A DNA stretch of 64,000 bases from Hydrogenophaga sp. IBVHS1 (GTDB lineage: Bacteria; Pseudomonadota; Gammaproteobacteria; Burkholderiales; Burkholderiaceae_C): the NCBI RefSeq assembly GCF_002127265.1, contig NZ_NFUU01000001.1:1488001-1552000 (forward strand). The letters are read 5' to 3'. The notes under the pieces were generated by a model, which was given only the letters and a program-made list of their open reading frames with translations, did no database searches and was not told the DNA's origin. The stretch's first letter is position 1, and every line of letters begins with the position of its first letter. This document shows positions 1 to 64,000 of this stretch, one piece after another. Both the position numbers and the translations under genes were made by a program.

Positions 1-225
1 CTGTTCGTGCAGACGAACGCCTTGAATGCTCAGCGTGCCTGCCTCGGGCAGCAGCGCGCCGGCGATCAGACCCAGCAGGCTGCTCTTGCCACTGCCGTCA
101 TCGCCGCGCACCAGGCTCACGCCCGGTGGCAGATCGAACGACAGATCGTGGAACAGGGGTCGGCCGGGCCAGCCAAAGCGCAGGCCCTTCACCTGCAGCA
201 CGGGATCGATGGGATCGGCGTTCAC
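1..225 (-). CDS. ABC transporter ATP-binding protein, N-terminal part (cut by window edge)
   Basis: The visible 75 codons are the start of an ABC ATPase. A Walker A loop, GDDGSGKSS, lies at about residues 42-50 after a typical first strand (VLQVKGLRFGWPGRPLF). The signature motif and Walker B would lie beyond the window, so the substrate and any partner permease cannot be named. The likely start is a GTG that overlaps the end of the upstream gspB gene by a few bases (TGATGTG arrangement), so the two are probably co-transcribed and translationally coupled. The nearest ATG is followed at once by a stop in its frame and is not usable. Confidence 0.75.
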   Translation of the reverse strand, partial: MNADPIDPVLQVKGLRFGWPGRPLFHDLSFDLPPGVSLVRGDDGSGKSSLLGLIAGALLPEAGTLSIQGVRLHEQ

Positions 226-226
226 A

Positions 227-910
227 TCAATAGCCGATGGAGTAGCGCAAGCCCTGGTGGTTGAGCACGGCACTGCGCTGGCCAATGGTTTCCAGCTTGA
301 GCCCGGGCGCTATCTCCTGGCCTTCCTGCACCACCTTGCCGTTGACGATCAGCATGCGCACCGCGGCGTCCTTGGAGTAGGTGGCACCGCTCACGCTGAC
401 GGCGGGCAGTTGGGCGCGCACTTCGGGCGACAACTCGGCGAAACTGCGCACCGCGCCAGCGGGTGAAACCTCGGCAGCTGCCGGCGTGACCGAGGGCGCC
501 GACGCCGGTGCGCTGGCGGAAGGGGCGGGCGCTTTCTTGCTGGCCGTTGCGGTGGCTGTTGCGGGTCTGGCGGGTGCGGCGGGTTCGGGGCGCGGCGGGG
601 CGAGGATCGGCAGCACCGGTTCCGGCTGGGCCGCCGTCTGCGCAGGAGGCGGTGCCTCGCGCATGGTGGGGGCAGGGCGCTCAGTGGCAGGCGTGGAGGT
701 GGACTGCAGGGATGGAGGCTGCCACCACCAGAGCGCCAGCACCACGCACAAGCCCAGGGCCGCTGCCAGCACCACATGCCAGGGGCGCAAGCGCCGAGCC
801 TGTACTGGCTTGCGGCTGGCCGGTGGCACCCGCTGGCTGTTGAGGCCTGGCACGTGGCCGCGTTCGCGTTCTGCGTCGGCGCGCTGGAGGGCGTCAAGAA
901 TGTAGGACAT
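227..910 (-). CDS. gspB: Type II secretion assembly factor GspB-like protein
   Basis: The 227-residue protein starts with the family's characteristic MSYILDALQRADAERERG. One membrane segment follows at about residues 43-63 (WHVVLAAALGLCVVLALWWW), then a long Pro/Ala-rich linker to about residue 160, then a compact C-terminal domain with the conserved stretch IVNGKVVQEGQEIAPGLKLE. GspB works with GspA/ExeA in the inner membrane to insert the secretin of the type II secretion system through the peptidoglycan. The exeA-like gene lies directly upstream on the same strand, 21 bases away, which fits an operon. No secretin or other gsp gene is in this window. Confidence 0.88.
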   Translation of the reverse strand: MSYILDALQRADAERERGHVPGLNSQRVPPASRKPVQARRLRPWHVVLAAALGLCVVLALWWWQPPSLQSTSTPATERPAPTMREAPPPAQTAAQPEPVLPILAPPRPEPAAPARPATATATASKKAPAPSASAPASAPSVTPAAAEVSPAGAVRSFAELSPEVRAQLPAVSVSGATYSKDAAVRMLIVNGKVVQEGQEIAPGLKLETIGQRSAVLNHQGLRYSIGY

Positions 911-931
911 GGCGGGCTCGGGTGTTCGGGC

Positions 932-2629
932 TCAGGAGCCGGGCACGGACAGGCGAGGCTCGTCGACGCCGCTCGCCAGGTTCACCTGCATGAAAGTGAT
1001 GGGGCCGGCCAGCCCGGCTGGATCGATGCCGTTGACACGCTGGAAAGCCTGAATGCGGGCGGTGAGGTTGTTGGCCGTGGGCGGCACCTTGCCGATGGCC
1101 TGCAGGCCGGCGATGCGGCTGCCCAGCCATTCGCCAGCGGGGCCAGTGCGCCCGTCCACCAGACGGCCCTTCTGGCCAGGCGGCGTGCGCCAGAGCGTGG
1201 CGAAGTCGCCGCGCCAGATGTCGGCCAGCGCAGCCAGCGGCATGGCCCAGCGCTGACCCTGGGCCTGCAGGGTGATGGTGTCGCCGGCGAGGGCGGTGAC
1301 GAGCGCGAGGCCAGTCCCTTCAGGCAGCCTCAGGGTGACGATGCCGGGGCGATCAAGCTGGCGCATGCCACTGAGGGTGAGGCGGTCGGTTCGGTAGCAC
1401 TGCAGCTCGGCGCGCTGGGCGGTGGCACAGGGTTCCCCCGCCTCCAGCGCCTGCCCCCACAAGGGACCTAGTTCACGCAGCGCGGCGACCTCGGTGCTGT
1501 GCAGACTGGTAGCCGGCGGCGGCCCGCTGGGCAGCACGGGTGCGGTGGGAGCCGGCGCGCTCGCAGAGTCTGCAGGCACCAGCGCGGTGGCGGGCTGGCT
1601 GGCCGCCGGGGCCGCAGGTTTCGCTTGGGCCAACGCGGGCGTCTCGCTCGGCGTGGCGACGCCGGCGCGGCTGTGTTGCAGGTTCCACAACCAGAAAGCG
1701 GCGCCCGCGACCAGCACACCCGCCAGCACGCCGGCACCCAGCACCCGCAGGGACGAGGTGCGCGTCTGGGCGCGCGCGGCGCGACGGCGGGCCACCGGCG
1801 CTGGGGCATCGGATTCAAAGACCTCTCGCGCCGCCTTGTCCACCACCGCGCGGTCCACACGGGGCTGGTTCGTGGCGTAGGCGCCGAGCAGCGCGCGATC
1901 GCACAACAGGTTGATGCGCCGCGGCACACCGCGCGCGAGTTCGTGAACGCGCTGGATGGCCTGGCTGGAAAACGGCAGCGGACCGCGCAGGCCGGCGACC
2001 TGCATGCGGTGCTGGATGTACTGGCGGGTCTCGGCTTCGTTGAGCGCACCGAGGTGAAAACGCGCAATCACCCGCTGGGCGAGCTGTTCCAGCTCGGGCC
2101 GCGCGATGACCGTGCGCAGCTCAGGCTGACCGATCAGGATGATCTGCAGCAGCTTGCGCTCGCTGGTTTCCAGATTGGTCAGCAGGCGCAATTGCTCCAG
2201 CACATGGGGCGTGAGGTTCTGTGCTTCATCGATGATGAGCACGTTGCGTTCGCCTTCGGCGTGGCTCTTGAGCAGGTACTCGTTGAGCGGGTCGAGGTAG
2301 TCCTTGATGGTGGCTGGCCCGATGCCTTCGTGACGCACCTCGATATTGAACTCGTGGCAGATGGTCTTGAGGAGATCGCCGACGGTGAGTTTCGGGTTGA
2401 AGATGTAAGCCACCCGGCAGCGCTCCGGGATCTGCTCCAGGAAGCAGCGGCAGATGGTGGTCTTGCCAGCGCCAATTTCGCCGCTGAGCAGCACGAAGCC
2501 ACCGCCACCCCGAATACCGTAAAGCAGGTGCGCCAATGCCTCGCGGTGACGCTCGCTCATGAAGAGGTAGCGCGGGTCCGGTGCAATGGAGAACGGGTCT
2601 TGCTTCAACCCGAAGAATTCGGCGTACAT
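932..2629 (-). CDS. ExeA/GspA-type AAA ATPase with peptidoglycan-binding C terminus
   Basis: The 565-residue protein opens with the family signature MYAEFFGLKQDPFSIAPDPR. An AAA ATPase domain follows, with Walker A (GEIGAGKTT) near residues 50-58 and Walker B (VLIIDEAQ) near 130-137. A basic stretch leads into one membrane segment at about 295-316. The periplasmic part is Pro/Ala-rich and ends in a peptidoglycan-binding-like repeat (IQAFQRVNGIDPAGLAG). With GspB such proteins help the secretin cross the cell wall; relatives also serve type IV pilus or exopolysaccharide systems. The start follows family consensus; an ATG four codons upstream is possible, and neither has a strong ribosome site. 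Confidence 0.88.
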   Translation of the reverse strand: MYAEFFGLKQDPFSIAPDPRYLFMSERHREALAHLLYGIRGGGGFVLLSGEIGAGKTTICRCFLEQIPERCRVAYIFNPKLTVGDLLKTICHEFNIEVRHEGIGPATIKDYLDPLNEYLLKSHAEGERNVLIIDEAQNLTPHVLEQLRLLTNLETSERKLLQIILIGQPELRTVIARPELEQLAQRVIARFHLGALNEAETRQYIQHRMQVAGLRGPLPFSSQAIQRVHELARGVPRRINLLCDRALLGAYATNQPRVDRAVVDKAAREVFESDAPAPVARRRAARAQTRTSSLRVLGAGVLAGVLVAGAAFWLWNLQHSRAGVATPSETPALAQAKPAAPAASQPATALVPADSASAPAPTAPVLPSGPPPATSLHSTEVAALRELGPLWGQALEAGEPCATAQRAELQCYRTDRLTLSGMRQLDRPGIVTLRLPEGTGLALVTALAGDTITLQAQGQRWAMPLAALADIWRGDFATLWRTPPGQKGRLVDGRTGPAGEWLGSRIAGLQAIGKVPPTANNLTARIQAFQRVNGIDPAGLAGPITFMQVNLASGVDEPRLSVPGS

Positions 2630-2712
2630 GCCCCCGAGCATAACGGTGCGCTCTGGGGCGGGCAACGCCGGGCGGTCAGGGTGCGACCGCTCCGGCGTGC
2701 CGGAGGCGCGGA

Positions 2713-3279
2713 TCAGGCCGCCAGCGCCATGGCGTGTTGCTTGTTCGTCTGCGTCTTGCTGGACGAGGTCACGGTGCACTCGATGTCGCCGGAGAGCTGG
2801 CCGCCTTCCTCGATCACGACCTTGCCGTAGCGGATCTTGCCAGTGACCTTGCCGGTGGCGTAGATCACCAGCTTCTGGCGCACGGTGAGGTTGCCGTCGA
2901 AAGTGCCACGGATTTCGGCGATGTCGATTTCCACCGAGCCCTTGAAGGCGCCTTGCTCGGCGATCTGGATCACGCGCGAATCCATGGTGGCTTCCACCAG
3001 GCCTTCGACCACCAGGGTGTCGCAATCGGTAATCTCGACACCCTTGAGCTTGATGTTGGGGCCGACGGTGAGCTTGCTGCCGCCTTCGGGCATTTTGGTG
3101 CTTTCGGGGGACGAGAGGGGCAGGTCCAGATCCGGCGTGGCGGCGGCGCTCGGCTGCGCGGGGGTCGGTGCCTGGGCACTCGACGGGCTGGTGCCGGGTT
3201 GGCCATACCGTTGCGTGGCCATGCCGGTGTTGAGGGATTTGGGTTGTTCGGTTTCGCGTTTACCAAAATGCAGTGCCAT
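2713..3279 (-). CDS. Bactofilin family cytoskeletal protein
   Basis: The 188-residue protein has a disordered N terminus rich in Ala, Pro and Ser. A bactofilin (DUF583) beta-helix domain follows at about residues 85-175, seen as repeating strands with hydrophobic alternation (KLKGVEITDCDTLVVEGLVE, then IRGTFDGNLTVRQKLVIYAT). Bactofilins polymerise without nucleotide and act as membrane-associated scaffolds for cell-wall enzymes, polar stalks or chromosome-partition proteins. The start has a good ribosome site (AAGGAG, six bases upstream). The gene sits 83 bases upstream of the exeA-like gene on the same strand and may belong to the same envelope-related unit. Confidence 0.9.
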   Translation of the reverse strand: MALHFGKRETEQPKSLNTGMATQRYGQPGTSPSSAQAPTPAQPSAAATPDLDLPLSSPESTKMPEGGSKLTVGPNIKLKGVEITDCDTLVVEGLVEATMDSRVIQIAEQGAFKGSVEIDIAEIRGTFDGNLTVRQKLVIYATGKVTGKIRYGKVVIEEGGQLSGDIECTVTSSSKTQTNKQHAMALAA

Positions 3280-3381
3280 GCCAGCTCCTTCAAAAAGTGA
3301 AGCGGCCATGCTATGCGGGGCGCAGCTTACATTCAGACAGGTACCGTAAGAGGGGTAACGAGATGAACCGTACATGCGGTT

Positions 3382-4296
3382 TCATTTTTCCGCAGCATCC
3401 CTCTTGCGCTTTTCGATTTCGCGCACCAGCGCACGAGCCTCTTCGCCCTCCGGAATCGGGCGACCGCTGTCTCTCCACTGCACCGCGTCCTTGAAGCCGG
3501 CCTCCTGCGCGTGGCGCCGGAACCAGAGGCCTTCGGGGTTGTGCCGGGTGATGCCGTCGAACAGTGTGGCCATGGTCTGTGCCTGCTCCAGGCCCATGGT
3601 GAGCATGACCTGGTTGACGACCAGCTTGTGCATGGCCAGATGAGAGCGCGGCACACCCGCAATGCGGTTGGCCAGTGCCATCACGGCGTCTTCCAGTTGT
3701 GCCGCAGGCACGGCCTCGTTGGCCAGGCCCCAGGCGGCGGCAGTGCGGCCGTCGATCACGTTGCCGGTGAACATCATCTGCTTGGCGCGCGCGGCACCCA
3801 GCCGGTAGGTCCACATGGCGGTGGTGGGGCAGCCCCACACCCGGGTAGGCATGTAGCCGATGCGGGCGTCTTCGGCCATGACCAGCAGATCGCAGCACAG
3901 CGCAATGTCGCTGCCGCCGGCCACCGCCGCGCCATGCACTTTCGCGATGGTCGGTTTCGCACTGCGCCAGAGCGCCATGAAGTCCTCGGTGTTGCGCTTC
4001 ATGAAAGCGTAGTCGTCCATCGGGTCCCAGGGGTGTCGTTCCTGCTGGCAAGGGTGGTCAATCTCACCCTCGCCGAACATCGACAGGTCGTAGCCGCCGC
4101 AGAAGCCCTTGCCTGCACCTTCGACCACGATCACGTGCACCTTGTCTTCGGCATTGGCCCATTCCACCGCCGCACGGATTTCGCGTGGCATTTCGTCGTT
4201 GATGGCGTTCAGGCGCTCGGGTCGGTTGAGCAGCAATCGCGCGACGCGCGGGTTGGTGGCGTCCGGTTCGATGCGCAGCGTGCTGAAGTGTGGCAT
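3382..4296 (-). CDS. Crotonase/enoyl-CoA hydratase family protein
   Basis: The 304-residue protein has the crotonase fold. The first oxyanion-hole region is at residues 60-73 ([15 protein letters not shown]) and the second at 121-136 ([16 protein letters not shown]). The two glutamates that hydrate enoyl-CoA in classical hydratases are not present: the first position is Asp130 and the second falls on Pro150/Thr151. It may therefore act on another acyl-CoA, for example as an isomerase, hydrolase or C-C lyase. It is divergent from a flavin monooxygenase and shares a promoter region holding a MarR-type palindrome. A ribosome site (AAGGAGACC) precedes the ATG. Confidence 0.85.
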
Positions 4297-4307
4297 GAAG
4301 GTCTCCT

Positions 4308-4336
4308 TTGGTGGAATGATCAGATTGCACTATAGT
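4308..4336 (+). promoter_or_regulatory. Possible sigma-70 promoter of the flavin monooxygenase gene
   Basis: A -35-like TTGGTG and a -10 TATAGT are separated by 17 bases. The -10 lies inside ACTATAGT, which is its own reverse complement, so a -10 for the divergent crotonase gene can sit on the same bases. The +1 would fall about 20 bases before the monooxygenase ATG, leaving a short leader without a clear ribosome site. This is a pattern match only. Confidence 0.45.
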
Positions 4337-4350
4337 TGCGCACGCAACTA
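4333..4350. promoter_or_regulatory. MarR-type operator palindrome
   Basis: TAGTTGCG and CGCAACTA form perfect 8-base arms around a 2-base centre. This size and symmetry are typical of sites bound by MarR-family dimers in aromatic-acid pathways. It overlaps the proposed -10 hexamers of both divergent genes, so binding would block transcription both ways. The MarR gene three positions downstream in the rightward operon is the natural candidate regulator. Confidence 0.75.
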
Positions 4351-4361
4351 AATAGCATGAC

Positions 4362-5927
4362 ATGAAAAAAACTCTGCCTGAATCCGTACCGGTGCTCATT
4401 GCTGGCGGCGGTCCCGTCGGCCTGACTCTCTCGGCATTGTTGTCCAGCCAGGGCGTCACCAACCTGGTCATCGAAGCCGACGAAAGCTACTGCAGCGGCA
4501 GTCGCGCCATCTGCATGTCGCGCCGTTCGCTGGAGATTCTGGGGTGGGTGGGCGCCGACCGGCCGCTGGAGGAAAAAGGCTTGAGCTGGGTGGGCGGGCG
4601 AAGCCACTGGCGGAACACCGAGGTGCTTCACTTCCAGATGCCCAGTGAACCCACACAGCGCTTCGCTCCGATGGTGAACATCCAGCAGTTCTATGTGGAG
4701 GAGTTTGCCCACAAGGCGGCCATTGCACAGGGCGCTGGCGCCCAGGTGAACTGGGCCAGCCGGGTGGCTGCAGTCCGGCCGCGCGCCGATGGTGTGGCGG
4801 TCGACGTGGAGACGCCGCAAGGCACGCAGACCGTGAACGCCGATTGGGTGGTGGCCTGTGACGGTGGCCGCAGCACGGTGCGCGAACAGCTCGGTTTGCA
4901 ACTGGAGGGCACGCAGTACGAAGGCCGGTATGTCATCGTCGACATCGTGCAGAAAACGCGGCGCGAAGTCGAGCGCCTGGCGTGGTTCGACCCACCGTCC
5001 AACCCCGGCTCGACCATCCTCATGCACCGCCAGCCCGACGACGTGTGGCGCATCGACTACCAGATCCGCGACGACGAGGACCCGCTGGAGGCGGTGAAGC
5101 CCGAGAACGTGTTGCCACGCGTGCAGAGCCACCTGGACATGATCGGTGAAACCGAACCCTGGGAGCCGCTGTGGATATCGATCTACAACGCCAAATGCCT
5201 CACGCTGCCGAGCTACCGCCACGGCCGCGTGTGCTTTGCCGGCGACGCCGCACATCTGGTGCCGATCTTTGGCGTGCGCGGGCTCAATTCCGGGCTGGAC
5301 GACGCGGCCAACCTGGCCTGGAAGCTTGCCCGGGTCGTTCAGGGCCGGTCGCCCGAGGCGTTGCTCGACTCGTATTCCGTCGAACGCGTTCACGCTGCGC
5401 AAGAGAACATCGCCTACGGTGCCAAGAGCACCGAGTTCATGGCGCCCCCCAACTTCGCTTACCAGCTCATGCGCGAAGCCACCCTGCGGCTGGCGGTGAG
5501 CGACGCGCAAGTGCGCTCACTGATCAATCCGCGCCAGTCTTCGCCCATCACTTACGTGGACTCTCCCCTGAACGCCCCGCAGGCGGGTGTCTGGGCCAAC
5601 GAGCAGGCCGCGCCTGGCGCGCCCGCGCCCGAGGCGCTGCTGCATGCCGCCGACGGCCCGTTCCACTTGAGCAGCCGCTTCGGCCACCGGTTCGTGGTGC
5701 TGGTGTTCGGTGGCAATCTGGTGATGGATCAACCCGAGGTGGAGGTGCTGTCCATCAACCCGACCATGGATGCGGTTGGCCAGGCCTGGCAGCGCTTCGG
5801 CCTGCACCAGCCAGACGAGCCCGCCCTGGTGCTGGTGCGGCCCGATGGCTATGTGATGGGCCGCTGGCACGGCCTGGACCCCGCGCCGCTGTGCGCAGCT
5901 TTGAACCACGTGGGAGTGTTCGCATGA
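4362..5927 (+). CDS. FAD-dependent monooxygenase of the phenol/3-hydroxyphenylpropionate hydroxylase type
   Basis: The 521-residue flavoprotein has the three signatures of group A aromatic hydroxylases. These are the dinucleotide-binding GGGPVGLTLSALL near residues 14-26, the DG motif (VACDGGRSTVRE) near 163-174, and the GD motif (FAGDAAHLVPIFGVRGLNSG) near 291-310. A thioredoxin-like C-terminal extension follows, as in PheA/MhpA/TfdB relatives. Such enzymes hydroxylate phenolic rings using NAD(P)H and oxygen. The true substrate cannot be read from sequence. It overlaps the next small gene (ATGA) and heads an operon ending with a MarR regulator. No clear ribosome site precedes the ATG. Confidence 0.85.
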   Translation: MKKTLPESVPVLIAGGGPVGLTLSALLSSQGVTNLVIEADESYCSGSRAICMSRRSLEILGWVGADRPLEEKGLSWVGGRSHWRNTEVLHFQMPSEPTQRFAPMVNIQQFYVEEFAHKAAIAQGAGAQVNWASRVAAVRPRADGVAVDVETPQGTQTVNADWVVACDGGRSTVREQLGLQLEGTQYEGRYVIVDIVQKTRREVERLAWFDPPSNPGSTILMHRQPDDVWRIDYQIRDDEDPLEAVKPENVLPRVQSHLDMIGETEPWEPLWISIYNAKCLTLPSYRHGRVCFAGDAAHLVPIFGVRGLNSGLDDAANLAWKLARVVQGRSPEALLDSYSVERVHAAQENIAYGAKSTEFMAPPNFAYQLMREATLRLAVSDAQVRSLINPRQSSPITYVDSPLNAPQAGVWANEQAAPGAPAPEALLHAADGPFHLSSRFGHRFVVLVFGGNLVMDQPEVEVLSINPTMDAVGQAWQRFGLHQPDEPALVLVRPDGYVMGRWHGLDPAPLCAALNHVGVFA

Positions 5928-6112
5928 CCGATGCCGATCTTGACCAGAGTTACAGCGCCGTGTGCGAGGCCCTGGCGCATGTGGGGGAGGCCGGTGCCCC
6001 CATGTTTCTGTCCATGCTGTGTCTTTCGCTCATGAGCCGGTTTGATCGCGCCGACGAGGTGCTGCCGCTGATTGCGAACGCGCTGGCACAAAGCGATGCG
6101 GGCCCCGCATGA
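5924..6112 (+). CDS. Small protein, DUF2783-like
   Basis: This 62-residue, largely helical acidic protein (MTDADLDQSYSAVCEALAHV...) is translationally coupled to both neighbours. Its ATG overlaps the monooxygenase stop and its own stop overlaps the MarR start, both as ATGA. Short proteins of the DUF2783 type are often found beside flavin hydroxylases of aromatic pathways, and size, position and the pattern of Leu/Met residues fit. I assign the family from memory of this context and not from a search. A role as a partner or stabiliser of the hydroxylase is inference. Confidence 0.6.
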   Translation: MTDADLDQSYSAVCEALAHVGEAGAPMFLSMLCLSLMSRFDRADEVLPLIANALAQSDAGPA

Positions 6113-6564
6113 GCACCGAACTGCCTTCACTGCAGGACTTCCTGACCTACCGCCTGCACCGACTCAACAAACTCACCGATCGACACAGCAGCGCAGCCTA
6201 CGCGAGCGAACTGGGCCTTGGGGTGGGCGAGGCGCGCTGTCTTGCAGCCATCGGGCAGTTCGCACCCCTGTCGGTGAACGATCTCGCCATGCGCGCCAAT
6301 CTGGACAAGGGACAAGCCAGTCGCGCGGCGCAAATGCTGGTGGAGCGTGAACTGGTGCAGAAGACGGCCAGTGACACCGACGCGCGCGGCGTGGTGCTCA
6401 CGCCCACGCGCAGTGGGAAACTGCTGTGGAAGCGCGTCATGCGGCTCATTGCAAGGCGCAACCAAGACATCTTTGGGTGTCTTTCCCCCGGCGAACAGCG
6501 ACAGCTTGAAACATTTTTTGACCGTCTGGTGGCCCATTCACAGCGCCAGGAGGTCGATGAATGA
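6109..6564 (+). CDS. MarR family transcriptional regulator
   Basis: The 151-residue protein has the MarR architecture. N-terminal helices for dimerisation (LPSLQDFLTYRLHRLNKLTD) lead into a winged helix-turn-helix at about residues 45-105 (LSVNDLAMRANLDKGQASRA is the helix-turn-helix), and a C-terminal helix closes the dimer interface. MarR proteins of this type repress aromatic-degradation operons and release DNA on binding a phenolic acid or its CoA thioester. It is the last tightly coupled gene of the monooxygenase operon. The palindrome at 4333-4350 is its likely target, giving autoregulation through the operon. Confidence 0.88.
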   Translation: MSTELPSLQDFLTYRLHRLNKLTDRHSSAAYASELGLGVGEARCLAAIGQFAPLSVNDLAMRANLDKGQASRAAQMLVERELVQKTASDTDARGVVLTPTRSGKLLWKRVMRLIARRNQDIFGCLSPGEQRQLETFFDRLVAHSQRQEVDE

Positions 6565-6572
6565 GAGCGATC

Positions 6573-6585
6573 CGTTTATAAAACG
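6573..6585. promoter_or_regulatory. Short palindrome before the GAF gene
   Basis: CGTTT and AAACG flank a central ATA, 3 bases before the GAF-protein ATG. It also contains TATAAA, which could serve as a -10 element. It may mark a separate promoter or a binding site, but it is short enough to be chance. Confidence 0.3.
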
Positions 6586-6588
6586 TGC

Positions 6589-7164
6589 ATGAATCCCTTG
6601 AACGATCTGGGCTACAAGCCCGATGACCTCACCGTGCAGGTAACCGAACTGCTGGTGGCCACGGCCGATGCGTCCGACGAACTCGTCGACCAGTCTGTCT
6701 CGCAGGTGCTTCGCCTGCTGCGCGAACGAATGAAGATGGACGTGGTGTTTGTCTCTGAATTCACCGATGGTCAGCGCGTGATGCGGCAGGTGGCAGCAGG
6801 CGATCCGCCGGTGGTGAAGCCAGGCGATGCGGCGCCGCTGGAGGCGAGCTGGTGCCAGCGCGTGGTGGACGGGCGCTTGCCGAGGTTCATTGCCGATGCA
6901 AGAGCCCTGCCGGCCTCGGCGGCCCTGCTCAAGGAAGTACCCTTTCCGATTGGTACCCACATCAGCACGCCCATCGTGCTGCAGAACGGAGACATCTACG
7001 GCACGCTGTGCTGCTTCAGCTTTCATGCTCAGGGCAAGCCCGATCCGGAAGACCTTAAGAAGCTCGAATTCACGGCTCGCCTGGCGGCCCAGAAGCTTGA
7101 TCAGCGGCGCGTGGTGCGCAAAGCCCCTGAGTCCGTGCCGGACTGGCAACTTCGCCCCAAGTGA
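6589..7164 (+). CDS. GAF domain-containing protein
   Basis: The 191-residue protein is essentially a single GAF domain (about residues 25-170) after a short N-terminal helix. Typical features are the segment MDVVFVSEFTDGQRVMRQVA, the central SWCQRVVDGRLPRFIADAR and the strand pair HISTPIVLQNGDIYGTLCCF. GAF domains bind small ligands, nucleotides or haem and usually sit in front of an output domain; here none is attached. It lies 24 bases after the MarR gene on the same strand, so it may be read from the same operon. No function can be assigned beyond ligand sensing. Confidence 0.78.
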   Translation: MNPLNDLGYKPDDLTVQVTELLVATADASDELVDQSVSQVLRLLRERMKMDVVFVSEFTDGQRVMRQVAAGDPPVVKPGDAAPLEASWCQRVVDGRLPRFIADARALPASAALLKEVPFPIGTHISTPIVLQNGDIYGTLCCFSFHAQGKPDPEDLKKLEFTARLAAQKLDQRRVVRKAPESVPDWQLRPK

Positions 7165-7266
7165 CTGCTGCTGGGGCGCGGTAGCCCTGATCCCCCATGA
7201 AAACGGGGTGGCCCGGTAAAATCAGCGGTTTTCCACCCACCCGCGCTCCGGGTCTGTGCCAGCCCC

Positions 7267-9597
7267 ATGAACGCCCCCATCGACGTCTCCTTCTTCGCAC
7301 GCGCCGCCAAGCCGATCACAAGCTACCGGCCGTATTGGGCCAAGCGGTTCGGCGTGGCGCCGTTCCTGCCGATGACCCGCGCCGAAATGGAGCAGCTGGG
7401 TTGGGACAGTTGCGACATCGTTCTGGTCACCGGCGATGCCTACGTGGACCACCCCAGCTTCGGCATGGCGGTGGTGGGCCGGGTGCTCGAGGCGCAGGGC
7501 TTTCGTGTGGGCATCATTGCCCAGCCCGACTGGACCAGCGCCGAAGCGTTCAAGGCCTTGGGCAAGCCCAACCTGTTCTGGGGCGTGACGGCCGGGAACA
7601 TGGATTCCATGATCAACCGCTACACGGCGGACCGCAAGATCCGCAGCGACGACGCCTACACGCCCGGTGACGTGGGTGGCAAGCGCCCCGACCGCGCGGC
7701 CATTGTCTACAGCCAGCGCTGCCGGGAAGCCTTCAAGGAGGTGCCCATCGTGCTGGGCGGCATCGAAGGCAGCCTGCGCCGCATCGCCCACTACGATTAC
7801 TGGAGCGACAAGGTGCGCCGCAGCGTGGTGGTGGACAGCAAGTGCGACATCCTTCTGTACGGCAATGCCGAACGCGCGCTGGTCGAGGTGGCGCACCGCA
7901 TTGCCGCGCGCGAGCCGATCGAGCAGATCACCGATGTGCGTGGCACCGCATTCGTGCGGCGGCCGGGCGATCCGACCGCTGCGGGCTGGATCGAGATCGA
8001 CTCGAGCGAGGTGGATGCGCCTGGGCGCATCGAGAGCCACATCAATCCTTACCTGACGACGAGCGAGCAGGCGCAGGCGCAAGGGCAGAGTTGTTCGAAG
8101 GAAGATGACGACGCACCGTTGGCCGAGGTCAACCCCGCCATTCAGACGCTGAAGTTCGTGCCCAACCCGGCCTTGCAAAGCAAACGCAAACCGCCCGCGC
8201 GCGACCGGTCGGTGATTCGCCTGCCCAGCTACGAACAAGTCAAGAGTGACCCCGTGCTCTACGCGCACGCCAACCGCGTGCTGCATGTCGAAGCCAACCC
8301 CGGCAACGCGCGCGCGCTGGTGCAGGCCCACGGCGAAGGCGCCACGGCGCGCGACGTGTGGATCAACCCGCCGCCGATTCCACTCACCACGGCGGAGATG
8401 GACCATGTGTTCGACCTGCCGTACGCGCGCAGTCCGCACCCCGCCTACGCCGACGAACACGGCAAGCACGATGGCGCCACGAAGATCCCGGCCTGGGAAA
8501 TGATCCGCTTCAGCGTGAACATCATGCGCGGCTGCTTTGGCGGCTGCACGTTCTGCTCGATCACCGAGCACGAGGGCCGCATCATTCAGAGCCGCTCCGA
8601 AGAATCGATCATCAAGGAAGTGGAAGACATCCGCGACAAGGTGGAAGGCTTCACCGGTGTGGTGTCCGACCTTGGCGGCCCCACGGCCAACATGTACCGC
8701 CTGGGCTGCAAGACGCCCGAGATCGAAGCGGCCTGCCGCAAGCCGAGCTGTGTGTACCCGGGCATCTGTTCCAACCTGCACACCGACCACGGTCCGCTGA
8801 TCAAGATTTACAAGCGGGCGCGGGAGTTGCGCGGCATCAAGAAGGTCCTGATCGGTTCTGGCTTGCGCTACGACCTCGCCATCAAGAGCCCCGAGTACGT
8901 GAAGGAGCTGGTGCAGCACCACGTGGGTGGGTATTTGAAGATCGCGCCCGAACACACTGAAGGCGGGCCACTGTCGAAGATGATGAAGCCCGGCATCGGC
9001 AGCTACGACAAGTTCAAGCAGCTGTTCGAGAAGTTCAGCGAAGAGGCCGGGAAGAAGCAGTACCTCATTCCGTATTTCATCGCTGCCCACCCGGGCACGA
9101 GCGACGAGGACATGATGAACCTGGCCGTGTGGCTGAAGAAAAACGGCTTTCGCGCCGACCAGGTGCAGACCTTCTACCCCAGCCCCATGGCCACCGCCAC
9201 GGCCATGTACCACACCAACCTGAACCCGCTCAAGGGCATTCACCGCGACGAGCGCGCCGAACGCGTGGACATCGTGCGCGGCGACAAGCGCCGTCGCCTG
9301 CACAAGGCCTTTCTGCGCTACCACGACTCGAACAACTGGCCGCTGCTGCGTGAGGCGCTCAAGGCCATGGGTCGTGCCGACCTGATTGGCAACGGCAAGC
9401 ACCACCTCATCCCCACGTTCCAGCCGCTCACCGATGGCAGCTACCAGAGCGCGCGCCGCAAGAACAGCACGCCGGTGGGTGCGGCGCCGTCGAAGGGGCG
9501 CCTGCTCACGCAGCACACCGGGCTGCCGCCCCGCGTCACCGGTAGCGCGGCCCGACCCGGTTCACCGGTGGGTGCGGGCAAGCGCAAGCCCGGCTGA
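7267..9597 (+). CDS. ygiQ: YgiQ family radical SAM protein
   Basis: The 776-residue protein matches YgiQ end to end. It has the conserved N terminus ([18 protein letters not shown]), a central radical SAM core with the cluster cysteines Cys423, Cys427 and Cys430 in [12 protein letters not shown], and the family C-terminal region ([20 protein letters not shown]). YgiQ proteins bind a [4Fe-4S] cluster and S-adenosylmethionine; their reaction is not established. The last 60 or so residues are basic and low in complexity, as in other members. It stands alone, with its own upstream region and a gene on the opposite strand after it. Confidence 0.92.
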
Positions 9598-9605
9598 AGC
9601 AGGGT

Positions 9606-10301
9606 TCAAGCCTCGGGTGGAGAGCCCATGAGCAACGGCCAGCAGATCCAGGCCAGCAACGCCGCAAAGTTCAGTGCCACCGTGCCCCAGTACATCAGCT
9701 GGAAGCGGGATTTGGCGGTTTTGTGCCTCAGGATGTGCTGGGCGAACCAGCCGCCGGGCCAGCCACCCGCCACGTCGAGGCCATGCAGCCAGTCTTCCGG
9801 CACGCGCGGGCTTTCGGTGATGGCCGCGTCCTTGTCTCGCCAGTACATGTAGAAGGTGGCGAGGTTGAGGATGACCACGGCGGTGAGTACCACCCAGGGA
9901 AAGCGGCCGAACCCGATGCCGATGAGCCAGAGCAGCAGCCACAGCGCGATCAGGCCCAGCCCGATCCACAACGGCAATTCTTCGCGGCGCTTCTCGCGCG
10001 GCGTGCGCGATCGCCGCGCAGGCGCTGCCTTGGGCAGAATCTCGGCCTCAGCAGGCAAGGGCAGTGGCGCGGCATCCAGTGGCGAGGCCACCAAGTTGCG
10101 CACCGGCTCCACCGAAAGGGCTCGCGGCCCCTTTCCACCCACGTGAATCTCGTCGAAGCTCACTTCCATGCCTTCGGCGGGCGGGTTGTGGCCGCTGAAG
10201 TCGCGGGTGTGAAAAAAGATGTCGGCGGCGGTTTGCGGGCTGCGAATGAATCCAAACGCGCGCTCGCGGTCCCAGCGCACCACGGTTCCCTGTTTTCTCA
10301 T
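9606..10301 (-). CDS. Cold-shock domain protein fused to a DUF1294 membrane domain
   Basis: The 231-residue protein joins an N-terminal cold-shock fold (residues 1-68; GTVVRWDRERAFGFIRSP and DIFFHTRDFSG are the RNP-like motifs) to a basic linker and then a DUF1294 membrane part. The latter has about three hydrophobic segments between residues 105 and 225. The C terminus carries the DUF1294-type GLDVAGGWPGGWFAQHILRHK. The fusion is known in Proteobacteria, but its role is not. A nucleic-acid-binding domain held at the membrane is the plain reading. It converges on ygiQ, with nine bases between the stops. Confidence 0.85.
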   Translation of the reverse strand: MRKQGTVVRWDRERAFGFIRSPQTAADIFFHTRDFSGHNPPAEGMEVSFDEIHVGGKGPRALSVEPVRNLVASPLDAAPLPLPAEAEILPKAAPARRSRTPREKRREELPLWIGLGLIALWLLLWLIGIGFGRFPWVVLTAVVILNLATFYMYWRDKDAAITESPRVPEDWLHGLDVAGGWPGGWFAQHILRHKTAKSRFQLMYWGTVALNFAALLAWICWPLLMGSPPEA

Positions 10302-10396
10302 GGCGGTGTAGGAAAGGTTTCAACGAATGTGGCAATAGGCCAGCGCTTGCCATGGTATCCCGAATGGCGCAAAATGCGCCAAACAGGAGTTTTCCC

Positions 10397-10741
10397 ATGT
10401 CGTCCTCCAGCAGTGCATTTTCCTCGGTCAAGCTGCCCGCGGGGCTGGTCCAGCAAGCCCGTGATGCGGCCCAGCCACAACGCCGGTCGGTTGCCGGGCA
10501 GATCGAGTACTGGGCCACGCTCGGCCGCATCGCAGAAGAGACCGGCCTCACGGTGCAGGAAGCCCGCGAGGCCATTTCCCGCTACGACGCTGCCGCCCGG
10601 CAGGCCCTGGCGACCGATTCGGTTGAGGCGATCGAAGCCCGTTTTCTCGCTGCCGAGTCCAGCGGGGTTCTGGCCGAGGCGGTGCGGCAGAGCGTGAAGG
10701 AACAGCGCAGCAAGGCATCTGGCAGCCGCCGCGCCGCGTGA
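10397..10741 (+). CDS. ParD-like antitoxin
   Basis: The 114-residue protein fits the ParD-like antitoxin family. An N-terminal ribbon-helix-helix-like region (AFSSVKLPAGLVQQARDAA, then RRSVAGQIEYWATLGR) would bind DNA, and a helical C-terminal tail would wrap the toxin. The ATG chosen has a ribosome site (CAGGAG) seven bases upstream; an earlier in-frame start lacks one. The next gene overlaps its stop and is the remnant of a zeta-type toxin, the usual partner of this antitoxin family. The antitoxin reads as intact and could still repress its own promoter or neutralise a toxin elsewhere. Confidence 0.75.
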   Translation: MSSSSSAFSSVKLPAGLVQQARDAAQPQRRSVAGQIEYWATLGRIAEETGLTVQEAREAISRYDAAARQALATDSVEAIEARFLAAESSGVLAEAVRQSVKEQRSKASGSRRAA

Positions 10742-10968
10742 CACGGCCCGTCTTTTACCTGCTGGGCCGGTCCCAATGGCGCCGGCAAGTCGACCCTGTA
10801 CGCATCTGCCGTGGTTGCTGGCCTGATTCCGGAGCAGGCCGAGTTCGTCAACGCCGACCTTCATGAAGCCGCACACCTGCAGCAGGTGCGCGATCTCTCG
10901 TCTGGCGAGACGCCAGCGCGCCACCCCAGTGGCTGGCGAAGGTGCTGGACGCTCCTCAGGCGTCCTGA
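10738..10968 (+). pseudogene. Zeta-type toxin remnant (frameshift plus internal deletion)
   Basis: A GTG start overlaps the antitoxin stop and begins TRPVFYLL. One extra G in the run at 10764-10766 then shifts the frame. In the next frame the sequence continues as AGPNGAGKSTLYASAVVAG, a clear P-loop of zeta toxins, up to HEAAHLQQVRD near 10890. The middle of the gene is missing. The last 16 codons (PPQWLAKVLDAPQAS) are again in the original frame. Zeta toxins phosphorylate UDP-activated amino sugars to block wall synthesis and are about 200 residues long. Two independent lesions mean no working toxin is made. Confidence 0.75.
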
Positions 10969-11090
10969 TCAGAGGGCTTCCGGGCTTCCCGGGCAATGCG
11001 TTCGGCCTGAGCTTTCTTCACGTCCCACAACTGCCAGACGCCAATGGCCAGCACGACGATGAAAATGCCGAGTTCCAACCAGATGGCCAT
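10956..11090 (-). CDS. Small single-pass membrane protein
   Basis: A 44-residue open frame encodes an N-terminal hydrophobic helix (MAIWLELGIFIVVLAIGVWQ) followed by a charged, basic cytoplasmic tail rich in Lys, Arg and Ala (DVKKAQAERIAREARKPS). It resembles the short membrane proteins common in this bacterial family, with no assigned role. The hydrophobic-then-charged pattern and the coding bias make it believable despite its length. Its 3' end overlaps the tail of the zeta-toxin remnant on the other strand by 13 bases. A weak ribosome site (AAGG) lies nine bases before the ATG. Confidence 0.6.
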   Translation of the reverse strand: MAIWLELGIFIVVLAIGVWQLWDVKKAQAERIAREARKPSDQDA

Positions 11091-11162
11091 GATGGGCGCC
11101 TTGTGTGGGGTGAAAGCGCCGCATGTTGCCCGAAGGCACCGGCCGCTGCAATACAGTTCGGC

Positions 11163-11480
11163 ATGTCCGACGAATCCCAGATCGAAATTCCGCCTTCCTT
11201 CCTTGAGCTGTATCTCGCGCCCGGACGACAGAAGCCGTCGCTGCCGCGCGCCGAGCTGGCGGAGCGCTACGAACTTTGCGAGGACATGGCGCAGATGCTG
11301 ACCGAAACCGCGCGGCAGATGGAGTTCAGCCTGGGCATCACGGAAACCGACGTCCTCACGCGCTGCCTGCTGGGATTGCGGGTGGAGCCGGCGGTGGTGA
11401 GTGATGCCGAATCCACCTGGGTGATCACGCGCCTTGCCGAGTTGTTGAACTGGCCAGCACCGGCGCCGGCGCTCGACTGA
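11163..11480 (+). CDS. Conserved hypothetical protein (often labelled ATPase with chaperone activity)
   Basis: This 105-residue, mostly helical protein begins MSDESQIEIPPSFLELYLAP and contains LPRAELAERYELCEDMAQML. It matches a short family widespread in Comamonadaceae that databases often call an ATPase with chaperone activity. I see no Walker motif or other ATPase signature, so that label is doubtful. The start chosen removes an implausible extension that would run through the zeta remnant. It converges on the MFS transporter gene, with nine bases between stops. No function is claimed. Confidence 0.7.
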   Translation: MSDESQIEIPPSFLELYLAPGRQKPSLPRAELAERYELCEDMAQMLTETARQMEFSLGITETDVLTRCLLGLRVEPAVVSDAESTWVITRLAELLNWPAPAPALD

Positions 11481-11489
11481 GCCGGCTGA

Positions 11490-12668
11490 TCAGCGCTTCA
11501 CCCCGGTGCGCAGCCACATCAACGCGCCCACTGCGCTCAGGCCGAGCGCGCTTGAAATCCACAACGCTCCCGCTCCCCAGCGCTCTATGCAGGCGCCGAA
11601 CACCAACGGTGCGAACGCCTGCGCCACGCGGGAAGGCGCGGTGATCAGGCCCTGCCGTCGGCCATAGCCCCTGGGCCCGAACAGCACCAGCGGCAGCGTG
11701 CCCTTGGCGATGGTGAGGATGCCATTGCCCGCCCCGTGCAACACCGCGAACACCGGTCCCGCCACCGGCCCGAACAGCATCCAGCAGGCCACACCCAGGG
11801 GATGACCCAGGGCAGCCGCGCGCGCGGCCAGCAAGGGGTGCAGGCGGCGCAGGAACCCGAACTCCAGCAACCGGCCCGCCACCTGCGCCGGGCCAACCAG
11901 TGCGCCGATGGCCACCGCGCCCGCCAGCGTGGCGCCACTGGCCACCAGCAGTTGTGGCAGGTGCGTGGCCATGGCGGTGCTCACAAACCAGGTGACGGCG
12001 AAAACGTAGGCCAGCACCCAGGCGGCGTACCGGGGCGCGGGCTCGGCAGGGGTGTCGAAGGCGGTGTCGCCGTCCAGCCGCACGGCCTGGGGTACGGGCA
12101 GCGCAATGGCGCGCGGGATGCTCGCATTGAGCGGCAGGCCCACCAGCAGGTGCAGCCCGGCCCACATCAGGCAGGCGCCGCGCCATCCCCATTCGGCTTC
12201 CCACCAGCCGCTCAGGGGCCAGCCCACCGTGCTCGCAAAGCCTGCCAGCAACGTGATGCCAGTGATGGAGGCCCGGGCGTCGGTGCCTCTCAGGCGCACC
12301 AGTGCGGCAAAGGCCGCTTCGTAGAGGCCTCCGCCCATGGCCACGCCCATCAGCAACCACGCCAGCCCCAGACTGATGGGCCCTTGTGCCTGCGACATGC
12401 CGGCGAGGCCGGCCGCAAACAGAAGGCTGGTGCCCATGAGCAAGGGGCGTCCACCCCAGCGGTCGATGGCGCGTCCCGCGAAAGGGCCGAGTGCCGCCGA
12501 GAGCAGCAAGGCGACGCTGAACGCCGTCCAGACCTGGGTGACCGGGATGCCGAGCTCCTGAGCCATGGGCCACGCGAGCAGGGCGGGCAGGTAGTAGGAA
12601 GAAGCCCAGGCCAGGGTCTGGGCACTGCCCAGCCGCAGCACAAGTGGCCATTGGCGGGTGTCGCTCAT
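11490..12668 (-). CDS. MFS transporter
   Basis: The 392-residue protein has about twelve hydrophobic helices in two halves, with the loop between helices 2 and 3 reading GPFAGRAIDRWGGRPLL, a typical major facilitator motif. The central loop lies near residues 185-205. The start MSDTRQWPLVLRLGSAQTLAWASSYYLPAL resembles members annotated as organic-anion or drug exporters, but the substrate is unknown. It lies 21 bases downstream of the Nudix gene on the same strand and is probably co-transcribed with it. Confidence 0.87.
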   Translation of the reverse strand: MSDTRQWPLVLRLGSAQTLAWASSYYLPALLAWPMAQELGIPVTQVWTAFSVALLLSAALGPFAGRAIDRWGGRPLLMGTSLLFAAGLAGMSQAQGPISLGLAWLLMGVAMGGGLYEAAFAALVRLRGTDARASITGITLLAGFASTVGWPLSGWWEAEWGWRGACLMWAGLHLLVGLPLNASIPRAIALPVPQAVRLDGDTAFDTPAEPAPRYAAWVLAYVFAVTWFVSTAMATHLPQLLVASGATLAGAVAIGALVGPAQVAGRLLEFGFLRRLHPLLAARAAALGHPLGVACWMLFGPVAGPVFAVLHGAGNGILTIAKGTLPLVLFGPRGYGRRQGLITAPSRVAQAFAPLVFGACIERWGAGALWISSALGLSAVGALMWLRTGVKR

Positions 12669-12689
12669 GGCAAGTGAAGGAACGGGTGT

Positions 12690-13244
12690 TCAGCCGATGT
12701 CGAAGGTGTGAAAGCCGAATGCACCGCGTCGCCGGTCTGCGAAGTAGTGCTCCAGCGTTTCCTTGACGGTGCGGAATGCGATGTCGTCCCAGGGAATCTG
12801 GTCTTCGGTGAACAGTCGGGCCTCGATCGTTTCGTGGCCCGGGTTAAAGCGTTCGCTGAGCAGGCGGGCGCGGTAGTAAATGTGAACCTGGCCCACGCGA
12901 GCCACGTTCATGAGCGTGAAGATATCGCCCAGCTCGAACTGCGCGCCGGCTTCTTCATCGGTTTCGCGCGATGCTCCTTCCGCGGTGGTTTCTCCCAGTT
13001 CCATGAAACCCGCCGGTAAGGTCCATTTGCCCCATCGGGGTTCGATGTTCCGCTTGCAAAGCAGCACGTATTCCCCCTCGTCACCCCACACCGGCACCGT
13101 GCCCACCACATTGAGCGGGTTGTCGTAATGCACGGTCATGCAGGCCGGGCACACGGCGCGGGGCCGCGTGTCGCCATCGTCGGGCAGCCTGAGTTGAACG
13201 GCGGCTCCGCAGTTGCGGCAGTGTTTGGCGGGTGTGCGAAGCAT
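12690..13244 (-). CDS. Nudix hydrolase with N-terminal zinc ribbon
   Basis: The 184-residue protein carries a four-cysteine zinc ribbon (Cys9, Cys12, Cys32, Cys35) and a complete Nudix box at about residues 79-101 (GFMELGETTAEGASRETDEE), with the metal-binding REUXEE core intact. This layout is like NudC-type or ADP-ribose/NADH-cleaving Nudix proteins, although NudC is longer. It hydrolyses a nucleoside diphosphate linked to another group; the exact substrate is open. It is the first gene of a two-gene unit with the MFS transporter. Confidence 0.88.
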   Translation of the reverse strand: MLRTPAKHCRNCGAAVQLRLPDDGDTRPRAVCPACMTVHYDNPLNVVGTVPVWGDEGEYVLLCKRNIEPRWGKWTLPAGFMELGETTAEGASRETDEEAGAQFELGDIFTLMNVARVGQVHIYYRARLLSERFNPGHETIEARLFTEDQIPWDDIAFRTVKETLEHYFADRRRGAFGFHTFDIG

Positions 13245-13264
13245 CGTGGCAGTTTACGGGCTCA

Positions 13265-13295
13265 GAAAAAAGCCGGGCTCGAGGCCCGGCTTTTC
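13265..13295 (-). terminator. Intrinsic terminator after the TRAP-binding-protein gene
   Basis: Read on the minus strand, a 9-base GC-rich stem (AAGCCGGGC / GCCCGGCTT) with a short CTCGA-type loop is followed by a run of T. It lies about 20 bases past the stop of the TRAP binding-protein gene and closes that unit. The plus-strand side is flanked by only four T, so it acts mainly leftward. Confidence 0.85.
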
Positions 13296-13316
13296 GAGGG
13301 AGAAGGCTTTATGCCC

Positions 13317-14363
13317 TTACGCCTTCTTGCCGTGTTTGGCGATGAGTGACTTGGCGGTCTCCAGCAGCTGTTTGCCGTTGAAGCCCCGCTTGTCCATGTC
13401 CTGCACCCACTCCACTTCCACCAGACGCGCCTTGCGGCGGAATTCCTGCGCTTCAGCGGCGGGGATGGTGTAGATGGTGTTGCCTTGCTTCACGGCCTGC
13501 TCGCGGCCCGGGCCGTCGCCGGCCTGCTGAACCTTGCCCAGCCAGCCGGAGGTCTCGATACCGGAATTCTTGTCGATCACGGCCTTGAGATCGGCGGGCA
13601 GCGAAGCGTATTTGTTGCGGTTCATCGCCATCACGAAAGTGGTGGTGTAGAGCGCGCCGCCAGCGGGATCGAACTCGCTGTGGAACTTGGTGAGTTCGTG
13701 CACCTTCACCGAAGGCACCACTTCCCAGGGAATCACGCAGCCATCGATCACGCCCTTGGAGAGCGCATCGGGAATCTGCGGCAGCGGCATGCCCACGGGC
13801 GTGGCGCCCAGGTAGCCGAGCATCTTGGTGATCTGGCGGGTGGGGCCGCGCACCTTGGAGCCACGCAGGTCTTCGGCGGTCTTGATCTGCTTGCTGCGCA
13901 TGTGGAACATGCCCGGGCCGTGCACCTGCAGGGCAATGGGGTGCGTGTCCTTGAACTCGTCCTGGGCGACGGTCTGCACATATTCCCAATAGGCCCTGGA
14001 GGTGGCTTCGGCGTTGTTCATCATGAAAGGCAGCTCGAAGGCTTCGATGCGGGGGAAGCGGCCTGGCGTGTTGCCCGGCAGAGTCCACACAATGTCGACC
14101 ACGCCATCGCGCGCCTGGTCGTACAACTGGGCTGGCGATCCACCGAGTTGCATGGCGGGGTAGCCTTCAAACTTGATGCGACCACCCGAGTCTTTCTCGA
14201 CCTTGTCCATCCACGCCTTGTGCATGTTGAGCCACACATTGGATTGCGGGGCCATGAAGGTGTGGAACTTGAGCGTGACGCTTTGCTGCGCCAGGCTGGC
14301 GAAGGCGGGCGCGCCAAGGGCCACGGCGGCGCCGGACTGGAGCAGGGTTCTGCGTTGGATCAT
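13317..14363 (-). CDS. TRAP transporter substrate-binding protein (DctP family), orphan
   Basis: The 348-residue periplasmic protein begins with a twin-arginine-like signal (MIQRRTLLQSGAAVALGAPA, likely cleaved before QQSVTLKF). It has the DctP fold markers, including LRGSKVRGPTRQITKMLGYLGATPVGMP, where the Arg binds the substrate carboxylate. TRAP systems take up organic acids using an ion gradient, but no small or large permease gene lies nearby, so it must share a distant permease or has another role. The start has AGGAG eight bases upstream. It follows the FAH-family gene on the same strand after 100 bases and has its own terminator. Confidence 0.88.
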   Translation of the reverse strand: MIQRRTLLQSGAAVALGAPAFASLAQQSVTLKFHTFMAPQSNVWLNMHKAWMDKVEKDSGGRIKFEGYPAMQLGGSPAQLYDQARDGVVDIVWTLPGNTPGRFPRIEAFELPFMMNNAEATSRAYWEYVQTVAQDEFKDTHPIALQVHGPGMFHMRSKQIKTAEDLRGSKVRGPTRQITKMLGYLGATPVGMPLPQIPDALSKGVIDGCVIPWEVVPSVKVHELTKFHSEFDPAGGALYTTTFVMAMNRNKYASLPADLKAVIDKNSGIETSGWLGKVQQAGDGPGREQAVKQGNTIYTIPAAEAQEFRRKARLVEVEWVQDMDKRGFNGKQLLETAKSLIAKHGKKA

Positions 14364-14463
14364 GGTGGAGTTCTCCTGGGTGCTATGAAAAAAGTGGCGC
14401 AAGCATACGCCGGGGCGCGGGGATTGCTGAGAGGTCTAACCCTCAGTGGGAGGCTCAACGAAG

Positions 14464-15168
14464 TCAGACAACCTTCACCGAGATGGGTGTGAGGCCGTCG
14501 ACGCCACCGTTCATGGTGTCGCCGCGCACCACCGCAGCCACGCCCTCCGGGGTGCCGGTGTAGATCAGGTCGCCGGGCTGCAGTTCCCAGGCCTGCGACA
14601 AGGCTTCGATGGTCTCGGCCACATTCCAGATCAGCTTGGCCACGTTGCTGCGCTGGCGGTCTGTGCCATTCACCTGCACCCAGATAGCGGCGTTGTTCAC
14701 GTCGCCCGCCTGCGCGGCCAGCGTGATGGGTCCGATGGGGGCGGACTGGTCGTAGGCTTTGCCAATGCACCAGGGGCGGCCTTGCTTTTTCATGTCGGTC
14801 TGCAGGTCGCGTCGCGTCATGTCCAGGCCCACGGCATAGCCGTAGATGTGCTTGGCGGCATCAGCGGCCTTGATGTTTTTGCCGCCGGTTCCGATGGCCA
14901 CCACCAGCTCGATTTCGTGGTGCAGGTTGGACGTGAGCGTGGGGTAGGGGATGGTGGCGGTCTGGCCGGTCTCGGCCACCACAATGGCATCGGCCGGCTT
15001 GAGGAAGAAGAAAGGCGGCTCGCGGCCGGTGAAGCCCATTTCTTTCGCGTGTTCTTCGTAGTTGCGGCCCACGCAGTAGATGCGGTGCACGGCGAAACGC
15101 TCGGCGCGCCCCAGCACGGGCACGCTGACGACGGCGGGAGGGGCAAAGGCGTAGGTGGGTTCGGTCAT
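14464..15168 (-). CDS. Fumarylacetoacetate hydrolase family protein
   Basis: The 234-residue protein has the FAH fold markers: [20 protein letters not shown] near residues 25-44, the metal-ligand region [10 protein letters not shown], and the C-terminal [18 protein letters not shown]. The family includes fumarylpyruvate hydrolase, acylpyruvase and 2-oxo-hept-3-ene-dioate hydratase/decarboxylases, which act late in aromatic ring breakdown. Length and motifs resemble YcgM-type acylpyruvases most. It follows the ferredoxin gene by 50 bases on the same strand, so it may process a product of the nearby Rieske oxygenase. Confidence 0.88.
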
Positions 15169-15218
15169 GTGGGTGTGGCGGGAAGAACAGGGGAAGCGAA
15201 ACGGGGAATTCAGTGTAC

Positions 15219-15542
15219 TCAGTGTTGCGTGGCGGGCAGCCGAACCACCAGGCCATCCAGTTCAGGCAGCAACCGAATCTGGCACGAAAGCCGGCTCTCA
15301 GGCTCCACCGGACTCGATGCGAAGTCCAGCATGTCGACCTCGTCCGCTACTGGCGGTGGAAGCCGGCTCGCCCACGTTGGATCCACGATCACATGGCAGG
15401 TGGCACAGGTCAGCGAGCCACCGCAATCGGCCTCGATGCCAGCCACGTTGGCGTCCACCGCGGCTTTCATGAGGCTCTGGCCAGGCTCGGCCTGGATGTC
15501 CTGCACGCGCTCGTCGGCGTAGATGAATCGGATCTTGATCAT
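15219..15542 (-). CDS. [2Fe-2S] ferredoxin, adrenodoxin type
   Basis: The 107-residue protein has the adrenodoxin/putidaredoxin cluster pattern: Cys40, Cys46 and Cys49 ([13 protein letters not shown]), then Cys87 (SRLSCQI). Ferredoxins of this kind feed single electrons to cytochrome P450s and to some single-component Rieske oxygenases, for example the dicamba demethylase system. Nine bases separate it from the glutamine-synthetase-like gene upstream, and the Rieske gene heads the same run, so it is the likely electron donor of that oxygenase. No matching reductase gene is present in the window. Confidence 0.92.
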
Positions 15543-15551
15543 GGTGTGGGT

Positions 15552-17030
15552 TCAGGTTCGGCTGAAGTACTCGCGGCGTTCAAAATCGGTCTTGTCCTCG
15601 GCCTGTGCGTGGCGATCGATCTCGCTCTGCTTGATCCGGCTGAAGTAGCGAACAAAACCATCGCCCAGGCCCTCGCAAAGAGCGGCGTCCGCTTGCAGCG
15701 CCGCAATGCCTTCTGCCAGCGAAGTGGGAATCTTCTCACCCCCCTCGGCATACGGTGTTTCAGAAGCGGCCGGTGGGTTCAGGCCGCGCGCGATGCCGTC
15801 GAGCCCGGCGTGGATCTGCGCGGCCATGTAGAGGTAGGGATTGGCGGCGGGCTCACCCACCCGGTTTTCGATGCGGGTGGCGTTGTCGCCGGCAGCACCC
15901 ACCACGCGCAGCATGGCGCCCCGGTTGTCCTGGCCCCACAGCACGGCCTGCGGCGCCAACGCATTGGGCCGGAAGCGGGCAAAGCCGTTGATGGTGGGTG
16001 TGCACAACACGGTCATGCCGCGCGCATGCGCCAGCAAGCCCGCAAGCCAGCGTGCGCCCGTGTCCGAGAGCGTGTGTGTGGCATCGGCTTTCGTGGTGCC
16101 GCCGGCCGAGGCGTCGCGGACAAAGGCGTTGCCGCCCGTCTTGAAGTCTACCAGCGACTGGTGCAGGTGCCAGCCGCTGGACATGATGTTTGGAAACGGT
16201 GGGCGGCACATGAAGGTGGCGTGGTAACCAGCGCGGCGCAGCGCCTGGCGCACGCCGTTGCGGAACAGCACCATCTGGTCAGCGGCGGTGAGCGCGTCGG
16301 TGGCGTCGAAAACGGCTTCCACCTGGCTGGGCCCGAGCTCGATCTCCAGCGATTGCAATGGCAGGCCCAGCGCCTGCGCGGTGCGCTGCACGATGCGCAG
16401 CGGTTCATCGGCCAGATCGGCCATGGCCTCGGCTTGCAGGTTGTAGCCGGGGTGGATCATCTCCACGCTCGGTGGCAGCCCCGGCCATGCGGCCAGGTCG
16501 GGGTCGAGCTGAGGTCGGGTGTCGGTGATGCGGTAGATGTGAAATTCGACCTCGAGCCCCGTTTTCAGACCGTAGCCCACCTTGGCCAACCGATCCAGCG
16601 CCGACTGCAGCACGCGTCGCGTGTCGAGTGGCACCGGCGTGCCGTCGGCGAACCAGGGCTGGCAGCGCAGCCAGCCCGTGCGTTCGAGCCAGGGCAGGGT
16701 GGTAAAGCTATCCGGGTCGGGCAGCAGCATGAGGTTGGCCGCGCCGGCAAAGCCAGGCAGATCGTCGGCAGCGCCGGGCTCAAACACCTTCCAGGCGGTG
16801 CGGTCGGCGGTGTCCTTGAGCATGAGCGTGCCCACCATGCCCACACCGTCGCGCAGGGCGCGCACCGCGGCGGCGGCGGTGAGCGTCTTGCCGCGCAGCA
16901 TGCCGTGCGTGTCGCACCAGCCGAAACGCACCAGCTCGATCCCGCTGGCTTCGATCAGGCGGGCGGTGCGCAGGCAGGCTATTTCGCGAACTGCGGTGTG
17001 ATTGCCGCAGCGTTCGGCGAAATGGGTCAT
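15552..17030 (-). CDS. Glutamine synthetase-like gamma-glutamyl ligase
   Basis: The 492-residue protein has the glutamine synthetase layout. The N-terminal beta-grasp reads LVRFGWCDTHGMLRGKTL. Catalytic-domain motifs are ELGPSQVEAVFDATDA, SSGWHLHQSLVD (the ATP/metal His loop) and RIENRVGEPAANPYLYMAAQ. Enzymes of this branch ligate glutamate to amines such as methylamine, polyamines, isopropylamine or aniline rather than to ammonia. Its ATG overlaps the stop of the Rieske gene (ATGA), and the ferredoxin follows at once, so ligase and oxygenase are made together. That suggests an amine substrate is gamma-glutamylated around an oxygenation step. The identity of the amine is unknown. Confidence 0.85.
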   Translation of the reverse strand: MTHFAERCGNHTAVREIACLRTARLIEASGIELVRFGWCDTHGMLRGKTLTAAAAVRALRDGVGMVGTLMLKDTADRTAWKVFEPGAADDLPGFAGAANLMLLPDPDSFTTLPWLERTGWLRCQPWFADGTPVPLDTRRVLQSALDRLAKVGYGLKTGLEVEFHIYRITDTRPQLDPDLAAWPGLPPSVEMIHPGYNLQAEAMADLADEPLRIVQRTAQALGLPLQSLEIELGPSQVEAVFDATDALTAADQMVLFRNGVRQALRRAGYHATFMCRPPFPNIMSSGWHLHQSLVDFKTGGNAFVRDASAGGTTKADATHTLSDTGARWLAGLLAHARGMTVLCTPTINGFARFRPNALAPQAVLWGQDNRGAMLRVVGAAGDNATRIENRVGEPAANPYLYMAAQIHAGLDGIARGLNPPAASETPYAEGGEKIPTSLAEGIAALQADAALCEGLGDGFVRYFSRIKQSEIDRHAQAEDKTDFERREYFSRT

Positions 17031-18400
17031 TTGGCGCCCGCTGTTTCGGAGTGTCCCGTGTACCAGGGAGCGTTTTCGCGCTTGGCGCGCACGCCGTCCT
17101 GCCACCAGGTTTGCCAGTCCTTTGCGGGCGCGATGCCGTCCACGGTGTCGGGGCCATGGATCGCACCGTGCAGCGCGGCATCGGCGATGCCCGGTGGTGT
17201 GCCGCCTTGCTCCACCGTGTCGATCGCCTGTTGCAGCAGGCGCCGGTTGGCCATGATCACGCGGTCGGTGGTGCCCAGGTGTTCGCGCGTGCGGTCCTGT
17301 ATGGCGCCCATGCTTTCGCAGGCCCACTGGTCGTGCACGTTGATGTCGTCCTCGCCCATGCCGAGGTAGGTGCTGGTCTGCTGTTCTTCGGCGCTGAAGC
17401 CCCACTGGTTCTGGCGGCCTGACTTCGGGATGTAGTCGGGCAGGGTGACGGCGGACAGGCGCTGGTTGCGCATCGCTTCCTTGTCCACCGGGCCGCCGAA
17501 GCTGGTGAAAAAGGCGTACCAGTAGTTGTGCGTGTCGTCCACCGGCACATGCATCTGCGTGATGGTCATGGTTTCCGACAGCGGAATCACGAAAGTCTGC
17601 GGGAACACGGCGTTGGTGATGCGCACGTGGGTGAGGTCTTCCGTCATGGGACGCAGGGCGGTGAGCTGCAGGCCATACGGTTTGGCCTCGAACGAAATCT
17701 GCGGCTGGCCGAACTCGCGCATCACACGCGTCATGGGCCAGCGCTCGCCACCCACATCGCCCGCGCTGGCGCCGCGAAACTGTTTGCCATAGCTGTCTTC
17801 CAGCGAGGCGTCGTTGAAGAAGCGGTGCAGGTAGGAAGCATGCGCCGGGTCAATGCCCACTTCGAACGACTGCAGCCAGTTGCAGTGCCACAGGCCCTTG
17901 AAAGCGAAGGTGTGGGAGGCCGGTGCGGCAAAGCAGTCCAGCGCCGGGAGCGGTGGCGGTGTCTGGCCTTCTGGGCCGAGCCAGGCAAACAGCACGCCGC
18001 TGGCAGTTTGCAGCGGGTAGCTGCGCTGGCGAATTCGGTTGCACAGCGTGCTGCCCGCGGGCTCGGCTGGCGTCTCGATGCATTGGCCTGTGGTGTCGAA
18101 CTTCCAGCCGTGGAAAGGGCAGCGCAGGCCATCGCCTTCGTTGCGGCCGAAGGCGAGATCGGCGCCTCGGTGCGGGCAGTCGCGGTCGAGCAGACCGTAT
18201 TGGCCTTGTGCATCGCGGAACAACACGAAGTTCTGCCCCAGCAGGCGCACCGGCTTCACCGGGCGCACGGCCATGCGCGGGTCCAGCGCCGGGTCGAACT
18301 CGTCGAGCAAGGCCACGGGCTGCCAGTAGCGGCGCAACAGTTCACCCCCCGGTGTGCCCGGTCCCACCTGGGTGAGTCGTTGATTGAGTTCGGCTTTCAT
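17027..18400 (-). CDS. Rieske non-haem iron oxygenase, large subunit (phthalate 4,5-dioxygenase type)
   Basis: The 457-residue protein has an N-terminal Rieske domain with Cys75-His77 and Cys94-His97 (CPHRGADLAFGRNEGDGLRC). The catalytic domain carries the mononuclear iron ligands Asp184, His187 and His192 in DPAHASYLH. The C terminus contains NVHDQWACESMGAIQDR, as in phthalate 4,5-dioxygenase and related single-subunit oxygenases and demethylases. No small subunit is encoded, as expected for this class. It heads the ligase/ferredoxin/FAH run and diverges from a GntR regulator. A ribosome site (GGAG) lies seven bases before the ATG. Confidence 0.9.
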   Translation of the reverse strand: MKAELNQRLTQVGPGTPGGELLRRYWQPVALLDEFDPALDPRMAVRPVKPVRLLGQNFVLFRDAQGQYGLLDRDCPHRGADLAFGRNEGDGLRCPFHGWKFDTTGQCIETPAEPAGSTLCNRIRQRSYPLQTASGVLFAWLGPEGQTPPPLPALDCFAAPASHTFAFKGLWHCNWLQSFEVGIDPAHASYLHRFFNDASLEDSYGKQFRGASAGDVGGERWPMTRVMREFGQPQISFEAKPYGLQLTALRPMTEDLTHVRITNAVFPQTFVIPLSETMTITQMHVPVDDTHNYWYAFFTSFGGPVDKEAMRNQRLSAVTLPDYIPKSGRQNQWGFSAEEQQTSTYLGMGEDDINVHDQWACESMGAIQDRTREHLGTTDRVIMANRRLLQQAIDTVEQGGTPPGIADAALHGAIHGPDTVDGIAPAKDWQTWWQDGVRAKRENAPWYTGHSETAGAK

Positions 18401-18426
18401 GTGCAGGCTCCAATGCGGGAACGTTC

Positions 18427-18442
18427 AAACGGTATACCGTTT
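18427..18442. promoter_or_regulatory. GntR/FCD operator, perfect 16-bp palindrome
   Basis: AAACGGTATACCGTTT reads the same on both strands. The core GGTATACC matches the GTATAC-centred sites of the FadR/FCD group of GntR regulators. It lies between the Rieske gene and the GntR gene, 27 bases from each coding start, where a bound dimer could control both. A second TGTACA core lies 11 bases to the right. Confidence 0.8.
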
Positions 18443-18468
18443 CGTAAATTCAGTGTACAGTTTGCCGC

Positions 18469-19188
18469 ATGAGCTTGCAAGACACCGTTTTGATGCAGTT
18501 GCGCGACCTGATCCTGAGCGGTGGGTTCGAGCCCGGCCAGCGGCTGGCCGAGCAGCAACTGGCCGAACGCCTGGGCGCCTCGCGCACGCCGGTGCGCGCC
18601 GCGCTGGTCACGCTGGAGCAGGAAGGCCTGGTGGAGGCGAACGACACCGGCAAGTACCTTGTGCGCCAGTTCACCGCACAGGAAGTGACCGACGCCATCG
18701 CCGTGCGCGGGCACCTCGAAGGCATGGCCGCTCGGCTGGTGGCTGAGCACGGTGTGTCGCGACAGTTGCAGGGTCAATTGCAGGCGTGCCTCGAGGAAGG
18801 CGATCGGCTGCTGGCCGACAACCCGCTCACCATCGAAAGCTACGCCGCCTACTCGGTAATGAACGATCGCTTTCATGCCTTGCTGCTCGAGGCATGCGGC
18901 AACCGGGCCCTGCAGCGCGCCGTGGCGCTCAACGACAAGCTGCCGTTTGCGCCCGCTTCGGCGATGCTGCCCATGCAGGGCACCTTGACGATGGACCGCG
19001 ACTGGATGCTTTACGCGCACCGCCAGCACCACATGCTGGTCGACGCGCTGCTGCGCGGTGAAAGCGCCCGGGCGCAGGCACTTGCGGTCGAGCACACCGA
19101 GGTCGCGCAAATGAACATGCGCCTCGCTCTGGAGCGCCGCACGGACTCTGAACGCGTCTTGCCCGCCATCCGACTCGTGGTGGGGTGA
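18469..19188 (+). CDS. GntR family transcriptional regulator (FCD subfamily)
   Basis: The 239-residue protein has an N-terminal winged helix-turn-helix (LRDLILSGGFEPGQRLAEQQ, then LGASRTPVRAALVTLEQEGL) and an all-helical FCD ligand-binding domain from about residue 80, with the metal-binding His-rich helix ends (NDRFHALLLEACGN, HRQHHMLVDALLRGE). FCD regulators usually respond to organic acids and repress neighbouring catabolic genes. It is divergent from the Rieske oxygenase operon, with the perfect palindrome between them, so it most likely controls that operon and itself. Confidence 0.9.
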   Translation: MSLQDTVLMQLRDLILSGGFEPGQRLAEQQLAERLGASRTPVRAALVTLEQEGLVEANDTGKYLVRQFTAQEVTDAIAVRGHLEGMAARLVAEHGVSRQLQGQLQACLEEGDRLLADNPLTIESYAAYSVMNDRFHALLLEACGNRALQRAVALNDKLPFAPASAMLPMQGTLTMDRDWMLYAHRQHHMLVDALLRGESARAQALAVEHTEVAQMNMRLALERRTDSERVLPAIRLVVG

Positions 19189-19215
19189 GCACCCGGCCGG
19201 TGTATCGTCCCGGGC

Positions 19216-20781
19216 ATGTCGCCCACCAACGAGCTCGCTGCCCCGACCGGCCTCACGCTGCGGCGCGTGGCCATCGACACCTACCATGAGAACGTGGCCT
19301 ATCTGCACCGCGACTGCGCCGTGGTGCGGGCCGAAGGCTTCCAGGCGCTGTCCAAGGTGGAGGTGCGGGCCAACGGACGGCGCATCCTGGCCACGCTCAA
19401 CGTGGTGGACGACCAGGCTATCGTGGGCTGCCACGAGATCGGCGTGTCCGAGGATGCCTTTGCCCGGCTTGAAGTGGCTGGTGGCCACCCCGCCTCGGTG
19501 TCGCCGGCCGAGCCGCCCGAGTCCATCCCCGCGCTGTTTCGCAAGATCAATGGTGAGCGACTGGGGCGCGACGACTTCCGCCACATCATTCGCGACATCG
19601 CCGAGTTGCGCTATTCCAAGATCGAACTCACCGCCTTTGTGGTGGCCTGCAACCGCAGCGAGCTCGACCGCGAGGAGGTCTATTTCCTGACCGAAGCCAT
19701 GGTGGCCAGCGGCCGGCGGCTCGACTGGAACGAAACCCTGGTGGTGGACAAGCACTGCATCGGCGGCATTCCGGGCAACCGCACCTCGATGCTGGTCGTG
19801 CCCATCGTGGCGGCCCATGGCCTGGTGTTCCCCAAGACCTCGTCGCGTGCCATCACCTCGCCCGCCGGCACGGCGGACTCCATGGCCGTGCTGGCCAACG
19901 TGGAGCTGCCGTTCGAACAGCTCACCGGGATCGTGCGCCAGCACCATGGCTGTCTGGCCTGGGGCGGTACGGCCCAGCTTTCGCCGGCCGATGACGTGCT
20001 GATTTCGGTAGAGCGTCCGCTGTCCATCGACTCACCCGGCCAGATGGTGGCCTCCATCCTGTCGAAGAAGATCGCCGCCGGCGCCACGCACCTGGTGCTC
20101 GACATCCCCATCGGCCCCACGGCCAAGGTGCGCTCCATGCCAGAGGCCCAGCGGCTGCGCCGCTTGTTTGAATACGTGGCGCAGCGCATGCACCTATCGC
20201 TCGATGTGGTGATCACCGATGGCCGCCAGCCCGTGGGCCGTGGGGTGGGGCCGGTGCTGGAGGCCCGTGACGTGATGCAGGTGCTGGAAAACGACCCGCG
20301 CGCGCCGGACGATCTGAGGCAGAAATCGTTGCGGCTGGCCGGGCGGCTGATCGAGTGCAGCCCTGATGTGCGCGGCGGCGAAGGCTTTCGCATCGCGCGC
20401 GACATCCTCGATTCGGGCCGCGCGCTGGCGCAGATGCGGGCGATTGTGCGGGCACAAGGCGACCGCAGTTTTGACCACCACCACCCGGCATTGGGCGCGC
20501 TCACACAGGCGGTGAGGGCGCCCGCCGCCGGTGTGGTCATCGGCATCGACAACCTGCAGATCGCGCAGATTGCCCGCCTGGCAGGTGCTCCCAAGGTGCA
20601 GGGTGCGGGTGTGGATCTGTGCGTCAAACTCGGCCAACAGGTGGCTGCTGGTGACGTGCTCTACAGCGTGTACGCCAGCTACCCGGCCGATCTGGAGTTC
20701 GCGCGCCAGGCCAGCGAGCGCGCCTCCGGTTTCAGCGTGGGCACCGCCGCCCAGGTGCCCCATGTCTTTGTGGAGTTCTGA
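19216..20781 (+). CDS. Thymidine phosphorylase family protein (AMP phosphorylase-like)
   Basis: The 521-residue protein has an extra N-terminal domain of about 90 residues ([20 protein letters not shown]) before the nucleoside phosphorylase core. The core carries the glycine-rich phosphate loop ([19 protein letters not shown], near residues 180-200) and [18 protein letters not shown]. This longer form is the one seen in archaeal AMP phosphorylase, which splits nucleoside monophosphates to a base and ribose 1,5-bisphosphate. Its stop overlaps the start of a PRPP-synthetase-like gene (TGATG), so the two act together. A bacterial nucleotide-salvage role is likely; the exact substrate is inferred. 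Confidence 0.82.
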
Positions 20782-21683
20782 TGTCTCTCTCAAGCAAAAC
20801 CGCTGCCGGTTGTGTGCTGTGTTTCGAGGACGAAACCTCGCTGGCCGGTCAGGCCGCCAGCGCACTCGGCATGGCCCTGGCCGTGGTGGAGCGCCACCGG
20901 TTCCCCGACGGAGAGACGCGCCTGCGCCTGCCAGCCGAGCTGCCCGCGCGCGTGGTGCTGTGGCGCGGTCTGCAACAGCCCAACGAAAAACTGGTGGAGG
21001 TGTTGCTCGCCGCGCAGACCGCGCGCACGCTGGGTGCACAGCAACTCACGCTGGTCTCGCCGTATCTGGCCTATATGCGGCAGGACATCGCCTTCAACCC
21101 CGGGGAGGCGATCAGCCAGCGCATCGTGGGCGCTTTCCTGGCCGGGTTGTTCGACGCCATCATCACGGTGGACCCGCACCTGCACCGCGTGGCCACACTG
21201 CATGAAGCCGTGCCGGTGAAAGATGCGATCGTGCTCAGCGGCGCGCCGCTGCTGGCCGACCACATCGCCACCCAGCGCCAGAACCCGCTGCTGATGGGGC
21301 CGGACGAAGAAGCGCTGCAGTGGGTGGCCCTGGCCGCCGCGCAGCATGGCTGGGACCATGCGGTGTGCCGCAAGACGCGCCATGGCGACCGGGACGTGGG
21401 CATCGAACTGCCCGAACTGCCGGTGGCGGGCCGGGCGGTGGTGCTCATGGACGATGTGGCAAGCTCCGGCCACACGCTGGCGCGTGCGGCCATGAAGCTG
21501 CGCGCGGCGGGCGCGGTCTCGGTCGACGTGGCCGTGACGCATGCGCTGTTTGCCCAGGGCTCGGTACAACTGGTGCGCAGTTCGGGTGTGGGTGAAATCT
21601 GGAGCACCGACTGCATCCCGCATGCCTCCAACGCCGTGAGCATCGTTCCCCAGGTCGTGGCCGCGCTGCAGGGCATCCGGTAG
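20781..21683 (+). CDS. Ribose-phosphate pyrophosphokinase-like protein
   Basis: The 300-residue protein has the PRPP synthetase fold: the flexible-loop region RFPDGETRLRL near residues 40-50, SPYLAYMRQDIAFNPGEAIS near 94-113, VDPHLHR near 133, and the PRPP-binding loop VVLMDDVASSGHTLARAA near 218-235. It is somewhat shorter and more divergent than housekeeping Prs (about 315 residues), so it is probably a paralogue. It is translationally coupled to the AMP-phosphorylase-like gene. A shared route that turns released ribose phosphate back into PRPP for base salvage is the simplest reading. Confidence 0.82.
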   Translation: MSLSSKTAAGCVLCFEDETSLAGQAASALGMALAVVERHRFPDGETRLRLPAELPARVVLWRGLQQPNEKLVEVLLAAQTARTLGAQQLTLVSPYLAYMRQDIAFNPGEAISQRIVGAFLAGLFDAIITVDPHLHRVATLHEAVPVKDAIVLSGAPLLADHIATQRQNPLLMGPDEEALQWVALAAAQHGWDHAVCRKTRHGDRDVGIELPELPVAGRAVVLMDDVASSGHTLARAAMKLRAAGAVSVDVAVTHALFAQGSVQLVRSSGVGEIWSTDCIPHASNAVSIVPQVVAALQGIR

Positions 21684-22061
21684 ACAGCCGCTGCGTTGAG
21701 GTTGCTCAACGCCGGGTGCGAATCGCGCCCTGGATTGGTCGGGCGGGGGCGTGACCCCCGTTTGCTACCAGGAGACTCGGCCACCAACATGATGACCGGC
21801 AAAGGAGTCTTCAACGACTCCTGCCTAACACGCCCTACCAGGGCGCGGGGACCTGCACGTTTTCCAACGGCGCGGCATACCGCATGCACATCGGTGGCAA
21901 CTGAGCGGTCCGAGGTTTGCCACGCGTGCGGGGTCAGCGTGCGTGTGCGTTTGAATGGCCGTGCGGTTGGCGGGTTATGAGGCAATGCCCGGGGCAAGCG
22001 CCCGGAGATGGGGGAATACTCGGGTTTTCCCTTTGCACCTTCCACGGACTGCACCGCTCGC
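21684..22061. other. Hairpin-rich intergenic region
   Basis: This 378-base gap has no convincing gene. It holds five inverted repeats: GCGTTGAG/CTCAACGC (21693-21712), CGGGGG/CCCCCG (21744-21760), AGGAGTC/GACTCCT (21803-21822), CGCCCT/AGGGCG (21831-21845) and GTGGCAA/TTGCCAC further right. A short in-frame stretch, NTPYQGAGTCTFSNGAAYRM ending at a TGA near 21904, looks protein-like but has no upstream frame or start, so it may be the tail of a decayed gene. The second hairpin is followed by TTT and could end the PRPP-like gene's transcript. Confidence 0.5.
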
Positions 22062-23174
22062 ATGACCACCACCTCGCTGTTTTCACCCTTCACTGCCGGA
22101 AAGCTCTCGCTCGCCAACCGCATCGTCATGGCGCCGCTCACGCGCAACCGCGCGCCCAACGCCGTGCCCACGCCGCTCATGGCCACCTATTACCAGCAGC
22201 GCGCCAGCGCCGGCCTGCTCATCACCGAGGCCACCGCCATCAGCCACCAGGGGCAGGGGTATGCCGATGTGCCGGGCCTGTATGCGCCCGAGCAGATCGA
22301 AGGCTGGAAACGCGTTACCCGTGCCGTGCACGATGCCGGCGGCAAGATTGTGGTGCAGCTCTGGCACGTCGGTCGTGTCTCGCACACCGAACTGCAACCA
22401 GGCGGAGGCGCGCCCGTGGCACCGTCGGCCATTCGCGCCAAGACCAAGACCGTGCTGATCAAGGACGGCGTGCCCACGTTCGTGGAAACGTCCGAACCCC
22501 GCGCGCTCGCGCTGGACGAGTTGCCTGGCATCGTGGACGACTACCGCCGCGCTGCGCTGGCGGCCATCGAGGCCGGTTTCGATGGCGTCGAAATCCACGC
22601 CGCCAACGGCTACCTGATCGACCAGTTCCTCAAGACCGGCAGCAACCAGCGCACCGATGCCTATGGTGGTTCCATCGAGAACCGCGCTCGTCTGCTGCTG
22701 GAAGTCACCCAGTCGGTCGTGAGCGCCATCGGCGGGGAACGCACCGGCATTCGCCTCTCGCCGGTAACGCCGGCCAACGACGCGCTGGACGCTGACCCCC
22801 AGCCGCTGTTCGACCTGGTGATGCGCGAGCTCGCGCCCATGGACCTGGCCTATGTGCACTTCATCGAAGGCGCCACGGGTGGACCGCGTGAGATTTCTGA
22901 TCGGCCCTTCGACTACACGGCCTTGCAAACGACCTACCGCACCGCTGGCGGGCGCGCCGCCTGGATGGTCAACAACGGCTACGACCTGGCGCTGTCCGAG
23001 AAGTCCCTGAAGGATGGCGCCGACCTCGTCGCCTTCGGCAAGCTGTTCATCGCCAACCCGGATCTGGTGCAACGCCTCAAGCAGGGCGGGCCGTTCAATG
23101 AACCCGACCGCACCACTTTCTATGGCGGCAGCGAACACGGTTACACCGATTACCCCGCACTGACGGCTGCCTGA
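22062..23174 (+). CDS. Old Yellow Enzyme family alkene reductase
   Basis: The 370-residue FMN protein has the family motifs in order: LSLANRIVMAPLTRNRAPNA near residues 14-33, LWHVGRVSH near 100, the substrate-binding region FDGVEIHAANGYLIDQFLK near 178-196, and DAYGGSIENRARLLLEV. The close match to the NemA/xenobiotic reductase group suggests NAD(P)H-dependent reduction of activated C=C bonds or nitro compounds. The start MTTTSLFSPFTAGKL agrees with family N termini; a further upstream start would add an unrelated extension through the noncoding gap. It is 31 bases before maiA and probably co-transcribed. Confidence 0.9.
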   Translation: MTTTSLFSPFTAGKLSLANRIVMAPLTRNRAPNAVPTPLMATYYQQRASAGLLITEATAISHQGQGYADVPGLYAPEQIEGWKRVTRAVHDAGGKIVVQLWHVGRVSHTELQPGGGAPVAPSAIRAKTKTVLIKDGVPTFVETSEPRALALDELPGIVDDYRRAALAAIEAGFDGVEIHAANGYLIDQFLKTGSNQRTDAYGGSIENRARLLLEVTQSVVSAIGGERTGIRLSPVTPANDALDADPQPLFDLVMRELAPMDLAYVHFIEGATGGPREISDRPFDYTALQTTYRTAGGRAAWMVNNGYDLALSEKSLKDGADLVAFGKLFIANPDLVQRLKQGGPFNEPDRTTFYGGSEHGYTDYPALTAA

Positions 23175-23205
23175 ACGCCGGGGCGTGGGTTTATCCTTGA
23201 TGCCC

Positions 23206-23847
23206 ATGAAGCTCTACAACTACTTCCGCTCCTCGGCGTCTTTTCGCGTGCGCATTGCGCTCGCGCTCAAGGGCATTCCTTACGACTACGTTCCGGTGCA
23301 CATCGCGCGCGGCGATCACAAGTTGCCCGCGTTCGGGGACATCTCGGTCGAAGGCCTGGTGCCGGTACTCGAACTGGACGACGGCACGCGCCTGACGCAG
23401 TCGATGGCCATCATCGAGTACCTCGACGAGGTGCACCCCACGCCGTCGCTGGTGCCTGCCAACCTGATCGACCGGGCGCGCGTGCGCGCGCTGGCGCAGA
23501 TCGTGGCCTGCGAAATTCACCCGGTGAACAACCTGCGCATCCTCAAGTACCTCACGCGCGAGCTGAAGGTGGAGGAAGAGCCGAAGAACGTCTGGTACCG
23601 CCATTGGGTCCGCGCTGGTTTGCAGGCGTACGAGGGCCAGCTCGCGCAGTTGCCGGCGTCCACCTACAGCTTCGGCGACACGCCGACCCTGGCCGACTGC
23701 TGCCTGGTGCCGCAGATCTTCAACGGCCAGCGCTTCAACACCGACTTCACCGGCCTTCCACGCACCATGGCAGCCTTCGAGGCCTGCATGAAGCTCGAAG
23801 CGTTCCAGAAATCCCAGCCCTCGGCGTGTCCTGACGCCGAAGCCTGA
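23206..23847 (+). CDS. maiA: Maleylacetoacetate isomerase (zeta-class glutathione transferase)
   Basis: The 213-residue protein starts with the zeta-class signature MKLYNYFRSSASFRVRIALA, including the active-site Ser pair. It has the cis-Pro region (VEGLVPVLELDDG) and the helical C-terminal domain (FGDTPTLADCCLVPQIFNGQ). It isomerises maleylacetoacetate, or maleylpyruvate in gentisate routes, using glutathione, late in tyrosine or gentisate breakdown. No homogentisate or FAH partner is adjacent, although an FAH-family gene lies 8 kb away. An ATG two codons upstream is an alternative start. Its last base is the first base of pgeF. Confidence 0.88.
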   Translation: MKLYNYFRSSASFRVRIALALKGIPYDYVPVHIARGDHKLPAFGDISVEGLVPVLELDDGTRLTQSMAIIEYLDEVHPTPSLVPANLIDRARVRALAQIVACEIHPVNNLRILKYLTRELKVEEEPKNVWYRHWVRAGLQAYEGQLAQLPASTYSFGDTPTLADCCLVPQIFNGQRFNTDFTGLPRTMAAFEACMKLEAFQKSQPSACPDAEA

Positions 23848-24617
23848 TGCTGCTGGCCGCCGACGCCATCGTTCCCGACTGGCCAGTGCCGCCGGGTGTG
23901 CGGGCCGTCTGCACCACGCGGCTGGGAGGTGTGTCGGTGGCGCCATTCGACAGCTTCAACCTGGGCGATCACGTGCGGGACGAACCACTGGCTGTGGTGG
24001 CCAACCGTGAGCGGCTCGCCGCGTTCACAGCGCCTGCGCGCCCCGTGTTCCTGCAACAGGTTCACGGCACGCAGGTGGTGCGCCTGACCCCGGAAACCCC
24101 CGATGGAACCCTGGCCGATGGCTGCGTGGTGAATGGTCGAGGTGTGGCCGCCACCATCATGGTGGCGGACTGCCTGCCCGTGCTGTTCGCTCACGCCTCG
24201 GGCACCGCCGTGGCGGCAGCGCATGCCGGCTGGCGCGGACTCGCCGCTGGCGTGCTTCAGTCGACCCTGAGCGCATTGCGCGAGGTGGCAGGCGATGGGG
24301 ATGTGATGGCCTGGCTGGGTCCCTGCATCGGGCCAAAGGCGTTTGAGGTGGGTGCCGAGGTGTGCGAGGCTTTCGTGAAGGCAGACCACAATGCCGTGGC
24401 GCACTTCTGGCCCAGCGGCGATGGCAAGTTCCTGGCCGACCTCCCTGCGCTGGCGCGTCGAGCGTTGCAGGTGGCTGGCCTCAGCGATGTGCACGGCAAC
24501 GACGGCAGCGAAGCCTGGTGCACCGTGGCGGACGCTTCAAGGTTCTTTTCGCACCGGCGCGATGCCGCCCGCCTCGGCAGCACCGGCCGCATGGCCGCCA
24601 GCATCTGGATCGCCTGA
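23847..24617 (+). CDS. pgeF: Peptidoglycan editing factor PgeF (laccase-domain protein)
   Basis: The 256-residue protein has the YfiH/laccase-domain metal motifs: VFLQQVHGTQVV near residues 68-79, MVADCLPVLFA near 107, AAHAGWRGLAAGV near 125, and LGPCIGPKAFEVG near 155. The family includes PgeF, which keeps L-Ser out of peptidoglycan stems, and the human purine-processing enzyme FAMIN/LACC1. Its start overlaps the maiA stop by one base. Its last 81 bases overlap, on the other strand, the 3' end of a small membrane-protein gene. Confidence 0.87.
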   Translation: MLLAADAIVPDWPVPPGVRAVCTTRLGGVSVAPFDSFNLGDHVRDEPLAVVANRERLAAFTAPARPVFLQQVHGTQVVRLTPETPDGTLADGCVVNGRGVAATIMVADCLPVLFAHASGTAVAAAHAGWRGLAAGVLQSTLSALREVAGDGDVMAWLGPCIGPKAFEVGAEVCEAFVKADHNAVAHFWPSGDGKFLADLPALARRALQVAGLSDVHGNDGSEAWCTVADASRFFSHRRDAARLGSTGRMAASIWIA

Positions 24618-24842
24618 AGCGGCGGTTTGCGCCTCGCGCAGCTCGGTCGCTTCGCGCGCCTTGAGGGCCTTGCGGCGCTGAGGCGTGCGCATCAGGTAAA
24701 CCACCAGTGCCACCGGCAGCAAACCGTAAAGAAAAAAGGTCACAATGGCTCCCAGCACCGTGCCTGTGGTGTTGGTGGCCTCGGCCACCGACATCATGAG
24801 AACCACATACATCCACCCGATCACCACCAGATACACGGCCAT
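24537..24842 (-). CDS. Small two-helix membrane protein of unknown function
   Basis: The 101-residue protein has two hydrophobic helices (AVYLVVIGWMYVVLMMSVAE, residues 2-21, and VLGAIVTFFLYGLLPVALVV, about 29-48), then a charged helical tail and an Ala/Gly-rich end. It resembles short membrane proteins found beside phaC in related Burkholderiales, but the family has no known role. It is divergent from phaC across 123 bases. Its 3' end overlaps pgeF by 81 bases in the opposite direction. The ATG is taken at the start of the hydrophobic region; upstream in-frame sequence is unlikely to be coding. Confidence 0.65.
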   Translation of the reverse strand: MAVYLVVIGWMYVVLMMSVAEATNTTGTVLGAIVTFFLYGLLPVALVVYLMRTPQRRKALKAREATELREAQTAASGDPDAGGHAAGAAEAGGIAPVRKEP

Positions 24843-24894
24843 CCTTGCAGCCCGGGAACCACGCGTCAGCTTGCTGGAAGCTCTCGCATCAATA

Positions 24895-24923
24895 CTGGGG
24901 AAAACCCGGAATTTCTTCCCCAG
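24895..24923. promoter_or_regulatory. Inverted repeat upstream of phaC
   Basis: CTGGGGAA and TTCCCCAG are perfect 8-base arms separated by 13 bases, 43 bases before the phaC ATG. The spacing would suit a regulator dimer or an mRNA hairpin in the leader. I do not recognise the motif. Confidence 0.4.
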
Positions 24924-24965
24924 AAAGGCCATCATAGGCCGCAAGCAACACCCACGGAGACCAGC

Positions 24966-26759
24966 ATGACATCGGGCAAAACCCCCCCTACCAACTGGCT
25001 GGAGTCCGCCCAGCAGTTTCAGCAGAACCTCGTCAGTCAATGGACGCAACTGGCGCAGACGATGCCCGGTGCGGCCACCGGTGCATCCAATCCTTTTGGC
25101 ATGCCAGTGCCCACATCCATGCCCATGCCCTCGGCCATGCCGGGCATGGCCGGTATCGGCGAAATGTTCTCCCAGGCCGCTGGCCAGGGCGTGAGCTTCG
25201 ATCCTGCCAAGCTGCTCGAAATTCAGAACAACTACCTCAAGGAAGTCACCGGGCTCTGGAACCAGGGGCCGAACGTCAAACCCGCAGCCGATCGCCGCTT
25301 TGCTTCGGACGCCTGGGCTGGCAACCCGGTGGCCGCCTTTGCCGCCGCGTCCTACCTGCTGAACGCGCGCACGCTCATGGCCATGGCCGATGCCGTGCAG
25401 GGCGACGCCAAGACGCGCAGCCGAGTGCGCTTCGCCGTACAGCAGTGGATCGACGCCAGCGCACCCAGCAACTTCCTGGCCTTCAACGCAGAAGCCCAGA
25501 AGAAGGCGATCGACACCCAGGGCGAGAGCATTGCCAAGGGCGTGGCCAACCTGCTGCACGACATGAAGCAGGGCCACGTGTCCATGACGGATGAGAGCGT
25601 GTTCGAGGTCGGCAAGAACGTGGCCACCACCGAAGGCGCCGTGGTGTTCGAAAACGAGCTGTTCCAGCTCATCGAATACAAGCCGCTCACCACCAAGGTG
25701 TACGAGCGGCCGTTCCTGCTGGTGCCGCCGTGCATCAACAAGTTCTACATCCTCGATCTGCAGCCCGAGAATTCCCTCATTCGCTACTGTGTGGAGCAAG
25801 GCCACCGCACCTTCGTGGTGAGCTGGCGCAACCCGGACGAGTCGCTGGCGCAGAAGACCTGGGACGAGTACATCGAGGATGCGGTGATCAAGGCGATTGG
25901 CGTCACGCAGGACATCACCGGTGCCGAAACCATCAACGCCCTCGGCTTCTGCGTGGGTGGCACCATGCTGGGCACTGCGCTGGCCGTGCTCGCCGCCCGC
26001 GGCGAAGAGCCCGTGAACTGCGCCACCTTTCTCACCACGCTGCTCGACTTCACCGACACCGGCATCCTCGATGTCTTCATTGACGAGAACTTTGTGAAGT
26101 ACCGCGAGATGCAGTTCAAGGACGGCGGCCTCATGCCTGGGCGCGACCTGGCCACCACTTTCAGTTTCCTGCGGCCCAACGACCTGGTGTGGAACTACGT
26201 GGTGGGCAACTACCTGAAGGGCGAAACGCCGCCGCCGTTCGACCTGTTGTACTGGAACTCCGACAGCACCAACCTGCCGGGACCGTATTACGCGTGGTAC
26301 CTGCGCCAGATGTACCTGGAAAACAACCTCGTCAAGCCGGGCAAGGTCAAGGTCTGTGGCGAAAAAATCGATTTCCGCCAGGTCAAGCTGCCGGTCTACA
26401 TCTACGGCTCACGCGAAGACCACATCGTGCCCATTGGCGGTGCCTACGGCAGCACCCAGTTGTTCCCGGGCAAGAAGCGCTTTGTGATGGGTGCTTCGGG
26501 TCACATTGCCGGCGTGATCAACCCCGCCAGCAAGAACAAGCGCAGCCACTGGATCGGCCCCGCGGGCAAGTTCCCGAAGGACGTGAAGGAATGGATCGAC
26601 AGCGCCACCGAACACCCCGGCAGCTGGTGGACCGACTGGTCCGCCTGGCTCAAGCCGCAGGCGGGCAAGCAGATCGCAGCGCCCAAGGCCTATGGCAGGG
26701 GCAAGACCTACGCGGCGATCGAGCCTGCGCCTGGTCGTTACGTCAAAGCCAAAGCCTGA
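24966..26759 (+). CDS. phaC: Class I poly(3-hydroxyalkanoate) synthase
   Basis: The 597-residue enzyme has a variable N-terminal domain of about 200 residues (Met/Pro-rich near 30-60) and an alpha/beta-hydrolase catalytic domain. The lipase-like box is GFCVGGTMLG, with nucleophile Cys329. The rest of the triad is Asp485 (YGSREDHIVP) and His513 (GASGHIAGVINPA). It polymerises 3-hydroxybutyryl-CoA into storage granules. It heads phaC-phaA-phaB, with 34 bases before phaA. The start has a GGAGA ribosome site and gives the length expected for class I enzymes; longer upstream reading runs into non-coding sequence. Confidence 0.96.
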   Translation: MTSGKTPPTNWLESAQQFQQNLVSQWTQLAQTMPGAATGASNPFGMPVPTSMPMPSAMPGMAGIGEMFSQAAGQGVSFDPAKLLEIQNNYLKEVTGLWNQGPNVKPAADRRFASDAWAGNPVAAFAAASYLLNARTLMAMADAVQGDAKTRSRVRFAVQQWIDASAPSNFLAFNAEAQKKAIDTQGESIAKGVANLLHDMKQGHVSMTDESVFEVGKNVATTEGAVVFENELFQLIEYKPLTTKVYERPFLLVPPCINKFYILDLQPENSLIRYCVEQGHRTFVVSWRNPDESLAQKTWDEYIEDAVIKAIGVTQDITGAETINALGFCVGGTMLGTALAVLAARGEEPVNCATFLTTLLDFTDTGILDVFIDENFVKYREMQFKDGGLMPGRDLATTFSFLRPNDLVWNYVVGNYLKGETPPPFDLLYWNSDSTNLPGPYYAWYLRQMYLENNLVKPGKVKVCGEKIDFRQVKLPVYIYGSREDHIVPIGGAYGSTQLFPGKKRFVMGASGHIAGVINPASKNKRSHWIGPAGKFPKDVKEWIDSATEHPGSWWTDWSAWLKPQAGKQIAAPKAYGRGKTYAAIEPAPGRYVKAKA

Positions 26760-26793
26760 TCTTGATTTTTTTGAGCACAACAAGGAGATAGCC

Positions 26794-27972
26794 ATGGAAG
26801 ACATCGTCATCGTTGCAGCCACCCGCACCGCTGTGGGCAAATTCGGCGGTTCGCTCGCCAAAACGCCGGCCACCGAGCTCGGCAGCATCGTCATCAAGGA
26901 ACTGCTCGCGCGCACCGGCCTCCCGGTGGACGCCATTGGTGAAGTGATCATGGGCCAGGTGCTGGCTGCGGGCGTGGGCCAGAACCCTGCGCGGCAGGCC
27001 ATGATGAAAGCCGGTGTGGCCAAGGAAACGCCGGCGCTCACCATCAACGCCGTGTGTGGCTCCGGCCTCAAGGCCGTGATGCTGGCGGCGCAGGCCGTGG
27101 CCTGGGGCGACAGCGAGATCGTGATTGCCGGTGGTCAGGAGAACATGAGCGCCTCGCCACACGTGCTCAACGGCAGCCGCGACGGCCAGCGCATGGGCGA
27201 CTGGAAGATGACCGACACCATGATCGTGGATGGCCTCTGGGATGTGTACAACCAGTACCACATGGGCATCACCGCCGAGAACGTGGCCAAGGCGCACGGC
27301 ATTGGTCGAGATGCGCAGGACGCCCTGGCGCTGGGCAGCCAGCAAAAGGCGAGTGCCGCACAGGACGCGGGCAAATTCAAGGACGAGATCGTTGGCGTGA
27401 GCATTCCGCAGCGCAAGGGCGATCCGATCGTTTTCGACGCCGACGAGTTCATCAACAAGAAGACCAGCGCCGAAGCGCTGGCCGGCTTGCGCCCCGCGTT
27501 CGACAAGGCCGGCTCGGTGACCGCGGGCAATGCCTCGGGCATCAACGACGGTGCCGCTGCGGTGATGGTGATGAGCGCGAAGAAGGCCGCATCGCTGGGC
27601 CTGAAGCCATTGGCGCGCATCGCCGCCTTCGGCACCAGCGGCCTCGACCCCGCCACCATGGGCATGGGCCCGGTGCCCGCATCGAAAAAGGCGCTGGCCC
27701 GCGCCGGCTGGTCAGCCGCCGACGTCGACCTGTTCGAACTGAACGAGGCGTTTGCCGCACAGGCCTGCGCGGTCAACAAGGTGCTGGAGATCGATCCCGC
27801 GCGTGTGAACGTCAACGGCGGCGCCATTGCCATCGGTCACCCTATTGGTGCGTCCGGCTGCCGCATCCTGGTGACGTTGCTGCACGAGATGCAGCGCCGC
27901 GACGCGAAGAAGGGCCTTGCCGCGCTGTGCATCGGTGGCGGCATGGGGGTTTCCCTCGCGGTCGAACGCTGA
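26794..27972 (+). CDS. phaA: Acetyl-CoA acetyltransferase (beta-ketothiolase)
   Basis: The 392-residue thiolase has all three catalytic residues: the acyl-carrying Cys88 (NAVCGSGLKAV), His349 (AIGHPIGASG) and the base Cys379 (LCIGGGMGV). It condenses two acetyl-CoA to acetoacetyl-CoA, the first step of polyhydroxybutyrate synthesis. The start has a strong ribosome site (AAGGAG seven bases upstream). It lies between phaC and phaB in the classical order C-A-B on one strand. Confidence 0.96.
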   Translation: MEDIVIVAATRTAVGKFGGSLAKTPATELGSIVIKELLARTGLPVDAIGEVIMGQVLAAGVGQNPARQAMMKAGVAKETPALTINAVCGSGLKAVMLAAQAVAWGDSEIVIAGGQENMSASPHVLNGSRDGQRMGDWKMTDTMIVDGLWDVYNQYHMGITAENVAKAHGIGRDAQDALALGSQQKASAAQDAGKFKDEIVGVSIPQRKGDPIVFDADEFINKKTSAEALAGLRPAFDKAGSVTAGNASGINDGAAAVMVMSAKKAASLGLKPLARIAAFGTSGLDPATMGMGPVPASKKALARAGWSAADVDLFELNEAFAAQACAVNKVLEIDPARVNVNGGAIAIGHPIGASGCRILVTLLHEMQRRDAKKGLAALCIGGGMGVSLAVER

Positions 27973-28033
27973 ATATTGGGTCTAATCGTCCCGTGCACTG
28001 CATTTCGCAAAACACCTCAGAGGAGCACACACA

Positions 28034-28771
28034 ATGAGTAAAAAAGTAGCCTACGTCACGGGTGGCATGGGCGGCATCGGCACCGCCATCTGCCAGCGCC
28101 TGCACAAAGACGGCTTCACCGTTATTGCCGGCTGCGGCCCCACGCGCGACTTCAAGAAATGGCTCGACGAGCAGAAGGCTCTGGGCTACAGCTTTCACGC
28201 ATCGGTCGGCAATGTCGGCGACTGGGATTCCACCGTGGAAGCGTTCACCAAGACCAAGGCGGAACACGGCACCATCGACGTGCTCGTGAACAACGCCGGC
28301 ATCACCCGCGACCGCATGTTCCTCAAGATGTCGCGCGAGGACTGGGACGCTGTGATCGAGACCAACCTGAACTCCATGTTCAACGTGACCAAGCAGGTCG
28401 TGGCCGACATGGTGGAAAAGGGCTGGGGCCGCATCGTCAACATCTCGTCGGTCAACGGCGAGAAGGGCCAGGCCGGCCAGACCAACTACTCCGCCGCCAA
28501 GGCCGGCATGCACGGCTTCTCGATGGCGCTGGCGCAGGAGCTTGCCACCAAGGGCGTCACGGTGAACACCGTGAGCCCGGGCTACATCGGTACCGACATG
28601 GTCAAGGCGATCCGGCCCGACGTGCTGGAGAAGATCGTGGCCACCGTGCCGGTCAAGCGCCTGGGCGAACCCAGCGAGATCGCGTCCATCATTGCCTGGC
28701 TCGCCAGCGAAGAGGGCGGCTATGCCACCGGTGCCGATTTCTCGGTGAACGGTGGCCTGCACATGGGGTGA
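28034..28771 (+). CDS. phaB: Acetoacetyl-CoA reductase (NADPH)
   Basis: The 245-residue short-chain dehydrogenase has the cofactor loop TGGMGGIG (residues 9-16), the NNAG motif near 86-89, and the catalytic Ser139, Tyr152 and Lys156 (TNYSAAKAG). It reduces acetoacetyl-CoA to (R)-3-hydroxybutyryl-CoA for PhaC. The spacing of 61 bases from phaA includes its own ribosome site (AGAGGAG), and a strong terminator follows, so it closes the operon. Confidence 0.96.
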   Translation: MSKKVAYVTGGMGGIGTAICQRLHKDGFTVIAGCGPTRDFKKWLDEQKALGYSFHASVGNVGDWDSTVEAFTKTKAEHGTIDVLVNNAGITRDRMFLKMSREDWDAVIETNLNSMFNVTKQVVADMVEKGWGRIVNISSVNGEKGQAGQTNYSAAKAGMHGFSMALAQELATKGVTVNTVSPGYIGTDMVKAIRPDVLEKIVATVPVKRLGEPSEIASIIAWLASEEGGYATGADFSVNGGLHMG

Positions 28772-28796
28772 TAGCGCGAGCCGATTGAGAGCCCGC

Positions 28797-28818
28797 AACC
28801 CGCTTCGGCGGGTTTTTT
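28797..28818 (+). terminator. Intrinsic terminator of the phaCAB operon
   Basis: AACCCGC and GCGGGTT form a 7-base stem around a stable TTCG loop, followed by four more T. It lies 26 bases after the phaB stop. Confidence 0.92.
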
Positions 28819-28862
28819 GTTGGCCCACCGTTGGGGACAAGGTCGTGGTGTAAATTCGACCG

Positions 28863-30575
28863 ATGCCCCACAGCGTTTCACTGATCAATACCATCGCCGC
28901 CGGTCTGGGACTGGCATTGGTGCTGGGCTTCCTGGCGGCGAAGGTGCGCCTGCCCGCGCTGGTGGGCTACCTGCTGGCGGGCGTGATCATCGGGCCCTAC
29001 ACGCCGGGTTTCGTTGCCGATGCAGGCATCGCTTCGCAACTGGCCGAGATCGGGGTGATGCTGCTGATGTTCGGCGTGGGGTTGCATTTTTCACTGGCCG
29101 ACCTGCTCTCGGTGCGGAAGATTGCATTGCCCGGTGCGGTGGTGCAGATGGCTGTGGCCACGCTCATGGGCATGGGGCTGGCCCTGTGGTGGGGCTGGAC
29201 GCCAGGCGCCGCGCTGGTGTTTGGCGTGTCGCTCTCTGTGGCCAGCACGGTGGTGCTGTTGCGGGCGCTGGAGAGCCTGGGCATTCTCGATTCGTTTACG
29301 GGTCGCATTGCGGTGGGCTGGCTGGTCGTGGAAGACCTGGCGATGGTGCTGGTGCTCGTGTTGCTGCCTCCGCTGGCAGGCTTTCTGGGCGGAAAAGGCG
29401 CCGACGAAGATCTCGACTCCGTCTGGCGCACGCTCGGCTTCACCCTGATGCAGGTGGGAGGCTTCGTGGCCCTCATGCTCATCGTCGGCCGGCGTCTGTT
29501 CCCGTGGCTTCTCTGGCAGGTCACGCGCACGGGCTCACGCGAACTGTTCACGCTGTGCGTGGTGGCTGCGGCGGTGAGCATCGCTTTCGCCTCTGCGGCG
29601 TTGTTTGGTGTGTCGTTCGCACTGGGTGCTTTCTTTGCCGGCATGGTGCTGCGCGAGTCCGAGTTCAGCCATCGTGCGGCCGAAGAATCGCTGCCCCTGC
29701 GCGACGCTTTCGCGGTGCTGTTCTTTGTGTCGGTCGGCATGCTGTTCAACCCGTCCATCCTGCTGGAGCGTCCCCTGCATGTGCTCGGGGTGGTGGCCAT
29801 CATCATCGTGGGCAAGTCGGTGGCAGCGGCCGCGCTGGTGGTGGCCATGCGCTACCCGCTCAACACGGCGCTGACGGTGTCGGCGAGTCTGGCGCAGATC
29901 GGTGAGTTCTCGTTCATTCTGGTGGGTCTGGGCGCTTCGCTGGGCCTGTTGCCACCGGAAGGCACCAGCCTGGTGCTGGCGGGTGCCCTCATCTCCATCG
30001 CCCTGAATCCCCTGCTGTTCAAGGCGATCAACCCATTACAGGAATGGCTGCGCAAGAACTCCGAGTTCGCGCGCAAGCTCGAAGCGCGCGACGATCCGCT
30101 GGCAGAACTGCCCGTGACCACCCACGAGAAATACCTCTCGCGCCAGGTGGTGCTGGTGGGCTATGGAAGGGTGGGTCGGCGCATTGCCGCAGCACTTGAA
30201 GAAAAGCACCTGCCGTATGTGGTGGCCGAGCAGAACCGCGACATCGTGGAGCGTTTGCGCGCACAAGGCATCCCGGCGGTTTTCGGCGACGCGGCAGACC
30301 CGGCGGTGCTCATCCAGGCCCACATCGCGCGGGCAGGCATGCTCGTCATCGCGACCCCGGACACCCTGGACGTGCGCCAGATGATCGGCATCGCCCGCAC
30401 CCTGAACCCGGAGATCCAGACCGTGATTCGCACCCACAGCGAGGAAGAGGCCGGCCTGCTTGAAAAAGAGGTAGCCGGCAAGATTTTCATCGGCGAAGAA
30501 GAACTGGCGCAGTCGATGACGCGCTACGTGCTGGAACACTCGCAGGCGGCCGGCGTGGCACGCGCGCACGCCTGA
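28863..30575 (+). CDS. CPA2 family cation/proton antiporter with TrkA-N domain (YbaL/KefB type)
   Basis: The 570-residue protein has about twelve hydrophobic helices in residues 5-395, starting with NTIAAGLGLALVLGFLAAKV and including the family LVGYLLAGVIIGPYTPG. A cytoplasmic RCK/TrkA-N domain follows at about 418-535, with the nucleotide-binding loop VVLVGYGRVGRRIAAALEEK. Members exchange K+ or Na+ for protons and are gated by NAD(H) or glutathione adducts. No KefF/KefG-type partner is next to it, so YbaL is the closer model. It begins 45 bases past the pha terminator and is an independent unit. Confidence 0.88.
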   Translation: MPHSVSLINTIAAGLGLALVLGFLAAKVRLPALVGYLLAGVIIGPYTPGFVADAGIASQLAEIGVMLLMFGVGLHFSLADLLSVRKIALPGAVVQMAVATLMGMGLALWWGWTPGAALVFGVSLSVASTVVLLRALESLGILDSFTGRIAVGWLVVEDLAMVLVLVLLPPLAGFLGGKGADEDLDSVWRTLGFTLMQVGGFVALMLIVGRRLFPWLLWQVTRTGSRELFTLCVVAAAVSIAFASAALFGVSFALGAFFAGMVLRESEFSHRAAEESLPLRDAFAVLFFVSVGMLFNPSILLERPLHVLGVVAIIIVGKSVAAAALVVAMRYPLNTALTVSASLAQIGEFSFILVGLGASLGLLPPEGTSLVLAGALISIALNPLLFKAINPLQEWLRKNSEFARKLEARDDPLAELPVTTHEKYLSRQVVLVGYGRVGRRIAAALEEKHLPYVVAEQNRDIVERLRAQGIPAVFGDAADPAVLIQAHIARAGMLVIATPDTLDVRQMIGIARTLNPEIQTVIRTHSEEEAGLLEKEVAGKIFIGEEELAQSMTRYVLEHSQAAGVARAHA

Positions 30576-30586
30576 AGGTCCAGTCG

Positions 30587-31591
30587 ATGGAAACCACCAC
30601 GCTATCGCCCTGGCGCCTGTCTGTCGCGCCCATGATGGACTGGACCGATCGCCACTGCCGCTACCTGCACCGTCTGCTCACAAAGCACACCTTGCTCTAC
30701 ACCGAGATGGTGACCACCGGCGCGCTCATGCACGGCAGCGTGCAGCGGCATTTGCGTTTCAACGCCGAGGAGCACCCTGTTGCGTTGCAGCTCGGTGGCA
30801 GCGAGCCGGACGAGCTGGCCCGCGCCGCGCGCCTGGGTGAGCAGTGGGGTTACGACGAGATCAACCTCAATTGCGGCTGCCCGAGCGAGCGCGTGCAGCG
30901 CGGCGCTTTTGGCGCCTGCCTCATGGCCGAGCCGCAGACAGTGGCCGATGGCGTGAAGGCCATGCGCGATGCGGTGTCGATTCCGGTCACGGTGAAGCAC
31001 CGCATCGGCATCGACCGGGTGGAGAGCTACGACTTTGTGCGCGACTTCGTGGGCACGGTCAGCGAGGCGGGCTGCTCGGTGTTTCTGGTGCATGCGCGCA
31101 ATGCCTGGCTGGAAGGCCTTTCGCCCAAGGAAAATCGCGAGATTCCGCCGTTGCGCTATTCACTGGCCTACCAGCTCAAGCGCGACTTTCCATCGCTCAC
31201 CATTGCGGTGAACGGTGGCATCACCACCAACGCACAGATCGGCGAACATCTGCTGCATGTCGATGGCGCGATGGTGGGCCGCGAGGCCTACCACAACCCC
31301 TGGTTGCTCACGACCTGGGACGAGGCGTTCTTCGGCGCCGCGCCGTCCTGTGTGACGCGTGAGGCGGTGGAAGAGCAGATGGTCGCCTACATGGAGCGGG
31401 CTTTCCTGGAGGATGGTTGCCCGTGGTACGCGATTGCGCGGCACATGCTGGGACTTCGCCACGGCTTGCGTGGCGCGCGCAAGTGGCGCCAGGTGTGGAG
31501 CGACCACCGGCTTAAGCCGCTGCCGCCGCGCGAGGTCTGGGCCTTGGCGCGAGCACACACGGGCGAGGAAACCGAGGCCACTGCGGCATGA
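30587..31591 (+). CDS. dusA: tRNA-dihydrouridine synthase A
   Basis: The 334-residue FMN enzyme has the Dus motifs: SVAPMMDWTDRHCRYLHRLL near residues 12-31, INLNCGCPSERVQRGAFGAC with the catalytic Cys98, and the C-terminal RNA-binding helical region (HMLGLRHGLRGARKWRQVWS). The DusA branch reduces U20/U20a in the tRNA D-loop. The start METTTLSPWRLSVAPMMDW matches family members. It lies 11 bases after the antiporter gene and overlaps the next gene by four bases (ATGA), so the three may share a transcript. Confidence 0.93.
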   Translation: METTTLSPWRLSVAPMMDWTDRHCRYLHRLLTKHTLLYTEMVTTGALMHGSVQRHLRFNAEEHPVALQLGGSEPDELARAARLGEQWGYDEINLNCGCPSERVQRGAFGACLMAEPQTVADGVKAMRDAVSIPVTVKHRIGIDRVESYDFVRDFVGTVSEAGCSVFLVHARNAWLEGLSPKENREIPPLRYSLAYQLKRDFPSLTIAVNGGITTNAQIGEHLLHVDGAMVGREAYHNPWLLTTWDEAFFGAAPSCVTREAVEEQMVAYMERAFLEDGCPWYAIARHMLGLRHGLRGARKWRQVWSDHRLKPLPPREVWALARAHTGEETEATAA

Positions 31592-32490
31592 GCTTGCTGC
31601 CCATGCTGCCGCCGGCCGTGAACGCGCCCATGGAAATCCTGCACACGGCGGTGGGCCGTGTGGCTGTCTACCACGCCCGGTTGGAGGGGCAGGGCGTTGG
31701 CCTCCCGCCCTTGTTGCTGGTGCACAGCGTCAATGCGGCGGCCTCTGCGGCTGAAGTGGCGCCGCTCTTCGACCACTACCGCGCCACGCGCACGGTGGTG
31801 GCGCTGGACCTGCCTGGCTATGGGCGTTCCGACCGCAGCGACCGCGCCTACACACCTCGGCTCATGACCGATGCGGTGCTTGCCGTGGTGGAGTGGATGC
31901 GCACGGCGTTCGGGACGGGGCAGGTGGATGTGCTCGGTGTTTCACTCGGCTGCGAATTCGTGGCGCGTGCGCAGAGCGAGGCGCCAGCGCAAATCCGGCG
32001 CATTGCGCTGGTGAGCCCTACCGGGTTTTCGCGCAGCAAACGCCGGCATGGCCCGCCGGGTACCACGCTGGTCATCCCCTGGTTGCTGCGCCTGCTGTCG
32101 CGTCCCGGTTGGGGCGACCGCATCTTTCGCCAGCTCACCCGGCCTGGCGTGGTTCGCTATTTCCTCAAGCGCACTTTTGGCTCCAGCAACATCGACGAGA
32201 CGCTCTGGCGCCAGGCGGTCATTACGGCGAAGCAGCCCGGTGCCCACCATGCACCGCTCGCCTTTCTGTCGGGCGCTCTGTTCAGTGCCGACATCAACAC
32301 GCTCTACGAAACGCTCCTCTGCCCGGTCTGGGTGAGCATGTCCACGCGCGGCGACTTCACCGACTACCAGGGGCGGAACTCGGTGGAATCTCGCCCCAAC
32401 TGGCAGTTTCATGCCATTGAGGGAGGCGCCTTGCCTTACTTCGAAGACCTGCCTGCCTTCAACACCGTTCTCGATCCTTTCTGGATCTGA
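31588..32490 (+). CDS. Alpha/beta hydrolase
   Basis: The 300-residue protein has the alpha/beta-hydrolase pattern: an oxyanion-hole region LLLVHSVNAAAS, a strand-turn ALDLPGYGRSDRSD near residues 72-85, and the nucleophile elbow GVSLGCEF with Ser119. The His at the end is expected near 280-285 (AIEGGALPYFEDLP lacks an obvious His-Asp pair, so the third member is uncertain). The substrate is unknown. It is translationally coupled to dusA, which may reflect gene packing rather than shared function. Confidence 0.8.
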   Translation: MSLLPMLPPAVNAPMEILHTAVGRVAVYHARLEGQGVGLPPLLLVHSVNAAASAAEVAPLFDHYRATRTVVALDLPGYGRSDRSDRAYTPRLMTDAVLAVVEWMRTAFGTGQVDVLGVSLGCEFVARAQSEAPAQIRRIALVSPTGFSRSKRRHGPPGTTLVIPWLLRLLSRPGWGDRIFRQLTRPGVVRYFLKRTFGSSNIDETLWRQAVITAKQPGAHHAPLAFLSGALFSADINTLYETLLCPVWVSMSTRGDFTDYQGRNSVESRPNWQFHAIEGGALPYFEDLPAFNTVLDPFWI

Positions 32491-32596
32491 ACACGCAGCC
32501 TCCGGGCCTGCGCAGGGTGCGATGTCGCACCGACGCTCAGAGGGCCCACGGGTAACTTGCGCGGTCAGGAAATTGACCTGGTCCGAAGGAATTCCC

Positions 32597-34297
32597 ATGA
32601 ACACATCCAGCCGCCGCACCTTCATCGTGCGGCTCGTTTCCGTCTCTGCGGCCGTGTCGGCTGGTGGTGTGCTGTCGGCCTGCGGCGGTGGTGGCGATGA
32701 GGAGGCGGTCGACCCACAGGCACCGGTGCGTTTCGACTTCGGCGTGGCCAGTGGCGACCCCCTGGCGGATCGTGTGATTCTGTGGACACACGCCACGCGT
32801 GGCGACGCGAACCCTGTGGCGCTGACGTGGGAAGTCGCCCTCGATGCCGGCTTCACACAGCTGGTTTCCACAGGACAGGCCCAGGCATCGCCCGATGCGG
32901 GGAATACCGTGAAGGTCGATGCCACCGGCTTGCAAGCTGGTCAGACTTACTTCTTCCGCTTCCGCTCGGGCGAGTACATCTCCCCCGTGGGCCGCACGCG
33001 CACGCTGCCGGCCCTCAACGCGACCAGCGTGAAGCTGGCGGTGTTCAGTTGCGCCAACTATCCGGCCGGCTTCTTCCACGCCTACAGCGGCGCGTTGTCG
33101 GTCGGGGCCGAATACGCGGTGCACCTGGGCGACTACATCTACGAATACGAAGCCGGTGGCTACGCCTCTGAAGACGCGGTGGCACTGGGCAGGGTGTCGG
33201 TGCCTGCCAACGAATGCCTGACGCTCGCGGACTACCGGGCGCGCTATGCCCAGTACCGCAGCGACCCCGACCTGAAACAGCTGCACGCCACGTTGCCGAT
33301 GATCGCCATCTGGGACGACCACGAGATCGCCGAGAACGCCAGCGCCAGTGGTTCGATCAACCACACCGAAGGCGTCGAGGGCAGCTTCAGCGCGCGGGCT
33401 GCTGCGGCGGCGCAGGCTTACCACGAGTGGCTGCCCATCCGCACGCCCGACATCAGCAATTTGCGCAGGGCTTACCGCAGCTTCGATTTCGGCAACCTGC
33501 TGTCGCTGCACATGCTGGAGACGCGCCTGCTGGCGCGTGAACCGGCGCTGACCATTGCGTCACTCACCGATCCCGCCACCTCGGCAGCGGCCTTCGCCGC
33601 GCTGAACACGCCCACGCGCCAGATGCTGGGCATGGAACAGACCGGGTGGTTGACCCAGCAGATGACGGCTTCAGGCGCCACGTGGCAGGTGCTGGGCCAG
33701 CAGGTGCTGATGGCCCGCATGATGTTTCCCGCCTCGGTGCTGCAGGCGCTCGATCCGGCAACCGACCCTGCGGCGGGCGCTGCAGCGGTGGCGGCCTATC
33801 TGCTGGCCAGGGAGCTTGAAGTTTCTGCGCCGCAGTTGATGACCCCCGAGCAGTTGGCGCTGGTGGACCCGGTTCAGAACCCGAAGATCGGCTACAACCT
33901 TGACGCGTGGGACGGCTACCCTGCCGCGCGCGAGGCGGTGCTGTCTTCAGCTTCCGGCCTGGGCAAGCGCCTGGTGTCGCTCGCGGGGGATACGCACAAC
34001 GCCTGGCAGAGTGATCTGAGTCTGGCCGACGGCACCGTGGTCGGGCAGGAGTTCGCTACCCCCAGCGTGACATCACCCGGCTTCGAGGCCTTCCTGGGAT
34101 CGATCTCACCCTCGGTCGTGGCCGACACCTTCATCGATGTGCTGGACATGCTGAACTTCGCCAACACCGAACGGCGCGGCTTTCTGCTGATGAGTTTCAC
34201 GGCGCAGGCGGCCACGGGTGACTGGTACTTCATCGACACGGTGAAGTCGTCGGCACACACCGTGACGCTGGGACACACCGCGGTGGTCAACGCCTGA
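32597..34297 (+). CDS. PhoD-like alkaline phosphatase (phosphodiesterase), exported
   Basis: The 566-residue protein begins with a twin-arginine signal (SSRRTFIVRLVSVSAAVSAG) and a Cys in LSACGGGG that may also be lipidated. Then come a PhoD N-terminal beta domain (FDFGVASGDPLADRVILWTH) and a calcineurin-like phosphatase core with IWDDHEIAENAS and a late SLAGDTHNAWQ. The family cleaves phosphodiesters and monoesters outside the cytoplasm and is usually induced by phosphate starvation; no Pho box is obvious here. A ribosome site (GAAGGAA) precedes the ATG. Upstream reading would break the signal peptide. Confidence 0.9.
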   Translation: MNTSSRRTFIVRLVSVSAAVSAGGVLSACGGGGDEEAVDPQAPVRFDFGVASGDPLADRVILWTHATRGDANPVALTWEVALDAGFTQLVSTGQAQASPDAGNTVKVDATGLQAGQTYFFRFRSGEYISPVGRTRTLPALNATSVKLAVFSCANYPAGFFHAYSGALSVGAEYAVHLGDYIYEYEAGGYASEDAVALGRVSVPANECLTLADYRARYAQYRSDPDLKQLHATLPMIAIWDDHEIAENASASGSINHTEGVEGSFSARAAAAAQAYHEWLPIRTPDISNLRRAYRSFDFGNLLSLHMLETRLLAREPALTIASLTDPATSAAAFAALNTPTRQMLGMEQTGWLTQQMTASGATWQVLGQQVLMARMMFPASVLQALDPATDPAAGAAAVAAYLLARELEVSAPQLMTPEQLALVDPVQNPKIGYNLDAWDGYPAAREAVLSSASGLGKRLVSLAGDTHNAWQSDLSLADGTVVGQEFATPSVTSPGFEAFLGSISPSVVADTFIDVLDMLNFANTERRGFLLMSFTAQAATGDWYFIDTVKSSAHTVTLGHTAVVNA

Positions 34298-34319
34298 GGG
34301 GCCAGCGCCGGGGCGCGCG

Positions 34320-34955
34320 TCAGGCGGCGGCTTCGAGCCCGTTCTGGAAGTGCTCGCGCATGCGCTGCACGGTGAGTGCAGGATTGCGCTGCGCGAGGGC
34401 CTCCACGATGGCGCGGTGTTCGGCCAGCGATTCCTCGATGCGCCCGGTCTTCAGCAGCGAGTTGTGGCGGTTGAGCTTCATGACCTTGCGCAGGTCGGCC
34501 ACCATCTGCTCGCGCCAGCGGTTGCGCGCCAGCTCGAGCAGCCGCATGTGGAATTGTTCGTTGATGGCGAAGAAGCGGTCGCGCTCGCCCGCGGCGGCTT
34601 CCAGTTCGGCGTGCAGGGTCTGCAGTGACGCGATTTCTTCGTCGCTGGCGCGCTCGGCCACCACGCCGCCGGCATCGGATTCCAGCAGCGAGAGCAGGTG
34701 GTACACGTCCGCCAGGTCCTTCTCGGAGACTTCGGTCACGTAGGCGCCACGGCGCACTTTCATGGTGACCAGCCCCTCGGCCGCCAGCACTTTCAGCGCC
34801 TCTCGCAGGGGGGTTCGGCTGATGCCGTATTCCTCGGCGATCTTGAGTTCGTCGATCCAGCTCCCGGGCTCCAGCTCGCGGCTGAAGATGCGCTGACGCA
34901 GCAGCTCGGCGACTTCTTCATATAGGGCGCGGGGTGAGAGCGAGAGGGCAGACAT
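34320..34955 (-). CDS. GntR family transcriptional regulator (FCD subfamily)
   Basis: The 211-residue protein has a winged helix-turn-helix (LYEEVAELLRQRIFSRELEP, then YGISRTPLREALKVLAAEGL) and an FCD helical domain with NEQFHMRLLELARN. It is divergent from the methylmalonyl-CoA mutase gene, so it probably controls propionyl-CoA/methylmalonyl-CoA metabolism in response to an acid or CoA ester. The ATG at MSALSLSP gives a normal N terminus; an in-frame start 13 codons upstream would place the start inside the inverted repeat of the shared promoter region. It converges on the PhoD-like gene. Confidence 0.87.
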   Translation of the reverse strand: MSALSLSPRALYEEVAELLRQRIFSRELEPGSWIDELKIAEEYGISRTPLREALKVLAAEGLVTMKVRRGAYVTEVSEKDLADVYHLLSLLESDAGGVVAERASDEEIASLQTLHAELEAAAGERDRFFAINEQFHMRLLELARNRWREQMVADLRKVMKLNRHNSLLKTGRIEESLAEHRAIVEALAQRNPALTVQRMREHFQNGLEAAA

Positions 34956-34986
34956 GGGTACGGATTGTAAGTCAGGCGGAATATTC

Positions 34987-35011
34987 TGCATCAATAATTA
35001 TGAATGATGTA
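34987..35011. promoter_or_regulatory. Candidate operator in the mutase/GntR divergent promoter
   Basis: TGCATCA and TGATGTA are near-perfect inverted arms (6 of 7) with an AT-rich 11-base spacer containing ATAATTAT. This is the most AT-rich patch between the two genes and is likely to hold promoter elements as well. The neighbouring GntR protein is the likely binder. Confidence 0.5.
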
Positions 35012-35051
35012 AACTCGCCCCCGTTCTGAATACCCTGATCCCCATCACGCC

Positions 35052-37220
35052 ATGAGCCAGTCACCGCCCGAATCCAAGCCCGAATTTGCCCCAGCCAGCC
35101 TTGAAGCCTGGGCTCAGGCTGCCGCCAAGTCCGCGCCGGGAGGCGATGTGAACGCGCTGGACTGGGTGACCCCGGACGGCATTCGCGTCAAGCCGCTCTA
35201 CACAGCGGAGGACACCGCAGGGCTCCCGCACACCCACACGCTGCCAGGGTTCGAGCCCTTCATACGCGGCCCGCAGGCCACCATGTACGCAGTACGGCCG
35301 TGGACAATCCGCCAGTACGCGGGGTTTTCCACCGCAGAAGAAAGCAACGCCTTCTACCGCAAGGCACTGGCCGCTGGCGGGCAGGGCGTGAGCGTGGCGT
35401 TTGATCTGGCTACCCATCGGGGCTACGACAGCGACCACCCGCGCGTGACCGGCGACGTGGGCAAGGCCGGCGTGGCCATCGACAGCGTGGAGGACATGAA
35501 GATCCTGTTCGACCAGATCCCGCTCGACAAGGTGAGCGTGTCCATGACCATGAACGGCGCGGTGCTGCCGGTGCTGGCGGGCTACGTGGTGGCGGCGGAA
35601 GAGCAGGGCGTGTCACAGGTCAAACTGAGCGGAACCATCCAGAACGACATCCTCAAGGAGTTCATGGTCCGCAACACCTACATCTTCCCGCCCGAGCCGA
35701 GCATGAAGATCATCGGCGACATCATCGAGTACACGGCAAAGAACATGCCGAAGTTCAACTCGATCAGCATCAGCGGCTACCACATGCAGGAAGCCGGCGC
35801 CAACCAGGCGCTGGAACTCGCCTTCACGCTGGCCGACGGCAAGGAATACGTGAAGACCGCCACCGCCAAAGGCATGGACGTGGACGACTTCGCCGGACGC
35901 CTGAGCTTCTTCTGGGCGATCGGCATGAACTTCTACCTGGAGATCGCCAAGATGCGCGCGGCGCGCCTGCTGTGGACTCGCATCATGAAGGGCTTCAACG
36001 CGAAGAATCCCAAGAGCCTGATGCTGCGCACGCATTGCCAGACCTCAGGGTGGTCGCTCACCGAGCAAGACCCATACAACAACGTGGTGCGCACCACCAT
36101 CGAAGCCATGGCGGCGGTGTTCGGCGGCACGCAGAGCCTGCACACCAACTCGTTCGACGAAGCCATTGCGCTGCCGACCGAATTCAGCTCCCGCATTGCG
36201 CGCAACACCCAGCTCATCATTCAGGAAGAGACGCACATCACCAACGTGGTGGACCCGTGGGCCGGCTCGTACATGATGGAATCGCTGACGCAGGAAATGG
36301 CCGACAAGGCCTGGGCCATCATCGAAGAGGTCGAGGCCATGGGCGGCATGACCAAGGCGGTGGACAGCGGCTGGGCCAAGCTCAAGATCGAAGCTGCCGC
36401 CGCCGAGAAGCAGGCGCGCATCGACTCCGGCAAGGACGTGATCGTGGGCGTCAACAAGTACAAGCTCGCCAAGGAAGACCCGATCGAGACGCGCGACATC
36501 GACAACTTGGCCGTGCGCGACGGGCAGATTGCGCGTCTGCAGAAAATCAAGGCAACGCGTGATGGCGCGAAAGTGCAGGCGGCGCTGGAAGCGCTCACCG
36601 CAGCCGCCGACAGTGGTGAAGGCAACTTGCTCGATCTTTCGATCCAGGCAATACGACTTCGCGCCACGGTGGGCGAGGTGAGCGACGCGCTGGAGAAGGT
36701 TTATGGGCGCCACCGCGCCGATACGCAAAAGGTGACCGGTGTGTACGCTGCTGCCTACGATTCCGCCGAGGGCTGGGACGCCCTCAAGACCGAGATCAAC
36801 GCCTTTGCTGAAGCGCAGGGCCGCCGTCCTCGCGTGATGATCAGCAAACTCGGCCAGGACGGCCACGACCGAGGCGCCAAAGTGGTGGCCACGGCCTTCG
36901 CCGACCTCGGCTTCGACGTCGACATGGGCCCTCTGTTCCAGACGCCCGAGGAGTGCGCGCGCCAGGCGATCGAGAACGACGTGCACGCGGTGGGCGTGTC
37001 CACACTCGCTGCGGGTCACAAGACTCTGGTGCCCGCCATCATTGCCGAACTCAAGAAGCAGGGCGCTGACGACATCATCGTGTTCGTCGGCGGCGTGATC
37101 CCCCGGCAGGACTACGACATGCTGTACGAAGCAGGTGTGAAAGGCATCTACGGCCCAGGTACACCCATCCCGGCCAGCGCCAAGGACGTGCTGGAGCAGA
37201 TCAAGAAAGCGATCGGGTGA
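35052..37220 (+). CDS. scpA: Methylmalonyl-CoA mutase
   Basis: The 722-residue protein is a full-length single-chain mutase. The TIM-barrel substrate domain fills residues 30-560 ([40 protein letters not shown]). A C-terminal B12-binding domain carries the cobalt-ligand His loop [15 protein letters not shown] near residues 600-614. It interconverts (R)-methylmalonyl-CoA and succinyl-CoA. It is followed immediately by its GTPase chaperone MeaB and then the propionyl-CoA carboxylase genes, giving a complete route from propionyl-CoA to the citric acid cycle. Regulation by the divergent GntR protein is likely. Confidence 0.95.
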
Positions 37221-38221
37221 TTCCTTCGGAGTTGCTGGACGGCATTCTGCGCGGCGAGCCTGCTGCGCAACGCCGGGCCATGGCCAAAGCCATCACGCTG
37301 CTGGAGTCCACCCGCGTGGATCACCGCGCGGAAGGCGACGAGCTGCTCACCGCCTTGCTGCCCCACACCGGCAATGCGTTCCGCCTCGGCATCAGCGGCG
37401 TGCCAGGTGTGGGAAAGAGCACTTTCATCGAGGCTCTGGGCCTGTACCTGATCGAGCGGGGCCACCGCGTCGCAGTGCTCACCGTCGATCCCTCCAGCAC
37501 CGTCTCGGGCGGCTCCATCCTGGGAGACAAGACGCGCATGGAGAAGCTATCGGTGCAGGAGCAGGCCTACATTCGCCCCAGCCCCAGCAGCGGCACGCTG
37601 GGCGGCGTGGCCGAGAAGACGCGCGAAGCCATGCTGGTCTGCGAGGCGGCGGGCTACGACATCGTGATTGTCGAAACCGTGGGCGTGGGCCAGAGCGAAA
37701 CGGCGGTGAGCGGCATGACCGACATGTTCGTGCTGATGCAGTTGCCCAATGCGGGTGACGATCTCCAGGCGATCAAGAAAGGTGTGATGGAGCTGGCCGA
37801 CCTGGTGGTCATCAACAAGGCCGATCTGGATCCCGATGCCGCCACGCGTGCGCGTGCGCAGATCACCTCATCGCTGCGCCTGCTGGGTCTGCAGGGCCAT
37901 CCCGAGCACGCCCACCACAACGAGGCGCTCTGGCACCCGCAGGTGATTCAGCTCAGCGCGCTGCTGGGCCGCGGTGTGGATGCGTTCTGGGCCGAGGTAT
38001 CGCGCTTTCGCACGCTCCAGACCGGCAACGGCCAAATGTCGACGCGCCGCCAGCAGCAGGCCCGGGCCTGGATGTGGGAGCGCATCGACGCCGGTTTGAA
38101 GCAACGTTTTCGCGCGCACCCACAAGTGCGCGCCGAGCTCGATGGCATTTCGCGGCAGGTGCTTGCAGGGCAGTTGCCCGCTTCCACCGCCGCGCGCCGC
38201 CTGCTCGACCTTTTCGACTGA
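37217..38221 (+). CDS. meaB: Methylmalonyl-CoA mutase-associated GTPase MeaB
   Basis: The 334-residue G3E-type GTPase has Walker [11 protein letters not shown] near residues 59-68, a switch region around [15 protein letters not shown] near 153-167, and the guanine-specificity motif NKAD near 197. MeaB protects the mutase from inactivation and gates loading of adenosylcobalamin. It starts with GTG overlapping the mutase stop (GTGA), so the two are made together. Confidence 0.95.
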
Positions 38222-38253
38222 CTGAACCCCTTTCCTTTCTGGAGCACACGACC

Positions 38254-39786
<1,533 letters not shown>

Positions 39787-39805
39787 GCCCGAGGAGAACA
39801 ACAAG

Positions 39806-41854
39806 ATGTTTACCAAGATCCTGATTGCAAACCGTGGCGAGATCGCCTGCCGCGTGATCGCCACCGCCAAGAAAATGGGCATCGCCACGGTGGCGGTGTA
39901 TTCCGAAGCCGACAAGGAAGCACGCCACGTGCAGCTGGCCGACGAAGCCGTGCTGCTCGGTCCCGCACCCTCGCGCGAGTCCTACCTCGTGGCCGACAAG
40001 ATCATCGAGGCCGCGAAGAAGACTGGCGCGCAGGCGATCCACCCGGGCTACGGCTTCCTGTCAGAGAACGAAGCCTTTGCGAAGCGCGTGGAAGACGAAG
40101 GCATGGCCTTCATCGGCCCGAAGCATTTCAGCATTGCGGCCATGGGCGACAAGATCGCATCGAAGAAACTGGCCAATGCGGCCAAGGTGAACACCATCCC
40201 GGGCTGGAACGACGCCATCGAGTCTGCCGAGCGAGCGGTGGAGATCGCGAAGGACATCGGCTATCCGGTGATGATCAAGGCCAGTGCGGGCGGTGGTGGC
40301 AAAGGCCTGCGCGTGGCCTACAACGACAAGGAAGCCCTAGAGGGGTTTACCGCGTGCCAGAACGAAGCACGCAACAGCTTTGGTGACGACCGCATCTTCA
40401 TCGAGAAGTTTGTGCAGGAGCCGCGCCACATCGAGATTCAGGTGCTGGGCGATTCGCATGGCAACGTGATCTACCTGAACGAGCGCGAGTGTTCCATTCA
40501 GCGTCGACATCAGAAAGTGATCGAAGAAGCGCCATCGCCGTTCATCAGTGATGCGACGCGAAAGGCCATGGGCGAGCAAGCCGTGGCGCTGGCCAAGGCA
40601 GTGAACTACCAGAGCGCAGGCACGGTGGAGTTTGTGGTCGGCAAGGACCAGGACTTCTACTTCCTGGAGATGAACACGCGCCTGCAGGTGGAGCACCCTG
40701 TGACCGAGTGCATCACGGGTCTGGATCTGGTGGAGTTGATGATTCGCGTGGCGGCGGGCGAGAAGCTGCCGCTCACGCAGGCCGACGTGAAACGCGAAGG
40801 CTGGGCGATCGAGTGCCGCATCAACGCAGAGGACCCGTTTCGCAACTTCCTCCCCAGCACCGGGCGGCTGGTGCGTTTTGTTCCCCCGGCGCAATCCATG
40901 TTCCAGGCAAACACGGAGGCACTGTACGGCGTGCGGGTGGACACCGGTGTGCAGGACGGTGGCGAGATCCCCATGTTTTACGACTCGATGATCGCCAAGC
41001 TCATCGTGCACGGCAAGGACCGCACGGAGGCCATTGCCAAAATGCGAGAGGCGCTCAACGGTTTCGTGATCCGTGGCATCAGCAGCAACATCCCTTTCCA
41101 GGCCGCTCTGCTGGCGCACCCGAAATTCATCTCCGGCGATTTCAACACCGGCTTCATCGCCGAGCACTACGCCCAGGGTTTTCGCGCGGAAGACGTGCCG
41201 CACAGCGACCCCGATTTTCTCGTGGCACTGGCCGCCTTCGTGCGGCGCAAGTCGCGCGAGCGCGCCGCTGGCCTCTCGGGGCAGTTGCCGGGTTATGGCG
41301 TGAAGGTGGGGCACGATTTCTGCGTGATCGTGCTCGACGCACAGGGCCGGCATGTCTACCGTTCCGTGCACGTGGACGAGGTGGTGGGGCAGATCGGCTC
41401 CGCCGTGGTCACGGTGGACGGCAAGCGCTATGCGCTCTCCAGCCCTTCGCGCCTGAACGACATCTGCGTCATCGGTCTCTGCAACGCCGAACCCTTCACG
41501 GTGCAGGTGGAGCGTGGCACGCCGCGCAACCCGCTGGCGCTGGTGGTGCAGCACAACGGCACGCGCATCGAGACCATGGTGGTGTCGCCACGCATGGGCG
41601 AGCTGCACGCCTTGATGCCCTTCAAGGCACCGGCCGACATGAGCAAATACGTGCTGTCGCCCATGCCCGGTCTGCTGGTGGATGTGGCGGTGCAACCCGG
41701 CCAGAAGGTGCAGGCCGGCGAGCGCGTGGCCGTGATCGAAGCCATGAAGATGGAGAACGTGCTCTTTGCGGCGGCCGACGGCGTGGTCGCCAAGGTGCTT
41801 GCTACCAAGGGCGATTCGCTGGTGGTCGATCAGCCCATCGTCGAGTTTGCATGA
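39806..41854 (+). CDS. pccA: Propionyl-CoA carboxylase alpha chain (biotin carboxylase and carrier)
   Basis: The 682-residue protein has the biotin carboxylase domain (FTKILIANRGEIACRVIATA; the ATP loop KASAGGGGKGLRVA near 155-168; FLEMNTRLQVEHPVTE near 286-301). A middle beta-barrel domain follows, then a C-terminal biotinyl domain whose EAMKMENV motif carries the biotin on Lys648. It carboxylates biotin with bicarbonate and ATP and hands it to PccB. The domain set and length fit PccA better than acetyl-CoA carboxylase. It begins 19 bases after pccB. Confidence 0.94.
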   Translation: MFTKILIANRGEIACRVIATAKKMGIATVAVYSEADKEARHVQLADEAVLLGPAPSRESYLVADKIIEAAKKTGAQAIHPGYGFLSENEAFAKRVEDEGMAFIGPKHFSIAAMGDKIASKKLANAAKVNTIPGWNDAIESAERAVEIAKDIGYPVMIKASAGGGGKGLRVAYNDKEALEGFTACQNEARNSFGDDRIFIEKFVQEPRHIEIQVLGDSHGNVIYLNERECSIQRRHQKVIEEAPSPFISDATRKAMGEQAVALAKAVNYQSAGTVEFVVGKDQDFYFLEMNTRLQVEHPVTECITGLDLVELMIRVAAGEKLPLTQADVKREGWAIECRINAEDPFRNFLPSTGRLVRFVPPAQSMFQANTEALYGVRVDTGVQDGGEIPMFYDSMIAKLIVHGKDRTEAIAKMREALNGFVIRGISSNIPFQAALLAHPKFISGDFNTGFIAEHYAQGFRAEDVPHSDPDFLVALAAFVRRKSRERAAGLSGQLPGYGVKVGHDFCVIVLDAQGRHVYRSVHVDEVVGQIGSAVVTVDGKRYALSSPSRLNDICVIGLCNAEPFTVQVERGTPRNPLALVVQHNGTRIETMVVSPRMGELHALMPFKAPADMSKYVLSPMPGLLVDVAVQPGQKVQAGERVAVIEAMKMENVLFAAADGVVAKVLATKGDSLVVDQPIVEFA

Positions 41855-41892
41855 GGCCCCTGCAGGGCACATCCCGAAACGGACGCTGTTTG

Positions 41893-41912
41893 CGAAATGG
41901 GATACCCTTCGA
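41893..41912. promoter_or_regulatory. GntR-like operator resembling the site at 18427
   Basis: The 20-base site CGAAATGGGATACCCTTCGA matches the reverse complement of the 18.4-kb GntR palindrome region at 16 of 20 positions, including the ATAC core and both GA/CG ends. It lies in the 83-base gap before the methyltransferase gene and overlaps the left arm of a hairpin. Binding by one of the two GntR proteins here is inference. Confidence 0.4.
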
Positions 41913-41933
41913 GCCATTGCGGTTTCGAAGGGT
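41904..41933 (+). promoter_or_regulatory. Leader hairpin covering the methyltransferase ribosome site
   Basis: ACCCTTCGA and TCGAAGGGT are perfect 9-base arms with a 12-base loop. The right arm contains the only Shine-Dalgarno-like sequence (GAAGGG) of the next gene, five bases before its ATG. In the mRNA this would hide the ribosome site unless opened. Confidence 0.55.
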
Positions 41934-41937
41934 GTTT

Positions 41938-42525
41938 ATGCGGCATGGTCTGGCTTTTGCCCTGGGGTGTTTGCGCGATCCGCGCCGCATGGGCGCGATT
42001 GCCCCGGCTTCCAGGGCACTGGCCCGCGCCATTGCAGACGAAGTGCAGCGCGATCAGCCTGCCGTGCTGATCGAGGTCGGCGCTGGCACGGGTGCCATTA
42101 CCCGCGCCCTGGCTGAGTCGCCCATCACGCCGGAGCGTTTCCTGGTGATCGAGCGCGATGCCGACTTCGCGCGCTTGCTGCGCCGGTCCTTTCCGGCTCT
42201 GGAGGTGCTGAATCACTGCGCCTCCAGTCTGCACACCCTGCCCATCAAGGCCCTTTCGCCGGTCACTCTGGTTTCATCGCTGCCGCTGCTGTCCATGCCG
42301 CGAGACGAAGCCAAACAGTGCATCGACGCCATGTTTTCGATCATTGCCCGCCAGCCTGGCTCGCGCCTGATCCAGTACACCTATGCGGCGCCGCACCTTC
42401 GGCCTTTCAACCACATCCCCCCGGGCTGGCACTGGCGCCGCGCGGCGTCGGTCTGGGCCAATCTGCCCCCGGCCACCGTCTGGTCGCTGGAGCGCACACC
42501 CGGGTTCATCCACGGAGTCCACTGA
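41938..42525 (+). CDS. Class I SAM-dependent methyltransferase, phospholipid N-methyltransferase/rRNA-dimethylase-like
   Basis: The 195-residue protein has a clear SAM-binding motif I (LIEVGAGTGAITRALAESPI, near residues 46-65) followed by the acidic turn FLVIERDADFARLLRRSFP and a late SLPLLSMPRDE loop. The preceding stretch DPRRMGAIAPASRALARAIA is typical of PmtA-like phospholipid methyltransferases and KsgA relatives. A membrane-lipid or small-molecule substrate is likely; rRNA is less so because the C-terminal domain of KsgA is missing. It is wedged between pccA and the VOC gene. The start follows a hairpin that buries its ribosome site. Confidence 0.75.
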   Translation: MRHGLAFALGCLRDPRRMGAIAPASRALARAIADEVQRDQPAVLIEVGAGTGAITRALAESPITPERFLVIERDADFARLLRRSFPALEVLNHCASSLHTLPIKALSPVTLVSSLPLLSMPRDEAKQCIDAMFSIIARQPGSRLIQYTYAAPHLRPFNHIPPGWHWRRAASVWANLPPATVWSLERTPGFIHGVH

Positions 42526-42528
42526 CCA

Positions 42529-43029
<501 letters not shown>

Positions 43030-43161
43030 TCCCCCAAACGGGGAGCTGGCCGGTTTTTCCCGACCTTTTCGTCGCAATGCGGCGGTTTTGGGCGAATTAC
43101 GCTTGTGGCTTCAGGGGCCATGCTGTGAGCAAGGCTCCGCACCCTGCCGCAGGAGCGAGCC

Positions 43162-43449
43162 ATGGAACCGTCCGCCAAATCGATACCGAATGACCTGACC
43201 CCCGCGTCTCGCTGGCGTGGCATGGGAGAGGCGGAGCCCTGGCCAGACGCCTTGCTGGCCAATTTCTGCCTGCGCATGTCCAGCCAGGGCATGTGCGTGA
43301 GCCGCGCGCTCATGGTCTGCGACCGCCGCTACGCGCTGGAGCAGATTTCTCACGCGCACACCATGGCCGACGACACCCTGCGAGCCATGGCCGTCGAACT
43401 GTTCCGGCATTTCGTGAGTCAGCGATCCGGCATCGCTGGCGTTCACTGA
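43162..43449 (+). CDS. Hypothetical protein
   Basis: I do not recognise this 95-residue protein. It begins [20 protein letters not shown] and its second half looks helical, with two Cys-containing stretches ([20 protein letters not shown], then [20 protein letters not shown]). There is no signal peptide or membrane segment. Codon use fits the neighbours. It ends 29 bases before the chemoreceptor gene on the same strand, so the two may share a transcript. Confidence 0.6.
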
Positions 43450-43478
43450 GCGACCCAGATTACGAGGAGCTGCCCTGC

Positions 43479-44993
43479 ATGTCCGCGTTTCAATTCCTGT
43501 TCTTTCCCGGCACCTGGCTGATGCGCCGGCTGCGCCTGGGCAGCAAACTGCTGGTTCTGGCCGCTGCGGCGGCCTGGCCGCTAAAAGCCGTCATGTGGCT
43601 GGAGCCGCAGAGCACTGGCGTGATGCTGGTCGCCGGTGGCGGCCTGGCCATGCTGGCCTATTTCCTCCTGGCCTTTCACATGAGTTTCATGGCCGATTTC
43701 CAGCAGGTGCGGCACGCCATGGAACAGACCGCAGAGGGCAATCTGCGCTCTTCGGTCCGGATTCAGGGGCGCGATGAGCTGACCGATCTCGGGCATCTCG
43801 TCGAGCGTGTCGCCACCAACCTCTCGGCCATGGTGGCCGAGGTGCGCAGCAACTCCGCGCTGGTGGCCCATGCAGGCCGCAGCCTGGCGGCGGGCAACCG
43901 GGATCTGGCCGACCGCACCGAGCAACAGGCCGCCAACCTGGAGCAAACGGCTGCCAGCGTGCAGCAGCTCTCCAGCACCGTGCAGCAGAACGCCCAGACC
44001 GCTGGCGAGTCCGATCAGCAGGCGGCTCAGGTGCGCGACGTGGCCGAGTCCGGTGCGCAGTCCATGGGCCGTGCGGTTGATTCCGTCGAAGGCATTCAGA
44101 AGGGCGCGCAGCAGATGAACGAGATCATTGGCGTGATCGACAGCATCGCTTTCCAGACCAACATCCTGGCGCTCAACGCAGCGGTGGAGGCTGCGCGGGC
44201 GGGTGAACAGGGCCGAGGCTTCGCCGTGGTGGCCAATGAGGTTCGCACGCTGGCGCAACGTTCATCGTCTTCAGCACGCGAGATTCGCGAACTGATCGAG
44301 GCTTCGCGCACACAGGTGGAAACCAGCGTGGCACGCATGCGCACGGCGGGCAGCAGCATGGGCCAGATCGTCAGCGGGGTGCGGGGCGTGGCCGCCAACA
44401 TGTCGCTCATTTCCGCGTCAAGCGCCGAGCAGAGTTCCGGCCTGAAAGAAATATCCTCCGCCGTGACGCAGCTCGATGCCATCACCCAGCGCAACGCGCA
44501 GATGGTCGAACGGGCGGTGGCGCAAGCGGATCAACTCGAGCAGCGCGCGGCGCACCTCTCACGCGCGGTGTCGTCCTTCATGCTCCAGCAGGGCACGGCC
44601 GAAGAAGCCATGGCGCTGGTGGACCGGGCACAGGCCATGCGCCTGCAGCGGGGCCGCGAAGCCTTTGTGTGCGAAATCACCGAACCAGCGAGTGGTTTCC
44701 ATGACCGGGACATGTATGTGTTCGCGCTCGACCGCGACGGCGTCTACCGTGCCTTTGGTGGCAAGCCGGAGAAGGTGGGCAGCCGGGTGCAGGACATCGC
44801 AGGCGCCGATGGCGCCGCATTGCTGAGCGCCATCGTGAACCAGGCAGAGTCGGCAGCAGGGTGGGTGGAGTACGACATCGCCAATCCGGTCACCGGTGCC
44901 ATTCAGGGAAAAATGTCCTACGTGGTGAAGATCGACGATCTCTACGTGGGCTGCGGCGTGTACAAGACCGTGGCCGCTCGCCAGCAGGCCTAG
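43479..44993 (+). CDS. Methyl-accepting chemotaxis protein with C-terminal Cache-like domain
   Basis: The 504-residue receptor has two closely spaced membrane segments within residues 20-70, with only a few residues between them and hence almost no periplasmic sensor. A HAMP region follows (about 70-125), then a signalling domain with the tip sequence [20 protein letters not shown] near 223-242. After the coiled coil comes a cytoplasmic Cache-like domain (about 390-500; [20 protein letters not shown], then [13 protein letters not shown]). It would sense an internal or membrane-permeant signal and steer the flagellar motor through CheA/CheW. A GAGGAG ribosome site supports the start. Confidence 0.88.
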
Positions 44994-45646
44994 GTTTCCT
45001 TGCGCTGCGCGCGCGCGCGGGCAAGAGCCGCCTCGATCACGGCGCGCTTGCGGTCCAGCAAGGCGGGGTCGGTGATCTGCGAATGGTCGGCCAGGTGGGC
45101 CAGCTTCTCGCGCAACTTCGCCTCCTGCCGAGCCTCGTGTTCCTGTTTTTCGCGGGCCAGACGCGCTTGCCGGCGGGTGTAGCGTTCTCGCCCCAGCTGA
45201 GCTTGCTCTGGCGTCCAGGCCTGCCAGCCACTGCGCTCGCCGCTCACCACTTCCAGCGAAATGCAGTCCACCGGACACACCGGCAGGCAGAGCTCGCAAC
45301 CCGTGCAATAAGGCTCCACCACCGTGTGCATTCGCTTGTGGGTGCCCAGAATGGCGTCGGTGGGACAGACCTCGATGCAGAGCGTGCAGCCAATGCACCA
45401 GGCCTCGTCGATCACGGCCACCGTCACCGGGCCTTCCACACCGAACTTTGGATCCAGGGGAACAGGGGGCTGACCGGTAAGGACAGCCAGACGTTCAATG
45501 CCTTCAGCGCCGCCGGGTGGGCACTGGTTGATCCCGGCTTCACCCGCAGCGATGGCTTGCGCATAGCTGGCGCAGTCGGGGTAGCCGCAACGCGTGCATT
45601 GCGTTTGCGGCAGGGCGGCGTCGATGCGCCGGGCCAGTTCGTTCAT
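44990..45646 (-). CDS. rsxB: RnfB/RsxB-type iron-sulfur electron transfer protein
   Basis: The 218-residue protein has a four-cysteine cluster domain at the N terminus (Cys17, Cys20, Cys25 and Cys42; [19 protein letters not shown]). Two adjacent 4Fe-4S ferredoxin motifs follow near residues 80-125 ([32 protein letters not shown]), then a long charged helical tail. It lacks the N-terminal membrane helix of RnfB from complete Rnf complexes, and no other rnf genes are nearby. Stand-alone forms are common in Comamonadaceae; the partner is unknown. It converges on the chemoreceptor gene with a four-base overlap of stops. Confidence 0.87.
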
Positions 45647-45695
45647 GCCCGGAAATATAACGGCGACACGGCTGCTGCGGCCGTGAAGCTGGCGC

Positions 45696-47138
45696 TCAGG
45701 CGGAAACGGTCTTGCGGCCCTTGGCGGCGGGCTTGGGCTGCACCTTGACCTTGGCACTCACCGGTTTGGCTACGGCCGCCTTCTTCACCGGCTTTGCCTT
45801 GCTTGCGGCGCGCACGGGCGCCTTGCTGACGGTCTGGGGCGATGCCTTGGGTACTGGGGCGGGTGCGGTGGTGGCCGGCTGGTGCGCGAGGATGAAGGTC
45901 TTCACCACCGGGTGCACCATCTCGCGCCAGCGCCGGCCGCTGAAGATGCCGTAGTGGCCGGCTCCCGGTGCCTCGAAATGCATGCGGTGCGGCGTGGCGA
46001 CGCCGGTGCACAGATCGTGCGCGGCGGCGGTCTGGCCGGACCCTGAAATGTCGTCGAGCTCGCCCTCGATGGTGAGCAGGGCGGTGCGGGTGATGTCCTG
46101 CGGGCGTACCCGCTCCAGTTCGCCTGCTTCGTTCTTCACGTCCCAGGTGCCGTTGACCAGCTTGAAGTCCTGGAACACGGTCTCGATGGTTTCGAGGTAG
46201 TAGTCGGCGTCCATGTCGAGCACGGCGTTGTACTCGTCGTAGAACTTCCGGTGCGTCTCCACGCTCTCGTTGTCACCCTTCACGAGGTCCTTGAAGTAGT
46301 CGTAATGGCTCGTGGCATGGCGGTCCGGGTTCATGGCCACAAACCCGGTGTGTTGAAGGAAGCCGGGATAGACGCGGCGGCCCACACCAGGAAAGTTGTC
46401 GGGAACCCGGTAGATCACATTGTTCGCGAACCACTCGTGGCTGCGCTGCGTGGCCAGGTTGTTCACCGCGGTGGGTGACTTGCGGGCATCGATCGGGCCG
46501 CCCATCATGGTCATCGACAACGGTGTGGTTTCACCCCGGCTGGCCATGAGCGATACAGCAGCAAGCACCGGCACGGTGGGCTGGCAGACGCTGATCACGT
46601 GGCAGTTCCCATAGCCCTTTTGCAGGTGGCGAATGAACTCCTGCACGTAGTTCACGTAGTCGTCGAGGTGGAATTCACCTTCGGACAAAGGCACCAGACG
46701 GGCATTTTTCCAGTCGGTGATGTAGACCTTGTGGTCCTTGAGCATGGTGCGCACGGTGTCGCGCAGCAAGGTGGCGTAGTGGCCGGAGAGCGGGGCCACG
46801 ATCAGCACCACGGGCTCACCTTTCAGCTTGGCCAGCGTGCTGGTGTCGTCGGAGAAGCGCTTGAAGCGGCGCAGTTCGCAGAACGGCTTGTCGATCTCGA
46901 TGCGTTCGTGCACGGCGACTTCAATGCCGTCGATGTCCACCGTGTGAATGCCGAACACCGGCTTCTCGTAGTCCTTGCCCAACCGGTGCATGAGGTCGTA
47001 ACTGGCGGATATGCGCTGCGCTCCGGGCATTTGCGCCAGTGGCAACATGGGGTTGCTGTACAGCTTGGCGGCCACTTCGGCGAGATCCGCAAACGGCTCC
47101 ATGATGGAGCGTTGGGTTTCGTAAATCTGATACAGCAT
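45696..47138 (-). CDS. phaZ: Intracellular polyhydroxyalkanoate depolymerase
   Basis: The 480-residue protein starts [20 protein letters not shown], as intracellular PHB depolymerases do. It has the catalytic Cys185 in [12 protein letters not shown], in place of a lipase Ser, and a late [17 protein letters not shown] carrying the His. It degrades stored PHB in granules, opposing phaC. From about residue 420 it has an Ala/Lys/Pro-rich tail of roughly 60 residues ([20 protein letters not shown]), like histone-H1-type or PhaM-type tails. The ATG chosen matches family starts. A TTGCA-G-TGCAA palindrome lies about 23 bases upstream. Confidence 0.92.
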
Positions 47139-47160
47139 GGATGGGGACGGACTCGTTATG

Positions 47161-47171
47161 TTGCAGTGCAA
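47161..47171. promoter_or_regulatory. TTGCA-G-TGCAA palindrome upstream of phaZ
   Basis: A perfect 5-base inverted repeat around one G lies 23 bases before the phaZ ATG, next to an AT-rich TATATT that could be a -10. TGC/GCA-rich palindromes are bound by PhaR, the repressor that links PHA genes to granule status. No phaR gene is in this window, so the regulator is inferred. Confidence 0.45.
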
Positions 47172-47263
47172 TATAGCAGCATGTCAAAGGCCCTGTCAGG
47201 GTGAAAACACCTAATCTTCGGGCCCACTTGTCACCTTCGTGAAAGAATGCGGCCGGAGCTCCC

Positions 47264-48094
47264 ATGAACCATAACGACACCTCCCCCACCACCCCGCGCC
47301 AACCCGTCCTTTTCGTCGGCCATGGGAGTCCCATGAACGCCATCGAGGACAACGCCTGGCGGCGCCAGTGGCAGGCCCTGGGGCACGAACTGCGCGCGCG
47401 GCATTCGCCGCCCAGCCTGATCCTGTGCATTTCAGCCCATTGGCTCACCAGCGGCTGGGCGCTCACGGCCATGGAGCAGCCCCGCACCATTCACGATTTC
47501 GGCGGCTTTCCGCAGGCACTTTTCGACCAGCGGTACCCCGCACCCGGTGCGCCGGCCCTGGCGCGGTCCATCAGCGAGCAGGTGCGGCAACCCGGCAGCG
47601 GCGCGCCGCTCGCCCTGGACGAAGTGGAATGGGGCCTCGACCACGGCGCCTGGTCGGTGCTCAAACCCATGTTCCCCGAAGCCGACATACCGGTGATCCA
47701 GCTCAGCATGGACTACCGGCGCCCAGCTTCGGAGCATCTTGCGCTGGGGCGGCAGCTGGCGCCGTTGCGCGAACAGGGCGTGCTTATCGTCGGCAGCGGC
47801 AACGTGGTGCACAACCTGCGCACCATGCGCCGCGACGCCGCGGACAACCAGGCCTACGACTGGGCGATCGAGTTCGACCGCGTCACGGCCGAACACATTG
47901 CCGCTGGGCGGACCGATGCGCTGGCCGATTTTCAGCAGATGGGCGCGGTGGCGCAGATGGCGCACCCGACCTGGGAGCACTATCTGCCGTTGCTGTACGC
48001 CGCTGGTGCGGCGGGCGAGACCGAGAGCGCCACCTTCTTCAACGAAGGCTTCCAGGGCGCCTCGATTTCCATGCGCTCGATGGTGTGGGGCTGA
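47264..48094 (+). CDS. LigB-type extradiol ring-cleavage dioxygenase (DODA family)
   Basis: The 276-residue protein has the class III extradiol layout: VLFVGHGSPMNAIEDNAW near residues 15-32, CISAHWLTSGWALT near 56-69, EWGLDHGAWSVLKPMFPEAD near 126-145, and GSGNVVHNLR near 183-192. These supply the metal-binding His residues. The family includes the DOPA 4,5-dioxygenases and YgiD. It cleaves a catecholic ring next to the hydroxyls; the real substrate is open. It converges on the aminotransferase gene, three bases apart. Confidence 0.9.
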   Translation: MNHNDTSPTTPRQPVLFVGHGSPMNAIEDNAWRRQWQALGHELRARHSPPSLILCISAHWLTSGWALTAMEQPRTIHDFGGFPQALFDQRYPAPGAPALARSISEQVRQPGSGAPLALDEVEWGLDHGAWSVLKPMFPEADIPVIQLSMDYRRPASEHLALGRQLAPLREQGVLIVGSGNVVHNLRTMRRDAADNQAYDWAIEFDRVTAEHIAAGRTDALADFQQMGAVAQMAHPTWEHYLPLLYAAGAAGETESATFFNEGFQGASISMRSMVWG

Positions 48095-48097
48095 GCC

Positions 48098-49294
48098 TCA
48101 GACCACCTTGGCGATGGCCTGGCAGACGTAGTCGATGTTCTTGCTGTTGAGCGCGGCCACGCACATACGGCCGGTGTCGGTGCCGTAAACGCCGAACTCG
48201 CTGCGCAGGCGCACCATCTGGTCCTTGGTCAGGCCGGAGTAGCTGAACATGCCGATCTGGCTGGTGATGAATCCCATGTCCTGCTTCACGCCGGCGGCCT
48301 TGAGGCCGTCCACCAGCTTCTGGCGCATGGCCTTGATGCGCACGCGCATGTCGCCCAGTTCCTTTTCCCACTGGGCGCGCAGCTCGGGGTTGTTGAGCAC
48401 CGCAGCGACCACCGCGCCACCGTGGATGGGTGGGTTGGAGTAGTTGGTGCGGATCACAATTTTGAGCTGAGACAGCACACGCGAAGCTTCCTCCGCGTTC
48501 TCGCACAGCACCGAGAGTGCGCCCACGCGCTCGCCATACAGGCTGAAGCTCTTGGAGAACGAGGTGGACACGAAGAAGGTGAGACCCGCGGCAACAAACT
48601 TGCCGATGACCGCTCCATCTTCGGCAATGCCGTGGCCGAAACCCTGGTAGGCCATGTCCAGAAAGGGCGTCAGGCTTCGCGCCTTGACCACAGCGATCAC
48701 CTGGTCCCACTGGGCGGGCGTGATGTCGTAGCCGGTGGGGTTGTGGCAGCAGGCGTGGAGCACGGCAATGGTGCCGGGAGCGGCCGCGTTCAGACTGGCG
48801 AGCATGCCTTCGAAATTCACGCCCTTTTTGGCGGCGTCGTAGTAGGCGTAGCTGTCGACCTTGAAGCCGGCATTGGTGAACAGGGCCCGGTGGTTTTCCC
48901 AGCTTGGATCGCTGATGAGCACCGTGGCGTCGGGGTTGAGGCGCTTGAGGAAATCGGCGCCGATCTTGAGACCACCCGTGCCGCCGATGGCCTGCACCGT
49001 GGCCACGCGACCCGATTTCACCGGCTCGGAGTCGGCCCCGAAAACCAGGCTCTTGACGGCCGCATCGTAGGCCGCAATGCCATCGATGGGCAGGTAGCCC
49101 CGTGCGGTGGGCTTGTCCATCATGGTTTTCTCGGCGGCTTGCACGCACTGCAGCAGGGGCAGCTTGCCGTTGTCATCGAAGTACACGCCGACGCCGAGGT
49201 TGACTTTGTTCGGATTGGTGTCGGCGGCAAATTGTTCGTTCAGACCCAGAATCGGGTCGCGGGGCGCCATCTCGACGGCGGAGAAGAGGGACAT
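48098..49294 (-). CDS. tyrB: Aromatic amino acid / aspartate aminotransferase
   Basis: The 398-residue PLP enzyme is of class I alpha type: MSLFSAVEMAPRDPILGLNE at the start, LHACCHNPTGYDITPAQWDQ with the cofactor Asn, STSFSKSFSLYGERVGAL with the Schiff-base Lys, and a late VYGTDTGRMCVAALN carrying the substrate-binding Arg. It transfers amino groups between aromatic amino acids (or aspartate) and 2-oxoglutarate. TyrB and AspC cannot be separated with certainty by eye. It stands alone with about 109 bases upstream before the next gene's end. Confidence 0.9.
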   Translation of the reverse strand: MSLFSAVEMAPRDPILGLNEQFAADTNPNKVNLGVGVYFDDNGKLPLLQCVQAAEKTMMDKPTARGYLPIDGIAAYDAAVKSLVFGADSEPVKSGRVATVQAIGGTGGLKIGADFLKRLNPDATVLISDPSWENHRALFTNAGFKVDSYAYYDAAKKGVNFEGMLASLNAAAPGTIAVLHACCHNPTGYDITPAQWDQVIAVVKARSLTPFLDMAYQGFGHGIAEDGAVIGKFVAAGLTFFVSTSFSKSFSLYGERVGALSVLCENAEEASRVLSQLKIVIRTNYSNPPIHGGAVVAAVLNNPELRAQWEKELGDMRVRIKAMRQKLVDGLKAAGVKQDMGFITSQIGMFSYSGLTKDQMVRLRSEFGVYGTDTGRMCVAALNSKNIDYVCQAIAKVV

Positions 49295-49403
49295 GCTGAA
49301 TTTCCTGGGGAGTTGGGGTCGGTAGCAGCGCGCATTTTACCGGGAGGCTGGCGGGCGCTTTCAGGCAGTCTGCTTCGCTGAAGCCGTAGCCGTCGAGCCA
49401 GGA

Positions 49404-50333
49404 TCAGGCTGAGGGCGCGGCCCGCAGCGTGTGCAGCGGAATGTCTCGCTCGCGCGCCAGGGCATCCAGTTCTGCGCAGGTGCGAGCTTGCAGAAAGGCC
49501 GCGATCGCTGCATGTGTGTCGGGCTGGAAAAGCGCGGCGGGCCCACCGACTGGCCAACCTGCTGCCTGGCAAAGCGCGGCGGCGAAATGCGGCTCCAGGG
49601 CGGCCACAGCCACGCGGCCATCGCGGCAAGCGTAGATGCGGTAGCCGGCGTGCGCGCCGCCCACCGCACCTTGTGGCTGCGTGAGCCCCCAGGTGCGGGG
49701 CAGGGCGAGCCAGGAGGCTGCCTCGGACAAGGCCACTTCACGGAACGATCCCTTGCCAGAGGTCTTCTGAGCCAGCACGCAGCCCAGCACCGCTTCGCTC
49801 GCCATGAGCGCGCCGCCCATGTCGGCGAACAGGGTGGGGGGCAGGTCCATGCCGGTCACCAGACCCGCATCGGCAAGGTAAGTGAGATCGTGGCCCGGCT
49901 CCTCTGCGCGCTCACCCGGTGCACCTACGATGGCCACCAAAGACAGCGCGGCATAACGCGTGTGCAATGCCTTCCAGCCCAAACCCAGCTTGACCAATGC
50001 AGACGGCCGGAACGACGTGAGCAACACGTCGGTTCGCGCAAGTTCCTTGTGCAGGGCGACCTGACCACGCTCCGACTTCAAGTCCCAGTTCACGACCTTG
50101 ATGCCATCGTGCAGGGTGGCATAGGCCATGGCGTTGTACTGGCCCATGGGGTCGCCCGGCGTCCCTGCGCCAGCACCCTTGGGCGCGGGTGGCTCTGCCT
50201 TCAGGCAGGTAGCGCCCATCAACCGCAGTCGCATGAGGGCTGCGGGTCCGGGAAGGTTGAGCGCCAGGCTGAGCACGCGCACCCCGCGAAGCGGACGATG
50301 GGCGGCGGAGCGGGGATGAGCAGCTTGTGTCAT
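49404..50333 (-). CDS. CaiB/BaiF family CoA transferase
   Basis: The 309-residue protein has the class III CoA-transferase start (LRGVRVLSLALNLPGPAALM), the nucleotide-binding KVVNWDLKSERGQVALHKEL and a likely catalytic Asp in DLTYLADAGLVTGM. Members move CoA between carboxylic acids or racemise 2-methylacyl-CoA. At 309 residues it is shorter than most (350-400), mainly at the C-terminal end, but close to alpha-methylacyl-CoA racemase-like short forms. It follows pobA by 18 bases on the same strand and may act on a ring acid or its degradation product. Confidence 0.83.
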   Translation of the reverse strand: MTQAAHPRSAAHRPLRGVRVLSLALNLPGPAALMRLRLMGATCLKAEPPAPKGAGAGTPGDPMGQYNAMAYATLHDGIKVVNWDLKSERGQVALHKELARTDVLLTSFRPSALVKLGLGWKALHTRYAALSLVAIVGAPGERAEEPGHDLTYLADAGLVTGMDLPPTLFADMGGALMASEAVLGCVLAQKTSGKGSFREVALSEAASWLALPRTWGLTQPQGAVGGAHAGYRIYACRDGRVAVAALEPHFAAALCQAAGWPVGGPAALFQPDTHAAIAAFLQARTCAELDALARERDIPLHTLRAAPSA

Positions 50334-50351
50334 GCCGCCACTGTAAATGCT

Positions 50352-51642
<1,291 letters not shown>

Positions 51643-51679
51643 CACCGCGCAGAACCAGGCGCGAAGGCATAATCCGCCC

Positions 51680-52462
51680 ATGAACACAGCGCACCCTGCG
51701 ATCGCCAAAGCCGATTTCATCGAAGGCATGGCCAAGGGCATGGCGGTGCTCGAAAGTTTCGACACGGAACGCCAGCGGCTCAACGCAACGCAGGCGGCCG
51801 AGCGCGCCGGCATTACGCGCGCTGCGGCACGGCGACACCTGCTCACGCTGGCCCACCTCGGCTACCTGGAGTCCGACGGCAGTCACTACTGGCTTTCCCC
51901 GAAGGTGCTGCGCTTTTCCGGCAGCTACCTTGCATCCGCACGCCTGCCGCGCCTGCTGCAGCCCACGCTCAACCGACTGGCTGCGCTCACGCGCGAATCG
52001 TTCTCGGCGGCCGTGCTCGATGGCGACGAGGTGGTGATCGTCGCGCGCAACGTTTCCATTGGTGGGCAGCGTCTCATGGCCTATGGCCTTCACCTGGGTG
52101 CGCGCCTGCCGGCACATGCCACCTCCACCGGGCGAGTGCTGCTCGCAGCCATGCCCAAGGCGGGCTTCAATGCCTGGCTCAAGGGCCGTGAGCTGCCACG
52201 CCTGACCCCTCGCACCACGGTAGACCACAAGGCTTTTCGTGAACTGATTGCGCGTGTGAGGGAAGACGACCTGTGCGTGGCCCAGGAGGAGCACGAGCTG
52301 GGCGTGCACGCGCTTGCCGTGCCTCTGCGAAACATGCAGGGCCGCACTGTGGCCGCACTCAATGTGGTGGCATCACCCGAAAGACTTGAACTGGCTCGCC
52401 TGCAGAAAGACTTGTTGCCGTTGCTGCTGGACGCGGCGCGGGAGTTGCGGCCAGTGCTCTGA
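51680..52462 (+). CDS. pobR: IclR family transcriptional regulator (PobR/PcaR type)
   Basis: The 260-residue protein has an N-terminal winged helix-turn-helix (FIEGMAKGMAVLESFDTERQ; NATQAAERAGITRAAARRHL) and an IclR effector domain from about residue 85 (LTRESFSAAVLDGDEVVIVA; ARLPAHATSTGRVLLAAMPK). The phrase GMAKGMAVLESF is typical of the PobR/PcaR/PcaU branch that responds to 4-hydroxybenzoate or protocatechuate. Its divergent position from pobA makes activation of pobA the likely role. Confidence 0.88.
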   Translation: MNTAHPAIAKADFIEGMAKGMAVLESFDTERQRLNATQAAERAGITRAAARRHLLTLAHLGYLESDGSHYWLSPKVLRFSGSYLASARLPRLLQPTLNRLAALTRESFSAAVLDGDEVVIVARNVSIGGQRLMAYGLHLGARLPAHATSTGRVLLAAMPKAGFNAWLKGRELPRLTPRTTVDHKAFRELIARVREDDLCVAQEEHELGVHALAVPLRNMQGRTVAALNVVASPERLELARLQKDLLPLLLDAARELRPVL

Positions 52463-52467
52463 GGCAA

Positions 52468-53184
52468 TCACACCCCGAGGTGCTGCTCCAGCAATTCAGG
52501 TTGCGCATGCAGTTGCGCTGAACTGCCTTCAAACACGACCTCTCCCTTGACCAGGATCACATTGCGGTCGGTGATCTGGGTGACGTGTTTCCAGTTCTTG
52601 TCCACGATGACGCTGCTGATGCCGCTCTCGCGAATGAGGCCGCAGATGCGCCAGATTTCACGCGCGATCAGTGGCGCAAGGCCCTCAGTGGCCTCGTCCA
52701 GGATCAGCAGGTCGGGGTTGGTCATGAGCGCGCGGCCGATGGTGAGCATCTGCTGTTCGCCACCGCTGAGCTGCTGGCCACCGTGATTCAGCCGTTCGGC
52801 CAGGCGGGGGAAAGTGTCCAGCACGCGCTCGTAGGTCCAGTCGCGCTGACCCTGGGTTCCAGCGCGGGCCGACATCACCAGGTTTTCGCGCACGCTCAGG
52901 TTGCCAAAGATGCCGCGCCCTTCAGGTACGTAGGCAAGGCCCTGGCGCGCTATTTCAAAGGTGGGTGCGCCGGTCATTTCACGCCCCTTCACGTGCACCT
53001 GGCCGCCGCTGGGTTTGACGATGCCCATGAGCGATTTCAGCAGCGTGGTCTTGCCCATGCCGTTGCGGCCCATGAGGCCGATGGTCTGGCCTTTGCCGAC
53101 GGTGAAATCGACGCCGCGCAGGATGTGGCTGGCGCCGTAGTGGGTGTGCAGTGCGCGGGCCGCGATCAAGTTGTCCGCGCTCAT
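52468..53184 (-). CDS. livF: ABC transporter ATP-binding protein, LivF type
   Basis: The 238-residue ATPase has Walker A GRNGMGKTTLL near residues 39-49, the ABC signature QLSGGEQQMLTIGRAL near 138-153, Walker B LLILDEATEGLAP, and the LivF-specific VPEGRGIFGNLSVRENL. It is the last gene of a five-gene transporter operon and overlaps livG by four bases (ATGA). Confidence 0.93.
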   Translation of the reverse strand: MSADNLIAARALHTHYGASHILRGVDFTVGKGQTIGLMGRNGMGKTTLLKSLMGIVKPSGGQVHVKGREMTGAPTFEIARQGLAYVPEGRGIFGNLSVRENLVMSARAGTQGQRDWTYERVLDTFPRLAERLNHGGQQLSGGEQQMLTIGRALMTNPDLLILDEATEGLAPLIAREIWRICGLIRESGISSVIVDKNWKHVTQITDRNVILVKGEVVFEGSSAQLHAQPELLEQHLGV

Positions 53185-53945
53185 GCGTGCTCCTCGCCAA
53201 GGTAGGCGGCCTGTACGTTGGCGTCGGCCCGCACCGCCGCAGGCGTGCCGCTGGCGATCACCTGGCCGTTGACCATCACGGTGAGCTGGTCGGCCAGCGT
53301 GAACACGGCGTCCATGTCGTGTTCCACGAGCATCATGGCGTGGTCCTTCTTGATCTTCTGGAGCAGAGCGACCATGCTCTCGGCCTCCGCCTGGCCCATA
53401 CCGGCCAACGGCTCATCGAGCAGCAGCACGGTGGGCTCGGTGGCCAGCGTCATGGCGATCTCGAGCTGGCGTTGTTCGCCGTGGCTGATGGTGCCTGCCA
53501 CAGTGTGTGCACGCGCGGTGAGGCCGGCCAGTTCCACCGCACGCTCACAGCGCTGGTTGACGGTGTTCATGGCGCCCGCTGCGGAGAGCCAGCGCAGCGG
53601 GTTCCACGGGCTGTGCCGCTCGCGAGACTGCGCGGCCAGTCGCACGTTGTCCCACACGGTGAAGGGCAGGAAGATGTTGGTCTTCTGGTAGCTGCGGCCC
53701 AGGCCCAGGCGGGAGATGCGCTCGGGGCTGAGTCCGGCGGTCTCAATGCCATTGACCGTGATGCGGCCGGAGGTGGGCGGCAGATCGCCCGAGAGCAGAT
53801 TGGTCAGGGTGGACTTGCCCGCGCCGTTCGGCCCGATCACGGCATGGATGCGATCGCGGAACAGGTCGACCGAAACGTCGTTCACGGCGGCCAGACCCCC
53901 GAAGCGTTTGGTGAGGTTCTTCGCGCTGAGGAGAAGCTCGCTCAT
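53181..53945 (-). CDS. livG: ABC transporter ATP-binding protein, LivG type
   Basis: The 254-residue ATPase has Walker A GPNGAGKSTLTNLL near residues 38-51, signature ISHGEQRQLEIAMTLA near 160-175, Walker B PTVLLLDEPLAGM, and the LivG feature GLGRSYQKTNIFLPFTVWDN. It pairs with LivF to drive the LivHM permease. The start overlaps the end of livM by four bases (ATGA). Confidence 0.93.
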   Translation of the reverse strand: MSELLLSAKNLTKRFGGLAAVNDVSVDLFRDRIHAVIGPNGAGKSTLTNLLSGDLPPTSGRITVNGIETAGLSPERISRLGLGRSYQKTNIFLPFTVWDNVRLAAQSRERHSPWNPLRWLSAAGAMNTVNQRCERAVELAGLTARAHTVAGTISHGEQRQLEIAMTLATEPTVLLLDEPLAGMGQAEAESMVALLQKIKKDHAMMLVEHDMDAVFTLADQLTVMVNGQVIASGTPAAVRADANVQAAYLGEEHA

Positions 53946-54934
53946 GAACCGCTCCTTTTGCCGGTGAATTTTTCCACCATGCCGAGCAACCCACGCGGCG
54001 CGAACACCACCACCAGCACAATGAAACTGCCCATGAGCAGTTGCCAGTGTTTCGTGAGGTCCTTGAAGAAGTGCATGACGTACTCGAAGGCGAAGGCACC
54101 CACAATGGCACCCGCAAAGTTGCCCATGCCGCCGAGGATCACCATCATGATGGCGTGCGCGCTCATGTGAAATCCCATGAGTTCGGGGTTCACATAGCCG
54201 GTCTGCGCTGCCCACAGGAAGCCCGCCACGCCGGCGAGTGCGCCGGCCAGTGTGAAGGCGGCCAGCTTGTAGCCGAAGGTACCGTAGCCCACGGCGCGCA
54301 TGCGGTGCTCGTTCACGCGAATGCCCGCGAGCACGCGGCCAAACGGCGAAAACAGCAGTCGGCGGAGGAAGCCATACACCAGCACCAGCACCAGCAGCGT
54401 GAAGTAGTAGAACGTGGTCTTGTTGTCGAGGTCGATGCCCGTCCACCCAAACAGCGATGCGTCGGGCCGGAAGTTCACGTAAATGCCGTCGGACCCGCCG
54501 AGGGCTTTGTTGTCGAAGAAGAGGAAGAACACCATCTGCGCGAACGCCATGGTGACCATGATGAAGTAGATGCCGTGCGTGCGCACCACGAAGAAGCCGA
54601 TGATGAGCGCCGCCAGCCCCGCGGCCAGCGCCGCGACCGGCAACGACCACCACAGGCTGATGGGCAGATCGGCCGGCGTGAGGAAAGCCAGTGCGTAGCC
54701 AGCCAGGCCGAAGTAGGCCGCATGGCCGAGCGACACCAGACCGGTGACACCTTGGAGCAGATCGAGGCTCATCGCGAAGATGGCGAGGATCATCATCTGC
54801 GAGAGCATCTGCAGGTAGAAATCGGTGCCCTCGATGGGCACGAACGGAAAAGCCGCGAGCGCTGCGGCGCCCAGCAGCAGCACGAGCTGGATGCTGCGAG
54901 GCAGCTTTTCGAGTTGGGCTTTGGGGGAGCTCAT
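53942..54934 (-). CDS. livM: ABC transporter permease, LivM type
   Basis: The 330-residue protein has about nine hydrophobic helices and the LivM markers MSLDLLQGVTGLVSLGHAAY near residues 55-74 and the coupling loop GRVLAGIRVNEHRMRAVGYG near 205-224, which contacts the ATPases. It forms the membrane channel with LivH. The start overlaps the livH stop (ATGA). Confidence 0.92.
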   Translation of the reverse strand: MSSPKAQLEKLPRSIQLVLLLGAAALAAFPFVPIEGTDFYLQMLSQMMILAIFAMSLDLLQGVTGLVSLGHAAYFGLAGYALAFLTPADLPISLWWSLPVAALAAGLAALIIGFFVVRTHGIYFIMVTMAFAQMVFFLFFDNKALGGSDGIYVNFRPDASLFGWTGIDLDNKTTFYYFTLLVLVLVYGFLRRLLFSPFGRVLAGIRVNEHRMRAVGYGTFGYKLAAFTLAGALAGVAGFLWAAQTGYVNPELMGFHMSAHAIMMVILGGMGNFAGAIVGAFAFEYVMHFFKDLTKHWQLLMGSFIVLVVVFAPRGLLGMVEKFTGKRSGS

Positions 54935-55794
54935 TGTTTGAAGAGCCCTTCCGGCTTGTAGAGCAGCACAACGGCCATGAGCATGTACACGGCCATGCCG
55001 GCGATCTGCGGGGCCAGCACCTTGCCGAAGGTGTCCACCAGGCCGACCAGCAAGGCGGCGACCAGGGCGCCGCGCACCGAGCCGATGCCACCGATCACGA
55101 CCACCACAAAGCACATGATCAGCACCGAGCTGCCCATGCCCGGGTACACGCTCGAGATGGGCGACGCAATCATGCCGGCAATGGCGGCCAGTCCCACGCC
55201 CAGCGCGAACACCACGCCATGGATCAGGCGGATGTTGATGCCGAGCGATTCGGTCATCTCGCGGTTGAAGGCGCCGGCTCGAATCTTCATGCCCAGGCGC
55301 GTCTTTGAAATCAGCAGGTAGAGGCCGAGGGCAAGCGCGATGCACACGCCCGACATCACCAGACGGTAGACCGGGTATGAGAGGTTGTCGGTCAGCGGAA
55401 TCGACCAGTTGAGCATCTCGGGCACCTGGACCGAATGCACATCGTCACCCCAGAGGATGGACCGCACTTCTTCAAAGATGTAGATGAGGCCGAAGGTCAG
55501 CAACACCTGGTCGAGGTGGTCTCGATGGTAGAAGTGCCTGAACAGCAGCCACTCCAGCAGCCAGCCGAATACCACCGCGAGCAGCGTGCCCAGAATGATG
55601 GCCAGGACCAGGCTTTCAAGCTGCCCGACCAGAAACCAGGCGAGATAGGCACCCAGCATGTAGAAGCTGCCATGCGCGAGATTGACCACGCCCATGATGC
55701 CGAAGATCAGCGTGAGCCCGGCGGCCAGCATGAACAACAGCAGACCGTATTGCAGGCTGTTGAGCAACTGGATCAGGAAATTGGCGAAATCCAT
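54931..55794 (-). CDS. livH: ABC transporter permease, LivH type
   Basis: The 287-residue protein begins MDFANFLIQLLNSLQYGLLL and has about eight hydrophobic helices. It carries the LivH markers FGIMGVVNLAHGSFYMLGAY near residues 29-48 and the coupling loop TRLGMKIRAGAFNREMTESL near 165-184. Longer upstream reading is not supported. It is second in the operon, 100 bases after the binding-protein gene. Confidence 0.92.
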   Translation of the reverse strand: MDFANFLIQLLNSLQYGLLLFMLAAGLTLIFGIMGVVNLAHGSFYMLGAYLAWFLVGQLESLVLAIILGTLLAVVFGWLLEWLLFRHFYHRDHLDQVLLTFGLIYIFEEVRSILWGDDVHSVQVPEMLNWSIPLTDNLSYPVYRLVMSGVCIALALGLYLLISKTRLGMKIRAGAFNREMTESLGINIRLIHGVVFALGVGLAAIAGMIASPISSVYPGMGSSVLIMCFVVVVIGGIGSVRGALVAALLVGLVDTFGKVLAPQIAGMAVYMLMAVVLLYKPEGLFKQ

Positions 55795-55894
55795 GGTGCA
55801 GGAGGCGGGCGAGTGGAAAACTGCGGCGAGCAAAAAGCAGACCAGCGCCGCTGGGGCGCCGGTTTGCAGTGCAATCGGTTGAGGGGTGCGGCGT

Positions 55895-57082
55895 TCAGCC
55901 CATACGGCAGCCAGCGGCGGAATCGGCCACAGCCTTCTGCGCCACACCGATCACCTTGTTTTCCTTTTTCTCGACTTTTCGGAGATAGATATCCTGCACC
56001 GGGTTGTGCGCCTTGCTCATGGTCCACTTGCCGCGCGGGCTGTCGATCACGGCGCCTTCCATGGCGGCGTAGAGCGGCTTCTTGTTGTTGAGGTCGCCCT
56101 TGACAGCGTTTGCACCCTTGATGAGCAGCAGGCCCGTGTCGTAGCCCTGCACCGCGTACACGTCTGGCTGGAGGCGGAAGGCCTTGGCGTACTCCAGGCG
56201 GAATTGCTTGTCGCGCGGCGTGTTGAGCGAATCGCCGTAGTGCATGGTGGTGAGCACGCCGTCGGCCGCAGGACCCGCAGCTTCGAGCACGCCTTCGGTC
56301 AGGAATCCCGATCCGTAAAGTTGAATGGACTTGTTCAGGCCGGCAGCGGCGAAGTCGCTCATGAACTTGGCGGCACCGCCACCAGCAAAGAAGCACGCCA
56401 CCGCATCGGGCTTGAGCGATGCGATCTCCGTGAGCAACGCCTGGAACTCCACGTTGGGGAAGGGGAGGCCGAGCTTTTTGACGATGGTGCCGCCCGCGGC
56501 GGTGTAGCTCTGCTCGAAGCCTTCAAAGGCCTCGTCGCCCGCGGCGTAGTTCCAGGTGATCCAGACAGCCTTCTTGTGGCCCCGGTCCACCATGGCTTTG
56601 CCCAGCGCCAGTGTGGGCTGGGAGTTGGTGAAGGAGGTGCGGAACACGTTGGGTGCGCACTGAGCGCGGGTGGCGACGTGCACGCCCGCGTTGGGAATCA
56701 GGTTGAGCACACCGGTGTCGCGCGCCACCTTGTGAATGCCCATCTGCACGCCTGAGTGGACGGTGCCCACCAGCACGTCGACCTTGTCGCGTTGCACGAG
56801 GCGGGTGGCGTTCTCGATGCCCTTGGCCGGGTTGGATTCGTCATCGACCTTGAAATACTCGATTTCGCGGCCGCCCAGTTTGCCGCCTTGTTCATTGACG
56901 GCCAGGCGAAAGCCGTTCTCGATGGCCACGCCCAACTGTGCAAAAGTGCCCGTGTAGGGCAGCATGAAGCCCACGCGGACCTTGTCCGACTGCGCGCGCA
57001 CGATCTGGGGCAGCAACAGGCCTGTGGATGCGGCGCCGATCACGGCGGCGCTGCGGGTCAGGACGAGTCGGCGGGTGGTCAT
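55895..57082 (-). CDS. ABC transporter substrate-binding protein, branched-chain amino acid / aromatic acid type
   Basis: The 395-residue periplasmic protein has a twin-arginine-like signal (TTRRLVLTRSAAVIGAASTG, likely cut after VRAQ) and a type I periplasmic-binding fold (VRVGFMLPYTGTFAQLG; EIEYFKVDDESNPAKGIENA; VLVGTVHSGVQMGIHKVARD). It delivers the ligand to LivHMGF. Relatives bind branched-chain amino acids, amides or benzoate-type acids. With pobA and its regulator next to the operon, an aromatic acid such as 4-hydroxybenzoate is a fair guess, not shown by sequence. Confidence 0.9.
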   Translation of the reverse strand: MTTRRLVLTRSAAVIGAASTGLLLPQIVRAQSDKVRVGFMLPYTGTFAQLGVAIENGFRLAVNEQGGKLGGREIEYFKVDDESNPAKGIENATRLVQRDKVDVLVGTVHSGVQMGIHKVARDTGVLNLIPNAGVHVATRAQCAPNVFRTSFTNSQPTLALGKAMVDRGHKKAVWITWNYAAGDEAFEGFEQSYTAAGGTIVKKLGLPFPNVEFQALLTEIASLKPDAVACFFAGGGAAKFMSDFAAAGLNKSIQLYGSGFLTEGVLEAAGPAADGVLTTMHYGDSLNTPRDKQFRLEYAKAFRLQPDVYAVQGYDTGLLLIKGANAVKGDLNNKKPLYAAMEGAVIDSPRGKWTMSKAHNPVQDIYLRKVEKKENKVIGVAQKAVADSAAGCRMG

Positions 57083-57395
57083 GGTGAATTCTCCTGTGGG
57101 TGGTTTGCCGGGGTGCGATTCACTGTAGTCGGCAGGGTGCTGATTGGCGATCCTGAATTACCCGTACTTTAGGCCTGAACAATTCAAAGTTGAAGTTTGA
57201 TTGGAGTGCCAACAATTTATGAGCAATAGTGCATCTACGCAGCGTGCAATATATTGCATATGCGGTCTCTTGTAGCGCGGGAAAACCCTTGTGCGGTGCA
57301 AAAGCAGTGGACGGTTACTGAGTAAGTGGTCTTACCAATAAAACTTTGATTGGTTGGGTACTATGATTTCCCCCTACCCACCGGAGACCCGCCCC
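57083..57395. promoter_or_regulatory. AT-rich divergent promoter region with two palindromes
   Basis: This 313-base gap between divergent transport genes is clearly richer in A and T than the rest of the window. It contains a perfect 14-base palindrome TGCAATATATTGCA near 57245-57258 and an inverted repeat ACCAAT/ATTGGT with a 9-base spacer near 57334-57354. A -10-like TACTAT follows the second, about 37 bases before the Bug-gene ATG. No reading frame in it looks coding. Confidence 0.5.
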
Positions 57396-58358
57396 ATGCT
57401 CAACCGTCGACACGTTCTCTCGCTTGCAACGATGGCACCCTTTGCCTCCCACGTTTCGGCCCAGGACAACTGGCCCCAGCGTCCGATCCGCATCATCAAT
57501 CCCGGTGCGCCGGGCGGCACGAATGATGTGCTTTCGCGCTACGTCACCGAACCCCTGAGCAAGATCCTCGGGCAGCCCGTCATCATTGAAGCCAAAGCAG
57601 GTGCGGGCGGTGCCATTGGCACCCAGTTCGTGGCCCAGCAACCCGCCGATGGCTACACCATCCTCACGCACCACAACGGATTCGTGACCACGCCTCTGGT
57701 TCGCAACAACGCGGGCTACGAGTTCAAGGACCTGGTGCCGGTTTCGCTGCAAGGCACTTCACCGTTGCTGCTGATGGCGCATCCCTCGATGCCCGCCACA
57801 CTGGCCGAGTTCGTGAGCTTTGCGCGGGCGAATCCGGGCAAGCTGGAGTGGGGCACCGCTGCATTGGGCGGCGTGGGCCATCTGGCCACAGAGGTGTTTC
57901 ACGACATGGCCAGCATCAAGGACATGGTGCGGATCGCATTCTCCGGATCGGCGCCCGCCATCCAGGGTCTCTTGAGCGGGCAGGTGAAATACCTGATGTC
58001 CACGCCGTCGTCATCGACCGCTGGACTGGTGAAAGAAGGGCGCCTGCGTTACCTGGGTTTGTCTTACCCGACGCGATCCTCCGCCATGCCCGATCTGCCG
58101 AGCATTTCGGAGGTGGTGCCGGGATTCTCGGCCGACGTCTGGTTCGGCTTCCTGGCGCGGGCCGGCACCCCCACGCCCATTCTGGACAAACTCGCTGCGG
58201 CCTTGTCCACCGTGCTCACCCAACCTGAAGTGGTGGCCCAATACCAGTCGGTCAATGTACTGGCCAGGCCGGGTCGCAACGAGCTGGGCGATATCCTCAA
58301 GCGCGAGAATGCCCTGTGGGGCAAGGTGGTCAAGGAGAAGAACATCCGCCTGGACTGA
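57396..58358 (+). CDS. Tripartite tricarboxylate transporter (Bug) family binding protein, orphan
   Basis: The 320-residue protein has a short twin-arginine-like signal (MLNRRHVLSLATMAPFASHV, cut before QDNWPQ) and the Bug fold markers PIRIINPGAPGGTNDVLSRY near residues 31-50, VIIEAKAGAGGAIGTQFVAQ near 64-83 and DLPSISEVVPGF. Bug proteins bind carboxylates and are heavily amplified in Burkholderiales without matching TctAB permeases, as here. It starts from its own promoter region and ends 29 bases before the phospholipase D-like gene. Confidence 0.9.
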   Translation: MLNRRHVLSLATMAPFASHVSAQDNWPQRPIRIINPGAPGGTNDVLSRYVTEPLSKILGQPVIIEAKAGAGGAIGTQFVAQQPADGYTILTHHNGFVTTPLVRNNAGYEFKDLVPVSLQGTSPLLLMAHPSMPATLAEFVSFARANPGKLEWGTAALGGVGHLATEVFHDMASIKDMVRIAFSGSAPAIQGLLSGQVKYLMSTPSSSTAGLVKEGRLRYLGLSYPTRSSAMPDLPSISEVVPGFSADVWFGFLARAGTPTPILDKLAAALSTVLTQPEVVAQYQSVNVLARPGRNELGDILKRENALWGKVVKEKNIRLD

Positions 58359-58387
58359 GTCAGCTGCACGCGCGCGATACTCGGTGC

Positions 58388-59680
58388 ATGCGCGAATTCA
58401 TCTCCAGGTACCGCATCTTGTTCGCCGTGTTTGGCACAGCGGTGGTCACGCTGCTGGCCGTGCTGGCGGTCATGAACTTTTCCGGCGCAGAGCCGCACAT
58501 CGAAAAGCGCCTGGAACGCCTCTACGCCGTGGAGGACCCGCGCTTCCGGCAGGAACTGGGCGTGCTGCTTGGTCCGCCGTTTGTCGACGGCAACCGGGTG
58601 CGGGTGCTTCGCAACGGGGACGAGATCTTTCCAGCAATGCTCGCGGCCATTCGCGGCGCGCAGAAGACGATCACCTTCGAGTCCTATATTTACTGGTCGG
58701 GTGATATCGGCCGGGAGTTTGGCGAGGCGCTCGCCGAGCGCGCACGGGCTGGCGTGCGCACCCATGTGCTGCTGGACTGGATCGGCAGCAGCAAGATGGA
58801 CGAAGAGATCATCAAGGCCATGGAGACTGCGGGGGTGGAGGTGCACAAGTTTCATCCGCCGCATTGGTACCACCTGCAGCGCATGAACAACCGCACCCAC
58901 CGCAAGTTGCTGGTGGTCGATGGCAAACGCGCGTTTACCGGCGGTGTGGGCATTGCGCCCGAATGGACTGGCAATGCCGAAAGCCCTGAGCGCTGGCGCG
59001 ACACCCACTTTCAGGTGGAGGGCCCGGTGGTGGCGCAGATTCAGGCCGTGTTCCTCGACAACTGGATCAAGGTCACGGGCCAGGTTCTGCACGGGGAACC
59101 CTACTTTGCAGAACTGGAGGACGTCGGGCAGAGTGCGGCCCAGATGTTCAGCAGCTCGCCCACCGGCGGCGCCGAGAGCATGCAGTTGATGTACCTGCTG
59201 TCCATCACCTCGGCAGCTCGCACCATTGATCTTTCGGCCTCGTATTTCGTGCCCGACGAGCTGATGCTGCGAGCGCTGGTGGAGGCCATGAAACGCGGTG
59301 TGCGGCTGCGAATTGTGGTGCCTGGCGAGCACATCGACGCCGAAACGGTGCGCCTGGCCTCGCGGGCTCAGTGGGGACCTCTGCTGGAAGCCGGTGCCGT
59401 CATCGCCGAATACGGACCCACCATGTACCACTGCAAGGTATTGATCATCGATGACCTGCTGGTGTCGGTGGGCTCCACCAATTTCGACAACCGGTCTTTT
59501 CGCCTGAACGACGAGGCCACCCTGAACATTCTGGACGTCCGTTTTGCCAAAGAGCAGACCGCGATTTTTGAAGCGGACCTGGCCAGGTCACGACCCATCA
59601 GCCATCAGGAGTGGCTGAACCGCCCGCTGCAAGAGCGGCTGGCGGAAAAAGTGGCTTCCTTGATTGATTCGCAGCTGTAG
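58388..59680 (+). CDS. clsB: Phospholipase D-like protein, cardiolipin synthase B type
   Basis: The 430-residue protein has one N-terminal membrane helix (ILFAVFGTAVVTLLAVLAVM, residues 9-28) and two HKD motifs: THRKLLVVDGKRAFTGG near residues 173-189 and YHCKVLIIDDLLVSVGSTNF near 348-367. Two HKD halves form one active site that transfers phosphatidyl groups. Its length and motifs fit the ClsB/ClsC group, which makes cardiolipin. ATG is chosen for the hydrophobic helix. It is 29 bases from the Bug gene, probably a packing effect. Confidence 0.87.
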   Translation: MREFISRYRILFAVFGTAVVTLLAVLAVMNFSGAEPHIEKRLERLYAVEDPRFRQELGVLLGPPFVDGNRVRVLRNGDEIFPAMLAAIRGAQKTITFESYIYWSGDIGREFGEALAERARAGVRTHVLLDWIGSSKMDEEIIKAMETAGVEVHKFHPPHWYHLQRMNNRTHRKLLVVDGKRAFTGGVGIAPEWTGNAESPERWRDTHFQVEGPVVAQIQAVFLDNWIKVTGQVLHGEPYFAELEDVGQSAAQMFSSSPTGGAESMQLMYLLSITSAARTIDLSASYFVPDELMLRALVEAMKRGVRLRIVVPGEHIDAETVRLASRAQWGPLLEAGAVIAEYGPTMYHCKVLIIDDLLVSVGSTNFDNRSFRLNDEATLNILDVRFAKEQTAIFEADLARSRPISHQEWLNRPLQERLAEKVASLIDSQL

Positions 59681-59700
59681 GGATTGCCGCAACGATCGGA

Positions 59701-59777
59701 TGGCCTGCCCGGAGGGACTCGAACCCCCGACCTGCTGCTTAGAAGGCAGCTGCTCTATCCGGTTGAGCTACGGGCAG
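59701..59777 (-). tRNA. tRNA-Arg (anticodon TCT)
   Basis: The minus strand folds as a complete cloverleaf. The acceptor stem is CTGCCCG/CGGGCAG, the D-arm GCTC/GAGC, the anticodon stem GCTGC/GCAGC with loop CTTCTAA (anticodon TCT, reading AGA), and the T-arm GGGGG-TTCGAGT-CCCTC. The CCA end is encoded. It lies 24 bases downstream of a strong bidirectional terminator, so it needs its own promoter or read-through from the tRNA-Pro side. Confidence 0.95.
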
Positions 59778-59800
59778 ACAGGGTGACGACCGGTGATACA

Positions 59801-59827
59801 AAAAAGGCCCACACTGTGGGCCTTTTT
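59801..59827. terminator. Bidirectional terminator between the two tRNA genes
   Basis: A perfect 13-base inverted repeat (AAAAAGGCCCACA / TGTGGGCCTTTTT) around a single C gives a GC-rich stem with A/T runs on both sides, so it can stop transcription in either direction. On the minus strand it lies just after tRNA-Pro. Confidence 0.93.
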
Positions 59828-59839
59828 GTTTTCGATCAA

Positions 59840-59916
59840 TGGTCGGAGCGGCGGGATTCGAACTCGCGACCCTCTGCTCCCAAAGCAGATGCGCTACCAG
59901 GCTGCGCTACGCTCCG
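59840..59916 (-). tRNA. tRNA-Pro (anticodon TGG)
   Basis: The minus strand folds as a complete cloverleaf. The acceptor stem is CGGAGCG/CGCTCCG, the D-arm includes GCGC, the anticodon stem is TCTGC/GCAGA with loop TTTGGGA (anticodon TGG), and the T-arm contains GTTCGAATC. The CCA end is encoded. It lies 46 bases downstream of the glutathione transferase gene on the same strand and is followed by the bidirectional terminator. Confidence 0.96.
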
Positions 59917-59962
59917 ACTAAGCCTCGAATTGTACCTGCTGTCGAAGCCTTCTCCAGAAACC

Positions 59963-60667
59963 TCATCGCTTTTCGTATTGCGTCTTGCCAAACAGCACGT
60001 CGCGGGACTTGTCGTCGGTGAGCGGTTTGCGTGCATCGGCCAGCACCGCCACTCCACGCTGTACTGCGGGACGCGCGGCAATGGTGTCGAACCAGACCTT
60101 CAGCCTGGGGTGGTCTGCCCAGTCGATGCCCTGGTTCTGCCAACTCCGCAGCCACGGGAAGATGGCGATGTCGGCCACGCTGTACTGCTTGCCGGCGATG
60201 TACTCGTGGTGAGCCAGTTGCCGGTCCATCACGCCGTAAAGCCGTTTGGCTTCGTTGGTGTAGCGGTTGACGGCGTACTCGATCTTCTCGGGCGCGTACA
60301 GACGAAAGTGGTGTGCCTGTCCCAACATGGGGCCCACGCCACCCATCTGGAACATCAGCCACTCCAGCACCTTCCACTTCGCGCGGTCCGACTTCGGCAG
60401 AAACTTGCCGGTTTTGGCGGCGAGGTACAGCAGGATCGCGCCGGACTCGAACAGGCTGATGGGCTGGCCTCCCGGGCCTTGTGGATCCACTAGCGCGGGA
60501 ATCTTGTTGTTGGGGCTGATCTTCAGGAAATCCTGCGCAAACTGGTCGCCCTGGCCGATGTTGATGGGGTGCACCTGCCAGTCGCGGCCAAGGCGCAGGC
60601 CGCATTCCTCCAGCATGATGTGGACCTTGTGTCCGTTGGGGGTGGGCCAAGAGTAAACGTCGATCAT
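59963..60667 (-). CDS. Glutathione S-transferase, YfcG/Nu type
   Basis: The 234-residue protein has the N-terminal thioredoxin fold with MIDVYSWPTPNGHKVHIMLE (the active Thr/Asn of Nu-class enzymes is in PTPNGHK), the cis-Pro region NNKIPALVDPQG, ESGAILLYLA for glutathione binding, and a helical C-terminal domain (EYIAGKQYSVADIAIFPWLR). YfcG-type enzymes reduce disulfides and hydroperoxides with bound glutathione disulfide. It may be transcribed into the tRNA-Pro gene, 46 bases on. Confidence 0.9.
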   Translation of the reverse strand: MIDVYSWPTPNGHKVHIMLEECGLRLGRDWQVHPINIGQGDQFAQDFLKISPNNKIPALVDPQGPGGQPISLFESGAILLYLAAKTGKFLPKSDRAKWKVLEWLMFQMGGVGPMLGQAHHFRLYAPEKIEYAVNRYTNEAKRLYGVMDRQLAHHEYIAGKQYSVADIAIFPWLRSWQNQGIDWADHPRLKVWFDTIAARPAVQRGVAVLADARKPLTDDKSRDVLFGKTQYEKR

Positions 60668-60743
60668 GGCAGAGCACTTTCTGTGAGCGGATGGGCGTTG
60701 GTTATGCTTGGAAAAAATTCACTCTACGGGAAAACACAAGTCC

Positions 60744-61412
60744 ATGTTTGAGCGACTGGGAAAAGCGTTGACAGGCTTGCGGCCCTCTCCAGACCCATCC
60801 ACCCCGCTGGCGGAGTGGGCCACTTCACAGGGACTGGCCTTCAAACGAATGTTTGGCGGGGCCTATGCCATGGCGGGGCAGTGGCAGGGCCAGAGTGTTC
60901 GCATCGAATGCGGAGCCCCGTCGCGGGCTTACCTTCAGGGCATGGAACTCATGGCGCGCGCCGATCTGGGGTTGGGTACAGCGAGCAGCGTGGTGGTGAT
61001 GAACCGTGCGCTCAAGCGCGCACTGGAGCAGCAGGCCACCGCGCTGTATGCCAGCTACACCGACGATCTGCAGACCAGCGCGGCGATGCTTCCCGAAGAA
61101 ATCCGGTGGCTGGCCATGTACCGCGACGCCGGTTGGGCCGGGCCGGAAGAGGCTTTCTGGGAGCGCTATGCCGTGCTGACGGACTCGACAGAGACCGCCA
61201 GAGCCTGGATCGACGAAAGCGCCGTGCAGCGACTCATGGACTGGCCGGGCGCGGCGGTTTCAGCGACCACCCCGGTGCTGTTCATGTTGCTGAGAGGCAA
61301 GACCTATTTGCGCTTGCAGATCGACCAGACGCGCGACGGGGCCACCGCTGTGCATGGGCTGGACCTGTTCCGCCACCTGGCCGAACAGGCCCGCTCGCTG
61401 CCCGTGTCCTGA
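60744..61412 (+). CDS. Conserved hypothetical protein
   Basis: I do not recognise a domain in this 222-residue soluble protein, which begins MFERLGKALTGLRPSPDPST. Notable stretches are LAEWATSQGLAFKRMFGGAY, an aromatic-rich middle (EEIRWLAMYRDAGWAGPEEAFWERYAVL shortened: EEIRWLAMYRD then WAGPEEAFWERY), and a C-terminal ATTPVLFMLLRGKTYLRLQI. There is no signal peptide or membrane helix. The pattern suggests a small alpha/beta protein conserved in related bacteria. It is divergent from the glutathione transferase and convergent with the acyl-CoA dehydrogenase. The chosen ATG is family-like but lacks a strong ribosome site. Confidence 0.65.
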   Translation: MFERLGKALTGLRPSPDPSTPLAEWATSQGLAFKRMFGGAYAMAGQWQGQSVRIECGAPSRAYLQGMELMARADLGLGTASSVVVMNRALKRALEQQATALYASYTDDLQTSAAMLPEEIRWLAMYRDAGWAGPEEAFWERYAVLTDSTETARAWIDESAVQRLMDWPGAAVSATTPVLFMLLRGKTYLRLQIDQTRDGATAVHGLDLFRHLAEQARSLPVS

Positions 61413-61439
61413 GCGAAGCGAGCGGTTCAGAAGCCCGGT

Positions 61440-62699
61440 TCAGAAACCCCGCGTGATGGGCATCTCCACCTCGGTCTTCAACGCCATGTGGCGCGCCAGC
61501 TCGAGCTTGGCGATGGACTGGCGATGTACTTCGTCTGGGCCGTCGGCCAGGCGCAGCGTGCGCTGGCTGGCGTAAGCGTAGGCCAGCGGAAAGTCGCCGC
61601 TCACGCCACCACCGCCGTGCGCCTGAATGGCCATGTCAATGACATCGCAGGCCATGTTGGGCGCCACCACCTTGATCATGGCGATCTCCGCCTTGGCCAC
61701 CTTGTTGCCCACCGTGTCCATCATGTATGCCGCTTTCAGCGTGAGCAGGCGCGCCATCTCGATGCGGCAACGTGCATCGGCGATGCGTTCGTGCCAGACC
61801 GATTGCGCTGAGACCGGTTTTCCAAAGGCTACTCTGCTGTTGAGCCGTTGGCACATGAGTTCCATGGCGCGCTCGGCGGCACCGATGGAGCGCATGCAGT
61901 GGTGAATGCGGCCCGGGCCAAGACGGCCCTGGGCAATCTCGAAGCCACGGCCTTCGCCCAGAAGCAGGTTCTCGACCGGAACACGTACGTTCTCCAGCAA
62001 GACTTCCATGTGGCCGTGCGGCGCATCGTCGTAGCCAAACACGGTGAGTGGTCGCAGCACGCTGATGCCTTTGGCGTTCGAGGGCACCACGATCATGGAT
62101 TGCTGCGAATGGCGCGGTGCCTCCGGGTTCGTCTTTCCCATCACGATGTACACAGCACAGCGTGGATCGCCCGCCCCGGAAGACCACCACTTGCGGCCGT
62201 TGATCACGTACTCGTTGCCGTCGCGCTCAATGCGGCACTGGATGTTGGTCGCGTCCGACGAGGCCACTTCGGGCTCGGTCATGAGGAAGGCCGACCGGAT
62301 TTCGCCGCGCAAGAGCGGCTCCAGCCATTCGTCCTTCAGGGGCTCGCTGGCGTACCGCTCCAAAGTCTCCATGTTGCCGGTGTCGGGCGCGGAGCAATTG
62401 AACACCTCGGCGGCAAACGGCACGCGACCCATGATCTCGCACATGGGCGCGTATTCAAGGTTGGACAGCCCCTGCGGCGCGCGCGGGCTGCGCGGCAGAA
62501 ACAGGTTCCATAAACCGGCGGCCAGCGCCTTGGGCTTGAGCTCCTCGATGATCGCGGTGGGTACCCAGGCGTTGCCCTTCGCTCGATTGGCCGAGATTTC
62601 CTCGAAAAAGCGCGCTTCATTGGGGTAGATGTGCTGGTCCATGAAAGCAAGCAGGCGTTCGCGCATGTCCTTCACTTTGTCGGTGTAGTCGAAGTTCAT
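61440..62699 (-). CDS. Acyl-CoA dehydrogenase (ACAD10/11-like)
   Basis: The 419-residue flavoprotein has the dehydrogenase layout: [20 protein letters not shown] near residues 130-149 for FAD and substrate, [16 protein letters not shown] near 158-173, the FAD/ADP loop [20 protein letters not shown] near 268-287, and C-terminal [20 protein letters not shown]. The phrase [14 protein letters not shown] is typical of the ACAD10/ACAD11 branch. It follows a phosphotransferase gene by 44 bases on the same strand, matching the two halves of human ACAD10/11. A ribosome site (AGGAG six bases upstream) supports the start. Confidence 0.9.
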
Positions 62700-62743
62700 C
62701 TTGTCTCCTGTGGGGTAGTGCTTGGATGCATGGGAAAAAGGGG

Positions 62744-63829
62744 TCAGCCAGCGCTGGCGAATCGCCAGGCCAGCTCGGCCATGGGCCGCGCGCCAGCAGC
62801 CGAGCTGACGGCCTGGGCGCTGGATGCGGTGCCGGCTTCCACCCGCTTGGCAATGCCTTGCAGGATGGCCGCCAGGCGGAACATGTTGTAGGCGAGGTAA
62901 AAATTCCAGTCGGCCTTGAGCTGTTCGGGTTTTGCAAAGCCGGTGCGCTCGCAGTACAGCGCGATGTAGTCGGCTTCGGACGGGATGCCCAGCGACTTCA
63001 GGTCCAGGCCGCCAATGCCGCGAAACGCACCCGGCGGAATGTGCCAGGACATGCAGTGGTAACTGAAGTCGGCGAGCGGGTGGCCCAGCGTCGAGAGCTC
63101 CCAGTCGAGCACGGCGAGCACGCGCGGCTCGGCAGGAAGGAACATCAGGTTGTCGAGGCGAAAGTCGCCGTGCACGACCGACAGCAGTGACTCGTCGCGT
63201 GCCATGGAAGGCACGTTTTGGGGCAACCATTCCATCAGCCGGTCCATGGCATCGATCGGTTGCGTCACCGAGGCCTGGTACTGCTTGCTCCAGCGTCCGA
63301 TCTGGCGCTCGAAGTAGTTGCCTGGTTTGCCGTAGCCGTCCAGGCCGATCTCCAGCGGCTTCACGTTGTGCAACGCGGCGATCACGCGGTTCATCTCGTC
63401 GTAGATGGCGCCGCGCTGAGAAGGCGTCATGCCAGGCAGCGACTGGTCCCACAGCACGCGACCGTCCACGCACTCCATGATGTAGAAGGCGCGACCGATC
63501 ACCGACTCGTCCTCGCAAAGAGCGTGCATGCGGGCCACAGGCACCCCGGTACCGTGCAGCGCACTCATCACGCGGAATTCGCGCTCGATGGCATGGGCCG
63601 ACGGCAGCAGCTTTGCCACGGGTCCGGGCTTGGCGCGCATCACAAAAGCGCGTTGCGGCGTGACCAGCTTGTAGGTGGGGTTGGACTGCCCACCCTTGAA
63701 CATTTCTACGGTGAGCGGCCCCGCGAAGTCCGGCACGCTGGATGCCATCCAGGCGGCCAGGGCGGCTTCGTCAAACGCATGCTGCCCGGCAACGGGCCTG
63801 GTGCCAGTGAAGTTCTGGTGGTCTGTCAT
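62744..63829 (-). CDS. Aminoglycoside-phosphotransferase-fold kinase (ACAD10/11 N-terminal-like)
   Basis: The 361-residue protein has the APH kinase core: [20 protein letters not shown] with the nucleotide-binding loop near residues 44-63, the catalytic loop [14 protein letters not shown] near 210-223, and the metal-binding [20 protein letters not shown] near 234-253. With the adjacent dehydrogenase it matches the kinase and dehydrogenase parts of ACAD10/11 and of LvaA/LvaC, which phosphorylate and then eliminate 4-hydroxyacyl-CoA. The substrate is therefore likely a hydroxyacyl-CoA. The ATG at [12 protein letters not shown] is preferred to an upstream GTG. Confidence 0.87.
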
Positions 63830-63869
63830 GCAGCTCGAGCCCGAAGTGAGGTGATGGGCCAGGTGCTGT

Positions 63870-64000
63870 TCAGGATTCCGACTCGGCGATGCGCATGAGC
63901 ATGTCGCGGTTGCGCACCACCAGACCACCTTGTTCGATGCGGATCGCTTCTTCGCGCTCCATGGATTTGAGTTCCTGGTTCACGCGCTGCCGCGAAGCGC
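63870..64000 (-). CDS. Crp/Fnr family regulator, C-terminal end (cut by window edge)
   Basis: Only the last 43 codons are visible: ASRQRVNQELKSMEREEAIR followed by IEQGGLVVRNRDMLMRIAES. This is the recognition helix and wing of a Crp/Fnr-type helix-turn-helix (G/A-S-R-Q-x-V-N-x-x-L). The sensor domain lies beyond the window, so the signal is unknown. It is upstream of the kinase/dehydrogenase pair on the same strand, 40 bases away. Confidence 0.75.
   Translation of the reverse strand, partial: ASRQRVNQELKSMEREEAIRIEQGGLVVRNRDMLMRIAESES

Follow-up and report, generated by a model that had tools for sequence, protein, structure and literature searches.

A sad-type locus of Hydrogenophaga sp. 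IBVHS1 that probably encodes a deaminating aryl-amine dioxygenase

Organization of the locus

Within the window (the whole stretch of 64,000 nucleotides from Hydrogenophaga sp. IBVHS1 that was analysed), five genes lie in a row on the reverse strand, headed by a single-subunit Rieske oxygenase gene, and a GntR-type regulator gene diverges from them (Table 1). Open reading frames and Pfam matches bore out all five genes of the original prediction, its divergent GntR gene and the ATGA by which the stop of the Rieske gene overlaps the start of the ligase gene. An equal four-base overlap, with an ATG or GTG start, is possible in 71 of the 86 same-strand Rieske-ligase pairs among the 94 loci examined (see below). 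By their coordinates, ligase and ferredoxin genes are 9 bases apart, ferredoxin and FAH genes 50, and FAH and TRAP genes 100. The Rieske protein carries the motifs CxH-x16-CxxH and DxxHxxxxH; the second is present in all 86 Rieske proteins, and the CxH...CxxH pair, with variable spacing, in 82, the remaining four being truncated by the contig start. For the ferredoxin, the top NCBIfam model was ISC ferredoxin (50 bits, under its cut-off). Promoter and terminator scans gave no more signals than shuffled sequences did. Downstream of the GntR gene (19216-21683, forward strand), an AMP/thymidine-phosphorylase-like gene and a PRPP-synthetase-like gene overlap by one base; their homologues occur in 14 and 15 of the 94 loci, respectively.

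Table 1. Features of the locus, in positions of the window.
Feature	Position	Strand	Remarks
Single-subunit Rieske oxygenase (SadA type)	17027..18400	-	457 aa; Pfam Rieske and LigXa_C
Glutamine-synthetase-like gamma-glutamyl arylamine ligase (SadB type)	15552..17030	-	492 aa; Gln-synt_C 237 bits
2Fe-2S ferredoxin (SadD type)	15219..15542	-	Pfam Fer2 38.7 bits
FAH-family hydrolase, probably fumarylpyruvate hydrolase	14464..15168	-	FAA_hydrolase 182 bits
TRAP substrate-binding protein	13317..14363	-	DctP 137 bits; permease genes not adjoining
GntR/FCD regulator, divergent	18469..19188	+	Pfam GntR 61 bits, FCD 50 bits
Palindrome AAACGGTATACCGTTT, candidate operator	18427..18442	.	Between GntR and Rieske genes

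Distribution and conserved core

Among 399 Burkholderiales genomes, 22 (that of the window included) carried the ligase at E<=1e-60. In 21 of these the Rieske gene adjoins the ligase gene by coordinates, in reversed order once (G010), and in the exception, G137, the two are on different contigs; the pairing is therefore not due to chance. As originally predicted, the ligase is thus partnered by a single-subunit Rieske oxygenase, a combination that occurs in both beta- and alphaproteobacteria. For gene content we compared 94 loci: 80 named genome loci (the best 80 of 584 scan-confirmed), 12 plasmid loci (of 77 matching records), one same-genus region and the window. The ligase matched in all 94, the Rieske protein in 88, the ferredoxin in 73, the GntR protein in 40, the TRAP receptor in 39, the FAH hydrolase in 37 and gentisate 1,2-dioxygenase in 22. 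Of the best 80 named loci, 76 contained the Rieske gene, and the other four begin less than 400 bases before the ligase. One Rieske gene adjoining a sad-type ligase, at L041 (G198), has an internal TAA stop, which may reflect decay of this copy or an error in the sequence.

Within the genus, the Rieske gene was found at E<=1e-60 in 54 of 67 Hydrogenophaga genomes (again counting the window's own); of the 44 genomes with completeness of 90% or more and contamination of 5% or less, 41 had it. The top copies in the other 53 were 78–89% identical to that of the window, one being a 128-residue fragment. Ligases at least 82% identical came, among the best 80 of 584 named loci, from five Hydrogenophaga and one Burkholderiales bacterium. 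Hydrogenophaga-titled loci had the TRAP gene in 11 of 11 cases and the FAH gene in 10 (L076 being without it), and at L075 some 4 kb separates the two. The five-gene order is thus largely limited to Hydrogenophaga, so that the expectation of a conserved neighbourhood held only in part; what is retained beyond the genus is a core of Rieske, ligase and ferredoxin genes, often with GntR, to which FAH and TRAP do not belong.

FAH and TRAP genes and the gentisate module

Where do the last two genes come from? At the Polaromonas, Ramlibacter and Caenimonas loci, genes for an ABM protein, a MarR regulator, an FAD oxidoreductase and gentisate 1,2-dioxygenase (522 bits against a cut-off of 442 at the one locus scanned) stand between ferredoxin and FAH, and DctQ and DctM precede the TRAP receptor. 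Of the 22 loci (94 compared) with a gentisate 1,2-dioxygenase homologue, 20 had the FAH gene following it, and in 14 of these 22 a 3-hydroxybenzoate 6-monooxygenase homologue (545 against 459 bits, one scanned) also lay between ferredoxin and FAH. DctM and DctQ homologues were present in 24 and 23 of the 94 loci, respectively. The FAH and TRAP genes of the window thus match the last genes of a 3-hydroxybenzoate/gentisate cluster, but the window region has neither the hydroxylase nor the gentisate dioxygenase gene. The original prediction had placed both in one catabolic unit with the oxygenase, and in relatives they sit instead in the 3-hydroxybenzoate/gentisate module. Since relatives have them closing this module behind the ferredoxin, the pair in the window looks like its likely survivors. 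Alternatively, the module genes could have been inserted in other lineages rather than lost from that of the window; against this, L080 and L082, which keep MarR, ABM and permease genes and in which no hydroxylase or dioxygenase was found, appear to represent an intermediate stage and favour loss.

That all five genes form one pathway, with the product broken down along a gentisate-type route of which the FAH hydrolase is the last step, seems improbable. It would agree with the FAH and TRAP genes following the core in nearly all Hydrogenophaga-titled loci and with the gentisate dioxygenase homologues near the core in 22 of the 94 loci. However, all nine Limnohabitans-titled loci keep Rieske and ligase genes (and eight the ferredoxin) without FAH, TRAP or gentisate genes; the module has its own MarR gene and, in the 14 loci mentioned, its own 3-hydroxybenzoate 6-monooxygenase homologue; and gentisate, a 1,4-diol, cannot arise from 1,2-dihydroxylation. 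The host genome also has gentisate-type genes elsewhere: a gentisate dioxygenase over the cut-off at C1:889922 and, in a row on C3, a MarR-like gene, 3-hydroxybenzoate 6-monooxygenase (700 against 459 bits), a dioxygenase under the gentisate cut-off and an FAH gene.

The ligase and its substrate pocket

We placed 46 of 123 ligases in a tree, among them 34 of the 111 sad-type rows; long branches were flagged, chiefly among the outgroups and at L027. A branch with support of 96/99 had all 34 sampled sad-type ligases on one side; next to them stood three rows of the aniline type with its two-subunit oxygenase (L067 and L156 assigned by annotated neighbours, L028 by tree position) and three others, with GlnA and PuuA further off. 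They thus form a clade separate from the aniline-type ligases. L028 itself (G049:C3) is an aniline-type ligase on a contig of about 105 kb in a same-genus strain that also has a chromosomal sad-type copy. The original prediction had held that the ligase is not an ammonia-using GlnA, and both the tree and the loss of the GlnA flap Glu, whose place is taken by Leu, Met or Asn throughout the 111 sad-type rows (Leu358 in the window), agree. A standard glutamine synthetase that sits here by chance would account for the Pfam Gln-synt_C match, but it is contradicted at the sequence level and can be practically dismissed: the protein is 26% identical to E. coli GlnA, reaches 193 bits against a GlnA cut-off of 429, and GlnA is present elsewhere in the genome.

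The top solved-structure match of the ligase was 8wwu (E 1.8e-100), an entry labelled simply as glutamine synthetase. The loop V68-M81 and the residues E232 and E234 of NpaA1, named in the available text of PMC11335346, fit the 8wwu sequence at an offset of 15, and for this reason we took 8wwu to be NpaA1. The same text lists F75' among the ring-contacting residues (PMC11335346). Positions 72 and 77 of the window ligase correspond to NpaA1 Phe75 and Ser80. Position 72 is Lys in 111 of the 123 aligned ligases, a count that is partly by construction: the sad-type set is what is left after removal of 12 rows from established outgroups and other families (GlnA, PuuA-type, aniline-type and more), and these same 12 lack the Lys. 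Position 77 in the 111 rows is Arg in 105, Lys in five and Gln in one. The three aniline-type rows have Phe, Phe and His at 72 and Ala, Thr and Ala at 77. Basic residues at both positions suggest that the substrate is an anionic aromatic amine. Lys72 may, though, be conserved through shared descent alone, as a 17-row alignment shows 106 of the 492 ligase positions to be invariant.

The original prediction had proposed a gamma-glutamyl conjugate of an amine or N-alkyl substrate; a conjugate of an aromatic amine is the best reading, and the basic loop makes N-alkyl compounds less likely than an anionic aryl amine. The LigXa_C domain of the Rieske protein, which is named after an O-demethylase, would suit a ligase serving an aliphatic or N-alkyl amine with the Rieske enzyme acting as an N- or O-demethylase on the conjugate. 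We consider this very unlikely, as the ligase clade groups with aniline-type ligases and not with PuuA, and the basic loop accords with an anionic ring. In two distant relatives (L152, 19542-19883; L066, 10362-10700), the ligase is followed by a small protein with the annotation 5-carboxymethyl-2-hydroxymuconate isomerase, that of L066 just over the Pfam CHMI cut-off.

Comparison with described systems

The original prediction found no described route that fits, but the sad operon of H. intermedia PBC has the same three components: SadA (Rieske), SadB (glutamine-synthetase-like) and SadD (ferredoxin) participate in the deamination of 4-aminobenzenesulfonate to 4-sulfocatechol (PMC5632844). The available text of that report calls the operon fairly conserved across all Hydrogenophaga genomes reported by 2017, expects its natural substrate to resemble 4-aminobenzenesulfonate in structure and describes the 4-sulfocatechol genes as limited to H. 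intermedia (PMC5632844), this last being a difference from the locus of the window. The window has the Rieske, glutamine-synthetase-like and ferredoxin genes together, as part of a set conserved in the same genus. By gene set and genus, the locus is a member of the described sad type; putative orthology to SadA (WP_009515254), SadB (WP_009515256) and SadD (WP_009515258) is based on these two points and on what the PBC report states. In PBC, as in the window, the reductase gene reportedly lies outside the trio. In work by Gan et al. (2012, Microbiology), E. coli with sadABD and sadC reportedly formed product, and loss of sadB abolished it.

Systems for aniline, chloroaniline and 1-naphthylamine (tdn, dca, atd, npa) likewise place a glutamine-synthetase-like ligase before Rieske oxidation. 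The window ligase is 40.6% identical to the homologue on Delftia pLME1, but pLME1 has a two-subunit oxygenase, an amidotransferase-like gene and a reductase, and aniline-type ligases have Phe or His in place of Lys72 in the three rows compared. We rejected an aniline-type operon, with no beta-subunit gene among the five genes and no GAT homologue within 30 kb. A dicamba-type demethylase was also rejected: a ligase is present, and DdmC came fifth (E 4.5e-16) among the PDB matches of the Rieske protein. Also comparable is a pair on pSA3 of the sulfanilate degrader Novosphingobium resinovorum SA1, whose Rieske and ligase proteins are 55.6% and 44.5% identical to those of the window and whose ligase shares both basic residues. 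It differs in having a maleylacetate reductase gene 2 kb away, transposase genes nearby, and ferredoxin and reductase genes some 4 kb behind the ligase.

A search of 30 kb around the window locus found no homologue of a ferredoxin reductase or a gamma-glutamyl hydrolase, consistent with both having been reported missing from the locus at the outset. Elsewhere in the genome there are two Reductase_C matches, at C1:2867048 and C3:402077, the second of which has a P450-related gene nearby. Peptidase_C26 gave five matches in the genome, of which two are strong. Among the plasmid loci (12 of 77 matching records), seven had a reductase homologue of their own.

A probable reaction scheme and a candidate operator

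Taken together, we consider it quite probable that the locus encodes a deaminating aryl-amine dioxygenase of the sad type. For the host, we infer the following chemical steps. At the expense of ATP, the ligase would form an amide between the gamma-carboxyl of glutamate and the amino nitrogen of an anionic aromatic amine. With electrons arriving through the ferredoxin and a reductase coded elsewhere, the Rieske oxygenase would then dihydroxylate the ring carbon that bears the nitrogen and the one next to it, and the product would shed the amide as glutamine to leave a catechol-type diol. With p-aminobenzoate, which we regard as the most likely natural substrate, this would be protocatechuate for a 4,5-dioxygenase.

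The regulation is read from the intergenic region, where a perfect palindrome of 16 bases contains the only GGTATACC of the window. This sequence was present in 19 of 38 GntR-Rieske regions and occurred 26 times in 1.73 Mb overall. At least 11 of 14 matches to the 14-base core of the window were found in 29 of the 38 divergent regions, which are related and hence not independent, against nine of 1021 stretches drawn at random from these loci. The nine regions without such a match were L063, L065, L070, L082, L084, L101, L103, L104 and L138, of which L070 and L084 are from Hydrogenophaga. The palindrome is a candidate GntR operator, at which the GntR protein would probably repress the operon.

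The natural substrate

To compare plasmid neighbours we used 10 loci, two of the 12 fetched (77 matching records) being left out as aniline-type; the queries came from L064 and L154, both of which are counted. Near the pair there was a nitroreductase homologue in four (L062, L063 in two pieces, L064 and L154), PnbB (4-hydroxylaminobenzoate lyase) in three (L062, L063 and L064) and a PcaK-like transporter in three (L062, L063 and L154). The PnbB of L063 is over the Pfam cut-off; the transporter scored best on PcaK, under the PcaK cut-off. No homologue of any of the three was found in the DNA of the named loci (best 80 of 584). In the host genome, a search covering LigA of protocatechuate 4,5-dioxygenase found it over the cut-off. 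These neighbours and the host LigA therefore point to p-aminobenzoate as the natural substrate, an identification that we make tentatively. If it is correct, gamma-glutamyl-p-aminobenzoate would be dioxygenated to protocatechuate and glutamine. With similar caution, the sad-type operon could be a widespread route for natural p-aminobenzoate, e.g. from folate breakdown, with Lys72 and Arg77 reading the carboxylate and the use of 4-aminobenzenesulfonate a by-product.

Counting against p-aminobenzoate, PnbB-type proteins (PF16155) are also found in box benzoate loci, according to the available text of PMC6449761. Among Burkholderiales genomes, PnbB was mildly enriched with the Rieske gene (4 of 23 Rieske-positive genomes at E<=1e-130 against 11 of 376 others, p 0.0075), in counts made by hand that drop one genome with PnbB under the cut-off and place among the others seven genomes whose Rieske matches reach no further than about E 1e-60 to 1e-67. 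The two genes were not close together in any of the four double-positive genomes; in G350 they share a contig, about 67 kb apart. A literature search over titles and abstract openings, with most subscription journals outside its scope, found no description of p-aminobenzoate glutamylation, and the published main text on the mab 3-aminobenzoate cluster has no mention of glutam- or Rieske words.

The same machinery may instead serve a sulfonated or other anionic arylamine, or 3-aminobenzoate, a real possibility, though one that we hold to be less likely than not. 4-Aminobenzenesulfonate is the only substrate that we found shown for the sad operon, in the available text of PMC5632844; the SA1 homologue adjoins a maleylacetate reductase gene; and the basic residues would fit any anionic ring. 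The host, moreover, may be a p-aminobenzoate auxotroph, because its sole PabB-family match (G000:C3:5878-6954, 359 residues) scores best as TrpE, under both cut-offs, and no separate PabB was found in the genome. Such an auxotroph would be an odd owner of a p-aminobenzoate-degrading enzyme, which counts against that substrate. Against the sulfonated alternative stand the restriction of the 4-sulfocatechol genes to H. intermedia, the absence of PcaH over the cut-off from all 67 Hydrogenophaga genomes (a type II enzyme might score lower) and the plasmid neighbours, which point to benzoic acids.

Why the compared strains retain an operon for a dye intermediate was left as a question in the available text of the 2017 Hydrogenophaga paper (PMC5632844). 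The gene set is already described in the genus, and p-aminobenzoate is the best candidate for its natural substrate. The residue signature, the PnbB, nitroreductase and PcaK-like neighbours and the palindrome narrow the question of retention to a few assays, and the Lys72/Arg77 signature could help to separate anionic from neutral aryl-amine ligases in genomes.
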